Positions 1 to 64,000 of a DNA stretch of 64,000 nt are shown piece by piece (the first letter of the stretch is position 1; each line of letters opens with the position of its first letter). The position numbers and the translations under genes were made by a program. Below the pieces are notes generated by a model. It was not told the DNA's origin. It did not search any database and saw nothing but the letters and a program-made list of their open reading frames with translations. The stretch is from a bacterium (GTDB lineage Bacteria; Armatimonadota; Fimbriimonadia; Fimbriimonadales; Fimbriimonadaceae): positions 496,001 through 560,000 of the forward strand of contig PNMZ01000001.1 of assembly GCA_013823945.1 (NCBI GenBank), given 5' to 3'.

Positions 1-1048
1 GATAGCAACTCCAAGCTCCGTCATATCCGCGGTTATCATCCGCCAAAAAGGTGTCGTACCAGCCTGTTTGAATCGGAGAAATTGGGTTGTCACCAACTTC
101 AAAGACCCTCAGTCCACTGCGATAGTTCGCTTGGAACACAAATCCATCATCCACATACTGGTTATGGTCAATTGCCAACAAGCCTGTCGTAAAGGAGCCG
201 ACGTAATAGGCGTTCAACGGATCCTCAACGTTAAAGATCAGCGACCGTGTCGGAACTTGAAGATTGCTTTCGTCAAACTCGTCATCAACATAAAGGTAGC
301 GCTTGTCGTGACTCAACCAACCCTGGTGGCAATATCCCATGTTCGGATAGATCACCCGCTTGATCATGACCGGATTGCTCTTGTTCGTCATGTCGTAGAT
401 ATCAATCCCTCGACCTTCACTAAAGCCGTACCAAATCTGCTTACCCGCAAACGGGCCAGAATCGTAAGTCACGATCTGTGCATCATGATGATAGTTGGTG
501 GTCATACTGGCCGGACCCACCTGCACCGGATTAGTCGGATCAGTCAGATCAAAGCACATCGTTGTGCCCGTTCCATTTCTTGAACCCACCGTGTACAAAA
601 ATCCGTTATCTTCGTCCATCACAACATTGTGAGTTCGCCCTGGACTTGCAATCGTCCGAACCAATGTTATGACGCCATTATCAATGTTACGGATATCAAT
701 CACTTGAATGCCCGTACCAGAGGCTTCCGTGACTGCATAAACGACACCATTGTAGACTTTGACACTCCCCCACAAACTGGCCGTATGAGGAACCGAACCA
801 ACAATTACAGCATTCGCCGGGTCAGTGATCTCAACAAAGGCCACCTTATTGTTCAAACCCATGATCGCATATTCACGACCAGAAGGACTCACATAACCCC
901 AGCAATCATTTCCTGATCCAGAGCCAAAAGTCGCAAGCGAAATTTGCTTGTGCAACTTCACCGCTTGTGATTGTTGGGCGTGGCACGTTACAGCGAAGAT
1001 CGAGATCATCACCAGCGCTAAAATTTTTTGTCCGATTTTTGCAAGCAT
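1..1048 (-). CDS. choice-of-anchor B family secreted protein, partial
   Basis: The gene runs off the left edge, so only the N-terminal 349 codons are present. The start ATG (1046-1048) is followed by a lysine-containing n-region, a hydrophobic core and a TCHA|QQ signal-peptidase-like site. The mature part has repeated beta-propeller-type units, each with a strand ending in a phrase such as VEITDPAN, FDLTDPTNPVQVG, IYDMTNKSNPV or FNVEDPLN. These are LVIVD-like repeats typical of choice-of-anchor B proteins. The molecular function of the family is not established. It is presumably surface-exposed or secreted, and the missing C-terminus would show whether it carries a sorting signal. Forward-strand open frames over this interval are its antisense shadows. 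Confidence 0.85.
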   Translation of the reverse strand, partial: MLAKIGQKILALVMISIFAVTCHAQQSQAVKLHKQISLATFGSGSGNDCWGYVSPSGREYAIMGLNNKVAFVEITDPANAVIVGSVPHTASLWGSVKVYNGVVYAVTEASGTGIQVIDIRNIDNGVITLVRTIASPGRTHNVVMDEDNGFLYTVGSRNGTGTTMCFDLTDPTNPVQVGPASMTTNYHHDAQIVTYDSGPFAGKQIWYGFSEGRGIDIYDMTNKSNPVMIKRVIYPNMGYCHQGWLSHDKRYLYVDDEFDESNLQVPTRSLIFNVEDPLNAYYVGSFTTGLLAIDHNQYVDDGFVFQANYRSGLRVFEVGDNPISPIQTGWYDTFLADDNRGYDGAWSCY

Positions 1049-1224
1049 GTCAACTCCGCACCCCCAAATCGAGGATGCAATAACAACAGAATATCGTATC
1101 TGGCCCGTCAAATCAAACATTTTCAAGAATAATTCATCTACAAATCATAAGATGCCAATCTGATTACAGCATTTTTAGCAGATTTCCGGGCGAGACACTC
1201 AAGCCTCGCCCGGAATCCAAAAAT

Positions 1225-2469
1225 TCAATTCAAAACAATCCGAGAAAGTCGGGCATTCGCCCCTTCCGTCAGAACATAAAGGAACCCATCTGGTCCTTGA
1301 CGAACATCTCGAACCCGAGAACCCATATTCAACTGAGTAATCCCCAGAACCCGACCCTGATCGTCCAAATCAATTCGCCGGACATCTTGACCGGCCAGTC
1401 CACCACTGAAGACATCACCCTTCCACTTCGGATACTTCTCTCCCGAATAAAATGCCATGCCGCAAGGAGCCGGACAAGGCGTCCAAGCCACAAGCGGATC
1501 AACCATTCCCGGCAATGACGTATTGTCAGAAATCTTCGGCCCGGAGTATTCAAAACTAAATGTCGCCTCGGGCCAACCATAGTTCTTGCCCGCCTCAATC
1601 ACGTTCACTTCATCACCGCCCCGCGCACCATGCTCATTCGCATAAACTCGGCCCGATTTCGGATCACGCGCCATCCCTTGGATGTTGCGGTGCCCCAAAC
1701 TATAAATTTCCGGCAATGACCCCTCTTTCCCAACAAACGGGTTGTTCTTAGGAGCCTTACCATTCTCATCCAACCGCAACACTTTCCCGATATGGCTACC
1801 CAAATCCTGAACATGATGACGAGTTAATCGACCATTGATCGCCGATGGCGGGTTTCCTCCATCCCCAATACTCATCAAAAGCGTTCCATCAGCCATCCAG
1901 ACAATCCGAGATCCAAAGTGCTGCCCTCCGGGCTTCGCAAAATTAGGTTTGAAAATCACTTCAGCATTCTGAAGCTGATTCCCGACCAGCTTGCCCCGCG
2001 CTAAGACCGTGTAGTTCCCCTGGCGTGTCCCCTGAACCGTCGTCATGTAAACCAGTCCGTTTTGCGCAAACTTCGGGTGCAAAACCACATCCATCAACCC
2101 CCCTTGCCCAACTTCAATCGTTTCCGGTAGTCCGGAAACTTCTGTCTTGGCTCCGGTTTTTGGGTCAACAATCAGGAGCCGCCCCGCTCGCTCCGTCACG
2201 AGCATTCGGCCATCAGGCAAAAACGCCAATCCCCAAGGAGTATTGAACCCAGTCATCAAGACGTCTTCTTTCCAGTTCGGCTCCGCCTTAGGAACACCGG
2301 TTGGCTCAACCTTTGCCTGAACTCCTCCCTCGGCAACAACCGACAAATCGCCTCCACCGCTCGCCTTGATCGGATCATCCTGACTCCCTGTCGCTTGGAC
2401 ACAAGCCACCGTTCCCAAAGCCAAGGCTCCCGCCACTCCAACAAATGTCCAATTTCGTCGCAAACTCAT
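1225..2469 (-). CDS. PQQ-dependent sugar dehydrogenase family protein
   Basis: 414 aa. The N-terminus is a signal peptide ending in GTVAC, which could be a weak lipobox. The mature protein opens with the family phrase NTPWGLAFLPDGRMLVTER. It then shows GDGGNPPS, the LGHRN box and the NEHGARGGDEVN box with NYGWP, in the order expected for the six-bladed glucose/sorbosone dehydrogenase fold (soluble aldose sugar dehydrogenases such as Asd/YliI). Such enzymes oxidise sugars in the periplasm using PQQ. No PQQ synthesis genes are in the window. A TANNNT box ends six bases before the ATG and no Shine-Dalgarno is visible. The downstream neighbour on this strand is another secreted propeller protein. 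Confidence 0.88.
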   Translation of the reverse strand: MSLRRNWTFVGVAGALALGTVACVQATGSQDDPIKASGGGDLSVVAEGGVQAKVEPTGVPKAEPNWKEDVLMTGFNTPWGLAFLPDGRMLVTERAGRLLIVDPKTGAKTEVSGLPETIEVGQGGLMDVVLHPKFAQNGLVYMTTVQGTRQGNYTVLARGKLVGNQLQNAEVIFKPNFAKPGGQHFGSRIVWMADGTLLMSIGDGGNPPSAINGRLTRHHVQDLGSHIGKVLRLDENGKAPKNNPFVGKEGSLPEIYSLGHRNIQGMARDPKSGRVYANEHGARGGDEVNVIEAGKNYGWPEATFSFEYSGPKISDNTSLPGMVDPLVAWTPCPAPCGMAFYSGEKYPKWKGDVFSGGLAGQDVRRIDLDDQGRVLGITQLNMGSRVRDVRQGPDGFLYVLTEGANARLSRIVLN

Positions 2470-2481
2470 GCCTCTAATCTA
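2467..2481 (-). promoter_or_regulatory. leaderless-type -10 box and start of the sugar dehydrogenase gene
   Basis: Reading the minus strand, TAGATT (2481-2476) is followed by six bases and then the ATG at 2469-2467. The spacing puts the expected transcription start on or next to the start codon. Confidence 0.5.
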
Positions 2482-2546
2482 CTCATTTTCTGGGCCACCT
2501 GATGCAAATTTCAACCAAAAATCTAGTTACCGCGTAATCATCTAAC

Positions 2547-3284
2547 GTGGGTAACATCCCCCCGGCTCGCCCGCCTAACCTTATGCCTCCCGAGCAAACC
2601 TCAAATACTCAGGCACATCACCCCGCAAAGCGCACCCCCCTCCGTGCCCTTGCCGATCTATTTTCGATCCGATACCACGCGCGCCGGCTAAGAGAAGACC
2701 TCGCCGCAACCAAAGCCGCCCTCGAACGCCGAAAAGCTCTCAACGAAGGTGTAGCGACCGCCGACGAACTTCCCGACATTTTCCGGGGCAAAATGATGGG
2801 CGTATTCTTCGCCACCGGTTGGACCAATCTCATCGGAATAGTAATCGGCGGCATCCTCCAATTCCGAACCGGAAACCCCCTTATCGGGCTTTATTCAACC
2901 CCACCCCTCTGTTTCCTCATCACCGGGATCGCCTTTCAGATCGGATGGTGGGCCGACAATAAAAAAATCTACAACCGCTACCATAGAGACCCTTTTCACC
3001 AATTCCTTCAACTCCAGAAAGATATGTGGCCCGTCCATCGCGCCGCTCTCCCCATCGCAATCGGATTCAGCCTCCTCAACTACATCATTCTTACACCCCT
3101 ATACAGCGTTTTGACCTGGATCAACCCAGGTCTCGCCAAAAACACCCCCGCCGGAGCTCTGATCATGGCCATCGAATTCTTATTCATCGGCGGAACTTTT
3201 GTCCGACTCATGGGCGATTTCTTCGACCGACACGGCTATACCCTCGCCGCTAAGTACCGCGACATTTGTATCGAAAAATCTTAA
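2547..3284 (+). CDS. hypothetical membrane protein
   Basis: 245 aa from a GTG start; an in-frame ATG at 2583 would remove 12 residues. After a charged N-terminal region of about 75 residues with coiled-coil character, there are roughly four hydrophobic segments: about 85-105 (FATGWTNLIGIVIGGIL), 112-130, 165-190 and 210-225. I do not recognise the family. The 3' end overlaps the convergent glycosyltransferase gene by exactly four bases (TTAA, shared stops). Nothing in the sequence assigns a function; the neighbourhood is envelope-related. Confidence 0.7.
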   Translation: MGNIPPARPPNLMPPEQTSNTQAHHPAKRTPLRALADLFSIRYHARRLREDLAATKAALERRKALNEGVATADELPDIFRGKMMGVFFATGWTNLIGIVIGGILQFRTGNPLIGLYSTPPLCFLITGIAFQIGWWADNKKIYNRYHRDPFHQFLQLQKDMWPVHRAALPIAIGFSLLNYIILTPLYSVLTWINPGLAKNTPAGALIMAIEFLFIGGTFVRLMGDFFDRHGYTLAAKYRDICIEKS

Positions 3285-4363
3285 AGTTCGCGCAATGCCT
3301 GAACAATTTTCGCCGCTGCATCGGGCAAGGCTTGCTCAAATCCTGCCGCCGACATCATCTTGAGCCGCTCGTCGTCCAACTTCCCCAACGCAGAACGAAG
3401 TTCGTCCAAGTTGTGGGCAATCACTCCTGCCCCTATATCTCGAAGAAAAGTCGCATTACCTTCCTCCTGACCAGGAATAAGAAATGGCCAATACACACAA
3501 AATGGAATCCCACTCGCTAAACTTTCAAATGTCGTCAATCCGCCCGGTTTACTCACCAAAAGGTGAGAAGTTTGCATCAATTCCGCCATTTTAGCCGCAT
3601 CAACGTGCCCCAGAACCACCACCCGATCATCTCCTCCAAAAGCTGCCGTTAGTGAGTCAAAAGCAGCTTGATTGCGACCTGCGACAACCCGAACCCGCCA
3701 ACCAGAATCCAACATCACACTCACTGCATCGGTCAACGGCCCCCCTCCAATCCCTCCACTTGATACAACTGCCCACTTCTCTCCGCTCCAGCTTCGCTCA
3801 AATTTCCGCTCACCAAAAACCGGATGAATCGGAATCCCCGTCACAACACAATGCGCACCGAGTCTCGGTTTCCGACGACGTAACACTTCCTTCGTCCATT
3901 CTTGAGGCACAAAAAACGCATCCGGACGTCCCCGAAGCCACATCCGATGAACATACAAATCAGTAACAACAATCCCCATCCGGAACCCAAACTCACGCCG
4001 CAATGGGACGAGCCTCGGTTGAGGCAAACTATGCGTACAAACCACCCAATCCGGACGCATCTCTGCAATTAACTTGCGAATCCTGCTCGTAAAAGTAAAG
4101 TCTAAGATTGTCTGAAAACCATAGTTAAACAAAGGTCGATCTGAACTTTTGTAGAGATGGCCCCAAAGCTCAGGTCGATCTTTAACAAGCTTCTCATAAC
4201 CCCCGCGATACCAGCTCGTAAACGCATCCGGGGTCACATCCATCACATCTACAACCACCGCTTCCAAACCCGCCTTTTCCGCCTCCGCCGCAATCGCATA
4301 AGCCGCCGACATATGACCATTCCCAGTACTCGCCGAAAGAATCAAGAGCTTCGGATTACCCAA
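3281..4363 (-). CDS. MGDG synthase/UgtP-like glycosyltransferase (GT28 type)
   Basis: 360 aa. The N-terminus has the ASTGNGHMSAA loop typical of the MGDG synthase N-terminal domain, and the C-terminal donor-binding half has VSSGGIGGG and SKPGGLTTFESLASGIPF. Enzymes of this family (plant MGD, Bacillus UgtP, MurG relatives) transfer a hexose from a UDP-sugar to diacylglycerol or another lipid at the inner face of the membrane. It is the last gene of a three-gene minus-strand operon behind the LpxH-like phosphoesterase and a membrane protein, overlapping the latter by eight bases. This supports a role in glycolipid or lipid A-like synthesis. The exact acceptor and sugar cannot be read from the sequence. 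Confidence 0.85.
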   Translation of the reverse strand: MGNPKLLILSASTGNGHMSAAYAIAAEAEKAGLEAVVVDVMDVTPDAFTSWYRGGYEKLVKDRPELWGHLYKSSDRPLFNYGFQTILDFTFTSRIRKLIAEMRPDWVVCTHSLPQPRLVPLRREFGFRMGIVVTDLYVHRMWLRGRPDAFFVPQEWTKEVLRRRKPRLGAHCVVTGIPIHPVFGERKFERSWSGEKWAVVSSGGIGGGPLTDAVSVMLDSGWRVRVVAGRNQAAFDSLTAAFGGDDRVVVLGHVDAAKMAELMQTSHLLVSKPGGLTTFESLASGIPFCVYWPFLIPGQEEGNATFLRDIGAGVIAHNLDELRSALGKLDDERLKMMSAAGFEQALPDAAAKIVQALREL

Positions 4364-5150
4364 CCGCTTGCTCCCGCCGCTCCGACTGCTTCCGGAACCG
4401 CTTTACCAATGGCCAAATCCTGCGCCTATTTAATCGCTGCAAGAGTGCACAGCCCAAATCCGCATAAAACACCAAGATCGTGAACGGAACTGCCAGCCAA
4501 AGCTCGTGCCAAACCGCAAAGAAGACTGGGAATACCCCTGTCAACGCCATGGAGAAATGTGTAAGTTCACTCACTCGCGAGGTGTTCTCAAACCGGATGA
4601 CATCCTCTGTTTTCGTCCCCACATACTCCACCTCCATCCCCGCCGCCCTCTGCTCGGGTGTCAACCTCAATCCATTGATCACATACTCCACCAATATCTT
4701 AAACCACAGCATCCCCATCCAACGATAAACTCGATCCGTCTCCCAACCTTTTGGTGAAAACCACCACTCCCCCCAAGTCTCACTACGCACAATCTGAATC
4801 ACCTCCGTAACTGAATCACCCGGATTTAATCTCTGAATCACACTCGCTTTGTATGCCTCCAAAACGATCAAACTTGTATGAAACAACACCAAAGCCAAAA
4901 ACAGCCCCGCACCCCAATAGCCGTCGAATCGCCAAAACATCAACAGAACGGGCAGGTGAAAAACTAACCGCCAAAAATTCGCCTGTCCAAAATATCGCGT
5001 GGCGGAGCGAAACTCCTCAATTTGATCTGCCGAATATCCCGTCGACTCTTTTGCCTCCCTCAAACTCGGCAAAGGCTCCTCCCCCGCCTTCTTTGAAACA
5101 AAGAGGTGGAACTGCCGTAGCCCAAGCCTTTCAAGCAATTCCATCATCAC
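4356..5150 (-). CDS. hypothetical membrane protein in glycolipid operon
   Basis: 264 aa. A soluble N-terminal stretch of about 60 residues is followed by hydrophobic segments near residues 60-75, 80-100, 150-165 and 200-235, with the tail RLNRRRIWPLVKRF. The late hydrophobic pair followed by an Arg/Asn-rich motif faintly recalls glycosyl-diaponeurosporenoate acyltransferases (CrtO-like), but I would not call it that without a search. Its 3' end overlaps the glycosyltransferase start by eight bases, and only 10 bases separate it from the phosphoesterase. Translation of the three genes is therefore likely coupled, and the product probably acts on the same lipid intermediate. Confidence 0.75.
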   Translation of the reverse strand: MMMELLERLGLRQFHLFVSKKAGEEPLPSLREAKESTGYSADQIEEFRSATRYFGQANFWRLVFHLPVLLMFWRFDGYWGAGLFLALVLFHTSLIVLEAYKASVIQRLNPGDSVTEVIQIVRSETWGEWWFSPKGWETDRVYRWMGMLWFKILVEYVINGLRLTPEQRAAGMEVEYVGTKTEDVIRFENTSRVSELTHFSMALTGVFPVFFAVWHELWLAVPFTILVFYADLGCALLQRLNRRRIWPLVKRFRKQSERREQAVG

Positions 5151-5160
5151 AAATTCTCAA

Positions 5161-5967
5161 CTATTTGGTTGAACCAGCCGCAAGCCGCTTCAACGCCTCC
5201 CAATTGCTCCCACGCTCGATTTTCTCCGGCCCCATTCTCAAAAGCTCAAGCCGACCATCAAAATGTTCAACGACTGCCGTGCAGTTTTCAACAAAATCTC
5301 CGGTATTAACATACACAAACCCATCCTCCTCCGTAACGATCTGCGGACGGTGAACATGCCCACAGACCACCCCGTCAAAGCCCGCTTCCCGCGCATAGTT
5401 CCCGACAAGCGACTCATAATGCGTTGCTTTGCCTATAAACTTCTTGATCCCTTTCTTGGTCACCGTTGTAAAGTCAATCGGACGCTTGCCATCTCTACTC
5501 CGCTTCTTGTTCAAGCTCGCATTCGCCAAACCCAGCACTTCATAAGCCCAAGCACCTACAAAAGCGAGGGGCTGATACTTCGTGCAGCTCCGGTCAAAGA
5601 TATCTCCATGAACAACTAGTAAGTCCTTTCCATCCACAGTCTCGTGCAGAAAACTCGGCTCGATATCCAAGTTCCCCAGCTGCACTCCATGGATCCTCCG
5701 CATAAACGCATCATGATTTCCCGGCGTGTAACGAACAACCGCGCCCCGATTTCCGTGCTCCAAAATCTCTCGAATAATTCCCGTCGCCTGCGGCCCCCAT
5801 TTGCGGTCTTTACGTCCAACCCAACCGTCAATAATGTCCCCCACCAAATACAAATACTCACATTCAAACGATTCTAAAAAGCGTAACGCCTCATCACTTT
5901 GAGACCCCACTGCCCCAATATGGATGTCCGAGATGAACACGGATCGGTATGCCTGTCGTTCTGCCAT
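5161..5967 (-). CDS. UDP-2,3-diacylglucosamine diphosphatase-like metallophosphoesterase (LpxH-like)
   Basis: 268 aa from the ATG at 5967. An upstream in-frame GTG (5988) would add seven residues but lies only two bases after a TACAAT box, so the ATG is preferred. Calcineurin-type metal-binding motifs are clear: SDIHIG near the start, LVGDIIDGW, TPGNHD, VVHGD and CGHVHRPQ. This order and the early DGW match LpxH and its homologues, which split UDP-diacylglucosamine to lipid X plus UMP at the membrane. It heads the operon with the membrane protein and the lipid glycosyltransferase. The window has no other lipid A genes, so the true substrate may be a different UDP-linked lipid. Confidence 0.85.
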   Translation of the reverse strand: MAERQAYRSVFISDIHIGAVGSQSDEALRFLESFECEYLYLVGDIIDGWVGRKDRKWGPQATGIIREILEHGNRGAVVRYTPGNHDAFMRRIHGVQLGNLDIEPSFLHETVDGKDLLVVHGDIFDRSCTKYQPLAFVGAWAYEVLGLANASLNKKRSRDGKRPIDFTTVTKKGIKKFIGKATHYESLVGNYAREAGFDGVVCGHVHRPQIVTEEDGFVYVNTGDFVENCTAVVEHFDGRLELLRMGPEKIERGSNWEALKRLAAGSTK

Positions 5968-6071
5968 GCAAGAGCGTCTAACGCTCACCTATTGTACAAG
6001 ATACAGAGTGAACCGCTCAAACTCGGCCCTTCTCTACGCAACTAATCCAGGTATATCACCATATCCGCAAC

Positions 6072-7604
6072 ATGGTGCCGTCACCACCGACTCCCCATGA
6101 ACCCCAATCTCCCGCATGGCGCTTCATTCTCGCTTGCGCTGCCATTTCGTTCTTCATCCACCTCATCTGTATCCAAGCCCACGGCTATTTTCGCGACGAA
6201 CTCTACTATCTCGCTTGCGCCAACCGCCTCGCCTGGGGCTATGTCGATCATCCACCACTCTCAGTATTTGTTCTAAAGGGATTCACGACTCTTTTCGGCA
6301 CTGAACTTTGGGCCGTTCGATTACCTGGATTTCTTGCTCATATTGCAATCGTGATCCTATACGGACTCATTACCGCCCACCTCGGAGGCAAAAAAACTGC
6401 TCAAACTCTAGCTTGTCTTTTCGCGAGTCTGACACCCGTTTTTGCCGTCGTGACTCACCTCTATTCCATGAACGGCCTCGACATTGCGCTCTGGGCCGCG
6501 GCCGTTCTCGCATGGCTCAAAGCATCACACCCTGAATCCCGAAAACTATGGCTTATCGTCGGGCTCTTCTGTGGACTTGCCCTCCTCAATAAACTGAGCG
6601 GACTCTGGCTTGTAGCTGGGCTCGGACTCTCAACCCTGGCATCTCCCCGCCGAATTGAGCTCAAATCATATGAACCTTGGCTCGGCATTCTCCTCGCATT
6701 CATTATCTTTTCTCCCCATTTCGCCTGGCAACAAGAGCACAACTGGATCACCCAAGAATTCGTCCGAAACGCAACCCAGTTCAAAATGGTGCCTCAACCC
6801 CCTTGGATCATCCTCGGGGTTCAGGTCGTCGTAACAAATCCAATTCTCGCCATCTTCTGGATTCTCGGCATCTATGCCGGGGTCAAAAACCCTCACTGGC
6901 GTCCCTATGTACTCACCTACGTCCTCGTCATAACCGTGCTACTTTTGAGCATGCGGAGCCGTGAGAACTACCCTGCCCCCGCCTACATCTTCGTAGTTCC
7001 CCTTGGTGCGATCATCCTGAGCCAATCGTTCAAAGAACTCAAATGGACGCGCCCCACATTTATCGCAGCCCTGATTCCATCAAGCATCTTCTGCCTTTGC
7101 ATGGCTCTGCCCATACTCCCACCCCCCCTCTTTGAACAGATCGTCTCAAAGTCCGACGTGGAAGTGCCCGCTACCGAACGAGGGAAGAAATCACCCCTCC
7201 AGGGCCATGCCGATATGTTCGGATGGCCGGCAATGGCCGCCACCGCCCGCGAGATCTGGCTCACCCTCCCAGACGAAGAACGGTACCGAACACCCATCTT
7301 TGGTATGAATTACGGCGAATCATCCGCCGTATGGTTTTTCAATCAGTCCGAACCAAACCTTCAAGTCATCGGGCGACACAACGAATTCTGGTTGTGGGGA
7401 CCTGGCGATTGGGATGGTCAAACCCTGATCGTAATCGGAGAACTGACTCCCGAAATTCGGAACGCTTTTGATTCGGCAGAGGAAGTCACCCGACTCAACG
7501 AACGATATGCCGTTCCCGAGGAAGCCACCGCCCCAATCACGATCCTCCGGGGACTCAAGAAAACAGTCCCCGAGTTTTGGGCCGATATCCGCCACATTCA
7601 ATAG
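6072..7604 (+). CDS. glycosyltransferase family 39 (ArnT/PMT-like) membrane protein
   Basis: 510 aa. It begins with a hydrophobic segment and the loop FRDELYYLACANRLAWGY-VDHPPL, in which the acidic DE pair is the usual catalytic site of GT-C enzymes of family 39. About ten further hydrophobic segments follow up to residue 350, and the C-terminal 150 residues form a soluble periplasmic domain. Such enzymes move a sugar from a polyprenyl-phosphate carrier to a protein or lipid on the outer side of the inner membrane. It is divergent from the LpxH-like operon, consistent with envelope glycosylation. The acceptor is unknown. Confidence 0.85.
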   Translation: MVPSPPTPHEPQSPAWRFILACAAISFFIHLICIQAHGYFRDELYYLACANRLAWGYVDHPPLSVFVLKGFTTLFGTELWAVRLPGFLAHIAIVILYGLITAHLGGKKTAQTLACLFASLTPVFAVVTHLYSMNGLDIALWAAAVLAWLKASHPESRKLWLIVGLFCGLALLNKLSGLWLVAGLGLSTLASPRRIELKSYEPWLGILLAFIIFSPHFAWQQEHNWITQEFVRNATQFKMVPQPPWIILGVQVVVTNPILAIFWILGIYAGVKNPHWRPYVLTYVLVITVLLLSMRSRENYPAPAYIFVVPLGAIILSQSFKELKWTRPTFIAALIPSSIFCLCMALPILPPPLFEQIVSKSDVEVPATERGKKSPLQGHADMFGWPAMAATAREIWLTLPDEERYRTPIFGMNYGESSAVWFFNQSEPNLQVIGRHNEFWLWGPGDWDGQTLIVIGELTPEIRNAFDSAEEVTRLNERYAVPEEATAPITILRGLKKTVPEFWADIRHIQ

Positions 7605-7698
7605 CCAAATCCCGGCACCCCTACCTAAATCGCTCTAATCCCAATCAGGAACAAGCAAGACAGAGGATCACTGGATTCTCTCACCCATTGCTTGACCC

Positions 7699-8472
7699 AT
7701 GAACACTCACCTCAACCACGAACAAATCCCTGCCTCCCACGCCATTCACCACCCAGCAATCGCGCAACTCCAAGCTGTTCGCGCCACTCAAGTTTCAGAG
7801 TCCCCTGCCAGCCAAAGACCCGGCTCCGAAAGCAACTCCCAGCGTCACCAAGAGTCCGGAATTTCTGCTGGCGGTGCCGGTCCTGGCCCGCTCCCCGAAC
7901 TCAGCCCGGATTACCTCCGGATTAAAGAACGCCTTGATGTCGCCCAATCCACCCTCCATCAATTGACTGACCTCATTGACGGAACTGTGGAAGGCGTTTC
8001 TGGTTACGGCCCCGCCAGCAATAAAAACAACCAGCGTCTCCTCAAGGGCGCTTTCGGTGCGGCCCAAGAAATCGTTTCCCATGCAGAGGCAGGTGGCGAA
8101 GCCATCATTCGCCTTCAGCCCGCAAACATCTATAACAAAACCATCCCCACCGAATCCCAACGCGCCATCGCCGCGTATGGGGCAAACGCATTTCACACTC
8201 CCCAAAAATCAAAAGATCCGTCTCTCGTTCGCCAGGCGATCCACATACTACAACTCCACGTCGCAGGACCGAATGGCGTCCTAGCTGACTTGCAAAACCT
8301 TGCCGAGAATGGACCCCACTCCTCCGACCGTGCCCGTCGCGCACTTGGGGAAGCCCGCAACACCCTCGTCGGCCTCCAAAATGTTATCGCTGACACTCAA
8401 GCCAAAGCCCTTGACCAAATGCGCGCAACCGGGACAATTGCCCACGCCAAACCCCTCGACCGTAATCTCTAA
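7699..8472 (+). CDS. hypothetical protein, helical
   Basis: 257 aa, starting at the ATG that follows GCTTGACCC; no Shine-Dalgarno is obvious. The first 75 residues are low complexity (Gln, Ser, Gly, Pro). From residue 75 on the sequence looks alpha-helical, with heptad-like runs such as IKERLDVAQSTLHQLTDLIDG and RRALGEARNTLVGLQNVIADTQ. The latter resembles the end helices of flagellin-like or filament proteins in style only. There is no signal peptide and no membrane segment. I do not recognise a family. It sits alone between the GT39 gene and the convergent mutS, three bases from the latter. Confidence 0.65.
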   Translation: MNTHLNHEQIPASHAIHHPAIAQLQAVRATQVSESPASQRPGSESNSQRHQESGISAGGAGPGPLPELSPDYLRIKERLDVAQSTLHQLTDLIDGTVEGVSGYGPASNKNNQRLLKGAFGAAQEIVSHAEAGGEAIIRLQPANIYNKTIPTESQRAIAAYGANAFHTPQKSKDPSLVRQAIHILQLHVAGPNGVLADLQNLAENGPHSSDRARRALGEARNTLVGLQNVIADTQAKALDQMRATGTIAHAKPLDRNL

Positions 8473-8475
8473 ATC

Positions 8476-11055
8476 CTAGTTCAAAGAACGCTTCCACTCA
8501 TCCAATTTCATCAGCGCATCAAGCGGAGACAGAGCATTTACATCCAACTCCTTCAGTGCCTCTACAACCGCGTGGGGTTGCTCCTCAAAAAGTGATAGCT
8601 GCATACGTTGCAAACTCACCGGAACCTCAACCCTTTCTTCACGCCCTTCCAAAGAATTCAATACCTCTCCCGCCCGTCGAACCACACTTGGCGGCACCCC
8701 TGCCATCTTCGCTACATGTAATCCATAGCTTCGATCCGTCCCCCCCGGCAATACCTTATGCGCCCAGACAATTTGATCTCCCCGCTCCTCCACCGCCACC
8801 CGAAAATTTGCGACCCCCGGCGTCTGCTCCGCAATCTGATTGATCTGATGGTAGTGAGTCGCAAACAATGTCTTAGCTCGCGCCCGCGCCAAATATTCCA
8901 CCATCGCCCAGGCAATCGCTAGTCCATCAAACGTCGATGTCCCCCGACCGACCTCATCCAAAACCACCAAACTCCGATCGGTTGCGTTGTTCAAAATATT
9001 GGCACTCTCAACCATCTCCACCATGAACGTACTCTGACCGAGTGCAATCTCATCCTTCGCTCCAATCCGCGTAAATACGCGATCACACAACCCAAGCCGA
9101 CAGCTCGCCGCCGGAACAAAACTACCGATCTGCGCCATCACCACAATCAACGCCGCCTGACGAAGGAACGTAGATTTCCCGCTCATATTTGGGCCCGTCA
9201 AAACGATGAGCCTGGTTTCATCGCCCAAATCCAAGTCGTTCGGAACAAACGTGCCCACCCCCGCATCCACCACTGGATGCCGCCCTGATCTCACCTCAAA
9301 GACGTCATCGTCCACCAGGTCTGGCTTGACATACCCCCGGTCAAGCGCCACCTCTGCCAGTCCACACAAACAGTCAAATTCGGCAATCACTCGTGCTGTC
9401 TTCAGCAAAGCTGGCCCATGTGCCGCCACCAAGTCCCGCAATCGGCAGAAAATCTCATATTCCAATTCATCAGCTTTCTCTTCTGCTCCTAAAACCGCTG
9501 ACTCATGCTCTTTAAGTTCCGCCGTGATGTATCGCTCCGCATTCGCCAAAGTCTGCTTGCGAATGTAGCGATCCGGCACCTTGTCCGCCATCGCCCGACT
9601 AACTTCCAAGTAGTAACCAAATACTGAGTTGTAACCCACCTTGAGTTTATCTAGCCCCGTCGCCGTCCGCTCTTTTGCCTCAAGCCGAGCGATATACCCC
9701 TTACCATCCCGAGAGAGTTGCCTCAAAGAGTCCAACTCAAGATCAAACCCTTCTCGAATTACACCGCCTTCCCTCGCCGAAACAGGTGCCGAATCCGCAA
9801 CCCCTTTCCTCAGCTGTTCTGCCAAATCCTCATGCCGATCAAAATCGTTTTTCAGCACCTTCAAATGTCCCAGCGCAACCCGTCGAACTGCATCTTCAAT
9901 CGCTGGCAACGCTTCCAGCGAATCCCGCAACCCGAGCAAATCCCGGGGCGTTGCGAGACCAGTCGCACACCGGCTCACCGACCGTTCAATATCGCAAAGC
10001 CGCTTCAACCCCGCCCGTAAATCCGCCCGAACCAAAACATGCCCACCAAACCGCTCGACCGACTCGTTTCGCGCCCGAATCATTCCCAAGTCCAATAGCG
10101 GCTGCTCAATCCACCGTCGCAGGAGCCGGGCTCCCATCGTTGTCACCGTCCCATCCAGAACGCTGAGCAACGTGTTTCTCCGCCCTCCATCCCCCAAATT
10201 CTGAGTTAATTCCAAACTTCGACGGGTGCTCGGATCAAGCTGCATAAACCCGTCAGTTGAATAATAAGCCAGCCCTGAAACATGTGAGAGCCCAACCCCG
10301 TTGGTTCGAGCATAATCCAAAACCATCCCCGCTGCAACCGCTGCCCCGGGACGATCCTCAATCCCAAAACCACCCAACTGAACGACCTCGAACTGGTCCT
10401 TCAAAAGTCGCTCTGCCTTTCTCGCATCCACCCCGTCTCGCTCTGTCGCTATTAACCCCAATCCATTCGCCGCCGTTTCCTCAATCCCGACCGCCATCTT
10501 CGTAGAAAACAACACCTCTGTCGGCATCAAACGCGCTAACTCCTGCAAAACCCGCTCCCCCACCCGATCCCCATCAATTTCCGTGACCATGAACTCTCCC
10601 GTCGAAGAATCCAAAGTCGCAATCCCCGCTTTCCCATTCACCATACACAACGCCGCCAGAAAGTTATTGCTCCCAGGAGTAAGCATGGACTCTTCCATCA
10701 GCGTCCCCGCCGTCAAAACCCTCGTCACTTCCCGGCGAACCAACCCCTTCGCTTTCTTAGGATCCTCAACCTGGTCACAAAGTGCCACCTTCTGCCCCAG
10801 CCGAACAAGCTGCGCCAGATATTTCTCCACCGAATGAAATGGCACCCCCGCCATCGAAATACGGCCGTTCTTGCCATCCTCTCGACCTGTTAGAGTGATT
10901 TCAAGGAGCCTTGCGGCTGTTTCCGCATCTTCGCCATAAAACTCATAAAAGTCCCCCACCCGCATCGCCATCAATACGCCCGGATGAGCCTCTTTCGCCC
11001 GGAAATACTGTTGCAACATGGGGGTCTGCGCGTTCACTGAAATAACCTGCTTCAC
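8476..11055 (-). CDS. mutS: DNA mismatch repair protein MutS
   Basis: 859 aa, the usual length for bacterial MutS. The mismatch-binding domain has the phrase VGDFYEFYGEDA, containing the Phe-X-Glu type wedge. The ATPase domain near residue 620 has GPNMSGKSTFLRQ (Walker A), then LVVLDEVGRGTSTFDG (Walker B and signature) and ATHYHQ. It recognises mismatches and recruits MutL; no mutL is nearby. The GTG at 11055 directly abuts a CATACT box. An in-frame GTG at 11037 (giving MNAQTPMLQQ) or the ATG at 11019 are plausible true starts, because family members have only a few residues before the TPMLQQY segment. Confidence 0.97.
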   Translation of the reverse strand: MKQVISVNAQTPMLQQYFRAKEAHPGVLMAMRVGDFYEFYGEDAETAARLLEITLTGREDGKNGRISMAGVPFHSVEKYLAQLVRLGQKVALCDQVEDPKKAKGLVRREVTRVLTAGTLMEESMLTPGSNNFLAALCMVNGKAGIATLDSSTGEFMVTEIDGDRVGERVLQELARLMPTEVLFSTKMAVGIEETAANGLGLIATERDGVDARKAERLLKDQFEVVQLGGFGIEDRPGAAVAAGMVLDYARTNGVGLSHVSGLAYYSTDGFMQLDPSTRRSLELTQNLGDGGRRNTLLSVLDGTVTTMGARLLRRWIEQPLLDLGMIRARNESVERFGGHVLVRADLRAGLKRLCDIERSVSRCATGLATPRDLLGLRDSLEALPAIEDAVRRVALGHLKVLKNDFDRHEDLAEQLRKGVADSAPVSAREGGVIREGFDLELDSLRQLSRDGKGYIARLEAKERTATGLDKLKVGYNSVFGYYLEVSRAMADKVPDRYIRKQTLANAERYITAELKEHESAVLGAEEKADELEYEIFCRLRDLVAAHGPALLKTARVIAEFDCLCGLAEVALDRGYVKPDLVDDDVFEVRSGRHPVVDAGVGTFVPNDLDLGDETRLIVLTGPNMSGKSTFLRQAALIVVMAQIGSFVPAASCRLGLCDRVFTRIGAKDEIALGQSTFMVEMVESANILNNATDRSLVVLDEVGRGTSTFDGLAIAWAMVEYLARARAKTLFATHYHQINQIAEQTPGVANFRVAVEERGDQIVWAHKVLPGGTDRSYGLHVAKMAGVPPSVVRRAGEVLNSLEGREERVEVPVSLQRMQLSLFEEQPHAVVEALKELDVNALSPLDALMKLDEWKRSLN

Positions 11056-11119
11056 AGTATGCCAAATCCCCTCCCTCCCCTCTCACCCCTATACCAGCTA
11101 AAATAAAGGGAGATCGCCC

Positions 11120-11506
11120 ATGAAAAAGCTTCTTCTCCGCTGGATCATCCTTGTCGTCGCCTTCATTGGGGCAAGTTACTTAGTTAATCTCATCATCCCA
11201 AAAGGCATCACTATCGATCTCACAACTCAGGGAATCATCACGTTATTTGTCGGAAGCGCTTTCCTCGCCATCGTCAATGCAACGCTCGGCAAACTTCTCA
11301 AGCTCATCGCATTACCCCTCAACTGTCTCACCCTTGGCCTCTTCGCCCTCGTGATCAATGCCGCCCTTTTCTGGGCTGTCGGAAGTCTCGGCCTCGGCTA
11401 CAAAGTTGAAGGATTCCTTGCCGCATTTGTTGGCTCCATTCTTGTCTCGGCGATCAGTGCCGTCCTCGGAGTCTTCATCCCGGATGATAGCAAAGAAAAA
11501 GACTAG
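11120..11506 (+). CDS. phage holin family (superfamily IV) four-helix membrane protein
   Basis: 128 aa with four hydrophobic segments (about residues 5-25, 35-55, 60-85 and 95-120). It has the family pattern of a KLL-start followed by LPLNCLTLGLFALVINAALF. Chromosomal members of this family are widespread and not lytic phage genes; their role is unknown. The gene has a good Shine-Dalgarno (AGGGAG, 11105-11113 region) and a TAAAAT box further upstream. It overlaps the next gene by 23 bases and appears to lead the operon with yvcK, gmk and coaBC. Confidence 0.85.
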   Translation: MKKLLLRWIILVVAFIGASYLVNLIIPKGITIDLTTQGIITLFVGSAFLAIVNATLGKLLKLIALPLNCLTLGLFALVINAALFWAVGSLGLGYKVEGFLAAFVGSILVSAISAVLGVFIPDDSKEKD

Positions 11507-12806
11507 ACGGCTCCAAAACTGGCTTTTGCCAACCGCCGACCTCTTCCGCTACGTCCTTCTCGCTGCGGGGGGCTTTCTCGTACTCCTCCTCGGCATTCAT
11601 ATGAGCTTCCAGTACGTCTTGCAAGCTCTGTTCAACAACGTCGGCGTCACTTGGGATAACATCGCCTCCCAAATCTCTGGCCAACCTGATGGTCGCCAAG
11701 TCACTCACTTTGTCGGAGGAATCCTCATGGCGATCGGAGGCTACAGCGTATGGCGCGGTACACGCGGATTCTTCCGCCGTCTCGGCTCGGTTGCCGCTAC
11801 CCCCGGCAAAAACGCCCTTGTCTCAGGCTATCTCAAACGTCAACAGCTCGCCCGTGGCCCTCGTATCGTCGCCATTGGCGGCGGAACTGGACTCTCCACT
11901 CTACTCCGCGGCCTCAAACAGTACAGCTCCAACATCACAGCCATCGTCACCGTCACCGATGACGGCGGTTCGTCTGGCCGGCTCACGCAAGAAATGGGCA
12001 TCATCCCCCCCGGTGACCTCCGCAACTGCCTTGTCGCCCTCGCCGATGCTGAAAAGCGAATGACCGACCTTTTCCAGTACCGATTCTCCGCCGGTACCGG
12101 AGCTCTCAGCGGACACAGCATTGGCAACCTCCTCCTCGCTGGATTTGTCGAACAAGCCGGTGGCGATTTCGATGAAGCCCTCCAACTCGCCTCCGAAGTC
12201 CTCGCCATTCGGGGACGAGTGATCCCCTCCACGACCGACAATGTCACCCTCCGCGCCCTGATGGAAGATGGCTCAACCCTCGAAGGCGAAACCACCATCG
12301 TTGAATCTCACCTCAAAATCCAACGGATCTATCTCAATCCTGCCCACCCCCGGCCACACGAAAGTGCAATCGAAGCCATCCGTGAAGCCGACCTTATCTG
12401 TATCGGCCCCGGAAGCGTCTACACCAGCATCGTCCCCAATCTTCTCGTCCCCGGCATTGCCGAAGCAATCCTCGAATCCGACGCTCTTAAAGCCTACATC
12501 TGTAACGTCATGACCCAAGCCGGCGAAAGCGACAAACTCACCGCCGCGGAGCACGTCGTTGCTCTGCAAGCCAACGTTCCCAATCGAGTGTTCGATTACG
12601 TCCTCATCAACACCGCTACTCCCCACATTGACCTCGTCGAAAAATACCAAGCTTCGAATCAAGAACTCGTAATCCCCGACGCAGATCGGATCAAACAAAT
12701 GGGTTACCGACCCGTTCCCGGCAACTTCATGTCAGAATCCGACTACGTCCGTCACGACCCCATGCGCATTGCCGCTCGCCTCATCGACCTCCTCAAAAAA
12801 ATATGA
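11484..12806 (+). CDS. YvcK/CofD-like UDP-GlcNAc-binding protein with N-terminal membrane anchor
   Basis: 440 aa from the ATG at 11484; upstream in-frame codons lie inside the holin-like gene and look non-coding. Residues about 12-40 and 65-85 are hydrophobic, giving two membrane helices ahead of the soluble domain. That domain starts with IVAIGGGTGLSTLLRGLK and continues TDDGGSSGRL, PPGDLRNCL, GHSIGNLLL and GPGSVYTSI, all hallmarks of the YvcK/CofD fold. YvcK homologues bind UDP-GlcNAc and are needed for gluconeogenic growth and cell-wall control. The stop overlaps the gmk start in an ATGA. Confidence 0.93.
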   Translation: MIAKKKTRRLQNWLLPTADLFRYVLLAAGGFLVLLLGIHMSFQYVLQALFNNVGVTWDNIASQISGQPDGRQVTHFVGGILMAIGGYSVWRGTRGFFRRLGSVAATPGKNALVSGYLKRQQLARGPRIVAIGGGTGLSTLLRGLKQYSSNITAIVTVTDDGGSSGRLTQEMGIIPPGDLRNCLVALADAEKRMTDLFQYRFSAGTGALSGHSIGNLLLAGFVEQAGGDFDEALQLASEVLAIRGRVIPSTTDNVTLRALMEDGSTLEGETTIVESHLKIQRIYLNPAHPRPHESAIEAIREADLICIGPGSVYTSIVPNLLVPGIAEAILESDALKAYICNVMTQAGESDKLTAAEHVVALQANVPNRVFDYVLINTATPHIDLVEKYQASNQELVIPDADRIKQMGYRPVPGNFMSESDYVRHDPMRIAARLIDLLKKI

Positions 12807-13375
12807 ACGGCATCGCCATCATCCTCAGCGGCCCTTCGGGAGTCGGCAAAGACACTGTCATCGACCGTTGGCAACAACTCGATCCAACCGTCCAACGCGT
12901 CGTTGCTTTCACTACCCGGCCTCCCCGTCCCGGCGAAGAAAACGGACACTCCTACCACTTCGTCACTCGCTCAACATTTGAATCCCTTGCCGCCTCAGGA
13001 CACTTCCTGGAATACAAAGAAGTCCACGGAAACTTTTACGCAACCCCCCTAAAAACTCTGCGCGACATGGTCAAGCAAGGCAAAAAAGCCATCCTCAAAA
13101 TTGATGTCCAAGGTGCTCTCCAAGTCATGCCTGACCACCCTGAAATCCTCAGCATCTTTCTCATTCCCCCTTCACCTGAAGAACTCATCAACCGCCTCAA
13201 AAATCGCGGTACCGAATCCCCTGAAAAACTCGCCGAACGCATCAAAAATGCCGAGTTCGAGCTCGCCCAAGCCCCCCACTACCAACACCATGTGATCAAC
13301 CAAAACGTAGATGACTGCGTCCAAGAAATCATGACCATCGTGGAGAAAGAATGTCAAAAATTGTCCTCGGAGTAA
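12803..13375 (+). CDS. gmk: guanylate kinase
   Basis: 190 aa. The P-loop is SGPSGVGKDT, where family members more often have GKST or GKGT. It is followed by TTRPPRPGEENGHSYHFV (GMP-binding region) and LKIDVQGALQV. It phosphorylates GMP to GDP in nucleotide supply. It overlaps yvcK by four bases (ATGA) and overlaps coaBC by 25 bases, so the three are translationally coupled. The rpoZ gene often found between gmk and coaBC is absent here. Confidence 0.96.
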   Translation: MNGIAIILSGPSGVGKDTVIDRWQQLDPTVQRVVAFTTRPPRPGEENGHSYHFVTRSTFESLAASGHFLEYKEVHGNFYATPLKTLRDMVKQGKKAILKIDVQGALQVMPDHPEILSIFLIPPSPEELINRLKNRGTESPEKLAERIKNAEFELAQAPHYQHHVINQNVDDCVQEIMTIVEKECQKLSSE

Positions 13376-14532
13376 GCGGCAGCATCTCTGCCTACCGCGC
13401 CTGCGATCTCGCTCGTGATCTCATGCGCGCCGGACACACCGTGCGTGTCTGCCTCACCGACTCTGCAGCCAAATTCGTCACCCCCGTCCTCTTTGAAACT
13501 CTTACTGGTAACGCCTGCCTCACCGATACGTTTGTGGAACCCACTAGGGGCCGGATGGCGCACATCGACTGGGCGCGCGAGGCCGACCTCATCCTCATCG
13601 CCCCCGCCACCGCCAACACCCTCAATAAGATCGCCCAAGGAATAGGCGACGATATGCTCACGACCTTAGTTCTCGCCGCCCAAGTCCCTCTCCTCATCGC
13701 CCCCGCCATGAACCCAGCAATGTACACCCATCCAGAAACGCAGGCAAGCATACACAAACTCCAATCCCAAGGCGCATTCTTCATCGAACCTACAGAAGGC
13801 GACGTCGCCTCCGGCGAAACTGGACAAGGCAAACTCGCCCCAAATGCCGACATCATAGCGATCACTGAATCCGTGCTCTCCCGCCGCCTAACCCTTAACG
13901 GAAAAACTATCCTCATCACTTCCGGTCCTACTCAAGAACCCATTGACTCCGTTCGATTCCTCACTAACCGCTCCTCCGGCAAAATGGGCCTCGCCATGGC
14001 ACGGGCCGCTCAACTCATGGGCGCCAAGGTCATCTTGATTACAGGCCCCACGAGCCTTCCTGATCCCGCCAACGCCACTACGATCCACGTTCGCACTGCC
14101 GAACAAATGCTCGCCGCCGCCCAGGAACAGGCACCAAAAGCCAATTGGATCATCGGGCTCGCCGCCGTCTCCGACTACCGCCCCGCCAACCCAAGCCCCA
14201 CTAAAATCCGGCGATCAGAAGCTGATCTCACCCTCACCCTGACCCCCAATCCCGACATTATCGCCACACTTGCCAAAGAAAACCCCACAAAGCGAGTTAT
14301 CGCGTTCGCAGCTGAACCCACCCAAGACACCGAGTTCGCCACCGAAAAAATGCACCGCAAAGGCGTCTCCGCCATCGCTCTCAACGACATCTCCAACTCT
14401 CAAATCGGATTCCAAAGCGACGAAAACGAACTCACTCTAATCCTCGCAAACGGCGAAACCCACCAATCCGGCCGCAAATCAAAACTCGGTTGCGCCCTTT
14501 GGCTCTTGGATCAGCTCAGCGAAAACCCCTAA
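13351..14532 (+). CDS. coaBC: bifunctional phosphopantothenoylcysteine decarboxylase / phosphopantothenate-cysteine ligase
   Basis: 393 aa. The CoaC half has the flavoprotein start VLGVSGSISAYRACDL, the catalytic-His region GRMAHIDWA, and APAMNPAMY (the PXMNXXMW-like motif). The CoaB half begins at about residue 185 with ILITSGPTQEPIDSVRFLTNRSSGKMG. It converts 4'-phosphopantothenate and cysteine to 4'-phosphopantetheine in CoA synthesis. The start is preceded by GGAGAAAGA within gmk. The stop is shared with the convergent gene through CTAA (14529-14532). Confidence 0.97.
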   Translation: MSKIVLGVSGSISAYRACDLARDLMRAGHTVRVCLTDSAAKFVTPVLFETLTGNACLTDTFVEPTRGRMAHIDWAREADLILIAPATANTLNKIAQGIGDDMLTTLVLAAQVPLLIAPAMNPAMYTHPETQASIHKLQSQGAFFIEPTEGDVASGETGQGKLAPNADIIAITESVLSRRLTLNGKTILITSGPTQEPIDSVRFLTNRSSGKMGLAMARAAQLMGAKVILITGPTSLPDPANATTIHVRTAEQMLAAAQEQAPKANWIIGLAAVSDYRPANPSPTKIRRSEADLTLTLTPNPDIIATLAKENPTKRVIAFAAEPTQDTEFATEKMHRKGVSAIALNDISNSQIGFQSDENELTLILANGETHQSGRKSKLGCALWLLDQLSENP

Positions 14533-15191
14533 CGCCGCAGATTCAGCGCAACCGTAGTCTTTCCATCATTGATCAAGCCCCGAATCGTGGCATCCATTGC
14601 AATCCACTGACCAGTTTTGGCATCAATAATCCAAGTGCCGCGTCCCATCTCCGGACGCTCGCGATCATTACCCGCCACCACCATCTCAACCGTAGCCCGT
14701 CCGTCGGTAACGGAGCGCAATGTGTAGCTCAATCGAACCCCCGGAATTTTGCCCCGCTCTGGATAAACAACCTGCCAACCGCCCCCGACTGCGACCGGCT
14801 TTTCCGGTGCAACAAAGCTCCGCACTCGGCCCAAACTCCAAGCATCCCTGGCTTCTGAATCTCTTAACCCCACAAACCCCTTCACCATGCCTCGCGCATC
14901 AAAGTCAACCGTCGTTTCCGTCTTGCGTGCATCGCGCATTTCGTCCGCCCCCATGCGGATATCTGTCCCCAAATTCGTCGTCTTCGTCCGATAACCTTCG
15001 CCCGTAACAGAATCCACCACCTGCCTCAACCTCGCCGAGACAACATACTTCGGCTCGGCCCCCGGTGTCTCCATTCCAAACGTAAACTCCGAAGCATCTC
15101 CCTTTTTCGGATCCCACCGCAATGAATAGCTCTCCGCCGGAGCCAAAACCCCCGCATTCACCGCGAAGAAAATCAAACCGCAAACCGTCAT
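14529..15191 (-). CDS. secreted hypothetical protein
   Basis: 220 aa with a short signal peptide (hydrophobic residues 2-18, APAES). The mature part is beta-rich, starting YSLRWDPKKGDASEFTFGME and ending with GTWIIDAKTGQWIAMDATI. The layout (total-strand start, then an antisymmetric series of threonine/valine strands) resembles the middle of the larger secreted protein at 20696-22189, so the two may be distant paralogues. No family is recognised with confidence. A TATTGT box ends seven bases before the ATG and no Shine-Dalgarno is visible. It converges with coaBC with four shared bases. Confidence 0.7.
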   Translation of the reverse strand: MTVCGLIFFAVNAGVLAPAESYSLRWDPKKGDASEFTFGMETPGAEPKYVVSARLRQVVDSVTGEGYRTKTTNLGTDIRMGADEMRDARKTETTVDFDARGMVKGFVGLRDSEARDAWSLGRVRSFVAPEKPVAVGGGWQVVYPERGKIPGVRLSYTLRSVTDGRATVEMVVAGNDRERPEMGRGTWIIDAKTGQWIAMDATIRGLINDGKTTVALNLRR

Positions 15192-15204
15192 ATCCTATAC
15201 AATA
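15189..15204 (-). promoter_or_regulatory. leaderless-type -10 box and start of gene 14529-15191
   Basis: On the minus strand TATTGT (15204-15199) is followed by seven bases and the ATG at 15191-15189. The overlapping TATACAAT (15196-15203) on the plus strand could serve the divergent gene that begins at 15234. Confidence 0.4.
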
Positions 15205-15233
15205 GACGGTGCAACCCTTCAAGTGATACGCCC

Positions 15234-16556
15234 ATGAAAATTTCGACCCTCCTTGCCCTTATAATTGCTCTACCTCAGCTCGGATTGGCTCAATCAGACA
15301 TCGAGAGTGACTACATCAAAACGCTGACTCTTCCTAATATCTTCTATTCAAAGAGCAAGGCGGTATATGTTATGCCCCCTAAACAGGTCTTTTACGGTGC
15401 AGTTACTGGCGTTTCAGTTCGATCAGACTCCCATTTCATCAGTTTCATCGGCGACTCATCCGCACATCGAACAATTCCTGGTCATGCTGAGAAGAATATC
15501 TCTGCATTGAACATCGGCCCGACTCAAGCCATTTACACTTATCATTTCCGATCTGGCATGTTAAAGAAAATAATGGATGTTCCAGCAAAAATTCTGGACT
15601 GCTTTTTCCCGGAGGGTAGCCAAGAGCTCTACTTATCCTTTGAGCAAAATGATCGCATCATCAACCTTCTTATCTCGCCCGAAACGGGCCAACGACGCCA
15701 ATTCAACCCACCTCAAACTGAGCTCGATTGGAGCTATCCCCGGTTTATTCCCAATAAAAATGTTGTCGTCTATACAGATCAAGACGCAAATGAAAATCTT
15801 GTTCTTCATGTTCTTTCGTTACAAAACATGGGAATCCGAACTTTCAGATTTGGGAAAATCCAACCGTATTTCGTTAACTCATCCGCATCAAATCTATATG
15901 TAACTATTGATCGAACCCATTTCGAAGTTAACCTTCTGAATGGTCAACTCACCGAAATGCCTCTGGATTTTAAAATTCAATATCAAGAACCACCCTACGA
16001 CGTAATCCCCGGCGAAGCTGTAACGATTGGCGATCCCTCCATATTCAGGCAAAGGTGGTCGAACAAACCCCAGTCAACAACTGAAAATCTCAAACCACTC
16101 ATCATCGCCCGTGACGGACTTGACGGAAAATCTACTTTCGATGGAAAATTTGTTTATTACACAGACCGCTCCGGGCTATTCCTCGCTGACCTTGTGGACA
16201 TATCAATTCCGGATCTCACCGAACTCGCAAAGGAAACCGTCAAACGTGAAGCAATGTCTCGCGCCAAACAGGTCGGAACCGGAATGATAATCTATTGCGC
16301 AGACTATGACGATCACTTGCCTCTGGCCAATGATTGGCAAGCGTCTATTCACCCGTACATCAAAAACAGCTCACTCACAAATGGCTTCACCTACCTGATG
16401 AATGGTCAAAATATCATCGACATCGAGAATATCACTCAAACCGTCATCGGAATGATTGAAACTCCATTCGGTACAGCAATCGTTCGCGGCGATTCATCGG
16501 TTATCTGGAAAGACCGCCCCAAAAGAGTCGAAGGTCAAAGCACCCTCAAATTCTAA
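15234..16556 (+). CDS. secreted protein with pilin-like C-terminal module
   Basis: 440 aa. Residues 1-19 form a signal peptide (LLALIIALPQLGLAQS). The body to about residue 320 is beta-strand-rich with no recognised family. The last 110 residues contain AKQVGTGMIIYCADYDDHLP followed by a short region ending in DSSVIWKDRP. The same AK...G(M)..Y..DYDD.LP arrangement is found after the transmembrane helix of the prepilin at 44519 in this window, so the C-terminus looks like a pilin globular domain without its helix. The gene is more AT-rich than its neighbours. Its 3' end overlaps the convergent DAHP synthase gene by 11 bases. Confidence 0.75.
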   Translation: MKISTLLALIIALPQLGLAQSDIESDYIKTLTLPNIFYSKSKAVYVMPPKQVFYGAVTGVSVRSDSHFISFIGDSSAHRTIPGHAEKNISALNIGPTQAIYTYHFRSGMLKKIMDVPAKILDCFFPEGSQELYLSFEQNDRIINLLISPETGQRRQFNPPQTELDWSYPRFIPNKNVVVYTDQDANENLVLHVLSLQNMGIRTFRFGKIQPYFVNSSASNLYVTIDRTHFEVNLLNGQLTEMPLDFKIQYQEPPYDVIPGEAVTIGDPSIFRQRWSNKPQSTTENLKPLIIARDGLDGKSTFDGKFVYYTDRSGLFLADLVDISIPDLTELAKETVKREAMSRAKQVGTGMIIYCADYDDHLPLANDWQASIHPYIKNSSLTNGFTYLMNGQNIIDIENITQTVIGMIETPFGTAIVRGDSSVIWKDRPKRVEGQSTLKF

Positions 16557-17574
16557 GCCCGCAATACTCCGCCAGACCCCGCAACTCACCCACCAAAGCC
16601 GAAAACTGCTCCGAATCCAATGCCTGCGAGCCATCACTCAACGCCTCGTTCGGATCAGGATGCATCTCAATCATCACACCATCCGCCCCCGCCACAACTG
16701 CCGCCTTCGCCATCGGTGCCACTAGCGAAGCCACCCCCGTCCCATGGCTGGGGTCAACCACAACCGGTAAATGAGTCAACTCCTTCAAAACCGGCACCGA
16801 GTTCAAGTCCAAAACATTACGCATGTACGTCTTATCCATTGCCAAAATCCCCCGCTCACAAAGCACAACATTCGGGTTCCCCTGGTTCAGAACATATTCA
16901 CTCGCCAGCAAAAACTCATCAATCGTTGCCGATGGCCCCCGCTTCAAGAACACGGGCTTGCCGCTCTTCCCCGCCTCAATCAATAGCGGGAAATTCTGCA
17001 TACTTCTGGCCCCAATCTGCAACATATCCGTATGTTCCGCCACAATTTCAACCTTATCCGCCGACATCACCTCAGTAATCGTGGCGAGCCCAGTTTCTTC
17101 AGAAACTCGCTTCATAATCGCCAGACCCTCTTCCTGCAAACCCTGGAAGGAGTAAGGGGAAGTCCGAGGCTTAAACGCCCCCCCGCGCAACATCGTTGCT
17201 CCTGCCGCTTTCACCTGATCAGCCGCTTTCCGAAACTGCTCATAACTTTCAACCGAACACGGCCCTCCGATAACAACAAATTTCCCCGATCCAAATTCAA
17301 CATTCCCCGCTTGAACAACCGTCTTCTCCGGATGAAATTCCAATCCTGCCAACTTAAACGGGCTCGAAGTCTGAGTGATCTTACTAACAAAATCTAACCG
17401 CCCCAAAACCGATTCCAAATCCACCCGTTGATCGTGCGACAGACTCGCCGGAATACCGACCGCCCGTCGAGGTTCACCCGGCAAAATCAGGGGCTCAATT
17501 CCTCGATTTTGAATAATCGAGCAAACCTGGTCAATCTGGGCATCGCTCGCCCCCACTTTCATCAAAATCAACAT
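16546..17574 (-). CDS. aroF: 3-deoxy-7-phosphoheptulonate (DAHP) synthase
   Basis: 342 aa. A regulatory N-terminal domain of about 70 residues (MLILMKVGASDAQIDQV) precedes the barrel. The barrel shows FVVIGGPCSVES, MLRGGAFKPRTSPYSFQG, GARSMQNF, KRGPSATIDEFL, CERGI, VVDPSHGTG and MIEMHPDP, the standard type I-beta sequence. It condenses PEP and erythrose 4-phosphate, the first step of aromatic amino-acid synthesis, and complements the P-protein at 52795-53901. The start lies ten bases after a TATATT box. Confidence 0.96.
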   Translation of the reverse strand: MLILMKVGASDAQIDQVCSIIQNRGIEPLILPGEPRRAVGIPASLSHDQRVDLESVLGRLDFVSKITQTSSPFKLAGLEFHPEKTVVQAGNVEFGSGKFVVIGGPCSVESYEQFRKAADQVKAAGATMLRGGAFKPRTSPYSFQGLQEEGLAIMKRVSEETGLATITEVMSADKVEIVAEHTDMLQIGARSMQNFPLLIEAGKSGKPVFLKRGPSATIDEFLLASEYVLNQGNPNVVLCERGILAMDKTYMRNVLDLNSVPVLKELTHLPVVVDPSHGTGVASLVAPMAKAAVVAGADGVMIEMHPDPNEALSDGSQALDSEQFSALVGELRGLAEYCGLRI

Positions 17575-17595
17575 GGAAGACTCAAATATACCGAC

Positions 17596-19842
17596 TCAAC
17601 CAACCTGACCCAGGCTTGCCGTCCATGCCCTCAGCAGTTCCAATGTCATACCTTTATGCAAGCTATCATTCCGACACTCACACATAGCTGAATAAATACA
17701 GAGCGGGCATCCTTCCCCGCATCCACAAGCTTCGACCAACTCCTTCGCCCGGTTCAATAGTGTTCGACGCTCTCGAAAACACTGCTCCACCAAACCCAAT
17801 CCTCCCGGAGCAACATCATAAAGAAACACCGCTGGCTCCATCGTATCTGGCGCCAAAACATACCAGCTTGATCCCATATCCCGCCGATCACAACCCGCAA
17901 CCAAGGGCGCAACTGACCCCAAAGCGTGCTCTAATCCATGAATCCCACCCGTTGCCCTGTCCACTCCCAAATCAAATCCCTGCACCAATCCCCACGCCAT
18001 CCCTAACCGCATCGCTACTGTATCAATCGTCCGGCTCATCGGCTCCAACTCTTCTTCGGAGAGGATCGCATTCCCCCGCAAACTCACTTTTCTGTATCCT
18101 GTCACAAGCGTCGTGACACTTACTGCTTCAAGGCTGGCCGCGCAATCCCCACGGTCATCCTTCTCCAGTACCGCCTGAGATTCAATCACACTCTGAACAA
18201 TCGCCTGAGTGTAATAATCACCTTCAAACCTCACCAATTCAGCCACCCCCGCCGTCCAATCCATTCGCTCAACAATAAAGCTTTCGCCCCGATGCAAGTG
18301 AACCGCTCCCACATGTGCCCCCTGCATGGCCCGCCACTTTTCCATATCCCCTAACGGTTCACCATGAGCATAAAGTTGTACTGACTCACCGTCTGCCGTC
18401 CGGATATTCACCTCCGACGCCGGTGATCGGTGCGCCGGGAAGAAGATCATCCCTGCCGATTCTGTTGCCTCACCTGCCGCAATCAACCCTTCCACAACCC
18501 CTCGAGCATCCCACTTGTCGATGTCCCCCCACGTCATCGGGCGTTCATGTAAAGCACACTTAATCTGCCGAGCGGCAATCAAAGAATTGCGCACACTCGC
18601 CAGAGATGGCTCCGGCTCACCCGCTAGCAAGTTGATGCGCCGAGCCAGAAACTGCTCCAAAGGATCAGCATGAGCTAGCATCAACGCCATCCCCCCGCGC
18701 CCCGCCCGTCCCGCCCGACCAGCTTGTTGCCAAAAACTTGCCCGACTCCCCGGATACCCATTCAGTATCACTAAATCCAATCCCCCAACATCAACGCCTA
18801 GCTCCATCGCATTCGTCGTTGCAATCCCTCTCAGTTTTCCAGAAAAGAGCTTCCGCTCAATATCCCGCCTCTCCTTCGGTGTATATCCCCCCCTGTACGC
18901 ATCAATCATTCCCGGATCTCCCCCAATCTTTTCTAATTCACTCCGCCCCGCCCGCAACACCAACTCCACCCCCGTTCTTGACCGACAGAACACCATCGTT
19001 TTGACTCCATGGTTTACTGCCTCCGCCAGAAGTTCCGCCGTCTCGGAGTTCGGGCTCCGTGCCTCACTCACTTCATCATCAATGGCTTCAACCACGACCA
19101 TCTGCTTTTCGCCCTGGGGTGACCCATCACGCTCAATCAGCTCACAATCCCGACCAGTTAAATCGTAAAAATGTTGACGAGCGTTGCTTGTCGTCGCCGA
19201 GCATGCAATAATCTGCGGCCCGCTCCCATGCCACTCACAAAGCCGGAGCAGTCTCCGCAAAACCCAGCCGAAATGCCCTCCAAATGCTCCACGATAAACG
19301 TGCGCTTCATCAATCACAATCAAACGCAAGTTCTTTAAAAATCTAAGCCAATTCTCATGACCGGGAAGCAGGCCAATGTGAACCATATCGGGGTTCGTCA
19401 GGATAATGTTCGCCTGTCTTCGAATCGCCGACCTACCAGATCTCTCGGTATCCCCATCATAAGTCGCACAGAGCACCGAATCCCCCGGAACCAATTCCAT
19501 CAACTTCCCTAGTTGATCTTGGGCAAGTGCTTTCGTCGGAAAAAGGAACAGACACCTAGCCGCAGGCTCTTCCAAACAAGCCTTCAACGCCGGGATTACA
19601 TAGCAAAGGGACTTCCCACTCCCCGTACCCGTAAGCACCATCAAGTCTTCGCCCAATGACGATCGTTCAACTGCCTCAGCTTGGTGGGAATAGAGCCGAT
19701 CAATACCTCGGTCGGCTAACCAGCTCTTCAATTGATCAGGCACAGCAGCAGGGATCCCCGCCCACTCCGCCAACCTCGAAGGAATCAGCGTCGCGTGAAC
19801 AGGCCGATCTCGCAAAATCTGCCCGATCCGCCGCGCATCCAT
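17596..19842 (-). CDS. DEAD/DEAH-box helicase with C-terminal zinc-binding domain (MrfA/YprA-like)
   Basis: 748 aa. Residue 73 region: TGTGSGKS (Walker A), followed by LFPTKALAQDQ (Ia), TNPDMVH, DEAH near 177, SATTSN (motif III), then helicase C with TTNAMELGVDVGGLD and QQAGRAGRAGRGG. The C-terminal DUF1998-type domain ends in a cysteine cluster CGCGEGCPLCIYSAMCEC. This order matches MrfA/YprA helicases, which act in repair of crosslink-type DNA damage in Bacillus. The start lies five bases after the tatC stop. A TAGACT box that overlaps the last codons of tatC ends six bases before its ATG. Confidence 0.92.
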   Translation of the reverse strand: MDARRIGQILRDRPVHATLIPSRLAEWAGIPAAVPDQLKSWLADRGIDRLYSHQAEAVERSSLGEDLMVLTGTGSGKSLCYVIPALKACLEEPAARCLFLFPTKALAQDQLGKLMELVPGDSVLCATYDGDTERSGRSAIRRQANIILTNPDMVHIGLLPGHENWLRFLKNLRLIVIDEAHVYRGAFGGHFGWVLRRLLRLCEWHGSGPQIIACSATTSNARQHFYDLTGRDCELIERDGSPQGEKQMVVVEAIDDEVSEARSPNSETAELLAEAVNHGVKTMVFCRSRTGVELVLRAGRSELEKIGGDPGMIDAYRGGYTPKERRDIERKLFSGKLRGIATTNAMELGVDVGGLDLVILNGYPGSRASFWQQAGRAGRAGRGGMALMLAHADPLEQFLARRINLLAGEPEPSLASVRNSLIAARQIKCALHERPMTWGDIDKWDARGVVEGLIAAGEATESAGMIFFPAHRSPASEVNIRTADGESVQLYAHGEPLGDMEKWRAMQGAHVGAVHLHRGESFIVERMDWTAGVAELVRFEGDYYTQAIVQSVIESQAVLEKDDRGDCAASLEAVSVTTLVTGYRKVSLRGNAILSEEELEPMSRTIDTVAMRLGMAWGLVQGFDLGVDRATGGIHGLEHALGSVAPLVAGCDRRDMGSSWYVLAPDTMEPAVFLYDVAPGGLGLVEQCFRERRTLLNRAKELVEACGCGEGCPLCIYSAMCECRNDSLHKGMTLELLRAWTASLGQVG

Positions 19843-19854
19843 CCCCCTAGTCTA
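19840..19854 (-). promoter_or_regulatory. leaderless-type -10 box inside the tatC tail
   Basis: On the minus strand TAGACT (19854-19849) is followed by AGGGGG and the ATG at 19842-19840. The box overlaps the last codons and first stop base of tatC. The AGGGGG could also act as a poorly spaced Shine-Dalgarno. Confidence 0.45.
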
Positions 19855-20656
19855 GCGCGTTCAAAACTTCCGCATCAGAATCTCTACCTTTCATGGTGAG
19901 CCGCGCCGCTGCAATACTTCCAAAAGTCAAGATCAAAAGCGGAACTCCCATCAAAGTCAAGGAGAAAATGTCACCCGAAGGGGTAATTACTGCTGTTGCA
20001 ACAAACACTCCGACCGAAGCCTGACGCCAGTATCTTGTTACTGCTTGCGGAGTGATTATTCCAAGTTTAGTTAAAAAGAAAACGATAAGCGGCAACTGAA
20101 AACCGATTCCGAAAGCAAGAATCATCTTAGAACTAAACAACACGATATCCGCCGGATTTTGAATAACTTCAGCCCCCTTGAAACCCTGGGACATCTCCGC
20201 AAACCATCGAAATGTTATCGGCAAAATCATATAACCCAGAAACCCACCCAAAGCAAAAAGCGCCACCGAGAACGGCACAACCACTTGCAACGGCTTTTGC
20301 TCATGGGGACGCAACCCAGGTTTAACAAACCCCCAAATCTGCATAACCGTCAGGGGAATGGTGATGACCAACCCCAATGTCAATGCCATTTTGAGCTGGA
20401 AGAAAAATGCTTCCGGCAAACTACTCCAAGCCGCTGAGAACTTAAACCCCTCGGGCAAAGATTTCTTGACCATCAAAAAAATATGGTCATAAACTGGGGT
20501 CACAAGCCACCATCCCGCAACCATTCCTATCGCAATCACTAAAACAATTCTGAACAGCCGAACCCTTAACTCCTCAAGGTGCTCTCCCAAAGTGAGACGA
20601 AGCTCATCGGATCGATCCGATGAGCTTCCGTCTTGCTGATCAAGGCGTTGCGCCAT
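19847..20656 (-). CDS. tatC: Sec-independent protein translocase TatC
   Basis: 269 aa with six hydrophobic segments. The N-terminal signature is HLEELRVRLFRI; later come FVKPGLRPHEQK and the PxxLPLIVFFLTKLGI-type helix. TatC recognises twin-arginine signal peptides and forms the receptor of the Tat export channel in the inner membrane. No tatA or tatB is in the window. TAATAT ends five bases before the ATG, without a Shine-Dalgarno. The helicase gene follows after four bases. Confidence 0.96.
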   Translation of the reverse strand: MAQRLDQQDGSSSDRSDELRLTLGEHLEELRVRLFRIVLVIAIGMVAGWWLVTPVYDHIFLMVKKSLPEGFKFSAAWSSLPEAFFFQLKMALTLGLVITIPLTVMQIWGFVKPGLRPHEQKPLQVVVPFSVALFALGGFLGYMILPITFRWFAEMSQGFKGAEVIQNPADIVLFSSKMILAFGIGFQLPLIVFFLTKLGIITPQAVTRYWRQASVGVFVATAVITPSGDIFSLTLMGVPLLILTFGSIAAARLTMKGRDSDAEVLNALD

Positions 20657-20667
20657 GACTCATATTA
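20654..20667 (-). promoter_or_regulatory. leaderless-type -10 box and start of tatC
   Basis: On the minus strand TAATAT (20667-20662) is followed by GAGTC and the ATG at 20656-20654. Confidence 0.45.
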
Positions 20668-20695
20668 TTGGTGATTTTGATTCCAGAACCTGGGC

Positions 20696-22189
20696 TTACC
20701 GCTCCAAAATCGTGATGACACGTGACTGTTGTCGAAGAATCATCTTCACGCCAACGGAGCCACCCGGGGCAGAACCACCACCACCAAATCCGCCACCATC
20801 TGCCGGCGGCACACCTGCAGCTCCACCATTGTCCTGTCCTCCACCATCTCGGGTTGCTTGGTTAAGGCTCTTTCTCATGTTGAATGAAGGACCACCCATT
20901 GTGTAGAGATCAATTCTGCTTGAAGCATCAGCAAGAGTTCCTGGCCCAATACTAGCTCCACCAGGTCCAACTGGACCACCCCGACCGCCTCGTCCTGTCG
21001 GCGGGCCGCCAGCAGCACCACCACCGTTTCCACCACCTCCGCCTGAACCACCGACTTCAACAATCTGTTCCGACGTTTGGCGGAGTTCTTCTCGGATCAA
21101 AATTCCTCGATCCAGTGCAAACCATTGAATAGATTCAATCTTCAGATTTTGCGTCTCGCCCTCGACTCCATCAAGGCTATTCAGACCACGAAGATCGTCG
21201 GCACCCAAACTCAATTCAGTTCGAATTTTTGCGCAAGGAATTCCTTGCTCCCACTCCACGGATTCAAGCGTGCCCCGAGCCACTTGGTTCGCAACATACT
21301 TGTCTTGCTCATGCCGCTTGTCCAAGTCAAGCTGAGGAAGTGGAATGGCTGCTTGCCAAGAATCTCCAACCGCAACTTTGCGAGATGGCAAAATTGGCGG
21401 CGGGAACAGCGCGAAGAGATCGGTGCGGGCGTCAACACTACCACCTTCCCAGGGGAAGAACGTCGGCAATGAAGTGAAAACTTCTCGCCCCGTGTTTGTA
21501 ATTCGCATGAAGATCGGGTGCATTTCAAAGTCGCGATATCGCTGCGGCTCTGTAGCGCCAACAACATTGAGCCAAGCGTAGTCCTTGCCTTTTTCCGGCA
21601 AAGCCTGAATTCGGATCAACCCTTCATTCCCGTAATTGTTGTGGTGAGCAATCAAGTAACGAACATTGATCGGAGGCGACGCGATTTCTGCCGCTCGTGA
21701 GCCAAGCTGAGCCTGTGCCTGTGAAACAATTGAAACAACTGACTGCTGACTTCGGTTGTATGTGTACTCTCTGCCCGGCGTGAAGCGATACCGAAGAGAA
21801 AATCCATCCGGATTGGTGTTGATCAAACTCGCCGAGTTATCAAGCGTTACGTTAACACTCGAGCGATTCAAAACCATCGGCGCACCTTGAGTGTAGAAGT
21901 ACAAAACTGCTTCGACCGTCATCGGGCCATCGGCAAGCTTTCGCTCCTTCGTATTCAAATTGTAAACATAGTCGTCGCCTTCTACGTCCGGCACAACTGC
22001 TTCCAAGAACTTCCCGTTGACCAAAATACCAATGTATCCCCCTTCCGGAATACTGTTCTTGGGAATCCGAACCTTGACGGTCTCACGAACCTTGGAGCCA
22101 TCAACTGGGCGGCGGATCGTAAAGGTGCCCTGAGCCAATGCCCCTGCAACCATTACGGTTGCCAACGCTACTGCGAATAATCTGTTCAT
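20696..22189 (-). CDS. secreted protein with glycine-rich C-terminal region
   Basis: 497 aa from the ATG at 22189, which has a GGAG Shine-Dalgarno about nine bases upstream. The longer open frame upstream is not supported. A signal peptide (MNRLFAVALATVMVAGALAQ) is followed by an Ig-like segment around FTIRRPVDGSKVRETVKVRIP. A beta-rich central domain starting FSLRYRFTPGREYTYN comes next, then a Gly/Pro-rich stretch of about 100 residues (GGSGGGGGN, GRGGRGGPVGPGG and GGGFGGGGSAPGG). The protein ends with MILRQQSRVITILER. I do not recognise a family; the central domain recalls gene 14529-15191. It is probably exported to the envelope. Confidence 0.8.
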   Translation of the reverse strand: MNRLFAVALATVMVAGALAQGTFTIRRPVDGSKVRETVKVRIPKNSIPEGGYIGILVNGKFLEAVVPDVEGDDYVYNLNTKERKLADGPMTVEAVLYFYTQGAPMVLNRSSVNVTLDNSASLINTNPDGFSLRYRFTPGREYTYNRSQQSVVSIVSQAQAQLGSRAAEIASPPINVRYLIAHHNNYGNEGLIRIQALPEKGKDYAWLNVVGATEPQRYRDFEMHPIFMRITNTGREVFTSLPTFFPWEGGSVDARTDLFALFPPPILPSRKVAVGDSWQAAIPLPQLDLDKRHEQDKYVANQVARGTLESVEWEQGIPCAKIRTELSLGADDLRGLNSLDGVEGETQNLKIESIQWFALDRGILIREELRQTSEQIVEVGGSGGGGGNGGGAAGGPPTGRGGRGGPVGPGGASIGPGTLADASSRIDLYTMGGPSFNMRKSLNQATRDGGGQDNGGAAGVPPADGGGFGGGGSAPGGSVGVKMILRQQSRVITILER

Positions 22190-22365
22190 CAAGCAATCTC
22201 CGGTACGCAACGGGCCAACATCACCGCACGCACACGTTATCTTACGTCTCAGACGCAAACCAAGTCCCCAGACGTTACAATCTGAACGACAAAAACTTCG
22301 CATCCCAAACGGGGAAAATTCTACCCCCGACCGCAACAAAAATCGCGCACAATCATAGGTGACCC

Positions 22366-24579
22366 ATGTCCACTATTTCCCTCGATCTCGAATCCCTCAA
22401 CCCGCAACAAAGAGAAGCTGTCGAACACCCCGGCGGCCCCCTCATGATCGTCGCCGGAGCCGGGTCAGGAAAAACAAGGGTCATCACATATCGAATCGCT
22501 CGACTCATCGGCGAAGGTTGTCCGCCGTATCGAATCCTCGCCGTAACGTTCACCAATAAAGCCGCAAAAGAAATGCGTGAACGAATCGAACACCTCGTCG
22601 GCCCCAACGCCAAAGATATCTGGATGGGCACATTCCATGCCCTCTGTGCCCGAATCCTCCGCATGGACGGAACCGCCATCGGCATAGATCGCAATTTCGT
22701 CGTCTACGACGATTCCGAGCAAATCTCTCTCGTCAAAGACTTGATCAAGTCACGGGGCTACGATGACAAAGCCATCCAACCGCGAGGAGTCCTTTCAGAA
22801 ATCTCACGCGCTAAAGAGCAAATGCTCACCCCTGAAAAATACGCTGACCGCGCTAGCTCATTCTTCGAACGAACCGTCGCCGGAATCTACAAAGACTACC
22901 AACGACGACTTCAAAACGCCAACTCGCTGGATTTCGATGATCTCCTGTTCAAAGCCGTCCGGCTCCTCGAAGAATCCGAGACCGTCCGAGATAAGTACCA
23001 AGAAAAGTTTCTCCATGTCCTAGTCGATGAATATCAAGACGTCAACTTCACCCAATACCGCCTCGCCGATCTTCTTGCCGGCAAGAACAAAAACCTCACG
23101 GTTGTCGGAGACGACGACCAATCAATCTACGCCTGGCGCGGGGCCGATGTCGGGCTCATGATGCGATTCACCCTCGATCACCCAAAAGCCACCCTAGTCA
23201 CACTTGACCAAAACTACCGTTCAACTCAGAACATCCTGAGTGGCGCCTATTCCGTCGTCAAACATAACCGAGGACGCAACGACAAAAAGCTCTGGACCTC
23301 CAACGACTCCGGTGAACTTATACAAATTGGTGAAACCGGAACCGAGCACGACGAAGCCCGCCTTGTCGTGGACCGCATCAACCACGAAATCCGCACCGGG
23401 CGACACACGTACGGCGACTTCGCCATTCTTTATCGCACAAACGCCCAATCCCGCGTCATCGAAGAAGCCTTTCTCACCCACCAAATCCCTCACATTCTCG
23501 TTGGTGGACAACGATTCTATGACCGCAAAGAAATAAAAGACATGATCGGATACCTCCGCGTGGTCTGGAACCCCGCCGATGAAGTCTCCCTGCGAAGAAC
23601 AATCAACACTCCAACCCGAGGAATCGGACCGACCGCATTCCAAAAAGCGCAAGCCTTTGCCGATCAACACAACATCACACTTTACGAAGCATTCACCAAT
23701 CCCCAGTTTGAGCAAGAACTCCAAAAGAAACCCCTCCAAGGAATCCGGAGCTACCGCAAGACAATTGAAGATGCTCGTGAAATGCTGGAAACCGGAGCCG
23801 TAACCCCAATCCTAAAACATGTGATGCAACAAAGCGGATACCTCGATGAACTCCGAGCAGAAAGAACCGAAGACGCACAGAACCGCCTCGATAACCTCCA
23901 AGAACTGATCAATGTCACGGCCCAATTTGATAGCGATCCCAATCAAGACCACAACCTCGGGCAATTCCTAGAAACAGTCGCCCTCGTCAGCGACATCGAC
24001 TCTATGAAGGAAGATGGCGATGGCGTCAAACTCATGACCTTGCACTCCTCCAAAGGACTCGAATTCCCTGTAGTATTCCTTATGGGGCTAGAAGAAGGCA
24101 TCTTCCCACACTCCAGGGCTCTGGGCAACGACACAGAACTCGAAGAAGAAAGACGTCTGTGCTATGTTGGAATGACCCGCGCAAGAAAAGCTCTCTTTCT
24201 CACTTATGCACGACGCCGATCACAATACGGACAAGCCAATTTCAACCCGCGATCGCGGTTCATCGATGATCTTCCCCGAGAAATCATCGATCAAATGCCC
24301 GGCACGACGATGGAAACGTCAATGTCCGTCGTCAGCTCTGCTCCTCGCCTCGAGCCGCTGAGATCGGGCGGGTATGCCATTACTGAACAACCCAAAGCCG
24401 CCTCTTCCTGGGATCCTCCATTCCGTGTTGGTCAAAAAGTTAACCACCGAAAATTCGGGATCGGCATCGTCGTGTCATGTGCCCCCCTCAAAAATGACGC
24501 CGAAGTCACCGTCGCATTTCCCGGTGCAGTCGGAATCAAAAAAATGGTTCAATCACTCGCAAAACTGGAGGCAATCTGA
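22366..24579 (+). CDS. pcrA: UvrD/PcrA/Rep family ATP-dependent DNA helicase
   Basis: 737 aa. Superfamily I motifs are all present: Q-motif LNPQQREAVEHPGGP, Walker A AGAGSGKT (about 31-38), TFTNKAAKEM, LVDEYQDVN (about 220), VVGDDDQSIYAWRGAD, LDQNYRS, LHSSKGLEFPVVF and VGMTRARK. The C-terminal 60 residues (FRVGQKVNHRKFGIGIVV) form the small PcrA-like tail domain that binds RNA polymerase in Bacillus. It unwinds DNA 3'-5' in excision repair and replication restart. AGGTGA lies close upstream of the ATG. The stop overlaps the next gene's putative CTG start. Confidence 0.96.
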   Translation: MSTISLDLESLNPQQREAVEHPGGPLMIVAGAGSGKTRVITYRIARLIGEGCPPYRILAVTFTNKAAKEMRERIEHLVGPNAKDIWMGTFHALCARILRMDGTAIGIDRNFVVYDDSEQISLVKDLIKSRGYDDKAIQPRGVLSEISRAKEQMLTPEKYADRASSFFERTVAGIYKDYQRRLQNANSLDFDDLLFKAVRLLEESETVRDKYQEKFLHVLVDEYQDVNFTQYRLADLLAGKNKNLTVVGDDDQSIYAWRGADVGLMMRFTLDHPKATLVTLDQNYRSTQNILSGAYSVVKHNRGRNDKKLWTSNDSGELIQIGETGTEHDEARLVVDRINHEIRTGRHTYGDFAILYRTNAQSRVIEEAFLTHQIPHILVGGQRFYDRKEIKDMIGYLRVVWNPADEVSLRRTINTPTRGIGPTAFQKAQAFADQHNITLYEAFTNPQFEQELQKKPLQGIRSYRKTIEDAREMLETGAVTPILKHVMQQSGYLDELRAERTEDAQNRLDNLQELINVTAQFDSDPNQDHNLGQFLETVALVSDIDSMKEDGDGVKLMTLHSSKGLEFPVVFLMGLEEGIFPHSRALGNDTELEEERRLCYVGMTRARKALFLTYARRRSQYGQANFNPRSRFIDDLPREIIDQMPGTTMETSMSVVSSAPRLEPLRSGGYAITEQPKAASSWDPPFRVGQKVNHRKFGIGIVVSCAPLKNDAEVTVAFPGAVGIKKMVQSLAKLEAI

Positions 24580-25142
24580 ACCGTTCTCTGTGCTCATCAT
24601 TGATTATTTGCCTGGCCTTGGGTGGATGTGCAAAAACCAATCAGCTCATGCCCCTGGAACTCGGCAACACGTGGACGTACCAAGTTTCCTCAGGCCTTAA
24701 TAAAAGAGTGGAGGAAATCAAGGTCACCGAAAAAACAAATGTCGGTCGGAACACCGGCTTTGTCCTCCAATCCCCCGCCGGAACAACGACCCTCGCCTGG
24801 CAAGGAAATGACCTTGTTGCAGGTCGTTTTGCCAATTCAGAATTCTTCCCTCCGCTCCCCTTGTATTCACCTCTTCCCGACGGTCAGGAACTGAAATGGA
24901 AAGGCACAATCCGTACCGCTGGATCCTCGTCTAACGCTACTGCTACTCTCCGCTCGGCAAAATCAAAAGAAACAATTGACGGTACTGAGTTTGAACTTCA
25001 AGTTGGAGAACTCACTATACAGTCGCAGGGCAAAACTCAATCCGTAAGCACGTGGCTTCGTCCTCGCAAGGGCATTTATCGCCAGGAGCATCGGGTCAAC
25101 GACCAACTCGTGACCCGAGTGCAATACGTCAGCGGTCCTTAA
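24576..25142 (+). CDS. putative lipoprotein with probable CTG start
   Basis: 188 aa if translation starts at CTG 24576. That start overlaps the helicase stop as CTGA and sits four bases after a GGAGG. It gives the N-terminus MNRSLCSSLIICLALGGC, with an Arg in the n-region and a good lipobox (LGGC). The alternative TTG at 24600 would leave only nine residues before the lipid-modified Cys and no positive charge. The mature part begins MPLELGNTWTYQ and is beta-rich, similar in style to DUF3108-like envelope proteins. Function is unknown. It converges with lexA with four shared bases (TTAA). Confidence 0.75.
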   Translation: MNRSLCSSLIICLALGGCAKTNQLMPLELGNTWTYQVSSGLNKRVEEIKVTEKTNVGRNTGFVLQSPAGTTTLAWQGNDLVAGRFANSEFFPPLPLYSPLPDGQELKWKGTIRTAGSSSNATATLRSAKSKETIDGTEFELQVGELTIQSQGKTQSVSTWLRPRKGIYRQEHRVNDQLVTRVQYVSGP

Positions 25143-25771
25143 AAAGCCATACCCTGATAATCACGCATCAAGCCAACAACTCGGCCAATCACCCGCGCGT
25201 TATCCTCTGGACCAATCGGTATCGGCTCATAAGCCGGATTGCTCGGCATCAATTTGATTTCACCACCAACCTTGTGCATCCGCTTGACCGTCGCCTCATC
25301 ATCTACCAAAACCGCAACCAGCTCACCGTGCGACGCTGTTTCCTGAGGCTTAATTACGACCAAATCACGGGGATTGATTCCTTCACCAGTCATCGAATCA
25401 CCCTTAACTCGGAGCACAAACGCATTCGCAATCGTTCGCACCATCTCACTCGGGACCGGAATCATATCCTCAACGTACTGTTCTGCCAAGATCGGTGCCC
25501 CCGCCGCAATAGAACCCAATAGCGGCAACATCGTCACATTGACTGAATTCTGAAATGCCGGGTGAATCACCTTGATTGATCGAGGCGTATTGGCTCGCTC
25601 GATGTACCCCTTCTTCTCCAAGGCGTCGAGGTGAACCGTCACTCCGCGCAGGGATCCAATCCCAAACCGAGCCCCAATCTCCCGGATCGAAGGCGGATAC
25701 CCATTCTCCGTTTGATAATCCACCACGTAACGCAGAATCTCTTCCTGCCGAGTCGTCAGTCCCTTTGCCAT
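25139..25771 (-). CDS. lexA: SOS regulator LexA
   Basis: 210 aa from the ATG at 25771, which has AGGTGA seven bases upstream. In-frame ATGs at 25792 and 25813 would add up to 14 residues. The winged-helix N-terminus has LTTRQEEILRYV and GYPPSIREIGARFGI. The self-cleavage site is the Ala-Gly in GSIAAGAPIL, and the dyad is Ser in KGDSMTGEGI and Lys in EATVKRM. LexA represses SOS repair genes until RecA-stimulated autocleavage. A strong promoter and repeated TGTCT/AGACA elements lie just upstream, suggesting autoregulation. The uvrD-type gene nearby has no copy of that element. Confidence 0.95.
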   Translation of the reverse strand: MAKGLTTRQEEILRYVVDYQTENGYPPSIREIGARFGIGSLRGVTVHLDALEKKGYIERANTPRSIKVIHPAFQNSVNVTMLPLLGSIAAGAPILAEQYVEDMIPVPSEMVRTIANAFVLRVKGDSMTGEGINPRDLVVIKPQETASHGELVAVLVDDEATVKRMHKVGGEIKLMPSNPAYEPIPIGPEDNARVIGRVVGLMRDYQGMAF

Positions 25772-25786
25772 AAGTTTTTCACCTGC

Positions 25787-25838
25787 AGACATATCCTTCT
25801 GTCTGCCAGACATTTCCTATTATTCACATTATCTGTCT
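25787..25838 (-). promoter_or_regulatory. lexA: candidate LexA operator cluster
   Basis: A 13-base perfect inverted repeat, TGTCTGCCAGACA, occupies 25800-25812. Further pentamers are AGACA at 25787-25791 and TGTCT at 25834-25838. They flank and overlap the -10 region and the predicted transcription start of lexA. This position is typical for an autoregulatory site, but the motif has no independent support inside the window. Confidence 0.45.
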
Positions 25839-25847
25839 ACATGTCAA
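25819..25847 (-). promoter_or_regulatory. lexA promoter (-35 TTGACA, -10 AATAAT)
   Basis: On the minus strand TTGACA (25847-25842) and AATAAT (25824-25819) are separated by 17 bases, the ideal sigma-70 spacing. The -10 ends five bases before the ATG at 25813, so the transcript begins on or near it. Confidence 0.65.
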
Positions 25848-25915
25848 GGCCCGAACCAGGGCCCGGAAACCAACAAGTGCCAAAATAGCGTTTCAAAAAG
25901 CAGGAGCCAATCAAG

Positions 25916-27622
25916 TTGTCCATCATATCAATCCGCCAAGCCATGGAAAAGAAAGGATGTCAAGCTATCCTTGTTGTAATCGGTGCTGCCCTCGCTATCG
26001 GCATGGTCGCCTCCAGCCTTGCTCCGGCACCTCAAAACCCAAACGCCCCCGAAACCGCCATCGCTTTCTCAATCGGTGACAAAGACATCACTGTCAAACA
26101 GTTCAATGATCGGGTCACCCAAATCGCTCAGAACCAAATGATGAGTTCGGGCACTCCGGCTGGCGATCTCGGAAACCACGTCACCGCTATTCAAGCCATC
26201 ATCAACGACGCCGCGACTTCCGCCCTCGCCGCAGAAAAAGGTGTCGCCATCACAGACACCAACATCGAAGCAACTGCAAAAACCGCCGTTCAGCAGTCGT
26301 TCGAACAAGTTCGTGCTCAGCTGATGATGAATGGTTTGATCAAACCGGACGCTACCGAGGCCGAGGCAAACGAAATTGTCAAGCAACAACTCGGTGGCAA
26401 ATCAATTGACGAAGCAATCACCGAACAAACTGCCGAAATTGTCAAGCAATACAAAGATCCGGAAACCAAAACGAGAATAGTTTCTGCACTCACACCGGAA
26501 CTTCTAAAACAAAAATACAACGAATCGGTTCAATACACTGAAGACGATCTCAAGGCCTCGTTCAACGAATTTGCCTTCAGCGTGATCCGATTCGATGACC
26601 TCAACCAAGACTTGACCGCCCGAGAAGACAAAGCCGCCGAAGCTGCCGAGAAAGCCAAAGGTGGTGCTGATTTCGCCGCTCTTCAAAAAGAATATGCCCC
26701 GAACGCTGCCAATGAAGAAAAGTCAATCAGTCTCACCGTCGGCCTCCTCGAATCGAGCCCCGAATTAGCAAGCCTCAAAAATTTGAAGGTTGGTGACGTC
26801 AGCGATGTCGTAATGTACGGCGGTTCTCCCACGGTTTACAAACTGAATGCGGTCAAGCCCAATGTGCCACCCGAATTTGAGAAGAACAAGGCCCTCCTTC
26901 TCCAAAACGCTCGACAAACCCGAGCTAACCAGCAATACCAAAAAGACATCGAAGCCAAAACCGAAGCTCTCAAACCAACCTTTAAGGATGAAGGGCTCGA
27001 AATCGCCTACACAATTTTCACCGACATGAGCGATCAAGCCATGGTCAGTGACAAAGCGAAACTGACCGAATATCTCGAAGGCAAACTCGCCGAAATTCGA
27101 TCCGGCGACATGGTAAGTAGCAATTATCCCGGCCTGATCGCCGCCACAGAGTTCATCGTAGTCGAATCGCTCTACGGTCAAGCCGATGCCGAAAAGCAAA
27201 AAGAACTCATCGACGACCGAATCGAGAGCGCAAACAACATGCTCCAGTTCTTTGAAGATAACGACTTCCGCTTGCGATTCGTCGAAGACCTCATCAAAGC
27301 GGATCGAAAGGAAGACGCATACAACTACTTGCTGACCGCCGCCGAAAATAATGGTGACTACGAAGCAACGGGTGAAGCAATCAACGACCGAATCACCAAG
27401 CTACTCGTCCAAGCGAAAGCCGAAAAAACTTGGCCCGAAGATGGAATCCAAGCCATTGAGAAAGAGCTTGATCGTTGGCAAACTGAACGCAATCAAGCCA
27501 TCGCAGACCAAAAGGCATTTGAAGAAGAACAAAAGAAGGCCGCTGCCGAGCTCGACAAAGAACTCGTCCCCGAAGATGACAAGGCTCCGGCTGACCCCAA
27601 ACCCGAATCCGGCGGAAACTAA
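25916..27622 (+). CDS. membrane-anchored SurA/PpiC-like peptidyl-prolyl isomerase-chaperone
   Basis: 568 aa from a TTG with CAGGAG about 11 bases upstream; an ATG at 25943 is an alternative. One hydrophobic segment (about residues 17-35) anchors the protein. The next 200 residues resemble a SurA N-terminal chaperone domain (AIQAIINDAATSALAAEKGV). Residues about 240-315 (ADFAALQKEYAPN ... VGDVSDVV) look like a degenerate parvulin domain. The C-terminal 250 residues are helical and acidic, ending with a Glu/Lys-rich coil and a Pro-rich tail. It likely helps exported proteins fold in the periplasm. It sits three bases before rsmI. Confidence 0.75.
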   Translation: MSIISIRQAMEKKGCQAILVVIGAALAIGMVASSLAPAPQNPNAPETAIAFSIGDKDITVKQFNDRVTQIAQNQMMSSGTPAGDLGNHVTAIQAIINDAATSALAAEKGVAITDTNIEATAKTAVQQSFEQVRAQLMMNGLIKPDATEAEANEIVKQQLGGKSIDEAITEQTAEIVKQYKDPETKTRIVSALTPELLKQKYNESVQYTEDDLKASFNEFAFSVIRFDDLNQDLTAREDKAAEAAEKAKGGADFAALQKEYAPNAANEEKSISLTVGLLESSPELASLKNLKVGDVSDVVMYGGSPTVYKLNAVKPNVPPEFEKNKALLLQNARQTRANQQYQKDIEAKTEALKPTFKDEGLEIAYTIFTDMSDQAMVSDKAKLTEYLEGKLAEIRSGDMVSSNYPGLIAATEFIVVESLYGQADAEKQKELIDDRIESANNMLQFFEDNDFRLRFVEDLIKADRKEDAYNYLLTAAENNGDYEATGEAINDRITKLLVQAKAEKTWPEDGIQAIEKELDRWQTERNQAIADQKAFEEEQKKAAAELDKELVPEDDKAPADPKPESGGN

Positions 27623-27625
27623 GGC

Positions 27626-28318
27626 ATGAGTGCCGGTCAGCTGTACGTCGTGGCTGGCCCCATCGGCAACCTCAATGACATCTCGCAACGCCTGCGAGAT
27701 GTCATTGCCGAAGCAGACCTGATCCTCGCCGAAGACACCCGCATCACCGGAAAACTCCTCCAACGCCTTGAAATTTCAAAGCCCATGAGTACGCTCAACG
27801 AGCATACTCACGCCACAAAAATCGCCACGTTTCGAGATCGAGTCGCCGCTGGAGAGACACTAGCGATTCTCACTGACGCTGGCACCCCCGCAATTTCGGA
27901 TCCTGGCTCAATTCTTGTTGATCTTTGTTTGGATGCTGATCTCACTGTAACTCCGATTCCTGGCCCCAGTGCTGTAACTACCGCCCTTTCGGCTTCAGGA
28001 TTCTTTGCCCAAAGATACGCGTTCCTCGGCTTCCTCCCCCGTAAACCCGGCCCCGTCAAAAAACTCCTAGAACCATTCGTAGACTCAAGCTTTACCCTGG
28101 TCTTATTCGAAAGCCCCCACCGTTTCACCAAAACCCTCGCCCTCATCGCCGAGACACTTGGCCCGCGTCGCTACGTTATCGCTCGAGAACTCACCAAACT
28201 CAACGAGCAAATCTACCGTCAAACGTTTCCCCATCTTCCAACCGAAAAAGACGTCCCGGCTAAGGGTGAATTCACAATCGTGATTGAGGGCTCAAGAAAA
28301 CACCGGGAACTGGAATAA
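27626..28318 (+). CDS. rsmI: 16S rRNA (cytidine1402-2'-O)-methyltransferase
   Basis: 230 aa. It has the family pattern VVAGPIGNLNDISQR, DLILAEDTRITGKLL, DAGTPAISDPGS, PIPGPSAVTTALSASG, FLGFLPRK and FESPHR. RsmI methylates the ribose of C1402 in the 16S rRNA decoding centre using S-adenosylmethionine. Family members are usually about 280 aa, so the C-terminal extension is short. It follows the SurA-like gene after three bases and is probably cotranscribed with it. Confidence 0.95.
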   Translation: MSAGQLYVVAGPIGNLNDISQRLRDVIAEADLILAEDTRITGKLLQRLEISKPMSTLNEHTHATKIATFRDRVAAGETLAILTDAGTPAISDPGSILVDLCLDADLTVTPIPGPSAVTTALSASGFFAQRYAFLGFLPRKPGPVKKLLEPFVDSSFTLVLFESPHRFTKTLALIAETLGPRRYVIARELTKLNEQIYRQTFPHLPTEKDVPAKGEFTIVIEGSRKHRELE

Positions 28319-28354
28319 TTAAGCTATACTAAGCGGAATTCTGAGGAGAAATCC

Positions 28355-29296
28355 GTGATCAAGTTCACGCAAATGAAACGACTTCTAACCATCCTGATCG
28401 GAGTAACTGCCATCGCCGCAGTCGCACCCTCCCAAATCAGTACCGAAACTTACCGTCTTCAACCTGAAGACGTGATTACTATCCAAGTCTATCGAGTTCA
28501 AGAAATCAACGCCGTTGTTCCGGTTGGTCCGGACGGCAATATCTCCGCCCCGTTCCTCGGAGTCATCAAAGCGGGCGGCAAAACGATCAAAGAACTAGAA
28601 GCTGACCTCACCGCCGCTTATGTCGATCGCCTCAAGCTGAACGAACCTATTGTCTCGGTCACCATCCGGGAATATCGCCGACTCAAAGCCAGCGTAAACG
28701 GATTTGTCGGCCGACCAGGAATTTATGACATTCGCCCCAACGACCGCGTTCTCGACCTTTTGAGCGCTGCCAGTGGCACCAGCACTGATGGTCGAGCTGA
28801 TCTCAGCAAGGCTTATCTCATTAAAAAGTCGAGTGGCGAACGGATCCCCATTGACCTCCGTGCCCTGCTCTCTGGTGACGCGAGCCAAAATTACTTGGTT
28901 GAAGACGGTGACCTTCTGCAAGTTCCTGAAGAAACTGACAGTCGCATCGTCGTAGCAGGCCGTGTCCGACAAGAAGGACCCGTAACTTATCGAGAACAAA
29001 TGAAGCTCAGTGAGATCATTGCCACAGCGGGCAAAATCGAACGACGATCCAGGCTCTCAAAAATTCAAGTTTTCCGACCCCTCCCCGGTCGTCCCTCGGA
29101 CTTCCTTGTCATCGAAGCCAATCTCATCGATTTTGAAAGTGGCAAGGATCCCGCTCAAAACATCATCATGAAGCCCGGCGACCTGGTCTACGTTCCCGAT
29201 TCTGGCAACGTCGATTTCGAAATCATCAACTCGATCGCCAACGTGTTCTTCATCTTCGACCGAATTGGAGTGAATCCGTTCCGCGTTCGCGACTAA
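28355..29296 (+). CDS. polysaccharide export (Wza-like, SLBB-containing) protein
   Basis: 313 aa from a GTG preceded by GAGGAG at six bases; a TATACT box lies further upstream. A signal peptide (LLTILIGVTAIAAVAPSQ) is followed by the Poly_export domain YRLQPEDVITIQVYRV and PDGNISAPFLGVIKAGGKTI. Two SLBB-type repeats follow, around SVNGFVGRPGIYDI and IVVAGRVRQEGPV, with PGDLVYVPDSG at the end of the second. Such proteins form the outer-membrane end of a polysaccharide secretion path. No Wzc or polymerase gene is adjacent. A strong hairpin terminator follows at 29311. Confidence 0.9.
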   Translation: MIKFTQMKRLLTILIGVTAIAAVAPSQISTETYRLQPEDVITIQVYRVQEINAVVPVGPDGNISAPFLGVIKAGGKTIKELEADLTAAYVDRLKLNEPIVSVTIREYRRLKASVNGFVGRPGIYDIRPNDRVLDLLSAASGTSTDGRADLSKAYLIKKSSGERIPIDLRALLSGDASQNYLVEDGDLLQVPEETDSRIVVAGRVRQEGPVTYREQMKLSEIIATAGKIERRSRLSKIQVFRPLPGRPSDFLVIEANLIDFESGKDPAQNIIMKPGDLVYVPDSGNVDFEIINSIANVFFIFDRIGVNPFRVRD

Positions 29297-29310
29297 CTGC
29301 ACAAACTATA

Positions 29311-29349
29311 ATGAGCCTCCTCGAATTTGTCGAGGAGGCTCATGTTTTT
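29311..29349. terminator. hairpin terminator between convergent genes
   Basis: A 14-bp perfect stem (29311-29324 with 29330-29343), loop ATTTG, is followed by GTTTTT. It separates the polysaccharide export gene from the OsmC gene. The perfect stem would work for the plus strand; the minus strand lacks a comparable T run. Confidence 0.8.
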
Positions 29350-29759
29350 CAAACTATCTCAAAAATCGAGTCGACCTGAGGCGCGGCTCGCAAAGTGGCA
29401 ATCACCGCACAGTACTTTTCATCACTGAGCTGAACTGACCGTGCAACCGCCGCTTCATCTAAGTTCTCACCGGAAACGACATGCTTGATCATTATCGACA
29501 AAAACGGTCGGGGCCATTCACCTTCCGGAGCCCGCTCTCCGCTCACTTCAATCCGGTAGCTCGTCACCGTTTGCTGTTTCTTGCGCAATATGGAAATCAC
29601 ATCCATCGCTGAGCATGCCGCCGCTGCCGAAAGCAACGCTTCCACCGGTGATACTCCGGAATCTTCTCCGCCATGCTCCGGTTGAGCGTCCATCCGCAAA
29701 ATCTGGCCGTTCTCTCCCTTCGACTCAAACGCCATTCCGCCTTTCCATTCAACTGTCAT
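29349..29759 (-). CDS. OsmC family protein
   Basis: 136 aa from the ATG at 29759, preceded by GAGAGAAAG; a longer frame to 29798 is not needed. It has the family core with the resolving pair: the peroxidatic-like Cys in AAAACSAMDVIS and the second Cys in DEKYCAVIATL, along with GVSPVEALLSA. Members detoxify organic hydroperoxides or are related general-stress proteins. The adjacent gene on the other strand is tRNA-Sec. The protein itself uses cysteine codons, so it is not a selenoprotein. Confidence 0.92.
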   Translation of the reverse strand: MTVEWKGGMAFESKGENGQILRMDAQPEHGGEDSGVSPVEALLSAAAACSAMDVISILRKKQQTVTSYRIEVSGERAPEGEWPRPFLSIMIKHVVSGENLDEAAVARSVQLSDEKYCAVIATLRAAPQVDSIFEIV

Positions 29760-29822
29760 AACTTTCTCTCTATTCAGCAGAAAGCATAACGCACGCAAAA
29801 GGATTCCCCAGTCCCAATCGGC

Positions 29823-29828
29823 TAAACT
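29823..29828 (+). promoter_or_regulatory. -10 box of the tRNA-Sec/corA unit
   Basis: TAAACT, the same hexamer seen before several leaderless genes in the window, ends 12 bases before the mature tRNA. Confidence 0.4.
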
Positions 29829-29840
29829 ACAAGCTCCTTC

Positions 29841-29935
29841 GGGAGCGGATGGTTGCTGGTGTGGCCCCCGGTCTTCAAAACCGTGAGCGGCGCCTTAGGG
29901 CGCTGGGTGGGTTCGATTCCCACACGTTCCCGCCA
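29841..29935 (+). tRNA. selC: selenocysteine tRNA, anticodon TCA
   Basis: 95 bases including the encoded CCA (29933-29935). The anticodon loop CTTCAAA (29873-29879) carries TCA at 29875-29877. The long six-base-pair D stem (GGTTGC with GTGGCC, loop TGGT), a large variable arm (GCGCC paired with GGCGC) and an acceptor beginning GGGAGCG paired to CGTTCCC are all features of bacterial tRNA-Sec. The eighth acceptor pair appears mismatched. It decodes in-frame UGA with SelB, implying selA, selB, selD and selenoprotein genes elsewhere. The corA ATG follows only four bases after the CCA. Confidence 0.9.
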
Positions 29936-29939
29936 AAGT

Positions 29940-30911
29940 ATGAGCATGGCCGAAACAACTCAATTCCTCGGCGCAACATTTGACCCACGAACCGGCATGT
30001 CGGCATATGTGCCTCGTGAGCCACCTCCAACAGACGGGCTCACCTGGATAGTTCTATCCGATCCTGCGGAACTTTCAAATCCAATATTTGAACCAGTCTT
30101 AAATCGATTCCCCCTCACACTTGCTGATTTCATCGAAAAGTACAATCGGATCGGCATCGAATCGAGACCAGAAGGTTTAGCCCTCTTGACCACTCTCCCT
30201 CACTGCAATGATGGAGTCGAATACCACCCGATCGCTATCTTCGCCATCCCAAATTGCATCATCACAGTTTCCAATTCAGAACTCTCCGAGATTAAAAGTC
30301 TGTTTAACCAATGGAAGCAAGACCCTATCTCAATTGGAGCGACGTCTGGCAGACTTCTCCACGGAATCCTAGACCTCACCTTGGATACCTTCTTTCCTGC
30401 TGTTGACTACATTAACGACGAACTGGATTCAATTGAAGAGCAAATTTTCAGTCGATCTTCGACTGATCTTTCACGACTCATTGGCATCAAACGAGAACTC
30501 CTATTCCTCCGCAAGAACATCTCGCCTATTCGTGAAAACATTAACTCCCTGATTCGAAATGGACAACCTGTTGTTAGCCCCTCCGAACTGCCCGAATTCC
30601 AAGACATCTATAATCACAGCCTTCGCCTTTCAGAAAATGTGGATCTCAGTCGCGATCTTGTAACCGGCTTGATGGATGTTCAACTCAGCGTTACAAGCAA
30701 CCACCTCAATGAAATCATGCGAACTCTCACCGTGATCAGTACGATCCTGATGGCCGCTGCCTTGATCGCTGGTATTTACGGCATGAACTTTCAATACATT
30801 CCAGAACTCAAATGGCTCTATGGATATCCGTTCGCCATCGGCTTAATGACGTTCCTCGGAATCGGAATCTATTTCACCTTTCGCAAACTCAAGTTTATCG
30901 GCAAAAAGTAG
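29940..30911 (+). CDS. corA: CorA-family divalent cation transporter
   Basis: 323 aa from ATG 29940; a second ATG at 29946 is possible. Long helices with a charged central region precede two C-terminal membrane segments. The first ends with the selectivity motif YGMN (IAGIYGMNFQYIPELKW) and the second is followed by a lysine-rich tail (FRKLKFIGKK). CorA pentamers take up magnesium, cobalt or nickel. The start codon is four bases after the tRNA-Sec CCA end, with no room for a Shine-Dalgarno of its own. Confidence 0.93.
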   Translation: MSMAETTQFLGATFDPRTGMSAYVPREPPPTDGLTWIVLSDPAELSNPIFEPVLNRFPLTLADFIEKYNRIGIESRPEGLALLTTLPHCNDGVEYHPIAIFAIPNCIITVSNSELSEIKSLFNQWKQDPISIGATSGRLLHGILDLTLDTFFPAVDYINDELDSIEEQIFSRSSTDLSRLIGIKRELLFLRKNISPIRENINSLIRNGQPVVSPSELPEFQDIYNHSLRLSENVDLSRDLVTGLMDVQLSVTSNHLNEIMRTLTVISTILMAAALIAGIYGMNFQYIPELKWLYGYPFAIGLMTFLGIGIYFTFRKLKFIGKK

Positions 30912-30914
30912 TCC

Positions 30915-31838
30915 TTACTCCTTCTCCCAGTCCATCTGGAACCGACCAAACTCATCCTCTGGCTCCACATGAACCATCACTTTCCGCACAAACGGCATAC
31001 GCTCTGTCACCGCATCATGAACCCGATGCGCCAAGTCATGTCCCTCTCTCACACTCAAACCCCCATCAACCAAGATATCTAAATCCACAAAATAGTCAAG
31101 CCCTAATTTTCGCACCCAGCACCGGTGAGTCCCTTTCACGCCGGAGATCGAATAGGCCACCTCCCGAATCTCTTTCACCAAAGCCACGTCCGGAGCCGCA
31201 TCAGTCAATTCCGCCAACGCCGGGCGCATTAAATGCCACGCATTGAACGCCAATACCCCCGCCGCCAGCATAGCCGCCCAGTCGTCCGCCGCCTCCCAGC
31301 CCCGGCCCCCAATCAATGCAACGGAAATCCCAACAAACGCCGCCGCCGAAGTGATCGCATCGCTTCGGTGGTGCCATGCATCCGCCTCGACCGCCAAACT
31401 GCGCGACTCCTGACCCCGCCGCAAGGCAAATCGGAACAACCCTTCCTTGACCACCACAACTCCAACCAGAACCGCCAAAGTGAATGGAGCCGGAGCCAAA
31501 TGGGGCGTCACAATTTCTCGCACACTCGAAATCACAATTGCCACTGCCGCGCCCAGTAATGCAATCGCAACTACAAGTGCCGCCATCGGTTCGGCCCGTC
31601 CTCGTCCATAAGGGTGCTTCTCACTCGGTGCCTCTGCCGCTACCTTAAGACCCGCAAAAACAATGAGCGAACTCAGTACGTCGGAGCCAGACTCAACTGC
31701 ATCGGCCACGAGGGCTTGTGAATGCCCAAAAATTCCGGCAAGCCCCTTCACCAGAGCCAAAACACCGTTCGTCACAACCCCCACCAAAACCGATTGCCGC
31801 GCTAACCGAATTGCCTCCCCGCGCGACACTCCACCCAT
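30915..31838 (-). CDS. cation diffusion facilitator family transporter
   Basis: 307 aa from ATG 31838. A TTG at 31844 would add two residues but lies on the -10 box. Six membrane segments carry the metal-site residues: DAVESGSD in helix 2 and DAWHHRSDA in helix 5, as in zinc/iron CDF proteins. The cytoplasmic C-terminal domain has the VHVEPED end. These proteins export Zn, Co, Fe or related cations by proton antiport. It follows the DinB-like gene on the same strand and converges with corA, three bases apart. Confidence 0.94.
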   Translation of the reverse strand: MGGVSRGEAIRLARQSVLVGVVTNGVLALVKGLAGIFGHSQALVADAVESGSDVLSSLIVFAGLKVAAEAPSEKHPYGRGRAEPMAALVVAIALLGAAVAIVISSVREIVTPHLAPAPFTLAVLVGVVVVKEGLFRFALRRGQESRSLAVEADAWHHRSDAITSAAAFVGISVALIGGRGWEAADDWAAMLAAGVLAFNAWHLMRPALAELTDAAPDVALVKEIREVAYSISGVKGTHRCWVRKLGLDYFVDLDILVDGGLSVREGHDLAHRVHDAVTERMPFVRKVMVHVEPEDEFGRFQMDWEKE

Positions 31839-31850
31839 GCCCAAATCTTA
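31836..31850 (-). promoter_or_regulatory. leaderless-type -10 box formed by the upstream stop codon
   Basis: On the minus strand TAAGAT (31850-31845) ends six bases before the ATG at 31838-31836. Its first three bases are the TAA stop of the DinB-like gene. Confidence 0.5.
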
Positions 31851-32318
31851 ACCCATCTGGGTGTCTCCATAAAGGGTTTGAATATAATTCACCTGCCCTG
31901 TGTGGTAGCACATATTCGAGTAATGGTAGTTCAATACTCTGACCATCTTCCAAGGATCCGGCCCCCAGAAAGCAATTTCACTCTCTAAATCAGAGTCAGG
32001 ATACTCCCGTATCAACTCACAGACCTCCCGAGTTTTGTCACGCAGCATCCCAATCGCCTCTTCCAATCCCAACCCCGCCTTCATTGTTTCGTACTGCTCC
32101 AAGAATTCTGGCGTGAACTCTGGCATTTTGCGGTCTCGAATCACATCAACCATCGACGCCCCAATCAACGCACATTCCGCAACCTGATCCCTCGCATCCC
32201 GCCCTAAATCAAGAGGACTCCAATCCGATTTCCCTTCCGGCATCTTTGTAACCGTACGTATCAGGTCATCCATGGCCCGCATCGTTTCGTCGGCTATAAA
32301 TTCTTGAGCTCGCATCAA
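31848..32318 (-). CDS. DinB-superfamily-like protein
   Basis: 156 aa. The all-helical layout and the C-terminal HTGQVNYI motif fit DinB/YfiT-like four-helix metal proteins. The first metal-binding His normally seen around residue 50 is not evident (CALIGASM region); the remaining candidates are the two His in NYHYSNMCYHTGQ. Members include thiol-dependent transferases and proteins of unknown function. It is followed on the same strand by the CDF transporter, whose -10 box overlaps this gene's stop. Confidence 0.75.
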   Translation of the reverse strand: MMRAQEFIADETMRAMDDLIRTVTKMPEGKSDWSPLDLGRDARDQVAECALIGASMVDVIRDRKMPEFTPEFLEQYETMKAGLGLEEAIGMLRDKTREVCELIREYPDSDLESEIAFWGPDPWKMVRVLNYHYSNMCYHTGQVNYIQTLYGDTQMG

Positions 32319-32382
32319 CCAACCTTACACTACACCACCAAAATTTTTCTGTGAATACGTAATCATCAGCCAAAAAACATCG

Positions 32383-32397
32383 TAAACTCTCCCTATG
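32383..32397 (+). promoter_or_regulatory. leaderless-type -10 box and start of the pullulanase gene
   Basis: TAAACT (32383-32388) is followed by CTCCCT and the ATG at 32395-32397. Confidence 0.5.
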
Positions 32398-34908
32398 CGC
32401 TTACCTTGCTTCGGTCTTATTGCCGTTTTCTTAAACCCAATACTTTCTGCCGATCCTCGTATCCCTAATCCCGCATTCCTGGATTCCCGAACCGAAATCC
32501 GCCTCGCCCTTCCCACACCAAGCGAAACGGCAAAACCCGAAGACTACATTCTCGAAATCGGTAACCAAAAGCTCATCCCAACCAAACTCGAAGTCACCGA
32601 ATATGCCAAAAAGCCAACCTCCCCCGCCACCCCTGACAAAGTCGTCCTTCCCGGCACTATCGCCCCTGCTCTCGGCGGCAACTCATGGGATCCAAACGAC
32701 GACACCACCCGCATGACCCAAGTCAGCCCCGGAATCTACGAACTTAGCATTTTTATCCCCGGTGGAACTTACGAATTCAAAATCGCTCGGGGCGGCTCCT
32801 GGGCCGAAAACTATGGTTCAAATTTCACCAAAGATGGGCAAAATATTAGGCTTGTCGTTCCCTCTCCCGAAGCTCCCGTAAAGTTCATCGTCAACTTTAA
32901 TAACAACACGTTCTTCGATTCAATCAATAACCCCGATCAAGTCAAGCCGCCGACAAACGCCCGCCGGGCCAACCAAGACCCCGATGGTGCAAAGCAAAAA
33001 ATCCGCACCATAGCACTCACTCTCCCCCGACCCTTGACTAATAAAGAACTCCTCCAACCGCTCATGCTCGGCGACCACACCGTCGTCCTCCGCAACGTCC
33101 TGGCCGACCCCGCATTCTATTACAGCAAAACCGACCTCGGACCGACTTACTCTCGCGCCAAAACCACCTTCAAAGTCTGGTCACCTCCCAGCACATCCGC
33201 CCAAATCGTCTTCCCAAGTCTCAAAAGATCATTCCCTATGCGCCGAGGCACCGCCGGTGTCTGGTACATCGATGTCCCTGGTGACCTCCACGGACAAACC
33301 TACTATTACGCTTTCCGAAGTTACGGTCAAGTCCGCACCGCGTCCGACATCTACGCCCCCGCCGCAACCCAACTCAGTGGTCTCAGCATGGTCGTGGACA
33401 TGCGTCGAACCGATCCCGACGGATGGTCGCGTCATCTCCCCAAACTCACTCGACCCAAAACCGAAAACATCATCTACGAACTCCACGTTCGGGATTTCAC
33501 CGTCAACCCTGCCAGCGGAATCAAACCCGAATGGCGAGGAAAGTACCTCGGATTCACCCAAACGGGTACCAAGAACGGCTCTCTTCCCACGGGGATTGAC
33601 TACCTCAAATGGCTGGGTGTGACCGACATCCATATCCTTCCCTTCCAAAACTTCAATCCCGATCACAGCCAGAACTACAACTGGGGTTACGAAACCACCC
33701 TCTTCAATGTCCCCGAAGAACAATACAGCACCAACCCCGGCGACCCAATCACCACCATCCGTGAAACCAAACAGATGATTCACGCGCTTCATCAAGCAAA
33801 CCTGCGCGTTATCCTCGACGTCGTTTACAACCACACCGTTCCCACCAATGGCCTTCGCTCTGCATTTGATCAGACCGTCCCCTACTTCTGGTTCCGCACC
33901 AACGATGCTGGAGAACTACTCAACGAATCTGGAGTCGGAAACGCTCTACACGACGAGCGTCCCATGGTGCGAAAGTATGTTCGCGAAAGCCTCCTCTTCT
34001 GGCTCCGTGAATACAAACTGGACGGCTACCGCTTTGACCTGATCGGGATGTTCACCCCTGACTCAGTCCGCGACTGGGCTGATGCTATGAAAAAAGTTCG
34101 GCCCGATGCCATCATCTACGGGGAGCCATGGACTGGTGGAGGCCCTACGCGTTTCGCGAAAGGAGCCCAGCGGGGAATGGGCGTTGCCGTTTTCAACGAC
34201 AATTTCCGCAACGCCATCCGAGGCGGACTCGATGGCCCCGAACTCGGCTTTATGACTGGTCAAGGTGACACCAACGCAATCCGTGAAGGAATCCAAGGCT
34301 CAATCAACTCCTTCGCCCAGGAGCCAATCGAAACGATCAATTACGTCTCTGCTCACGACAACCTCACCCTGCTCGACAAGATCACCCTCACCCTCCCCGA
34401 AGCCAACAAAGATCTCCAGCATCGCGCGCTCACTCTCGCCACTGCTACCGTCCTCCTCAGTCAAGGGGTACCGTTCCTGGAAGGTGGCCCAGAAATGGGT
34501 CGGACAAAAGGCGGGAACCACAACTCGTACAACGCGGGCGATGAAGCCAATCAGTTCGACTGGCAACGAATGGGAGCATGGGAAAACACTGCCCGAACAG
34601 TTAAAGCCCTGATCGAGCTTCGCAAGACCGAGCCCGCTTTCCGACACACCACCGCCGAAGCAATCCGCAAAAATCTCACTTTCCTCCCGTCCCCCGAAGG
34701 CACCGTCGCCTATCGCCTCAAATCTAAAGACGGCGACCTCATTGTCCTCCTCAACGGCACCCGGCAAGATCACTCATTCTCCCTTCCTTCCGGCAACTGG
34801 AGCCTCCGCCTCGCCACCGATGGCGTCTTTACGATGCAAGCCTTCTGGAACGGCCAATTCCCTGCCCCCGCTTTAACGGCGATTGTTCTTGAGCAAGAAC
34901 AACCATAG
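32395..34908 (+). CDS. secreted pullulanase/debranching enzyme (GH13)
   Basis: 837 aa with a signal peptide (LPCFGLIAVFLNPILSADP). The N-terminal 250 residues hold carbohydrate-binding and insertion domains (PGTIAPALGGNSWDPND). The GH13 barrel shows the type I pullulanase motif as YNWGYET instead of YNWGYDP (about residue 428), DVVYNHT (about 475), GYRFDLIG with the nucleophile Asp (about 545), IYGEPW with the acid-base Glu (about 575) and SAHDN (about 652). It cleaves alpha-1,6 branches in starch-like polymers outside the cytoplasm. No other starch genes are adjacent. Confidence 0.92.
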   Translation: MRLPCFGLIAVFLNPILSADPRIPNPAFLDSRTEIRLALPTPSETAKPEDYILEIGNQKLIPTKLEVTEYAKKPTSPATPDKVVLPGTIAPALGGNSWDPNDDTTRMTQVSPGIYELSIFIPGGTYEFKIARGGSWAENYGSNFTKDGQNIRLVVPSPEAPVKFIVNFNNNTFFDSINNPDQVKPPTNARRANQDPDGAKQKIRTIALTLPRPLTNKELLQPLMLGDHTVVLRNVLADPAFYYSKTDLGPTYSRAKTTFKVWSPPSTSAQIVFPSLKRSFPMRRGTAGVWYIDVPGDLHGQTYYYAFRSYGQVRTASDIYAPAATQLSGLSMVVDMRRTDPDGWSRHLPKLTRPKTENIIYELHVRDFTVNPASGIKPEWRGKYLGFTQTGTKNGSLPTGIDYLKWLGVTDIHILPFQNFNPDHSQNYNWGYETTLFNVPEEQYSTNPGDPITTIRETKQMIHALHQANLRVILDVVYNHTVPTNGLRSAFDQTVPYFWFRTNDAGELLNESGVGNALHDERPMVRKYVRESLLFWLREYKLDGYRFDLIGMFTPDSVRDWADAMKKVRPDAIIYGEPWTGGGPTRFAKGAQRGMGVAVFNDNFRNAIRGGLDGPELGFMTGQGDTNAIREGIQGSINSFAQEPIETINYVSAHDNLTLLDKITLTLPEANKDLQHRALTLATATVLLSQGVPFLEGGPEMGRTKGGNHNSYNAGDEANQFDWQRMGAWENTARTVKALIELRKTEPAFRHTTAEAIRKNLTFLPSPEGTVAYRLKSKDGDLIVLLNGTRQDHSFSLPSGNWSLRLATDGVFTMQAFWNGQFPAPALTAIVLEQEQP

Positions 34909-34959
34909 ATACTTTGAACATCAGGGCCACAACGCCCGGGCGTCCTTGCGATAACCTCG

Positions 34960-34975
34960 TAAACTGTCACCCATG
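34960..34975 (+). promoter_or_regulatory. leaderless-type -10 box and start of the ALDH7-like gene
   Basis: TAAACT (34960-34965) is followed by seven bases and the ATG at 34973-34975. Confidence 0.5.
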
Positions 34976-36475
34976 AGCCAATTCGACAGCGTCGTCACCA
35001 AACTAATCCCCAATCTTGCCGAATTCCAAGGCAATGACCTCACCGTCACCACGCCCATTGATGGCTCCACCCTCGCCACCCTCCGATTTAACACCCCCGA
35101 AGAAATCGAAGCCATCATCGCCAAATCCCAAGCCGCCTTCCACGCCTGGCGCGAAGTTCCTGCTCCCCGGCGCGGTGAGCTTGTTCGACTCCTTGGCAAC
35201 AAACTCCGAGAATACAAGGAAGACCTCAGCCAACTCGTCACCCTCGAATGCGGCAAGATCATCGAAGAAGGGCGCGGCGAAGTCCAAGAAATGATCGACA
35301 TCTGCGACTTCGCTGTCGGTCTCAGCCGCCAACTCTACGGCCTCACCATCCAATCCGAACGCCCCAACCACACAATGCAAGAGAACTGGCTCCCCCTCGG
35401 ACCGGTCGGCATCATCAGCGCATTCAACTTTCCCGTCGCCGTCTGGTCGTGGAACGCCGCCCTTGCCTTCGTCTGCGGAGATTCCACCATCTGGAAGCCC
35501 TCCGAAAAAACTCCCCTCACCGCCATTGCCGTCCAAAACATCCTGAACGAAGTCCTCAAGGATTTCCCCGAAGCCCCCGAAGGCCTCAGCCAAATTTTCA
35601 TCGGTGACGCCAAAGGCGGCAATCAAATGGTTGAAGACCACCGCATCCCCCTCATCTCCGCCACCGGTTCAACCCGAATGGGCAGCATCGTTGGCCCCAA
35701 AGTCGCCGCCCGATTCGGACGCTCCCTCCTCGAACTCGGCGGCAACAACGCCATCATCGTCACCCCATCCGCCGACCTCGCCGTAGCCATCCCCAGCATC
35801 CTCTTCGGAAGCGTCGGCACCGCCGGCCAACGATGCACCACCACCCGCCGCGTTTTTGTCCACGAATCAATCATCGACAAAGTCTTTGAAACGCTCAAAT
35901 CCGCCTACCTCCAAATCGGATCATCCAAAGTTGGAAACCCGCTCGAAAGCTCAACCCTCGTTGGTCCCGTCATCGATCAAGAAGCCTTCGACAACATGCA
36001 ATCCGCTATCGAACGAATCAAGCCCCATGCTCAGGAAATCGTTGGCGGACTGCAACTCCTCGCCGATTCTGGCGGATACTACGCCCACCCCTGCCTTGTT
36101 CGGCTGAGCGATCACCCCGAAGTCATTCACACCGAGACGTTCGCTCCCCTCACCTACCTCATCCCTTATTCCGATCTCGCTGACGCCATGACCATGCACA
36201 ACTCCGTGCCCCAGGGCCTCAGCAGCGCGATCATGACCACCGACGTCCGGGAGGCTGAATTCTTCAAACGGCACAGCGACTGCGGCATCGCCAACGTCAA
36301 CATCGGCACCTCCGGCGCCGAAATCGGCGGCGCATTCGGTGGGGAAAAGGAAACAGGCGGCGGTCGCGAATCCGGCTCCGACTCGTGGAAGTTCTACATG
36401 CGCCGCCAAACCAGCACGACGTACTTCGGTCAAGACCGCCCCGCCCTCGCCCAAGGCATCACCTTTGACGTTTGA
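34973..36475 (+). CDS. aldehyde dehydrogenase, ALDH7-like
   Basis: 500 aa. The NAD-binding and catalytic landmarks are PVGIISAFNFPVAVWSWN, WKPSEKTPLTA, LELGGNNAIIV (general base Glu) and GTAGQRCTTTRR (nucleophile Cys). The C-terminus has GGAFGGEKETGGGRESGSDSWK. The NN after the GG and the CTTTRR phrase are typical of the ALDH7 group (alpha-aminoadipic semialdehyde / piperideine-6-carboxylate dehydrogenases), which act in lysine catabolism and aldehyde detoxification. No lysine catabolic gene is adjacent, so the substrate is open. Confidence 0.9.
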   Translation: MSQFDSVVTKLIPNLAEFQGNDLTVTTPIDGSTLATLRFNTPEEIEAIIAKSQAAFHAWREVPAPRRGELVRLLGNKLREYKEDLSQLVTLECGKIIEEGRGEVQEMIDICDFAVGLSRQLYGLTIQSERPNHTMQENWLPLGPVGIISAFNFPVAVWSWNAALAFVCGDSTIWKPSEKTPLTAIAVQNILNEVLKDFPEAPEGLSQIFIGDAKGGNQMVEDHRIPLISATGSTRMGSIVGPKVAARFGRSLLELGGNNAIIVTPSADLAVAIPSILFGSVGTAGQRCTTTRRVFVHESIIDKVFETLKSAYLQIGSSKVGNPLESSTLVGPVIDQEAFDNMQSAIERIKPHAQEIVGGLQLLADSGGYYAHPCLVRLSDHPEVIHTETFAPLTYLIPYSDLADAMTMHNSVPQGLSSAIMTTDVREAEFFKRHSDCGIANVNIGTSGAEIGGAFGGEKETGGGRESGSDSWKFYMRRQTSTTYFGQDRPALAQGITFDV

Positions 36476-36490
36476 GCTCATCGAAAGATT

Positions 36491-36540
36491 TTCCCTCCCC
36501 AATTTTGGGGAGGGTGAGGGAGGGGTTGATTCAAAGTTAA
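36491..36540 (+). repeat. dispersed hairpin repeat, copy 1
   Basis: CCCTCCCC (36493-36500), loop AATTTT, GGGGAGGG (36507-36514), then a G-rich tail ending AGGGGTTG. The same arrangement recurs at 43711 and 45244. Here it lies just behind the aldehyde dehydrogenase stop and could also terminate its transcription. Confidence 0.6.
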
Positions 36541-36584
36541 CTCCTAAGTCCTATCCACGGTAGACATTGAAACGATCCGTTTCG

Positions 36585-36598
36585 TAATATAACACATG
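36585..36598 (+). promoter_or_regulatory. leaderless-type -10 box and start of the dioxygenase gene
   Basis: TAATAT (36585-36590) is followed by AACAC and the ATG at 36596-36598. Confidence 0.45.
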
Positions 36599-37546
36599 AC
36601 CAACCGAATCCAAGGCATCCACCACGTTACCGCCATGTGCAGCGACCCCCAACGCAACGTCAACTTCTACTCGGGAATCCTCGGCCTCCGTCTCGTCAAA
36701 GTCACCATCAACTACGACGACCCCAGCACTTACCACCTCTACTACGGCGACCCCCAAGGCTCCCCCGGCACCCTGATCACCTTCTTCCCCTGGCCCCAAA
36801 GCCCCCAAGGCACAATCGGCCTCGGGCAAGCGACTTCCTTCTCCTTCGCCATCCCAAAAAACGCCTCCGACTACTGGATCACCCGCCTGTCCGAAGCCGG
36901 CGTCCCCTTCACTACCGAAGAACGCTTCGGCCACCCCCTCCTCCGATTTCAAGACCACGACGGCTTCCAAATCGAACTCGTCGAATCCATCTCATCCCCC
37001 AATTCCCAAGTCGCCTGGGATAACACCCCCGCCGAAGTCGCCATCCATGGATTCCACGGCGTCCAGCTCGCCTCCGTCCGGCCCGACAGCACCGAACGAC
37101 TCCTCACCGAAACCATGGGTTACACCCTTGAAGCCGAAGAAAATCAAATCAAACTTTTCCGCAGCCCCGCCGAAATCGGGAACGCCGTCGAACTCACCCA
37201 ATCTTTAGTCCAAATCGGACGAATGGGCTCCGGAATCGTCCACCACATTGCCTTTCGCGCCGAAGACGATGCTGACCACGCTGCATGGCGCGAAAAGTTC
37301 GTCGCCGCAGGAATGCGCCCCACCGAATTCATCGACCGGAACTACTTCCACAGCATCTACTTCCGCGAACCCGGCGGAATCCTCTACGAAATCGCCACCG
37401 ACCCCCCAGGCATGACCTACAACGAACCGATTGAATCACTTGGCACACACTTAGTTCTCCCCCCGTGGCTCGAAGATGACCGCGCCAACGTGATCAAAAA
37501 CCTGCCCTCCTTCGAATCTTTCACTGGAGCAAAATTCCCCAACTGA
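36596..37546 (+). CDS. VOC-family ring-cleaving dioxygenase (MhqO-like)
   Basis: 316 aa with two glyoxalase-fold halves. Candidate iron ligands are the His in IQGIHHVTAMC, the His in HHIAFRAEDDADH and the Glu in PGGILYEIATDPPG. The sequence style is that of the PcpA/LinE/MhqO group, which opens hydroquinone rings or handles quinone stress in Bacillus. The alpha/beta hydrolase gene begins one base after the stop, reproducing the mhqO-mhqD pairing known from Bacillus. The operon probably detoxifies quinone-like electrophiles. Confidence 0.88.
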   Translation: MTNRIQGIHHVTAMCSDPQRNVNFYSGILGLRLVKVTINYDDPSTYHLYYGDPQGSPGTLITFFPWPQSPQGTIGLGQATSFSFAIPKNASDYWITRLSEAGVPFTTEERFGHPLLRFQDHDGFQIELVESISSPNSQVAWDNTPAEVAIHGFHGVQLASVRPDSTERLLTETMGYTLEAEENQIKLFRSPAEIGNAVELTQSLVQIGRMGSGIVHHIAFRAEDDADHAAWREKFVAAGMRPTEFIDRNYFHSIYFREPGGILYEIATDPPGMTYNEPIESLGTHLVLPPWLEDDRANVIKNLPSFESFTGAKFPN

Positions 37547-37547
37547 C

Positions 37548-38150
37548 ATGAGCAACTTCCATTTCTTCCACTCCACCGGCGAGCCCACAAAGCCCATCGT
37601 CCTCGCCTTTCACGGCACCGGGGGCAATGAACATCAATTCACCGAACTCCTTCAAGACCTTGTCCCCGGTGTTGGCATTTTCGGTGTACGCGGAAAAATT
37701 CAAGAAAATGGCATGAACCGCTACTTTGCGCGATTCGCCGAAGGCCAACTCGATTTCGAAGACCTCGCCTTCCGCACCCAAGAACTCGCCGTTTGGCTCA
37801 AAACTCGGACCGAACTCGAAAACCGTGAGACCATCGCCCTCGGCTACAGCAACGGTGCCAACATCGCCGCCAACCTCCTCCTCACGAACGCATTTCCACT
37901 CAACAAAGCCATCCTTCTCCGCCCGATGTTCCTCCCAACGGCCATCGAGACTCTCGATCTCACCGGAACAATCATCCAAATCAATGGTGGGGAAGTCGAC
38001 CCCATTTGCCCACCCGAGCAGTCTCATCAACTCGCCGAAACCTTCACGAAAGCCAATGCCACCGTCAACCTCAAAATGATCGGCACCGGCCACAACCTCA
38101 CCCAAGCCGACATGATCATAATCCAACAAGTGATCGAATCAAACGCGTAA
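37548..38150 (+). CDS. alpha/beta hydrolase, MhqD-like carboxylesterase
   Basis: 200 aa. It has the phospholipase/carboxylesterase pattern: LAFHGTGGNEHQF (oxyanion region), nucleophile Ser in LGYSNGAN, Asp in NGGEVDPICP and His in GTGHNLTQAD. MhqD-type hydrolases act together with the ring-cleaving dioxygenase on quinone-derived products. It starts one base after that gene. Its TAA stop (38148-38150) is the first half of a TAAACT box upstream of the next gene. Confidence 0.88.
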   Translation: MSNFHFFHSTGEPTKPIVLAFHGTGGNEHQFTELLQDLVPGVGIFGVRGKIQENGMNRYFARFAEGQLDFEDLAFRTQELAVWLKTRTELENRETIALGYSNGANIAANLLLTNAFPLNKAILLRPMFLPTAIETLDLTGTIIQINGGEVDPICPPEQSHQLAETFTKANATVNLKMIGTGHNLTQADMIIIQQVIESNA

Positions 38151-38164
38151 ACTCTCCCTAAACA

Positions 38165-38632
38165 ATGGATGCCTTAATCGTTTTTCTTGCTCTCAGTCAA
38201 CCATCGACCATTCAGCCAATTGTCGGGAGAGAATTCATAATTTCTACTCCCTATGCAGAAATAACTTCAATCCTGGAAGAATGTATTCTTCCCGAAGGAT
38301 GGTCAGGCTGGGGCAAATCAAATGGCGGGGAAACGACATGCTTCAGCTACATCAAAATTCGAAAATTCAATCAACCAGTTGCGTTTCTGATGCGAGTAAG
38401 CGCTTGGAATAACCTGGCAGAAGTCGAGTCGATCATCTATGATCCTCTGAAAAATCAAATCGTTATTCAAGGAGGGCAAGGCGAAGCCAGCGACGGTTAT
38501 ATCGCAATCCTAAAGTTCAGCAAGGGCGAGTTATCTCAACGTCACGTTTCGTCACGAAATTTTCCCCATAACTGGCAAGAAGTGACCAACTACAAGTTCA
38601 CCGATCCCGGTGACGATGATCCAAACTTCTAG
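38165..38632 (+). CDS. hypothetical protein
   Basis: 155 aa, ATG at 38165 (a second in-frame ATG is absent nearby). It starts with a weak hydrophobic segment (MDALIVFLALSQP) that could be a signal peptide. No motif is recognised. It is more AT-rich than the flanking genes. A TAAACT box (38148-38153) overlaps the stop of the MhqD-like gene, but 11 bases separate it from the ATG. The 3' end shares CTAG with the convergent methyltransferase gene. Confidence 0.65.
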   Translation: MDALIVFLALSQPSTIQPIVGREFIISTPYAEITSILEECILPEGWSGWGKSNGGETTCFSYIKIRKFNQPVAFLMRVSAWNNLAEVESIIYDPLKNQIVIQGGQGEASDGYIAILKFSKGELSQRHVSSRNFPHNWQEVTNYKFTDPGDDDPNF

Positions 38633-39729
38633 TCAATGCGCCGAACCAAAGCCGCGCAAACCTTCTGCCCCACCGGATACAAAACAAGCTGAACCGGGCG
38701 CCCACCCCCCAACTCCACCTGCCGAATCACCGTCGTCGGTTCAATCTGCACACCTCGCTTCTTCACCGCATCCACCCGCCAATTTCCTTCCAAAAGCGCC
38801 TCCTTCACCATCCGGATCCGCCAAGGACCACACCACAGAATCTCATATCCTCGAAGCCAAGGCGACTCCACCCACTTGTCACCTGTCAAATAGCCATTAG
38901 AATCCCCCACCCCCGCCATTCCAAAAATTCCCAGAGCATGAGCTCGAATCAAAGCCGGATCAGCCTCGAACAAGTACCCCGAAGGCTCCTCATCCGTTCG
39001 CGGTAATGGTGTCGCCGCCGCCCGCTCCCCACTCTCAATGTGAACTGCGGTCACCTGCCCTCCGCCTGGAAAAATCATCAACGCCTCTCGGCACTCTCGC
39101 CCAAAACTCACAAACTCGATATCTCCTCCCAAACTCTGCAAGAATTCATCCCGCAACATCGGCGAGAGCTTTATCACTGCCTTCTTGCACCTCCGAATCG
39201 AATCCACAACATCCCAAACCGGCGGCAGATAATCTTCCGGATTGATCACACGCTGGGATTCATCTCTCCGGCCCGGATCGCTATAAACGTAATCCCACCC
39301 TTTAGCCAAAAATTCCAGCGCATCCCCTTGGGCGACTTTTCCTGCAAATCCAAAAACTGTCAAATTAAACCGCGCGCAATCAATATGCTCCCGCTCCAAA
39401 TCCACCCCGATCACTGGCCCCCGCGCCGCCAAAGCCACCAAATCTGATCCAATCCCACAGGTTGCATCTAACACCTCCGCCCCCACCGGAAAAAGCGATG
39501 CATGGTAGGCCGCGATCCGGGAATGTGTCGCCATTTCCAGCCCCGCCCGAGTGAACTGCATCTGCATCCCCCGGGGAAACTTCTCCACCGCTTTCCGCCG
39601 CAGCTCCCATTGCCCAAACGCCCAACGCGAATACTCCGGTGAATACTTATCCCCCAGCTTCGCTATATTCTTAGCGGTCGTCGGCAGATGTTCCGCCTCC
39701 GCCAGCACAGCAAGTTGACGTTCGTTCAA
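38629..39729 (-). CDS. class I SAM-dependent methyltransferase with THUMP-like C-terminal domain
   Basis: 366 aa from a TTG start. SAM-binding motif I is DATCGIGSDLVALAA, followed by VIGVDLE (motif II) and VYSDPGRR (motif IV, DPxR rather than NPPY). The C-terminal part ends LVLYPVGQKVCAALVRR, as in the PF18096-type THUMP-like proteins of unknown substrate. RNA is a plausible target. It shares its stop region with gene 38165-38632 (CTAG). Confidence 0.85.
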   Translation of the reverse strand: MNERQLAVLAEAEHLPTTAKNIAKLGDKYSPEYSRWAFGQWELRRKAVEKFPRGMQMQFTRAGLEMATHSRIAAYHASLFPVGAEVLDATCGIGSDLVALAARGPVIGVDLEREHIDCARFNLTVFGFAGKVAQGDALEFLAKGWDYVYSDPGRRDESQRVINPEDYLPPVWDVVDSIRRCKKAVIKLSPMLRDEFLQSLGGDIEFVSFGRECREALMIFPGGGQVTAVHIESGERAAATPLPRTDEEPSGYLFEADPALIRAHALGIFGMAGVGDSNGYLTGDKWVESPWLRGYEILWCGPWRIRMVKEALLEGNWRVDAVKKRGVQIEPTTVIRQVELGGGRPVQLVLYPVGQKVCAALVRRID

Positions 39730-39844
39730 ATCAGTCCCATTATCCTGACATTTGCCCAGTCCTGACTCGTAGACTCAAGCAGATGTACACTAAAGATTCG
39801 GAAGATTTTTTCCGCTTCTTTCCCCTCAGTTGGACTCAAAAAAA

Positions 39845-40756
39845 ATGAATAACAACGGCAACACTACCCTCATCCCCACCACCAAAACCTGGCGCGAAAA
39901 AGTCGGCCTCGCTGAAATGCTCAAAGGTGGCGTCATCATGGATGTTGTCAACCCCGAACAAGCCCGAATCGCCGAAGATGCAGGAGCCGTCGCCGTCATG
40001 GCTCTCGAACGAGTCCCCGCCGACATCCGCAAAGATGGCGGAGTTGCCCGCATGTCCGACCCTGAAATGATCCTCGGCATCAAAGAAACAGTGTCCATCC
40101 CCGTCATGGCCAAGTGCCGCATCGGTCATTTCGTCGAAGCCCAAATCCTCGAAGCCCTCGAAATTGACTTCATTGACGAAAGCGAAGTTCTCACCCCCGC
40201 CGACCACGCCAACCACGTTGACAAGCACGCCTTCACTGTCCCCTTCGTCTGCGGAGCCCGCAACCTTGGAGAAGCCCTCCGCCGTTGCGCAGAGGGTGCC
40301 GCAATGATTCGCACCAAAGGCGAAGCCGGTACCGGTGACGTCATCGAGGCGGTTCGCCACATGCGCACCATCCTCAGCGAAATCCGCACCGTCCAAAACG
40401 CCCGCGAAGATGAACTCTTCGTCCTCGCAAAAGATCACCAGGCACCCCTCGACCTCATTCAAGAAGTTCACCGCACCGGCAAACTCCCGGTTCCCAATTT
40501 CTCCGCCGGAGGAATCGCCACCCCCGCCGACGCCGCGCTCATGATGCAACTCGGAGCCGAAACCGTCTTCGTTGGCAGCGGAATCTTCAAGAGCGGCGAC
40601 CCCGCCAAACGCGCCCGCGCCATCGTGGAATCGGTGCTGTTCTACAAAGAACCCAAGAAACTTGCCGAAATCAGCAAAAACCTCGGCGAAGCCATGGTCG
40701 GCATCAACTGCTCCACCCTCCCCGAATCAGAGCAACTCGCCACCCGTGGCTGGTAG
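39845..40756 (+). CDS. pdxS: pyridoxal 5'-phosphate synthase lyase subunit PdxS
   Basis: 303 aa from ATG 39845; an in-frame TTG at 39830 would add five residues. The family sequence is unmistakable: [39 protein letters not shown], with the lysines in DKHAF and [11 protein letters not shown] and the [13 protein letters not shown] barrel end. PdxS condenses ribose 5-phosphate, glyceraldehyde 3-phosphate and ammonia into PLP together with the glutaminase PdxT. pdxT is not in the window. Confidence 0.97.
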
Positions 40757-40816
40757 TTCTAAAGGGGTGATACAAGAGACACAGACAGAGCTGGAAGACA
40801 CGGTTGGATAACTAGA

Positions 40817-40838
40817 TTTTAGTGAACAATCACCAAAA
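40817..40838 (+). terminator. possible terminator of pdxS
   Basis: TTTTAGTGA and TCACCAAAA form a nine-base stem with one mismatch, loop ACAA. There is no clean T tract, so the call is tentative. Confidence 0.3.
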
Positions 40839-40929
40839 TTTAGTTACCGGTAGAGCGTAACCTTCTCCCAAAACCCCCGCAAAACCACCTAACCCTCAAA
40901 CTCAAAAACCCGGAACAACCCCCGTATCC

Positions 40930-41382
40930 ATGCGGGCAAAAAGCGGCTTCACCCTCATCGAATCCCTCATCACCATGAGCATCATCGGCATGCTCATGAC
41001 CATCGTTTGGCCTACCCTCCACAAAGCCCGAATCCAAACCCAAGAAGCCAAACTCCGCGCCGATCTCCAAGCCGTTCGCCGCGCCTACCAAGCCTGCAAA
41101 AACGACACCGGAGGCATCGGCCCCCGCAGCCTCACCGATCTCACCAGCGCAACCCCACCCTCCCACGGCTATCTCGACCTTGGAACTGGGCGAGGATGGC
41201 CCCTCGTCCCAATTCCCGCCGGAGCTTGGCGCGGCCCGTACATCAATCAAATCCCCACCGACGGAATCCACAATCGTGAATTCGCTTGGAATTCAGGCAT
41301 CGCCAAAGCCACCAACGACTCTCCAATCTGGATCAATAGCACTAATCTCAGCTCCGACGGCACCCCATACAACACATGGTGA
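40930..41382 (+). CDS. type II/IV secretion pseudopilin, tandem copy 1
   Basis: 150 aa. The prepilin leader MRAKSG|FTLIESLITMSIIGML has Gly at -1, Phe at +1 and Glu at +5, followed by the hydrophobic helix. The globular part includes LRADLQAVRRAYQACK, TDLTSATPP, WRGPYINQIPTDG and ends NSTNLSSDGTPYNTW, the GspG-like layout. It is cleaved by PilD-type peptidase and built into a pilus or pseudopilus. A second related gene follows after seven bases. No Shine-Dalgarno is seen. Confidence 0.9.
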   Translation: MRAKSGFTLIESLITMSIIGMLMTIVWPTLHKARIQTQEAKLRADLQAVRRAYQACKNDTGGIGPRSLTDLTSATPPSHGYLDLGTGRGWPLVPIPAGAWRGPYINQIPTDGIHNREFAWNSGIAKATNDSPIWINSTNLSSDGTPYNTW

Positions 41383-41389
41383 CAAACCG

Positions 41390-41827
41390 ATGAAACGCCG
41401 CGCCTACACCCTCATCGAAACCCTCATCACCGTCAGCATCGTCGGCTCCGTTACCAGCGGAATCATCCTCAGCCTCGACCGAACTTCCCTCAAATCCCGC
41501 GAACGCGCCGCCCTTGCCGACGTCACCGCCGTCCGCAAAGCCATGGAACTCATGTATCTCGATACCGGACTTGTCCCGCTCACCCCGACCGACCTCGCCC
41601 GCGCAACTCCCCCCGCCCAAGGCCGAATCCGGAACCACATGGGCCAAGGCTGGCCCGAAGCCCCTCTAGATCCCACCAAGTGGCGCGGTCCCTACATCGC
41701 CCACGTCGGCCCCGACCCCATTTTCAAACAACCCTACGGCTACAACTCCTTCAACCCAGGCAAACACGCCATCTATATCAACAGCACAGATACTGGCTCA
41801 AATGGCATCCCCTACAATAAATGGTAA
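41390..41827 (+). CDS. type II/IV secretion pseudopilin, tandem copy 2
   Basis: 145 aa from ATG 41390; the longer frame from 41180 lies inside the previous gene. The leader MKRRA|YTLIETLITVSIVGSV has the +5 Glu, with Ala at -1 where Gly is usual. Downstream it repeats the order of copy 1: ERAALADVTAVRKAMELMY, TDLARATPP, WRGPYIAHVGPD and a final INSTDTGSNGIPYNKW. It is a tandem paralogue, probably cotranscribed. No pilus ATPase is in the window. Confidence 0.9.
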   Translation: MKRRAYTLIETLITVSIVGSVTSGIILSLDRTSLKSRERAALADVTAVRKAMELMYLDTGLVPLTPTDLARATPPAQGRIRNHMGQGWPEAPLDPTKWRGPYIAHVGPDPIFKQPYGYNSFNPGKHAIYINSTDTGSNGIPYNKW

Positions 41828-41881
41828 TCGTCCCCGACCAAACCCCATGTACCCCTCCACCGTAGTAAAACCTAGACTCCG

Positions 41882-42568
41882 GTGACCAAAGCCCAAAAAC
41901 TCCTCCTCCTCGCCTCTGCTGCCAGCATCATCCTCTGGGCCGTCCCCGTCGCCCGCTATCTCACCATCCCCCTCACCTACCTCAACACCCATTTCCACGA
42001 ACTCGCCCACGCCCTCATGGCCATCGCTACCGGAGGAATCGCCGACTACATCCATGTCTATGCCGATGGCAGCGGCGTCACCCCCGTCGCCGGAGGAAGC
42101 ATCTTCCTCATCGCCAGTGCCGGATACCCTGGAACCGCCCTTCTCGGAGCCGCCCTCATCCTCGCTGGACGCACCGAAAAATCCGCACAAACCGCCCTCA
42201 AAGCCCTCTCCATCGTCCTCGGTCTCAGCCTCCTCTTGTTCATCAGGGGCGACGCCGTCGGGGTCATCTCTGCCATCCTTTGGATCCCTGCCCTCTGGCT
42301 CCTTGCCCTCAAAACCAAAGGCGACACCATCAAAGTCGTTACACAGTTTCTTGGCGTCCAGATGTCCCTCACCGCGTTCCAGGCCCTCCTCATCCTCCTC
42401 AACATCTCCGCTACCACCGACACCCACTCCGACGCCCAAATCCTCCAACAAACAACCTTCATCCCCGATATCGTCTGGGCCACCCTCTGGACAGTTTTTT
42501 CCCTAATTGCTGTCGGAACCAGCCTCAAAACCGCATGGAGCCCCGTCCGTACGTCAAGAGAACGTTAA
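41882..42568 (+). CDS. M50-like membrane metallopeptidase
   Basis: 228 aa from a GTG. Several hydrophobic segments surround HFHELAHALMAI, the HExxH zinc motif of the M50 family. A later GGSIFLIASAGYPGTALLG segment with GYPG is the usual partner region in the M50B-like (PF13398) group. Such proteins may cleave substrates within the membrane; many members are uncharacterised. Three bases separate its stop from the M42 peptidase. Confidence 0.85.
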   Translation: MTKAQKLLLLASAASIILWAVPVARYLTIPLTYLNTHFHELAHALMAIATGGIADYIHVYADGSGVTPVAGGSIFLIASAGYPGTALLGAALILAGRTEKSAQTALKALSIVLGLSLLLFIRGDAVGVISAILWIPALWLLALKTKGDTIKVVTQFLGVQMSLTAFQALLILLNISATTDTHSDAQILQQTTFIPDIVWATLWTVFSLIAVGTSLKTAWSPVRTSRER

Positions 42569-42571
42569 AAC

Positions 42572-43645
42572 ATGCGCCCCGAATCCCTCGATTTCCTCCA
42601 AAACCTCTGTAACACCCCCTCCCCTTCTGGCTACGAAGAGCGCGCCGCCCAAGTCTATCGCGACTACGCCAAACCCTTCGCCGATGAAGTCCGCACTGAC
42701 ACTCACGGCAACGTTTACGCCATCCTCAACCCCCAAGCAAAGCAAAAAATCATGCTCGCCGGCCACATGGATGAAATCGGCTTCCAAATCCATTACATTG
42801 ACGACAAAGGTTTTCTTTATTTCCGGGGAATCGGCGGCCACGACACCATGGTTCCCCTCGGCAACCGTGTTTTCGTTCACGGCACAGAACGCATCCCCGG
42901 CGTGATTGGGCGAAAACCCATCCACCTCCTCGAGAATGGCGAAAAGGACAAACGCCCAGACATGTCCGATATGTACATAGATATCGGTGCATCATCTAAA
43001 GAAGAAGCCATGAAATACGTCGGCATCGGCGACGTTGCCACCTACCAATGGGAATTCCAAATCCTCCTCGGCGACCGCGCCGTCGCCCGTGGGTTCGATA
43101 ACCGCGTAGGCTCGTTCTGCGTCGTCGAAGCTCTGCGCCACCTCAAAGAATCCGGTGGACTCCACAAAGACGTCGGCGTTTATGCCGTTGCCACTGTCCA
43201 AGAAGAGATCGGCCTGCGCGGTGCCCGCACCGCCGCCCAATCCCTTGGAGCTCAATCCGGTCTCGCAATTGATGTGGACTTCGCCATCGACCACCCCGGC
43301 CTCAGTCAAACCAAGTACGGGGCAACCGACATCGGCAAAGGCCCTTCCATCACCCGAGGCGCAAACATCAACCCCATCGTCTTCCAAATGCTTAAAGAAA
43401 CTGGCGACGAAGAAAAAATCCCTTATCAGATCGTCGCCGAACCCGGTGGTACCGGAACCGATGCCAACGCAATGCAGATTGCCGGTTCAGGGATGGCCAC
43501 CGGCCTCATCGGAGTTCCCCTCCGCTATATGCACACTCCTTGTGAACTCCTCAGCCTCACGGATGTCGAACATTGCGCCCAAATCATGGCCGGCTACTGC
43601 GCTCGCGTAACCCCCGAAACGGACTTCACCCCACGCATCCTCTAG
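42572..43645 (+). CDS. M42 family metallo-aminopeptidase
   Basis: 357 aa. It has the M42 series NTPSPSGYE, MLAGHMDEIGF (metal His and Asp), GFDNRVGSFC, VQEEIGLRGART (catalytic Glu pair), DVDFAIDHPG and the C-terminal RYMHTPCE (metal His). Members form large tetrahedral aminopeptidases or act as glucanase-like peptidases in the cytoplasm. It is adjacent to the M50-like gene and is followed by a dispersed repeat. Confidence 0.94.
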   Translation: MRPESLDFLQNLCNTPSPSGYEERAAQVYRDYAKPFADEVRTDTHGNVYAILNPQAKQKIMLAGHMDEIGFQIHYIDDKGFLYFRGIGGHDTMVPLGNRVFVHGTERIPGVIGRKPIHLLENGEKDKRPDMSDMYIDIGASSKEEAMKYVGIGDVATYQWEFQILLGDRAVARGFDNRVGSFCVVEALRHLKESGGLHKDVGVYAVATVQEEIGLRGARTAAQSLGAQSGLAIDVDFAIDHPGLSQTKYGATDIGKGPSITRGANINPIVFQMLKETGDEEKIPYQIVAEPGGTGTDANAMQIAGSGMATGLIGVPLRYMHTPCELLSLTDVEHCAQIMAGYCARVTPETDFTPRIL

Positions 43646-43668
43646 TTCAGATTCCCGGACTTTTTTTC

Positions 43669-43752
43669 GTCATTCCTGGCGCGACCCCCATCTCGACTTC
43701 GGTGCCAATTCCCTCCCCAAGTTTGGGGAGGGTAGGGTGGGGTTGTTAACAG
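43669..43752 (+). repeat. dispersed hairpin repeat, copy 2
   Basis: It starts GTCATTCCTGGCGCGACC and continues to the hairpin CCCTCCCC (43711-43718), loop AAGTTT, GGGGAGGG (43725-43732), then GTAGGGTGGGGTTGTTAAC. The left arm and the tail match copy 3 closely. The rest of the 43646-43923 gap holds a second, degenerate C-rich/G-rich pair (43819-43854) and no credible gene. Confidence 0.7.
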
Positions 43753-43923
43753 TGAAGGAGTCCGTCATTCCAATGAAGTCCCGGTATCAAAACCGCGCCC
43801 AAGAAGCCGAAAAAGCCACCCCTTCCCTAAGTTCCTTCAGTGAGGGGGGTGGGTCAAACAAAGCCAACCATCCCACTATCAAAGACGTTATAATATCCGC
43901 CAATACCCCCAACGGAAATTGAC

Positions 43924-44442
43924 ATGATCACCACCACCGCACTCGCCCTCGTGCTCCTTGGCACCCAAGACTCAATGACCCCGCCCTTCCCCAAGGCCGA
44001 ACTTGATGCGATCAAGTTCCTCACCGGGAACTACCGAGGAAAAGGCACCAGCCACGACCAAGCTGGCAACATTGTTAAGACCACTGGCTCGTCGCAAGGC
44101 CGCATGGAATTCGGACATTGGCTTAGCATGAACGCCGACTACACAATGCCCGGCACCCCAAAAATGAACGGCCGATTCATGCTCACGTACAACACGATGA
44201 GCCAAAAGTATGAAGGGACGTGGTTCGACAACATGACCCAACAGCCCCTCAACTGCAAAGGGAAATTTGAAGGCGACTATCTCGTCCTCTGGAGCGATCC
44301 GATGACCATCGCTCCCGGTGTACCCCCCGCAATTTTCAAAATTGTCTATCGAAAATCTGGCGCGCGCTCATATGACTTCCGTCTTCGCATCAAAATGGCC
44401 GATCAATGGTCGCCCATCATGGATATGTCCTACGCCCGATAA
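43924..44442 (+). CDS. DUF1579 family protein
   Basis: 172 aa. It has an N-terminal hydrophobic segment (TTALALVLLGTQDS) that may be a signal peptide. The body carries LDAIKFLTGNYRGKGTS, GRMEFGHWLSMNADYTMPG and GTWFDNMTQQPLNC, the usual pattern of DUF1579 beta-barrel-like proteins of unknown function. GGAAATTGAC lies upstream of the ATG. A hairpin terminator follows. Confidence 0.85.
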   Translation: MITTTALALVLLGTQDSMTPPFPKAELDAIKFLTGNYRGKGTSHDQAGNIVKTTGSSQGRMEFGHWLSMNADYTMPGTPKMNGRFMLTYNTMSQKYEGTWFDNMTQQPLNCKGKFEGDYLVLWSDPMTIAPGVPPAIFKIVYRKSGARSYDFRLRIKMADQWSPIMDMSYAR

Positions 44443-44456
44443 CAATTCAATTCAAT

Positions 44457-44492
44457 GAAGCCACTCGTCACGACGAGCGGCTTCCATTTTTT
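44457..44492 (+). terminator. hairpin terminator after DUF1579 gene
   Basis: GAAGCC and CTCGT pair with ACGAG and GGCTTC around a short loop, and CATTTTTTC follows. Confidence 0.75.
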
Positions 44493-44518
44493 CAATTCAA
44501 GCGTAAACTAAAGTGCGC

Positions 44519-45184
44519 GTGAAAAAATCCGCCTTCACCCTCATCGAACTCCTAGTGGTTATCGCAATCATCGCGATCCTCGCCGCGATCCTATTCCCTG
44601 TTTTCGCCCGCGCCAAAGAGTCTGCCAAAAAGACCAGCTGCACCTCTAACCTCCGCCAAATCGGCATGGCATTTACCCTCTACGTCGGCGACTACGATGA
44701 CCGCCTTCCCGACCGCCGCGACCTCAAATCCACCAGCGAAGGCGGCTATCGCCCTTGGACAAACTGGCCCCCCTCGGATCCCCGTGGCGGTTGGATCAAT
44801 GAACCCTTGAGTCCGTACAAAGCCAAGGGCACGTTCACCTGCCCCAGCACCGAGGGCCTTTTCAAATCCGACCCCCAAGTCACCCAAAATGGCGTCAACT
44901 ACTGGTTTTGGCGGTTCGACCAAATCGCCGATCCCGTCCCCTTGGATAACGCGTGGGGCAAATCCCCCGAACAACTTGTCGCCGACCTCCAATCCGCCGC
45001 AAATCCCTTCATCGGCATCCCCGAAGGCCAAAGTGATGTCGAACTCGCCGTTGACCCCTATTTCCCTCGCACCGTCCCCTCCATTCCTGCCACCAAGCGC
45101 GGAAAAGCCATCCACTTCGGCGGCCGCAACCGCCTCTTCCTCGACACCCACGTCAAATTCTTCCGCGACCCCCGTACCGAATAA
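44519..45184 (+). CDS. prepilin-like protein with DUF1559-type C-terminal end
   Basis: 221 aa from GTG 44519; an in-frame GTG at 44513 is three bases after a TAAACT box, so the later start is preferred. The leader [25 protein letters not shown] has the +5 Glu. Then follow [20 protein letters not shown] and, at the end, [19 protein letters not shown], a version of the H-X9-DG pilin end with DT in place of DG. It is probably a secretion or pilus subunit. The DYDD.LP module also occurs in the non-pilin gene at 15234. Confidence 0.88.
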
Positions 45185-45200
45185 CTCCAGCCATGCCCCC

Positions 45201-45304
45201 GTCATTCTGGGCGCGACCCTGAATCCCAGCTTCGGTGTCAATTCCCTCCCCAAGCCCTGTCCTCGCGGAGGCAGGGATTGGGGAGGGTAGGGTGGGGTTG
45301 TTAC
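45201..45304 (+). repeat. dispersed hairpin repeat, copy 3
   Basis: It starts GTCATTCTGGGCGCGACC and contains a long interrupted hairpin at 45244-45287 (CCCTCCCCAA, CCCTG and CCTC arms pairing with GAGG, CAGGG and TTGGGGAGGG). The tail GTAGGGTGGGGTTGTTACC matches copy 2. Confidence 0.7.
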
Positions 45305-45327
45305 CAGCACATGAATCGGTATTTCCA

Positions 45328-45402
45328 AGCGAGACCCGGATTCAAAACTCGGGTGGCTCTGGTTTCTAACCAGTGCATAGTCTCTCCACTAGACCCACAG
45401 GT
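45328..45402 (-). other. tRNA-like relic
   Basis: On the minus strand there is a D-arm-like GTCT-AGTGGAG-AGAC, an anticodon-arm-like CTGG-TTAGAAA-CCAG and a T-arm-like CCCG...TTTTGAAT...CGGG in tRNA order and spacing. The 5' acceptor strand does not pair and the T arm is irregular, so it cannot be a working tRNA. It may be a decayed tRNA or a coincidence within the repeat. Confidence 0.25.
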
Positions 45403-45435
45403 CAAAAAGGAAACTCTCCAACTCAATTCCTCTGT

Positions 45436-45450
45436 AATAATTCATCCATG
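45436..45450 (+). promoter_or_regulatory. -10-like box and start of the DUF1801 gene
   Basis: AATAAT (45436-45441) is followed by six bases and the ATG at 45448-45450, the same hexamer and close spacing as before lexA. Confidence 0.35.
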
Positions 45451-45846
45451 ATATCCCCCGCCCACCAAACCATCATCGACAAAATCGACCCCGAAAAACG
45501 CCAAGAAATCCAACAACTCCACGACCTTATCACGAGCGTCGTCCCTGACTGGGAGCAGTGGGAAACCAAAGGCATCATGGGCTGGGGCCGCTACTCCTAC
45601 CAAGGCTCATCCAAAGCCTGCTCCGGCGAATGGTTCCACATCGGCCTCTCCGCCAACAAAACCGGACTCAGCGTCTACATCATCCCCAGCGACGAAAACG
45701 GCATGCTCCCCGAACAAGCCAAAGACAAACTCGGCGTCGCCTCGATCGGCAAAAGCTGCATTCGCACCAAATCAATCACCAAACTCAACCTCCCCGAACT
45801 CGAAATCCTCCTCCACCGCGCAAGAGCTCTCGTTGAAAACACCTAG
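45448..45846 (+). CDS. DUF1801 domain protein
   Basis: 132 aa from ATG 45448; the longer frame upstream runs through the tRNA-like relic and repeat. The pattern IDKIDPEKRQEIQQLHDLI, GWGRYSYQ, GEWFHIGLSANKTGLSVYI and GKSCIRTKSITKLNLPELE is that of the YdhG-like DUF1801 proteins. Their function is unknown, though some are linked to iron or stress. No operon partner is visible. Confidence 0.85.
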   Translation: MISPAHQTIIDKIDPEKRQEIQQLHDLITSVVPDWEQWETKGIMGWGRYSYQGSSKACSGEWFHIGLSANKTGLSVYIIPSDENGMLPEQAKDKLGVASIGKSCIRTKSITKLNLPELEILLHRARALVENT

Positions 45847-46012
45847 AATTCAAATTTCGAGTCAATGCTACTGGTGACAAAAGTTACACGAGCAGAGCTT
45901 TAAATCTCATAGAACATAGTAAGACCACTGAGACTATGCCATGCATCCGTTTTGCCGCCCATTCTGCAAACTGGACCAAAGGGAAATATGCAATTGATCG
46001 TCTAGGCCTTAG

Positions 46013-46891
46013 CTAGCACGCTATGACTTGACCATTAATAATTACTTTACCAAAGGTATCGCAAAGTGCTCTATCATTATCATCCATCGAATAGAGACTT
46101 GCCCAGCCTGCTGCTATATCTGCCGCCTGCAGTGCATCAATTTGGATTGAGCTAGCTTCCTTCACAATGGGTTTACTGTTCGCATCCTTCGACAATAAAG
46201 TGTCGCTAATGAATGAGAGCGCTTGGTTTAATACGTCAACCGAGAATGGATGTTCTTCATCAAATACTCTTTGAATATCACTTAACTCCAGCGGCTTGGA
46301 TAATCCATCTATCGCGCTCCTCGCCTCTGCAACGTCGAGATCAAAAATCGCGTGGGAACGAGCCGCAAGCACAACCGCGTCATTTAGTTTTCCTCCTGCT
46401 CTGTCCCACAAGTTATGGGGCAAGTAGTCTTCGAAGTTGTTAGCTAGTCCAGGTGTATAATACTGCAATTCTTCCGACAATTTGTTTGGAAGAAATGCCA
46501 AAGGTGTTCCCCTGATCAACGTAACTGCCGTCCTGGAATGTATCTCCTTAATATTGAAATCAATATCTGGCTTCGCCCCTGCTCCAATTAGCAAGTTACT
46601 TTCATATTCAATAATTTTTCCTGGTCTTATAATTACTACAGTGGTTGCTTTCAATGTATCTTTGATTTTTTTCGACAAATTTCGGTTTGCCTGGATTTTG
46701 TGTTTATTTGCTAAATATACTGGCCATTTAAGTTCCTGTATCGTTAAAAATGAGCGTAGTTCGTCAACCCAGTCCAATTGAAAATTTCCCGGTATTTGCG
46801 CTAAGACATAGTTCTTGATTTGGTGTTCCGAATCTCGGTGATTTGTTGAATCACCAAAGCTACTATGTGTAAAGGGGAGGACTAGCTTCAC
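46013..46891 (-). CDS. AT-rich orphan protein
   Basis: 292 aa from a GTG. It is markedly more AT-rich than the neighbouring genes and uses codons such as ATA, TTA and AGA-type contexts more freely, which suggests acquisition by transfer. No membrane segment or signal peptide is present. Near the C-terminus SSIQIDALQAADIAAGWASLY recalls the QxADxxAG motif of DUF3800-type RNase H-fold proteins; this is only a resemblance. It follows lipA on the same strand after 32 bases. TAAAAT ends six bases before the GTG. The 166 bases downstream (45847-46012) show no feature. Confidence 0.7.
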   Translation of the reverse strand: MKLVLPFTHSSFGDSTNHRDSEHQIKNYVLAQIPGNFQLDWVDELRSFLTIQELKWPVYLANKHKIQANRNLSKKIKDTLKATTVVIIRPGKIIEYESNLLIGAGAKPDIDFNIKEIHSRTAVTLIRGTPLAFLPNKLSEELQYYTPGLANNFEDYLPHNLWDRAGGKLNDAVVLAARSHAIFDLDVAEARSAIDGLSKPLELSDIQRVFDEEHPFSVDVLNQALSFISDTLLSKDANSKPIVKEASSIQIDALQAADIAAGWASLYSMDDNDRALCDTFGKVIINGQVIAC

Positions 46892-46903
46892 ACAGCCATT
46901 TTA
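46889..46903 (-). promoter_or_regulatory. leaderless-type -10 box and start of the AT-rich gene
   Basis: On the minus strand TAAAAT (46903-46898) is followed by GGCTGT and the GTG at 46891-46889. Confidence 0.45.
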
Positions 46904-46923
46904 CCGTCAGCTAGTCGGTACTC

Positions 46924-47847
46924 TTACTGCAAAACCCGCAACCCACCCGCAGCCGATGGCGAAACATAACCCGCCCGCGCTAACCGCTCACCCATCACCT
47001 TCTCACTAAACGCAATCGCGTTATATGAACTCCGAATAAACGGCCCGCTCGCCACAAAAGCAAATCCCATCTCCTCGCCAATCACCTCATACTCCTTAAA
47101 AACGTCCGGGTGAATATACTCATGCACCGGCAAGTGCTTCATCGTCGGTCGCAGATACTGACCAATCGTAATTGCGTCCACCCCGATCCGCCGCAAATCT
47201 TCCAACGTTCGAACAACCTCATCTTTGGTCTCCCCAAGCCCCAGCATCAACCCCGATTTCGTATAAATCTTGGGGTCAATCTCCTTCACCATCTCCAAAA
47301 CCCGCATCGTCCGGGGATACTTCGCCTGAGGTCGGACAATCGTGTGCAACCGCTCCACTGTCTCAATGTTGTGGTTATAAATCTCTGGCTCTGCCGCACA
47401 AACTGTTCGAATGCACTCCTCGTTCCCCTTAAAGTCCGGCGTCAAAATCTCAACAATCACATCCGGCAATTCCCGGTGCAAAGCCGTAATCGTCTTCGCG
47501 AACTGCCCCGCCCCCTGATCTTTCAAGTCATCCCGCGCCACACTCGTCACCACTACGTGCTTCAGTCCGAGTTCTTTGGTCGCCTTCGCCACGTTCAGCG
47601 GCTCAAACGGATCAACTTCCAGCCCTTTCCCGACCTTGATCGCACAGAACCCACAACTCCGCGTACAGGTATCCCCAAGGATCATAAACGTCGCCGTCTT
47701 TTTGCTCCAACATTCCGGCAAGTTCGGACACCGCGCACTCTCGCACACCGTGTGCAAGTTCTTCCCCCGCATCATCGCCTGCACTTCATTGATCGTGTCA
47801 GGACGCGGCAATCGGATTGTCAACCACTCAGGAAGGCGCTGGGCCAT
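46924..47847 (-). CDS. lipA: lipoyl synthase
   Basis: 307 aa. It has both iron-sulphur cysteine sets: CESARCPNLPEC (auxiliary cluster) and CTRSCGFC (radical SAM cluster), plus the C-terminal RSSYNA serine motif. LipA inserts two sulphur atoms into octanoyl groups on lipoate-dependent enzymes such as pyruvate dehydrogenase. lipB is not adjacent. A TAGAAT box ends seven bases before the ATG, without a Shine-Dalgarno. Confidence 0.97.
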   Translation of the reverse strand: MAQRLPEWLTIRLPRPDTINEVQAMMRGKNLHTVCESARCPNLPECWSKKTATFMILGDTCTRSCGFCAIKVGKGLEVDPFEPLNVAKATKELGLKHVVVTSVARDDLKDQGAGQFAKTITALHRELPDVIVEILTPDFKGNEECIRTVCAAEPEIYNHNIETVERLHTIVRPQAKYPRTMRVLEMVKEIDPKIYTKSGLMLGLGETKDEVVRTLEDLRRIGVDAITIGQYLRPTMKHLPVHEYIHPDVFKEYEVIGEEMGFAFVASGPFIRSSYNAIAFSEKVMGERLARAGYVSPSAAGGLRVLQ

Positions 47848-47860
47848 AAGCTCAATTCTA
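47845..47860 (-). promoter_or_regulatory. leaderless-type -10 box and start of lipA
   Basis: On the minus strand TAGAAT (47860-47855) is followed by TGAGCTT and the ATG at 47847-47845. Confidence 0.5.
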
Positions 47861-47871
47861 TCCTACGCCAC

Positions 47872-47945
47872 CCCCGGGACCCGAATTCACTGTCCTCGTG
47901 CGCAATGCCGAACCGGTTCCCTGCGAAGGCAGGGATCCTGTTCAA
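47872..47945. repeat. dispersed repeat-like hairpin, divergent copy
   Basis: The gap between lipA and the esterase gene holds CCCTGC-GAAG-GCAGGG (47919-47934) within a region starting CCCCCGGGACCCG. It resembles the GCGAAGGCAGGGAT part of copy 3 more than the CCCTCCCC core. I see no other feature in 47848-48032. Confidence 0.4.
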
Positions 47946-48032
47946 AATTTTGGACACACTTTCTGAAACTCATGTTGGCTACAGTTTCTTAAACGCTCCC
48001 TTCCAATCCGTACTCGCACCCTTTCATAACTC

Positions 48033-48974
48033 CTACTTCCTCAACTGCTCCCCAAAAAACTTCACGATCTCACTCGTTGCATCAACTGTCGTCACATCCG
48101 GCCCCATGATCGATTCCGGAAGCTCATCCTTCTTGCCGCCCGGCCAGGCATGACCGTGACCCAAACACTCCCAAACCCAAACAACATTCCCATATCGATA
48201 TTCTCTCACCCCCTCCCTCTCCGCTCTCTGCTTGACCTCACCCTGAAACCCGTTCCATTTCGCCCATTCCGTCGCAGTCTCCAAGACGGGTCGGTTCTCC
48301 TTTTCCGTCCCCCAAATTTCCATCTTCGTCGTGCCCCCCGCAAACGGCGTCAACGGATCTTTCTCGCCCACAATCCAAAGGGTCGGAATCGGCTTCTTGC
48401 CCCGAGCACCAGCAGGAACGTGTAAATTCCCACTCATGATCCCCACCGCCCTAACCTTGTCGGGCCACTCGCTCGCCACACGAAAGCTCATGCCTGCCCC
48501 GTTCGAATGCCCTGAAACAAAAAAGGGCACGTCCCCCAACTCTGCCTGACATCGAGCCAATATTTTCTCCAATGCCGCAAGGTCGTCAACCTTTGTTCTC
48601 GGCGATCTCGAATTCAGTTGGCCCGAATTCCAGACATGAGGATTCGACCGAAAATTCCCCGCCAACCCCGGACGGGACGGTAACCCCGTCGGCAACACAA
48701 CCGCAAATCCCGCCGCCGTCGCCTTCTGACTCCATTGCGCACTCTCATCAAATTGCGGCCCTGATCCACCCCCACCGTGCATCGCAAGAATCAACCCTTT
48801 TGCTTTCCCCGCGGGTTTTGAAAAAATGTAACTCCACTGGTTACCCTCAACTTCGATTGTCTGAACATTTGCCGAAACGGATCCCACCTGTTTAACCAAA
48901 ACCATCCCCAAAACCAAAGCGACCGTTGTCATACCAAGCACAACGCTTCCCACAATCAAAGGTTTTGTCTTCAT
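48033..48974 (-). CDS. secreted PHB-depolymerase-type alpha/beta hydrolase
   Basis: 313 aa from ATG 48974; the longer frame to 49073 overlaps the divergent ribF region. A signal anchor (LIVGSVVLGMTTVALVLGMVLV) precedes LILAMHGGGGSGPQFDE, the nucleophile elbow VSGHSNGAGMS, the Asp in VGEKDPLTPFAGG and the His in LGHGHAWPGG. The pattern is that of the LpqC/feruloyl-esterase/PHB depolymerase family, acting outside the cytoplasm. Substrate unknown. Confidence 0.87.
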   Translation of the reverse strand: MKTKPLIVGSVVLGMTTVALVLGMVLVKQVGSVSANVQTIEVEGNQWSYIFSKPAGKAKGLILAMHGGGGSGPQFDESAQWSQKATAAGFAVVLPTGLPSRPGLAGNFRSNPHVWNSGQLNSRSPRTKVDDLAALEKILARCQAELGDVPFFVSGHSNGAGMSFRVASEWPDKVRAVGIMSGNLHVPAGARGKKPIPTLWIVGEKDPLTPFAGGTTKMEIWGTEKENRPVLETATEWAKWNGFQGEVKQRAEREGVREYRYGNVVWVWECLGHGHAWPGGKKDELPESIMGPDVTTVDATSEIVKFFGEQLRK

Positions 48975-49154
48975 AATAAATTCCGTACGGCTTCTAATCA
49001 ACTTTCGGTTCACCAGGATCATCATGACATTCGCAATGATCAGTGTCTCGTGGCAGATACAGACACTCATCAATTAACGAGCAGATGTTCCTCGTTTATC
49101 CGAGCAACATCAACCTACCTGCGTCAGGTTCACCCAAGTACAATCAACCCTGCA

Positions 49155-50066
49155 ATGCTTATCCACTTCGGCGCCGACTACATCCACCCGGAATGGCCCG
49201 CCGCAGTTGTCTGCATCGGCACTTTCGATGGAGTCCACCTCGGTCATCAAGCCCTCATTTCAAAGACCGTCGCCCTCGCCCAATCCCGGCATCTTCCCAG
49301 CGTTGTCCTGACTTTCGACCGTCATCCCGCCGAGATTCTTGCCCCCGATCATGCCCCCCTTGCCATAAACACCCTCGACCAAAACCTCGAACTCATCAAG
49401 TCCCTCGGTGCCTCTCTCACCGTTATCCTCCCTTTTGATAAGCACCTCGCCAACTGCCCCGCCGAACAGTTTTATCAAACTATTCTCAAAAACACTCTAC
49501 ACGCTGAAGCCATGGTCATCGGGCACGATTTCGCTTTTGGCCACAACCGACAAGGTACACCGGAGTGGCTCCAAGCCCGAATAGAAACTCACGTTCTCCC
49601 TCCAGTTATGGTCAGCGAAACGCGTGTCAGCTCATCCCAAATCCGCCAGGCCATTCAAACCGGGAATTGTGAACTCGCTCACTCCCTCCTCGGTCGTCCC
49701 TTCCAGATTAAAGCCCCTATAATCGGCGGGCAACAACTCGGTCGAACTCTCGGCTATCCCACTGCTAACCTTGCCCGATCTTCAACGCTTTGCTCACTCC
49801 CCCATGGCATCTATGCCTGCCGCGCCAACTCTCCTGTCGGCTCATTCACCGCCGCGACCAGCATAGGCACTCGACCGACTGTCCATGGCACCCATCCGAC
49901 CATCGAAGCCTTCCTCCTCGACTACCCCGGTGATTCCCTCTATGGTCAGGTGATCGAACTCGATTTCCACCATCGTCTCCGCGATGAACTCAAATTCGAC
50001 TCTCTCGACGCCCTCAAAGCTCAAATGGCTCTCGATGTCAAACATACGATTAGTCTCTTGACCTAA
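49155..50066 (+). CDS. ribF: bifunctional riboflavin kinase / FAD synthetase
   Basis: 303 aa from ATG 49155; the longer frame from 49050 is not needed. The FAD synthetase half has CIGTFDGVHLGHQALI, VLTFDRHPAEIL, IGHDFAFGHNRQG and VSSSQIRQAI. The kinase half has LGYPTANL, GIYACRA and SIGTRPTVHG. It makes FMN and FAD from riboflavin. TACAAT lies ten bases before the ATG. No FMN riboswitch-like structure is present upstream. Confidence 0.96.
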   Translation: MLIHFGADYIHPEWPAAVVCIGTFDGVHLGHQALISKTVALAQSRHLPSVVLTFDRHPAEILAPDHAPLAINTLDQNLELIKSLGASLTVILPFDKHLANCPAEQFYQTILKNTLHAEAMVIGHDFAFGHNRQGTPEWLQARIETHVLPPVMVSETRVSSSQIRQAIQTGNCELAHSLLGRPFQIKAPIIGGQQLGRTLGYPTANLARSSTLCSLPHGIYACRANSPVGSFTAATSIGTRPTVHGTHPTIEAFLLDYPGDSLYGQVIELDFHHRLRDELKFDSLDALKAQMALDVKHTISLLT

Positions 50067-50163
50067 ATCAAATAGAATATCCAGCGCAAATTCCACTCCA
50101 GATGGGGAGAGGTAACTAAAACGAATCATAAACAAACATCCCTATCCAGACGTATCTAATCCC

Positions 50164-50622
50164 ATGAAGAAGGCTCTCCTTGCCCTCCCGATCCTCGCCC
50201 TGATCAGCCTCCTCGTCAGCGGATACCTTTTTGCCCCCAAAGATCAAGACCTCATCACCGCCGCTCTCCGCGACTCTACTGCTGCCGCCGCAAAAGGTGA
50301 GCCGAGCGACGTACTCCGCTATCTCAGCAAATCGTTTACTTACGGCGGCGAAGCAACCAGTACCTACGACATTTCCAAAGTCATTCATAACGCCAAACCA
50401 AAAATCACGATCATCGAAACCAAAGCTAATATCCAAGGCGAAAATGCCACTGTACAAACCCCGGTCGACGTACAACTCAACTACATGGGACTTGACATCA
50501 ATCAAACCATCCCCAAAGTCACGATAGAACTCAAAAAGGAAACCGGATTCAAATGGCTTTTTGTCCCCGAACCTCGTTGGAGAGTTGTGTCCGTCTCTGC
50601 CGAATCACTCCCAAACTACTAA
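50164..50622 (+). CDS. hypothetical membrane-anchored protein
   Basis: 152 aa. A signal-anchor (KKALLALPILALISLLVSGYLF) precedes a small domain with the NTF2-like look: an early helix LITAALRDSTAAAAKGEPSDVLRYLSKSF and later strands ending PRWRVVSVSAESLP. The family is not recognised with certainty. It is followed by another anchored protein in the same orientation, so the two may be cotranscribed. Confidence 0.7.
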   Translation: MKKALLALPILALISLLVSGYLFAPKDQDLITAALRDSTAAAAKGEPSDVLRYLSKSFTYGGEATSTYDISKVIHNAKPKITIIETKANIQGENATVQTPVDVQLNYMGLDINQTIPKVTIELKKETGFKWLFVPEPRWRVVSVSAESLPNY

Positions 50623-50707
50623 AAGCCTTAGACTCAAAACCCTAAAGAAACCCCGCCAATCTACCAAAAATTCACCTGGGATCGAGCATCCCAAGGCAGA
50701 TCATCAC

Positions 50708-52036
50708 GTGTGGAGCAACAAACGAGGCGTTGTCATTGGCATATATGTCCTCACATCAATCCCAATCCTCGCCGTAGCCGGCTTTGGATATTGGCTCTAC
50801 ACCGATCTCTATCAGACTAGCGCCCAATTTGAATCAAAAATCGAACAGGGCCAAGGCATCGACATTCCCGTTACCCCATCCGATTTCGCCCGTTTCGTTG
50901 AGCTCAAAAAGTCGGACAACGCGACCGTTCCGTTTCTTGCCGTCGCCAAAGATTGGGAAGCTCTCCCCGAACCTGACCGCAATCTCATCGTTGCCCAAGT
51001 CCGCCTCTTCGCAACATCGGTCGAAGGTAACGACCCAAAACAGGCCCAAGCCTTCGTCAAAGCCCAGCCGTTTCTCGCCAAGCTCCGAAATGTTGCCGCT
51101 TGCAAAGACAGCCACTTTGAACGGGATTGGACCGGCAACACCGAGCTCATCGAGCCCCACTATCACACAACTATTCAATTCGGACGCCTTTTATGTGCCG
51201 CTGCTCTCGCCGAAGCGAGAATCAACAATATTGACAACGCATTTCAACATCTCGAAACTCTGCGTAAACTGGCCGCCCACATCTCTCGCGATGCTGGGCT
51301 TGATGGCACAGTAACTCACGTCAATCTAGAAACTCAAGCTCTTACTGCCGCCCAAGAGATTCTCTATCGGTTTGGACGACGCTCAAACGCCTACCCAAAG
51401 TACGAGTCCTTCATCGCTAACCGTAAAACCCAACCCAATATCATCCGTAATCTGGAAGGCGAAGCGATGAGAACAACCTATGTTCTCAGCCAAGCAAACT
51501 CGTTCAAAGATCGCATGTTTAGCGGAACTAAGCTGTCAATCAAGAACGAAACCTTTCAGCGCGCCGCCACCATCCGGATGTCCGAATTCTGGACGAATAC
51601 ACTAGCCGAAGCTGAAGCCAGCTATCCCGACACCATTGCAATCCGCGACGCCTACGTCGAAACCCTCTCCTCTTTCAGCAGTCAACGGAGCCCGAGTCGA
51701 GTGATCCCCTCCGCTATTGCCGAATGGAATGTTGACCGGATCAACATTGCTGCAGCTCTCGAAGTTCGATACGCTCTAGCCAAACCAGTAGGTGAAGTTA
51801 TCGCTCACTTCCACCTCACCGGGAACTTCCCCAAATCACTCAGCGAAATTAATTTCCAAGACTCCGATCCTTACACCCGCGATGTCTTCACCTACCTACG
51901 AACGGAAAAAGGATTTCGCATCTACTCCACCGGAGCAGATCGCATCGACGATGGCGGAGATTTCGCCGATCAAAACCAAGTCACTGATATTGTCACCACA
52001 TTTGATGGGGAACTCTTCAAAATCGAAGGGGTATAG
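50708..52036 (+). CDS. hypothetical membrane-anchored protein
   Basis: 442 aa from GTG 50708. The open frame extends upstream through the previous gene, but no ATG/GTG/TTG lies between that gene's stop and 50708. One N-terminal membrane helix (GVVIGIYVLTSIPILAVAGFGYWLY) is followed by a large helical extracytoplasmic domain without recognisable motifs, and a C-terminal part with FRIYSTGADRIDDGGDF that resembles the ends of some pilin-like or DUF1559-like proteins (GxDGxxDDGGD type). Its TAG stop is the start of the -10 box of the next gene. Confidence 0.65.
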   Translation: MWSNKRGVVIGIYVLTSIPILAVAGFGYWLYTDLYQTSAQFESKIEQGQGIDIPVTPSDFARFVELKKSDNATVPFLAVAKDWEALPEPDRNLIVAQVRLFATSVEGNDPKQAQAFVKAQPFLAKLRNVAACKDSHFERDWTGNTELIEPHYHTTIQFGRLLCAAALAEARINNIDNAFQHLETLRKLAAHISRDAGLDGTVTHVNLETQALTAAQEILYRFGRRSNAYPKYESFIANRKTQPNIIRNLEGEAMRTTYVLSQANSFKDRMFSGTKLSIKNETFQRAATIRMSEFWTNTLAEAEASYPDTIAIRDAYVETLSSFSSQRSPSRVIPSAIAEWNVDRINIAAALEVRYALAKPVGEVIAHFHLTGNFPKSLSEINFQDSDPYTRDVFTYLRTEKGFRIYSTGADRIDDGGDFADQNQVTDIVTTFDGELFKIEGV

Positions 52037-52048
52037 AATACTGGAGTG
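52034..52048 (+). promoter_or_regulatory. leaderless-type -10 box formed by the upstream stop codon
   Basis: TAGAAT (52034-52039), whose TAG is the upstream stop codon, is followed by ACTGGA and the GTG at 52046-52048. Confidence 0.5.
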
Positions 52049-52588
52049 AGCTTCCAGAAACCTGGTCAACGAATAGCTATACGAGGCCTCAGCGGGAGCG
52101 GTAAAACTACCCTCGCTACCAAATTGTCACAGCACCTTCAGATTCCTCACACGGAACTTGATGAGATCTTTTGGCAACCCAATTGGCAAGGGTCCACCGA
52201 CGAAGAATTTTTCCCCAAAGTCGCCGCCGTCGCTCAAAACCCCAACTGGATAATTTGTGGCAACTATTCCCGATGTCGCCATCTCATCGACCCCAGTGCC
52301 GATACAATCATCTGGCTCGACTACCCCTTTTGGTTAACCTACCGAAGACAGATCAGCCGAACATTTCGCCGATGCCTCCAAAAAAACGTTCTCTGGGGTC
52401 ACAGCACCGAGACATTTCGCCAAGCATTTTTCGCCAAGAACGCCCTCGTCTTCTGGAACTTTCGCGTACACCGCCGTCACCGTCAGCAGATGTTCAACCT
52501 ATTCCAAAATCCAGACCCCTCCAAAACTTATCTTCATTTCCGTCACCCGCAAGAAACCGAAGCTTGGCTCCTCCAACTCAAGGGGTAA
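52046..52588 (+). CDS. adenylate kinase-like P-loop NTPase (FlaR / topology modulation type)
   Basis: 180 aa. Walker A is RGLSGSGKTT near residue 14, followed by HTELDEIFWQPNW, the typical second motif of the family, and an IIWLDYPFWLTYRRQISRTFRR segment with the lid-like arginines. Members resemble small nucleotide kinases, and the name topology modulation protein is historical; the substrate is unknown. It is flanked by genes in the same direction, with ten bases upstream and nine downstream. Confidence 0.85.
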   Translation: MSFQKPGQRIAIRGLSGSGKTTLATKLSQHLQIPHTELDEIFWQPNWQGSTDEEFFPKVAAVAQNPNWIICGNYSRCRHLIDPSADTIIWLDYPFWLTYRRQISRTFRRCLQKNVLWGHSTETFRQAFFAKNALVFWNFRVHRRHRQQMFNLFQNPDPSKTYLHFRHPQETEAWLLQLKG

Positions 52589-52600
52589 ATTGGGGGCGTG
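52586..52600 (+). promoter_or_regulatory. leaderless-type -10 box formed by the upstream stop codon
   Basis: TAAATT (52586-52591), whose TAA is the stop codon of the kinase-like gene, is followed by GGGGGC and the GTG at 52598-52600. Confidence 0.5.
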
Positions 52601-52798
52601 GAAAAGCGAGCAAGAGTGATTTCACCCGAAGAAGCTCACCAAGAATTCCTCCGAATGAACGCCGCAAGAACCCCCAATGAGCGAGTCGAAGCCCTTCAAG
52701 CCCTTAGTAATGCCTTCATCCCTCCCCATCAACGAATACTTGACAAACCTTGTCGCTACGTCAAGCTCCCCGATCCAGACGAAAAACCAAATTCCTAG
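52598..52798 (+). CDS. small hypothetical protein
   Basis: 66 aa from a GTG. Charged and helical (EKRARVISPEEAHQEFLRM), with a Pro-rich end; no signal peptide or cysteine motif. I do not recognise a family. Its support is the codon usage like the neighbours, its fit between two genes, the -10 box at the right spacing and the shared CTAG stop with the convergent pheA gene. Confidence 0.55.
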   Translation: MEKRARVISPEEAHQEFLRMNAARTPNERVEALQALSNAFIPPHQRILDKPCRYVKLPDPDEKPNS

Positions 52799-53901
52799 AT
52801 CGTTTGAATCCCTGGATCGTAACTCGGGTAGCTCCCCAAAATCACCGTTTCGATCGCAACGCTTCGCAAATCATTGATCGCCCGCATCACGTTCTGTTCG
52901 GTTCTGTGTCCATCCATATCCATGTAAAACACATATTGGAAGGTATCCCGGGGATCAGGTCGCGACTCAATCATCGTTAAGTTGACTTCATTCTCGACAA
53001 AACAGCCCAACACTCTGTATAGCTCTCCACGCCTATTCTTTAACTTAAACATCAACGATGTCTTGTCATTTCCGCTCGGAGCTGGCTCATTAAATCCAAG
53101 GACAACAAACCGAGTCCGATTATTTGCATGATCCTGAATGTGCTCAGCCAAAGCCCTCAATCCGTACAATTCCAACGAAACCGCATTTACAATCGCAGCA
53201 CCGCGAGGATCTGCTGCCGCTTTTTTCGCCGCTTCGGCCGTCGGAACCGTGTCAACAATCTCTACCTGTGGCAAATGATCCCGGAGCCAATCGCGACACT
53301 GCGCCGACGGCTGTGGCCCGGCATAAACCCGCTCAATCTCCGCAAGCGAACCCGCTGTAGACCCTAAGTGGTGATGAATATCCAAAAACGTCTCGCTCAC
53401 AATTTTCACCGCGCTCTGGGCGAACATATCGAGAGTCTCCGGAACAACCCCCGCAACCGAGTTCTCAATCGGTACAACCCCATAATCCGCCTGCTCACGC
53501 TCAACTGCCTGAAACACCTCACGGATATTGAACACTGGAACCTGCGCCACACTCCGACCAAAAGCAGCTATCGCCGCCTGGTGACTAAAAGTTCCTTCTG
53601 GACCCCAAAAAGCTACTTGCAGTGGCTTTTCCGCTGCTCTTGCCGCAGAAATGACTTCACGAAAAATCGCGATCAACTGCTGCCCGGTCAGATGCTGACC
53701 ACCCCGCGCCTCCAGCCGGTCGTAGATTTGTCGTTCTCGCTCCGGGGTAAAGAAAGGACGATTGTCCATTCCTTTGATCTCCCCAACCTCTCGGGCCAAA
53801 GTGACGCGGCGTTCCAAAAGTCCAATGAGCTCGGCATCAACTTGGTCAATGTCCCGCCGGACATCGTCCAAACTCCGCTCCTTCGCCATCTCTTCGTCCA
53901 C
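52795..53901 (-). CDS. pheA: chorismate mutase / prephenate dehydratase (P-protein)
   Basis: 368 aa from a GTG; an ATG at 53889 would trim four residues. The chorismate mutase domain has VRRDIDQVDAELIGLLERR and a lysine in GEIKGM. The prephenate dehydratase domain begins near residue 95 with FWGPEGTFSHQAA and includes VPIENSVAGVVPETLD and TRFVVLG. The C-terminal ACT domain has KTSLMFKLKNRRGELYRVL and TMIESRPD. It makes phenylpyruvate from chorismate and is probably feedback-inhibited by phenylalanine. It is divergent from cdaA. Confidence 0.96.
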   Translation of the reverse strand: MDEEMAKERSLDDVRRDIDQVDAELIGLLERRVTLAREVGEIKGMDNRPFFTPERERQIYDRLEARGGQHLTGQQLIAIFREVISAARAAEKPLQVAFWGPEGTFSHQAAIAAFGRSVAQVPVFNIREVFQAVEREQADYGVVPIENSVAGVVPETLDMFAQSAVKIVSETFLDIHHHLGSTAGSLAEIERVYAGPQPSAQCRDWLRDHLPQVEIVDTVPTAEAAKKAAADPRGAAIVNAVSLELYGLRALAEHIQDHANNRTRFVVLGFNEPAPSGNDKTSLMFKLKNRRGELYRVLGCFVENEVNLTMIESRPDPRDTFQYVFYMDMDGHRTEQNVMRAINDLRSVAIETVILGSYPSYDPGIQTI

Positions 53902-53950
53902 AGATTCATTTTGACCTCAAATAAACATTCAATTCGGGCCAACTCGGTGT

Positions 53951-53956
53951 TAAACT
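53951..53956 (+). promoter_or_regulatory. -10 box upstream of cdaA
   Basis: TAAACT ends 12 bases before the GTG at 53969, giving a short leader rather than a leaderless start. Confidence 0.35.
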
Positions 53957-53968
53957 CATAAGCACCCC

Positions 53969-54820
53969 GTGGACGTCATTTTCAGCCGACTGGGCATCCT
54001 GCTCGACCCATCTTGGCGCGGTTTAGTGCACGTGATCGATATCCTCCTCGTCACGTATCTCACTTACCGTTTGCTTAAGCTTGTGCGCGGCACCCGCGCA
54101 TGGCGAGTTATCCTCGGTCTAGGCGTTTTTGTAGCTGCTTTGGCCCTCAGCGAATACCTCGGCCTGAGGACACTCCATTGGATTCTTGACAAAGCCACGG
54201 TACTCGCCCCCGTCGCTCTCGTAATCCTCTTCCTTCCAGAGCTCCGCCAGGCTATCGATGGGTTTGCGCGTCTCGGACTGTGGTCTGGTCGGCTGATCGG
54301 CGGCGAAACATCACTAGAAGAGCAAATCATTGACCAAATCGCCGAAGCCGCTGGCGAAATGGCGGATGACCGCACCGGAGCCCTCATTGTTATCGAACGC
54401 AGTAACCGACTCGATGACATCGCCGCCAACGGAGTTCCTGTTCACGCAGACGTCACCGCCCCTCTCCTAGGTGCAATTTTTTATGAAGGAAATCCACTTC
54501 ATGACGGAGCCGTAATAGTCCGCAACAAAGAAGTGCTCGCCGCCGCCTGCCGCCTCCCGATGAGCGAATCAATCACAATCGGCGACAAGTATCACATGAG
54601 ACACCGTGCCGGAATCGGAATCTCTGAACAATCTGACGCCGTCGTTGTTATCGTCTCCGAAGAACGCGGAACCGTCCAACTCGCGATCGATGGAGAGCTC
54701 ATAATCCTCACGGATCAAGAAGACCTCGCCGCCCGCCTTCGCCAAGAACTCATCGTCCAAAAACCTGATCGAACCAAGTTCCTCCGCAAGAAAGCAACAA
54801 CTCAGGAGGAAGCATCTTGA
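53969..54820 (+). CDS. cdaA: membrane diadenylate cyclase CdaA
   Basis: 283 aa from a GTG. Three N-terminal hydrophobic segments (residues about 10-90) are followed by the DAC domain with GAIFYEGNPLHDGAVIV (DGA motif, about residue 178) and MRHRAGIGISEQSD (RHR motif, about 211). It makes cyclic di-AMP from two ATP. The next gene encodes a CdaR/YbbR-like partner starting within this gene's stop (TTGA). The glmM that often completes the operon is not next to it. Confidence 0.95.
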   Translation: MDVIFSRLGILLDPSWRGLVHVIDILLVTYLTYRLLKLVRGTRAWRVILGLGVFVAALALSEYLGLRTLHWILDKATVLAPVALVILFLPELRQAIDGFARLGLWSGRLIGGETSLEEQIIDQIAEAAGEMADDRTGALIVIERSNRLDDIAANGVPVHADVTAPLLGAIFYEGNPLHDGAVIVRNKEVLAAACRLPMSESITIGDKYHMRHRAGIGISEQSDAVVVIVSEERGTVQLAIDGELIILTDQEDLAARLRQELIVQKPDRTKFLRKKATTQEEAS

Positions 54821-55728
54821 ACAAAGAAGATATGAAGCTCCTTTTCGCAAGCTTTGTAATCGCCGTTGTGCTTTGGTTCCAAGTTCAACCGATTTTTGAA
54901 CCTGGTCGTGAGCGAGAATTCATCATCCCTCTCAGGGTCGAAGGAAAACCTGGAGAACTCGCCATCTTCCCATCCACTGATAACATTACAATCGTTGCCT
55001 CCGGCGCTTTGATCGACCTCGATAAACTCGACACAACAAAAGTTGAGGCATTTCTTAATGCCGAAAATGCCAAACCTGGACAATTCAACCTTCCTGTCCT
55101 TTTGCGAGCCCCGGCCGACCTTAATCTAGAATTCCGACCACGTACAACCACAATTAAAGTGACCTGTGAACGAGTGCTTCGTCAAAATGGCCGGATTGAA
55201 ATCCTCACAACCGGAACTCCTCGCAGCGATCTTGTCCTGGTTGAGACAATCGCCACCCCCAACGAAGTTGAAGTCTTTGGCCCCGAAAGTTATATCAAAC
55301 AAGTCTCCAAACTCCGAGTCACTGTCGATCTCACCCGGCTCCAACCAGGACAATCAATATCAATTCCCGTTGAAATCCTCGACAAAAATAACAAGCCCGT
55401 CCCCGGCACTCTGTCCGATCCGACCCGAGTCTCCGTTGCTGCTTCATTCTCCGCCGCCGCCGCTTCCCGTGAAGTCCCCGTCATTGTCGACTGGATCGGT
55501 TCACCCGCTCCTGGTTACAAAGTTGAGGAAATTACGGTAAAACCATCCCGAATCAAGATCACAGGAGAATCTGAGCAAATTTCAACCATGACCACTATCG
55601 AAACAGAAGAACTCACTGTCAATGATCTCAAATCGTCCAAGAAATTCACCCTCAAGCTGATCGCGCCTTCAGGTGTCATTCTTGAAACTCAACTGGTCGA
55701 AGTCGCCGTAAAAATTTCTCCTCGATAA
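54817..55728 (+). CDS. YbbR/CdaR-like regulator of diadenylate cyclase
   Basis: 303 aa from a TTG preceded by AGGAGGAAGCATC and overlapping the cdaA stop by four bases. One N-terminal membrane helix (KLLFASFVIAVVLWFQVQP) is followed by repeated beta-domains with the pattern PLRVEGKPGELAIFPS and VEVFGPESYIKQVSKLRVTVDLT, three to four YbbR repeats. In Bacillus and Listeria CdaR controls CdaA activity. The operon order supports the same role here. Confidence 0.9.
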   Translation: MNKEDMKLLFASFVIAVVLWFQVQPIFEPGREREFIIPLRVEGKPGELAIFPSTDNITIVASGALIDLDKLDTTKVEAFLNAENAKPGQFNLPVLLRAPADLNLEFRPRTTTIKVTCERVLRQNGRIEILTTGTPRSDLVLVETIATPNEVEVFGPESYIKQVSKLRVTVDLTRLQPGQSISIPVEILDKNNKPVPGTLSDPTRVSVAASFSAAAASREVPVIVDWIGSPAPGYKVEEITVKPSRIKITGESEQISTMTTIETEELTVNDLKSSKKFTLKLIAPSGVILETQLVEVAVKISPR

Positions 55729-55736
55729 GCCAATTC

Positions 55737-56510
55737 ATGACTGAAGTCCGTTGTATCACCGAAGGCGAAGCTCCACAATTCCTGCAGCTTTTATGCGAGA
55801 TATTTGAGCTTGATCACTCCCGTGCTTCAACCGTCTTCTACAGCGAACCATTCTTTGATCTCCGTCGAAAGTGGGCCCTTTACGAGAATGGTCAAATGGT
55901 TTCCATTCTCACAACAACCCCTCTTCAATTCGGATTCGGCAACGCGATCGGAATCGCCGGGGTCGGAACCAAAAAAACCCACCAAAACTGTGGACATGGT
56001 CAACAACTTCTCGAAGCTGTTCTAGACCATGCCGACCGCCACGGCGAACCCCATGCAATTCTTTTCGCTCACCACGCCACCCTCTATTCCCGCTGCGGTT
56101 TCCAAGTCATAGATCATGTGATCAAGGGCCAGATCAATGCCCCCTGCCAATTGCCTTACACTCAAACTCTCTCAAGTGTTCAATTAGAGCAACTTTATGC
56201 AGAATGGGCTAATCAAAATCGCATGAGACTTCTCCGCGACTCGCGCCGTTGGCGGTACTGGCAATTCGTCTACCGAGAGTCTTATCCCGCCCACGGAGGT
56301 TATGTCGCCAGTGAAACAAATCTCTGCCGCGAAGCGATCTTCACTGAAATGCCCGAATCCTGGCCCCTCATGCCCGGCGGTGAGTGGTACGGCCTGCGGT
56401 CAATGACTAAGCTCCTCGGTATCCCCCTCAAATCCGAATCCCAAGAGCTACTAGTAATGACCCGAAACTTCCCCGATGTCCCCCAGATGTTTATGTCCGA
56501 CCAATTCTAA
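55737..56510 (+). CDS. GNAT family N-acetyltransferase (Eis-like)
   Basis: 257 aa. The acetyl-CoA loop is GVGTKKTHQNCGHGQQLL (an altered Q/RxxGxG/A), followed by HGEPHAILFAHHATLYSRCGFQ, the beta-bulge region seen in Eis-type GNAT proteins. The C-terminal half may form the second fold. Substrate unknown. It follows the YbbR-like gene after eight bases. Confidence 0.85.
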   Translation: MTEVRCITEGEAPQFLQLLCEIFELDHSRASTVFYSEPFFDLRRKWALYENGQMVSILTTTPLQFGFGNAIGIAGVGTKKTHQNCGHGQQLLEAVLDHADRHGEPHAILFAHHATLYSRCGFQVIDHVIKGQINAPCQLPYTQTLSSVQLEQLYAEWANQNRMRLLRDSRRWRYWQFVYRESYPAHGGYVASETNLCREAIFTEMPESWPLMPGGEWYGLRSMTKLLGIPLKSESQELLVMTRNFPDVPQMFMSDQF

Positions 56511-56555
56511 AGTGAATTTCAAACCCAACCAGAGACAAACTTTCTTAACATCGTC

Positions 56556-56570
56556 TAAAGTAGCAAAGTG
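56556..56570 (+). promoter_or_regulatory. leaderless-type -10 box and start of gene 56568-57203
   Basis: TAAAGT (56556-56561) is followed by AGCAAA and the GTG at 56568-56570. Confidence 0.5.
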
Positions 56571-57203
56571 AAACTCACTTCTATCGGCTCTCTCGCTGCG
56601 TCACTTGTGGCAATCGCCATTGCCGCTTCCCAAGCAACGCCCCAGATCAAAACCTACGAGCCCAAGGAAGCCGATGCCCATCGAAAAACTATCGAAGCCA
56701 ACTACAAGGTCCTCCACAAAGCCATTCATGAAGAGGATGCTAGTCCCGCAATCGATATCCTGCATGAGCAGTTTTCTTTCATCAACGCTATAAGCCTTCC
56801 CGCCGATCCATCAACCGATGATTTCGGCAACTTTGACTCTTACTTAGATGAAATTGGTGCTGGCGAAACAATTGGTGGGTTCAGCAAAAGCAACCACCCC
56901 GCATCTTCAAAAATCGAAGGCAAAATCACCGAGTTCATCTCAGGTCGGCGTCTATCGATCGCCCGCTTCGTCGAAACGCTCAAAGACACTTTCGTTGATG
57001 AAGAGGGCCAGCTCGGCAACAAAGGTGAGACCATCAACCTCGAAAGCACGTCCATCTACACCGACCATTGGTATTTCGATGTCAATGGTGAAAATGGAAA
57101 TGCCTGGCAACTCTACGACCGTGAATTGACATCCCTTGAAATCAAGATCAACGGCAAGCCAATGAACCTAAACAGCGACGGCACACCCCTCCATAACCGA
57201 TAA
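56568..57203 (+). CDS. secreted hypothetical protein
   Basis: 211 aa from a GTG. A signal peptide (SIGSLAASLVAIAIAASQA) precedes a helical then beta-rich domain: HRKTIEANYKVLHKAIHEED, FINAISLPADPSTDDFG and a final EIKINGKPMNLNSDG. It may have an NTF2-like or SnoaL-like fold; I do not recognise the family. It stands alone between the GNAT gene and the convergent GDSL gene. Confidence 0.7.
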   Translation: MKLTSIGSLAASLVAIAIAASQATPQIKTYEPKEADAHRKTIEANYKVLHKAIHEEDASPAIDILHEQFSFINAISLPADPSTDDFGNFDSYLDEIGAGETIGGFSKSNHPASSKIEGKITEFISGRRLSIARFVETLKDTFVDEEGQLGNKGETINLESTSIYTDHWYFDVNGENGNAWQLYDRELTSLEIKINGKPMNLNSDGTPLHNR

Positions 57204-57269
57204 AACAGAACTTCCAAAAATTCATTCCGGAAGAACAACAACTCTTCCGGAACCAAGTTCCGTCATTTG

Positions 57270-58181
57270 TCATGCACACCGGGATCGACGTCGAGCAACC
57301 ACGAAAGCCAAAACCCCCAGGCCCACCATCGAGACAGGCTCCGGAACGGCCTCTGTCGCCGATTGACGCAAAATCTCATGTACCGCCGCTGTCGGATGGA
57401 TGTCATCAAAGAACATAAAATCGTTCACATTCCCACCCGCATCCAAAAACCCTTGCGTCACATTGCTAAATCCATAAGCTCCCGGATTCAAGCGCACTTC
57501 GTTGAAAAGCGAGGCGACATCAATTTCATAAACCGTTGCCCCCGGTCGAGCGCGCAAATCCGCAGCATGACCAGCGAGGGCAGTGTTAAATGTAACCGTC
57601 CGAGCATTGAATACAGACTCGTTCGCCGTCCCAACATAGCGAGGAATGTAGCCCAGCATCGGGAGATTCGGCAAAACAAAGTTGCGCGCCCCCAATCCGT
57701 AGAGCGTGTTCATGTGAGTCGCCATATTCGCCGCCACCCCCAAAGGATTGGTCGAATTCGCCGTCACAAAATCATTGCCTCCGGCCCAAAGAACAACCAA
57801 ATCCGTCGCACTGAAAGTGTTGCCCGCTGCTTGCCACAATCCAATCTGTGTCCCCACATTAGGTACCAAGAGCGTCGACAGGGCCGATCCCGTATTGGCT
57901 TCTGCTCCGCCGTACGCAAAATTGGTTCCCCCGAGCCGATGGGCTACCGCCGCACCGTCCATATCCGCCGAAAATCCTTCGACCCAAACCGGCCCGTTGC
58001 TGAACCGACCATTCCAATACGGAGGACCACCCGCAAGGCCAAATGATGCGTTAAACGTATTCCCTGTATCGCTCAGGCTGTCCCCAAACGTAAACACTCG
58101 GTCAAACGCCGAAGCCGCGACGGCAACCGAAGCTACCCCCAGAACCAAAACCATCCGCAAATTCAACGCACTTCTCATCAC
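57270..58181 (-). CDS. GDSL/SGNH hydrolase with PEP-CTERM sorting signal
   Basis: 303 aa from a GTG; an ATG follows immediately at 58178. The signal peptide is followed by FTFGDSLSDTGN (block I Ser), LWAGGNDFVT (block III Asn) and DDIHPTAAVHEIL (block V Asp-His). The last 25 residues are VPEPVSMVGLGVLAFVVARRR, a PEP-CTERM tail that an exosortase would process. It is an esterase/lipase or acyl hydrolase placed on the cell surface. No exosortase is in the window. Confidence 0.9.
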   Translation of the reverse strand: MMRSALNLRMVLVLGVASVAVAASAFDRVFTFGDSLSDTGNTFNASFGLAGGPPYWNGRFSNGPVWVEGFSADMDGAAVAHRLGGTNFAYGGAEANTGSALSTLLVPNVGTQIGLWQAAGNTFSATDLVVLWAGGNDFVTANSTNPLGVAANMATHMNTLYGLGARNFVLPNLPMLGYIPRYVGTANESVFNARTVTFNTALAGHAADLRARPGATVYEIDVASLFNEVRLNPGAYGFSNVTQGFLDAGGNVNDFMFFDDIHPTAAVHEILRQSATEAVPEPVSMVGLGVLAFVVARRRSRCA

Positions 58182-58260
58182 TTGTTAACAATACACCCCA
58201 ACCTGTCACAAATACATAACAAGTGCCTCTTCCTCGCAGAATTACCTGGTCAAAGAACCG

Positions 58261-58833
58261 CTAGCTCCCGTCACCAGATTTCTTGCCTTCTTCTTTAGGC
58301 TCCGCTTTAACCACATCCTTAATGACTCCCATTCTGGAATAGTCAATGGAATAGGGAATCACTTGGAATGTGGCGGCCTGACCTTTTGTCAAAGGGGATT
58401 GACTCACAAAATCGCGCACAAACTGACCCTGCACAATCGAGAGCAACCCCGGCTCATCTCCGCCAATGGCGCCATCCATCAAAACCCCCAGCTCCGCTCC
58501 CCGTTCTTTAACAAACTGTTTATGCGCCGAAACCACTGATTGAGTGTTCCGCGCATTCAATACCGGGAGCCAACGCACCAAATAAACCTGCCCCTTCACC
58601 AACTCCAGAGTTGAGCCTGAACCGAGAGAGGATGCTGATTGTCCTCCTCCTGCTCTCCCCGAGACCGATCCACCACCCGATGAAGAAGCCGATGCTGTTG
58701 CCGACGCCGAACTTGAACCTGAACCTGACTGATTCTGACTTGTTGTGGTGGTCGAAGTCTGAGCAATTGCCAGTGCTGCACCAAGCCCCACCACACCCAC
58801 GGCTACCATCAAAGAAAATCGGGATCGTTTCAT
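58261..58833 (-). CDS. secreted protein with serine/glycine-rich linker and YCII-like end
   Basis: 190 aa. A signal peptide (SLMVAVGVVGLGAALAIAQ) leads to about 50 residues almost entirely Ser, Gly, Ala, Thr and Gln. Residues about 75-165 (VYLVRWLPVLN, HKQFVKERGAELGVLMDG, GLLSIVQGQFVRDFVSQSP) have the layout of the YciI-like domain of small dimeric proteins. The assignment is tentative. It lies behind the SLH porin and two other secreted genes on the same strand. Confidence 0.65.
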   Translation of the reverse strand: MKRSRFSLMVAVGVVGLGAALAIAQTSTTTTSQNQSGSGSSSASATASASSSGGGSVSGRAGGGQSASSLGSGSTLELVKGQVYLVRWLPVLNARNTQSVVSAHKQFVKERGAELGVLMDGAIGGDEPGLLSIVQGQFVRDFVSQSPLTKGQAATFQVIPYSIDYSRMGVIKDVVKAEPKEEGKKSGDGS

Positions 58834-58893
58834 TTGTCTAACCTTCTCTCAAAAGATGAGACTCATCAACCGACCCCGATCGTTCCTCAAATT

Positions 58894-59364
58894 TTACAAT
58901 TTCAGATCAACTATCCCGCTTACCCCGACACCATCCACTGCTTTCAGGTTTTTTGCATCCGTCGGGTTATCCGTTGCAACCGGAATCAATGCCCGAACAC
59001 GAATCTCATCACCAAACAAACCAGTCTCCGGTGAAGCAACCGACTTCACCTTATCGACGTTCTTCTTGGCTCCCATCACTTGAGCTGCCCCAATCGCCCC
59101 CCGTGTGTTGATCCCAATCGTGATGATCGGGACAACTTTCGTGTAAGACTGATCCGTATCCTTATGACTGGTCAAACCGTTGATCGCTCGGTTGATGTCC
59201 GGCCCAAACTGCTTCACTGCCGCACCAACCCCCAAAATCTTGATAATCTCCTTAACTTGACCAAAGCAGAGGCCGACCAATCCCAGCATCGCCCCCGCAA
59301 CCAAAAGCACCCGATAGTTGGGGCGCACACTCATTCGTCGTGATCGAACTTGCTTCATTTCCAT
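58894..59364 (-). CDS. secreted hypothetical protein
   Basis: 156 aa. An arginine-rich n-region and hydrophobic core (RVLLVAGAMLGLVGLCFG) form a signal peptide. The rest contains two short repeat-like glycine segments (IKILGVGAAVKQFG and TIGINTRGAIGAAQVMGA) and ends VDGVGVSGIVDLKL. No family is recognised. It lies between the terminator of the porin gene and the YCII-like gene. Confidence 0.6.
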   Translation of the reverse strand: MEMKQVRSRRMSVRPNYRVLLVAGAMLGLVGLCFGQVKEIIKILGVGAAVKQFGPDINRAINGLTSHKDTDQSYTKVVPIITIGINTRGAIGAAQVMGAKKNVDKVKSVASPETGLFGDEIRVRALIPVATDNPTDAKNLKAVDGVGVSGIVDLKL

Positions 59365-59404
59365 ATCCTGTATCTATAAAGACGATCAAAGATCGGTAGA
59401 GTGA

Positions 59405-59442
59405 CAAAAAAAATCGCCCCGATCCGAAGATCGAGGCGATTT
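59405..59442 (-). terminator. hairpin terminator of the porin gene
   Basis: On the minus strand AAATCGCC and CGATC pair with GATCG and GGCGATTT around a CGAA-type loop, followed by a run of T (plus-strand A 59405-59413). Confidence 0.8.
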
Positions 59443-59464
59443 TCAAGTTCAACTGAAGTTCAGC

Positions 59465-61366
59465 TTAGAAGCTGATCTTGAGTTGGGTGCCGAAGAGGCC
59501 ACCTTGGAACTTGCCGTTGCCCGGCATGCCCGGCAGAGCAATGCCCTTACCGTCTACATCGCTGTAGCTGTAGGTGAACATCAACTTGCTGTTGCTGCTG
59601 AGGTTGTAACCGAGCATCAACGTGTACCAGCGTTGGAACGGATCGTTACCAACACCGTTGAAGTCCCACTTCACGTCTTCGTAGCTGAGGCCGAGGTCAA
59701 GGTAGCTGTTGAGCTTGTAGTCAACACCAATCTTGAGGCTCGTCACGTCGTCGTTCGTGTTCAACACGCCGCCGCCGTTTTGGTTGCCTTCAAGTTGCTC
59801 GTAGTTAGCGTGGATCTTAAGATCGCTGCTCGGCATGAAGTAAACCATGGCATTGAAGCCTTCGACGTTGGTCGGGTTGTACCAAGTACCGATGCGACCC
59901 CAGTCGCCAGCGGCGATGAAGTTTTGCTCGATGGTCTTGTATCCACCCTTGACACCAAAGTTGGAACCAGTGTAACCGAGCGAGACATCCCATGCGGTGT
60001 TGTCATCGTCGAGTGCGCTGGAGGTGTTTTCACCCAACACGGATTGCGAGAACGCACCGTAGAACTGGATGTTGCCGAACTTGAGGTCAGCGTTTGCACC
60101 GTAGACGTTCAATCGGTTTGCCGGTTGGTTGCCTGCTTGAGCTGCGTTTGCGTCAGCGATCAAAGTATCGCTGTCGTGCCACAGGTAAGCAAGGTTGATT
60201 CCACCCATTTCGTTGAGCGGGAATGCCAACTGAACACCGAGGGTTCGGTCAACTGTTCCGCCGCCAAAAGCAATCGGGTTGATGTCAGCGTTTGCACCAG
60301 TGAGGTTCAAGTTGCGGTTGCTGTTGCGACCACCGAAAACGGTGAGTTCAACGTTACCGAACATGAAATCGAGGATTCCACCGTCGAAGATGTACTCGCC
60401 ATTGTCGCGCCATGCTTGTTGGTAGTAGTCCTTGGTGAAGCTCGTTCGTTGGAACAAGTACGGGCTGATCTTGTGACCAACGCGACCGATTTCGGCCTGG
60501 AAGCCTTGACCAGCCAATGCGCTGTTGAACGTCACTGCGAATCGACCGAAACCAATTGCGGTGTCGGTGTTATCGTTGAAGTTGGTTCCACCAGCGTTAC
60601 CGTTCAAACCGCCAAGACCTTCAAAAAGGTTGCCGACGAGAAGAACTGCGTCCCACTTCGGTTCGCCATCTTTGCCGCCTTCGAGGGTGACATAAGCTTC
60701 GTGGAAGATATCAAGATCCTTGTCGATTCCAACCGGTGCACCAGCATAAGAACCAGCACCTTGACCAACGACGCGACCGTCTCGGGTCACACCGAAGTTG
60801 CCATCTTTGCTGTGGCCGCCAAGAACGAGCAAGTTGACTTCTGCGCCAATCTTGATCGCGGTGGTCTTGTTTTCCAACGCGGTCAATCGCTCTTCCATGT
60901 CGGACATTTGGCCCTTCATTGCATTAACGTCAACGCCGAGTTGCTTCAATTGAGGCTCGAATTCAGCCGTCAACTTCTTCATGTCGTTGATTGCGCTGCC
61001 CCAATTCTTCATTGCGTCAACATCCTTGCGGAGATCAGCAACTTGCTTGGCGAGGCCAGCATCGGAGCCACCTTGACCGATCTTTGCTTCAACAGCAGCG
61101 ATCTTAGAGTTGACGCCATCGAATTGAGCCATCATGAGCTTCCACATCTTGTCGAGGGCAACTGCCAACTCGTAGCGGGAGGTCATGCGCGGGCCGCGGA
61201 AGAATCCATCCGGGTAACCGAAAAGAACCTTGTCTTTCAAGTTAACCAAGGCTTGATACGCCCAATGGTTTTCCGGAACATCCGGAAATTGATCTTGTGC
61301 AAGCGCTGGGGTTACCATCGCCACGCCCAAGACTGCGCTCATTGCGAGCTTCAGTGTTTTATTCAT
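59465..61366 (-). CDS. SLH-domain outer-membrane porin
   Basis: 633 aa from ATG 61366; an ATG at 61384 would add six residues. The signal peptide (LKLAMSAVLGVAMVTPALA) is followed by one SLH domain, FPDVPENHWAYQALVNLKD with a later FGYPDG. A coiled-coil of about 100 residues (AKQVADLRKDVDAMKN, LTALENKTTAI) comes next, and then about 430 residues of alternating strands rich in Gly, Asn, Tyr and Phe, ending with the aromatic QLKISF. This is the layout of Deinococcus SlpA-like and cyanobacterial porins, in which the SLH domain ties the barrel to the cell wall. It has its own structured leader and terminator, consistent with high expression. Confidence 0.93.
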   Translation of the reverse strand: MNKTLKLAMSAVLGVAMVTPALAQDQFPDVPENHWAYQALVNLKDKVLFGYPDGFFRGPRMTSRYELAVALDKMWKLMMAQFDGVNSKIAAVEAKIGQGGSDAGLAKQVADLRKDVDAMKNWGSAINDMKKLTAEFEPQLKQLGVDVNAMKGQMSDMEERLTALENKTTAIKIGAEVNLLVLGGHSKDGNFGVTRDGRVVGQGAGSYAGAPVGIDKDLDIFHEAYVTLEGGKDGEPKWDAVLLVGNLFEGLGGLNGNAGGTNFNDNTDTAIGFGRFAVTFNSALAGQGFQAEIGRVGHKISPYLFQRTSFTKDYYQQAWRDNGEYIFDGGILDFMFGNVELTVFGGRNSNRNLNLTGANADINPIAFGGGTVDRTLGVQLAFPLNEMGGINLAYLWHDSDTLIADANAAQAGNQPANRLNVYGANADLKFGNIQFYGAFSQSVLGENTSSALDDDNTAWDVSLGYTGSNFGVKGGYKTIEQNFIAAGDWGRIGTWYNPTNVEGFNAMVYFMPSSDLKIHANYEQLEGNQNGGGVLNTNDDVTSLKIGVDYKLNSYLDLGLSYEDVKWDFNGVGNDPFQRWYTLMLGYNLSSNSKLMFTYSYSDVDGKGIALPGMPGNGKFQGGLFGTQLKISF

Positions 61367-61543
61367 GGTTTTTTGTTTCTCCATTAACACGAGATTCAAA
61401 TCAAAAGAGTCACTCAATCAGTCTGGCGTTGAGCTTATTCTCACAACTTTCCTTAAGTTCCCTGTGAGAACCAAGCCTCTTTGCCCTCAGCTTGGCGACG
61501 CGTCCAATTTGCGTCTCATGTTGGCAGAGGCAAGCTCTACCAA
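61367..61543 (-). promoter_or_regulatory. structured 5' leader of the porin mRNA
   Basis: Downstream of a CATAAT box the predicted leader begins with a nine-bp hairpin (61521-61543). Two further perfect hairpins follow, 61471-61495 (CCAAGC/GCTTGG) and 61438-61470 (TTCTCACA/TGTGAGAA), before about 70 unstructured bases and GGAG near the start. It looks like an mRNA-stabilising leader; no riboswitch family is recognised. Confidence 0.5.
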
Positions 61544-61548
61544 CTGCA

Positions 61549-61554
61549 ATTATG
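61549..61554 (-). promoter_or_regulatory. -10 box of the porin gene
   Basis: CATAAT on the minus strand, five bases ahead of the first leader hairpin. No good -35 is seen at 16-18 bases. Confidence 0.4.
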
Positions 61555-61623
61555 ACCCTCGCCGAACGCAAGCCGAGGGCCCCTGTCAAGATTACTAGGC
61601 ATAAGGACCCGAAATCCGCCGAT

Positions 61624-62979
61624 TTAAGCCCGAATCAAGCTCAAAAGCTCCGCCGTCTTCGCTTCCATCATCGCCCGATCACCCCGAGTCTCCACGTTCA
61701 AACGGATCACCGGCTCCGTATTGCTTCCTCGCAAATTGAACCGCCAGTCAGCAAACTCAATACTTAAGCCATCCGTCCGGTCAATCTCACCCCCCGGATA
61801 TGCTGCCTCAACCCGCGCCAACACATCCGGCACGCTCGCTACCTTGCTGTTCACTTCGCCCGAACAAGGGAATTTCTCAATCATCGCTCCGACAAGCTCG
61901 CCCAAAGTCTTGCCCGTCTTCTTCATGAGTTTCAAAACCAAAAGCATCGGAATCATCCCACTGTCGCAATACCAGTGATCGCGGAAGTAATGGTGCGCAC
62001 TCATCTCTCCACCATAAACCGCATTCTCGGCCCGCATCCGCTCCTTAATGAAGGCGTGACCACTCTTGCACATCACCGCTTTCCCTCCTGACGCTGCCAC
62101 GATTTCCTGCGTATTCCACATCAATCGAGGGTCATAAATAATCGTCGCTCCTGGGTTGTCCACCAAAATCGCTTGTGCCAAGAGCCCAACGATATAGTAA
62201 CCCTCAATGAACATCCCGTTCTCATCCAAGAGAAAACACCGATCATAGTCACCATCCCAAGCAATCCCCAGATCATATTTATTCCGTCGCATCTCCTCTT
62301 CCACCGGAGCCCGCGACTCCTCCAAAATCGGATTCGGAACCCCATTTGGAAACTCTCCATCTGGCTCAAACATCATCCGCGTCACGTTCAGCGGCAAATG
62401 AGGCATCAAAGCCTCCATCGCAATCCCTGCTGCGCCATTCCCCGGACTCGCCAAAACCTTAAAGTCACGCAATTCTTCCGCCGGACAAACCTTGAGCAAA
62501 TGCTGGACAAAATCTGCGTAGCAGTCCAGCTTCCGAACCGAACCGCCCCCCGCCCCGTTTTCGTGCTGACCATCCAAAAACTCCTGAGTCAATCGCTCGA
62601 TGTCGTTCAACCCGGTATCCCCGCTGATCGGCCGACTTTCTTGCCGCACCATCTTCATTCCGTTATATTCCGGCGGGTTGTGGCTTGCCGTAATCATCAC
62701 CCCCCCGTCATATCCATAGTGAGCGGTCGCAAAATAGACCATCTCAGTTCCCACCATCCCCAAATCAATGACGTCACATCCCTCTTCGTTTAACCCTTTG
62801 GCCAAAGCATCCCCAAGATCCGGACCACTCAATCGAATGTCGTAACCCACACAAACCGTCTTCGCCCCCGTATATCGCCCAAATGCTCGGCCGATTGCAT
62901 ATGCCACATCCGGGTTCAACTCATCCGGCACAATCCCCCGCACGTCGTACGCTTTAAAGCAAGCCAAAAATTCGCCCAT
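61624..62979 (-). CDS. phosphomannomutase / phosphoglucomutase
   Basis: 451 aa from ATG 62979 with GGGGTGAG upstream; an ATG at 62991 would add four residues. It has FKAYDVRGIVPDEL, the phosphoserine loop ITASHNPPEYNGMK, the metal loop AWDGDYDRCFLLDE (DGDxDR-like), the sugar loop GGEMSAHHYF and the phosphate site RGSNTEPVIRL. The GEMSAH loop favours mannose 1-phosphate/glucose 1-phosphate interconversion for envelope polysaccharides. It lies upstream of the porin on the same strand. Confidence 0.93.
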   Translation of the reverse strand: MGEFLACFKAYDVRGIVPDELNPDVAYAIGRAFGRYTGAKTVCVGYDIRLSGPDLGDALAKGLNEEGCDVIDLGMVGTEMVYFATAHYGYDGGVMITASHNPPEYNGMKMVRQESRPISGDTGLNDIERLTQEFLDGQHENGAGGGSVRKLDCYADFVQHLLKVCPAEELRDFKVLASPGNGAAGIAMEALMPHLPLNVTRMMFEPDGEFPNGVPNPILEESRAPVEEEMRRNKYDLGIAWDGDYDRCFLLDENGMFIEGYYIVGLLAQAILVDNPGATIIYDPRLMWNTQEIVAASGGKAVMCKSGHAFIKERMRAENAVYGGEMSAHHYFRDHWYCDSGMIPMLLVLKLMKKTGKTLGELVGAMIEKFPCSGEVNSKVASVPDVLARVEAAYPGGEIDRTDGLSIEFADWRFNLRGSNTEPVIRLNVETRGDRAMMEAKTAELLSLIRA

Positions 62980-63009
62980 CTCACCCCTCATCTTACCGTT
63001 TCAAGTGAT

Positions 63010-63125
63010 TGCACTTATCGTTATTCCGGGTGTGACTCGGAATCTCCCCAATCGAGAGCTCGATGATAACCATCCCCCTTTTCTAATGCCACTGGGGAGG
63101 GGGAGGTTGGGGGGCGAGAGTTGAA
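63010..63125. repeat. dispersed hairpin repeat, divergent copy
   Basis: GTTATTCCGGGTGTGACTCGGAATC and a later ACTGGGGAGGGGGAGGTTGGGG tail parallel the left arm and G-rich tail of copies 2 and 3. An inverted repeat ATCGAG/CTCGAT (63051-63064) lies between. This copy sits between two divergent genes. Confidence 0.4.
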
Positions 63126-63152
63126 ACCCCATTCGCTTAAAATAGGAATGCA

Positions 63153-63944
63153 ATGGCCATCCGCCTCGCCCCTTATCCAGAATCCACAAACGCAAATCTC
63201 TATCTGATCCACGGAGGCCCCGGAGCCCAAGGCTCACTTCATGGACTAAACAACTCTCTCCCTGAACATCTCAATTCTCGCGAAATTCTCCAAAGATACT
63301 CAGGTGAAGTCTCCCTTACTGTCGACCAGCACATCGCCGACATGCGCGAAATCATCTCAAAGCCCGCTAACATTCTCGGTCATTCATGGGGAGCCATGCT
63401 CACTCTCTCCTTCGCCGCCAAGTACCCCCAGCTTTGTCGCCAAATCATCCTCGTTGGCTGCGGAACCTACTCCACAACTTCTCGTCGAGAGTATGAACGA
63501 CGCATTGCTCTCCGAACTGACCCCCGAATCAAAGCCCTACTTAAGCAAGCAATTCAAGAGGCTAAAACTCCCGACGAACATGAGTTGGCTTTCCGAAATT
63601 ACGGTGAATACGCTACGAAAATACAAGCATACAACCCCATTGCGGACCCTTTTCCGGATCACATCACCAAGTGGGATCCGATTGGGCACTCCGAAACCTG
63701 GAGCGATGTCATGCGCCTCCAAGAAGAGAGAATTGAACCCCAAAGATTCAACTCAATTACATGTCCTGTCAATCTCATTCAAGGTGCCCAAGACCCTCAC
63801 CCCGGCGAGCTTATCCGCAATGATCTACTTCCCTATATTCCACAGCTCCAATACATCGAACTCGACCAATGCGGTCACGAACCCTGGCTTGAACGTAACG
63901 CCCGAATTCCCTTTCTTAGCCTGGTCGAAAACATCTGCAGATAG
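63153..63944 (+). CDS. prolyl aminopeptidase-like alpha/beta hydrolase
   Basis: 263 aa. It has LYLIHGGPGAQGS (HGGPG oxyanion motif typical of proline iminopeptidases), the nucleophile elbow LGHSWGAML, the Asp in GAQDPHPGE and the His in DQCGHEPWLE. At 263 residues it is somewhat shorter than typical Pip enzymes. It probably removes N-terminal residues from peptides or acts on a related amide or ester. TAAAAT ends nine bases before the ATG. The remaining 56 bases of the window show no feature. Confidence 0.88.
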   Translation: MAIRLAPYPESTNANLYLIHGGPGAQGSLHGLNNSLPEHLNSREILQRYSGEVSLTVDQHIADMREIISKPANILGHSWGAMLTLSFAAKYPQLCRQIILVGCGTYSTTSRREYERRIALRTDPRIKALLKQAIQEAKTPDEHELAFRNYGEYATKIQAYNPIADPFPDHITKWDPIGHSETWSDVMRLQEERIEPQRFNSITCPVNLIQGAQDPHPGELIRNDLLPYIPQLQYIELDQCGHEPWLERNARIPFLSLVENICR

Positions 63945-64000
63945 CCATCCTCACCTTCGGGCACGGATTCTGGGTGGGAAGCTTTATTAAAAGAATGCTC

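Follow-up and report, generated by a model that had tools for sequence, protein, structure and literature searches.

The locus lies in the genome of a member of the Fimbriimonadaceae (Armatimonadota). A gene for the selenocysteine tRNA (tRNA-Sec) is followed on the same strand by corA, and the pair is flanked by an osmC-like gene and a cation diffusion facilitator (CDF) gene on the opposite strand. Coordinates refer to the window, the whole stretch of 64,000 nucleotides that was analysed.

29349-29798, minus strand: osmC-like gene (PF02566), divergent neighbour, probable start ATG 29759
29823-29828, plus strand: -10 element TAAACT (context GGCTAAACT), tRNA-Sec promoter, predicted transcription start about 29835
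29841-29935, plus strand: tRNA-Sec gene, UCA anticodon, encoded CCA at 29933-29935 (ARAGORN and Rfam RF01852)
29936-29939, plus strand: spacer AAGT, 4 bases, read from the sequence and the same in the sister genome G006
29940-30911, plus strand: corA, CorA-family divalent cation transporter, 323 aa (PF01544, YGMNF motif, congener alignment)
30915-31844, minus strand: CDF gene, convergent with corA (PF01545/PF16916), a neighbour kept in the genus

The tRNA gene is called by ARAGORN as tRNA-SeC on the plus strand (29841-29935, anticodon tca), and the full RF01852 model matches 29841-29931 at 73.2 bits, where the gathering score is 47. With a score over the cut-off and a UCA anticodon, the gene belongs to selC. 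The genome also encodes SelB (TIGR00475, 350 bits) and SelA (TIGR00474, 433 bits), both above cut-off. The corA product scores 190.5 bits against PF01544 (cut-off 27) and carries the GMN motif as YGMNF at residues 280-284. Its score with the CorA Mg/Co equivalog TIGR00383 of NCBIfam, 191.5 bits, is below the cut-off of 200.75, so the product is labelled a CorA-family protein with a putative substrate.

The two genes meet at CGTTCCCGCCA-AAGT-ATGAGCATGGCC, with the CCA of the tRNA ending at 29935 and the corA ATG at 29940. The sequence, ARAGORN and Rfam agree on these positions, which are exactly those of the preliminary description. The four-base spacer (29936-29939) contains neither a terminator nor a Shine-Dalgarno sequence. 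Six bases further on, at 29946, lies another in-frame ATG; it lines up with the start of the congeners' corA, and its use would lengthen the leader from 4 to 10 nt. None of the corA starts at 29940, 29946 and 29997 has a TANNNT at short-leader spacing or a Shine-Dalgarno sequence. Folding of the RNA from 29835 to 29990 (z 0.20) did not keep the cloverleaf and was uninformative on access to the start codon.

The first base of TAAACT lies 18 nt upstream of tRNA-Sec, and of the 44 other tRNA genes of the genome that were examined, 37 carry a TANNNT 14-23 nt upstream. The aligned upstream regions of these other genes give the promoter consensus GGTANNNT, with no visible -35 element and with the first T generally 15-22 nt ahead of the tRNA. 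In a matrix built from the 37 other tRNA promoters, TAAACT is the top promoter match over 29700-30010, and its full-length score of 7.1 is reached by 0.03% of window positions. No other TANNNT occurs on the plus strand through the tRNA and the beginning of corA (29829-30100). From the probable osmC ATG to the tRNA, 3 positions differ from the sister, compared with 63 of the 323 third positions in corA. A single promoter-like TAAACT ahead of both genes had been proposed for this locus, and in sequence and position the element does resemble the promoters of the other tRNA genes.

Promoter statistics from 464 kb of this genome and its tRNA loci point to a widespread short-leader style. Before the ATG candidates of 356 ORFs in the 464 kb, TANNNT is seen 80 times at offsets of 12-18 nt, against about 28 expected from offsets 19-59, and the enrichment peaks exactly 12 nt before the ATG. 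This peak is a signature indicating leaderless or very short-leader mRNAs, probably widespread in this Armatimonadota lineage, and it bears out the leaderless style ascribed earlier to the genome. A weaker Shine-Dalgarno-like excess is also seen among its ORF starts.

The order osmC, tRNA-Sec, corA, CDF is common to this genome (G000) and to G006, G004 and G003; on a short contig of G007 the tRNA-Sec, corA, CDF part is present. The nearest named relative, Armatimonadetes bacterium Uphvl-Ar1 (CP021423.1), appears to be G006 and has a corA that is 96% identical, while G003 appears to be ACE_ARM8 (CP075366.1), also of the Fimbriimonadaceae. Uphvl-Ar1 came from a Microcystis enrichment. From the CCA to the corA start the gap is 4 nt in G000 and G006, 40 in G004, 32 in G003 (where the start is GTG) and 47 in G007. 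The G003 gap has TATCGT and TAAATT just ahead of the GTG and the G007 gap has TAATTT, all candidate promoter elements for corA; no TANNNT was found in the 40-nt gap of G004. No corA relative was found in the genomes of G005 and G001, and in G005 the tRNA-Sec lies about 8 bp from the end of the CDF gene. G002 has no corA at the locus and just one 34% relative elsewhere in the genome.

Among relatives the exact four-base join is found only in the nearest sister; three congeners have a wider gap and three have no corA at the locus. Five members of the genus have the adjacency and two the four-base gap, which makes the adjacency a trait of the genus, subject to losses or variation, and confines the tight join to two sister species. 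The junction is the same in G000 and G006/Uphvl-Ar1 despite the 63 of 323 third-position differences in corA. Conservation of the spacer was dropped as evidence, as a four-base match between two genomes this closely related carries no weight. Most likely the ancestor that this species shares with Uphvl-Ar1 lost a spacer of 30-45 bp, a recent event that fused two transcription units. Such a deletion would be the simplest account of the four-base join, the direction of the change being the one we infer.

In none of the other genera examined does corA stand beside tRNA-Sec. Among the other loci examined there, none has corA within 1.5 kb of tRNA-Sec, and tRNA-Sec is nearby in 3 of 51 corA loci of GTDB genomes, all three from this genus. 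A pattern search of 201 relatives for a tRNA 3' end followed by an ATG within 12 nt returned only this genome, its sister and G005, which has no corA there. The osmC/tRNA-Sec order is kept in several other genera, and at other loci aldehyde-dehydrogenase-like genes lie downstream of tRNA-Sec with their own -10 element at 12-13 nt. Nothing relevant was found in the literature on linkage of tRNA-Sec and corA.

Other kinds of genes also follow tRNA-Sec in these genomes. In G051, from another family of the order, a 137-aa RuvX-like ORF (L035; PF03652, 27.3 bits, just below cut-off) begins 12 nt after the tRNA with neither a TANNNT nor a Shine-Dalgarno sequence, and is possibly an independent join of tRNA-Sec to an mRNA. 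ORFs of 374 aa lie 63 nt downstream of tRNA-Sec in G020 (L017) and G016 (L023); the first is a tyrosine integrase (PF00589) and the second is similar at its start, suggesting that tRNA-Sec may serve as an integration site in the Fimbriimonadaceae. In G038 (L014), the gene 33 nt downstream encodes a MOT1-type molybdate transporter (PF16983, 182.5 bits).

In this genome, tRNA-Sec and corA lie on the same strand with no promoter or terminator between them, as in a tRNA-mRNA operon. There is no ribosome site between the genes either, and a single transcription unit is the simplest reading. This two-gene unit would be transcribed from the tRNA-Sec promoter (TAAACT, 29823). RNase P would make the 5' end of the tRNA, and an RNase E/G-type endonuclease, or a different one such as RNase J, would cut just past the CCA, with exonucleases trimming the tRNA. 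This would free a corA mRNA whose leader measures about 0-4 nt (at most 10 nt with ATG 29946 as the start), and its translation would follow the leaderless or short-leader mode that is common among the genes of this genome. We infer co-transcription, the cleavage site and translation from the processed end. A two-gene unit, with a short-leader corA mRNA arising from tRNA 3' processing at a junction formed by spacer loss, appears to be the best explanation of the locus, with a probability of roughly two in three.

The genome encodes an RNase E/G homologue (495 bits), and L139, another of its proteins, resembles RNase J in sequence. For a canonical RNase Z, a possible tRNA 3'-end cutter, nothing in the genome scored over the family cut-off. 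The best hit, L137, has 56.9 bits to RNase Z versus 254.9 bits to NF038231 and is nearer other metallo-hydrolases. CCA is encoded in all tRNAs examined in this genome. Bacterial tRNAs with an encoded CCA are usually cut a few nucleotides downstream and then trimmed (PMC3848588, PMC4681348). Cuts a few nucleotides past the encoded CCA are known from E. coli (PMC4681348) and Propionibacterium acnes (PMC3848588), and cuts within the CCA are also documented in Actinobacteria (PMC4681348, PMC3848588). Given the usual downstream cut and trimming, the new corA 5' end may lie at any position within AAGT or shortly beyond it. It counts against the model that a cut exactly at 29935/29936 is not assured, and the corA message would be lost if the RNA were cut inside the AUG or trimmed 3'-5' from a point far downstream. 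Of the proposal that tRNA processing leaves corA with a leader of about four bases, the general form is plausible, as corA has neither a promoter nor a Shine-Dalgarno sequence and the genome is of the short-leader type; a 5' end at exactly 29936 is the part that is not assured.

In a rival reading, corA has a weak promoter of its own inside tRNA-Sec, for example with the T-arm sequence GGGTTCGATT serving as an extended -10 element (GGGTNNNNT). The leader would then be about 15 nt and the adjacency incidental. The best hexamer within the tRNA is TTCGAT at 29912, 28 nt before the ATG, and its scores of 3.3 with the full matrix and 4.6 with the core are in the top 0.2-0.3% of the window. It lacks, however, the A at hexamer position 2 that has a frequency of 0.96 in the tRNA promoter matrix, the same T-arm sequence occurs in tRNA-Sec genes without a close downstream gene, and the 15-nt leader would have no Shine-Dalgarno sequence, all of which makes an internal promoter unlikely. 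The start of corA itself could be misplaced, with the true start at an in-frame GTG or TTG within the tRNA gene or far downstream at ATG 29997. The corA frame is open back across the tRNA in G000, G006, G004 and G003, but in G007 the open frame reaches back no further than +27 from the tRNA end, the N-termini of the congeners' CorA match residue 3 when the protein is counted from 29940, and no promoter precedes ATG 29997; a misplaced start is therefore very hard to credit.

It is also conceivable that the unprocessed tRNA-Sec-corA RNA is itself the corA message, with internal initiation at 29940 or 29946. Each transcript would then yield either a tRNA or CorA, setting tRNA maturation against transporter synthesis. 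Four bases give an endonuclease little space, and through the join the tRNA and its neighbouring start codon sit on the same RNA. Internal initiation would nevertheless be poor at an ATG that comes 4 nt behind a folded tRNA and has no Shine-Dalgarno sequence. As RNase E/G is encoded in the genome and corA is retained in congeners without such geometry, an unprocessed message seems quite improbable.

The preliminary description had further suggested that the arrangement ties metal transport to the supply of tRNA-Sec, and this part finds no support in the comparative data. The four-base gap is present only in two sisters, and a regulatory tie is not indicated because congeners separate tRNA-Sec and corA, or lack the pair, yet keep the selenocysteine machinery: all eight congeners encode SelA and SelB, whatever the corA arrangement. 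A link of this kind would, if true, matter more than the arrangement itself. In the two sister species corA output may simply follow a constitutive tRNA promoter, with no dedicated regulation.

One tight same-strand gap of 4 nt among about 45 tRNAs is not remarkable by itself; the unusual point is a corA that, as far as the sequence can be read, has neither a promoter nor a Shine-Dalgarno sequence. The tRNA-Sec gene is the only one of the approximately 45 tRNA genes in the genome with a convincing gene within 10 nt downstream. Same-strand ORFs at somewhat greater distance follow tRNA-Ser-GCT (L088, contig C10; 20 nt to a secreted-protein-like ORF that has an AGGAG site) and tRNA-Thr-GGT (L072, contig C1; after about 27 nt, with the frame open through the tRNA).

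Co-transcription of tRNAs and mRNAs is already known, and tRNA-Sec-corA probably joins the class of tRNA-mRNA operons. In enteric bacteria the tufB operon (thrU-tyrU-glyT-thrT-tufB) combines tRNA genes with a gene for a protein (PMC6134099). The tRNA and protein gene described here would likewise form one unit, as predicted from the sequence. In the tufB operon a translation factor follows four tRNA genes, whereas here a transporter with no role in translation lies 4 nt after a lone tRNA-Sec and lacks a Shine-Dalgarno sequence. The leaderless mRNAs of Actinobacteria arise mostly from transcription that starts at or near the start codon (PMC3848588, PMC4681348, PMC4633059). The predicted corA mRNA resembles them in its short or absent leader and missing Shine-Dalgarno sequence, and differs in that its 5' end would come from RNA cleavage.

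In animal mitochondria, tRNAs abut reading frames, and excision of the tRNA leaves a message nearly without a leader. This tRNA punctuation is a genome-wide rule in those organelles. The tRNA-Sec also abuts the corA frame, with 4 nt from CCA to ATG; here the arrangement is no general rule, being found at 1 of about 45 tRNAs, and the processing is a prediction. We tentatively suggest, at somewhat less than even odds, that this is a bacterial case of tRNA punctuation, in which 3' maturation of tRNA-Sec creates the short-leader corA mRNA and one cleavage gives one tRNA and one message. If so, genomes that tolerate leaderless messages could delete the promoter and ribosome site of a gene and still express it, and the RuvX-like case in G051 would make the joining of tRNA-Sec to an mRNA recurrent. 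The locus would then offer a simple bacterial parallel to mitochondrial tRNA punctuation.
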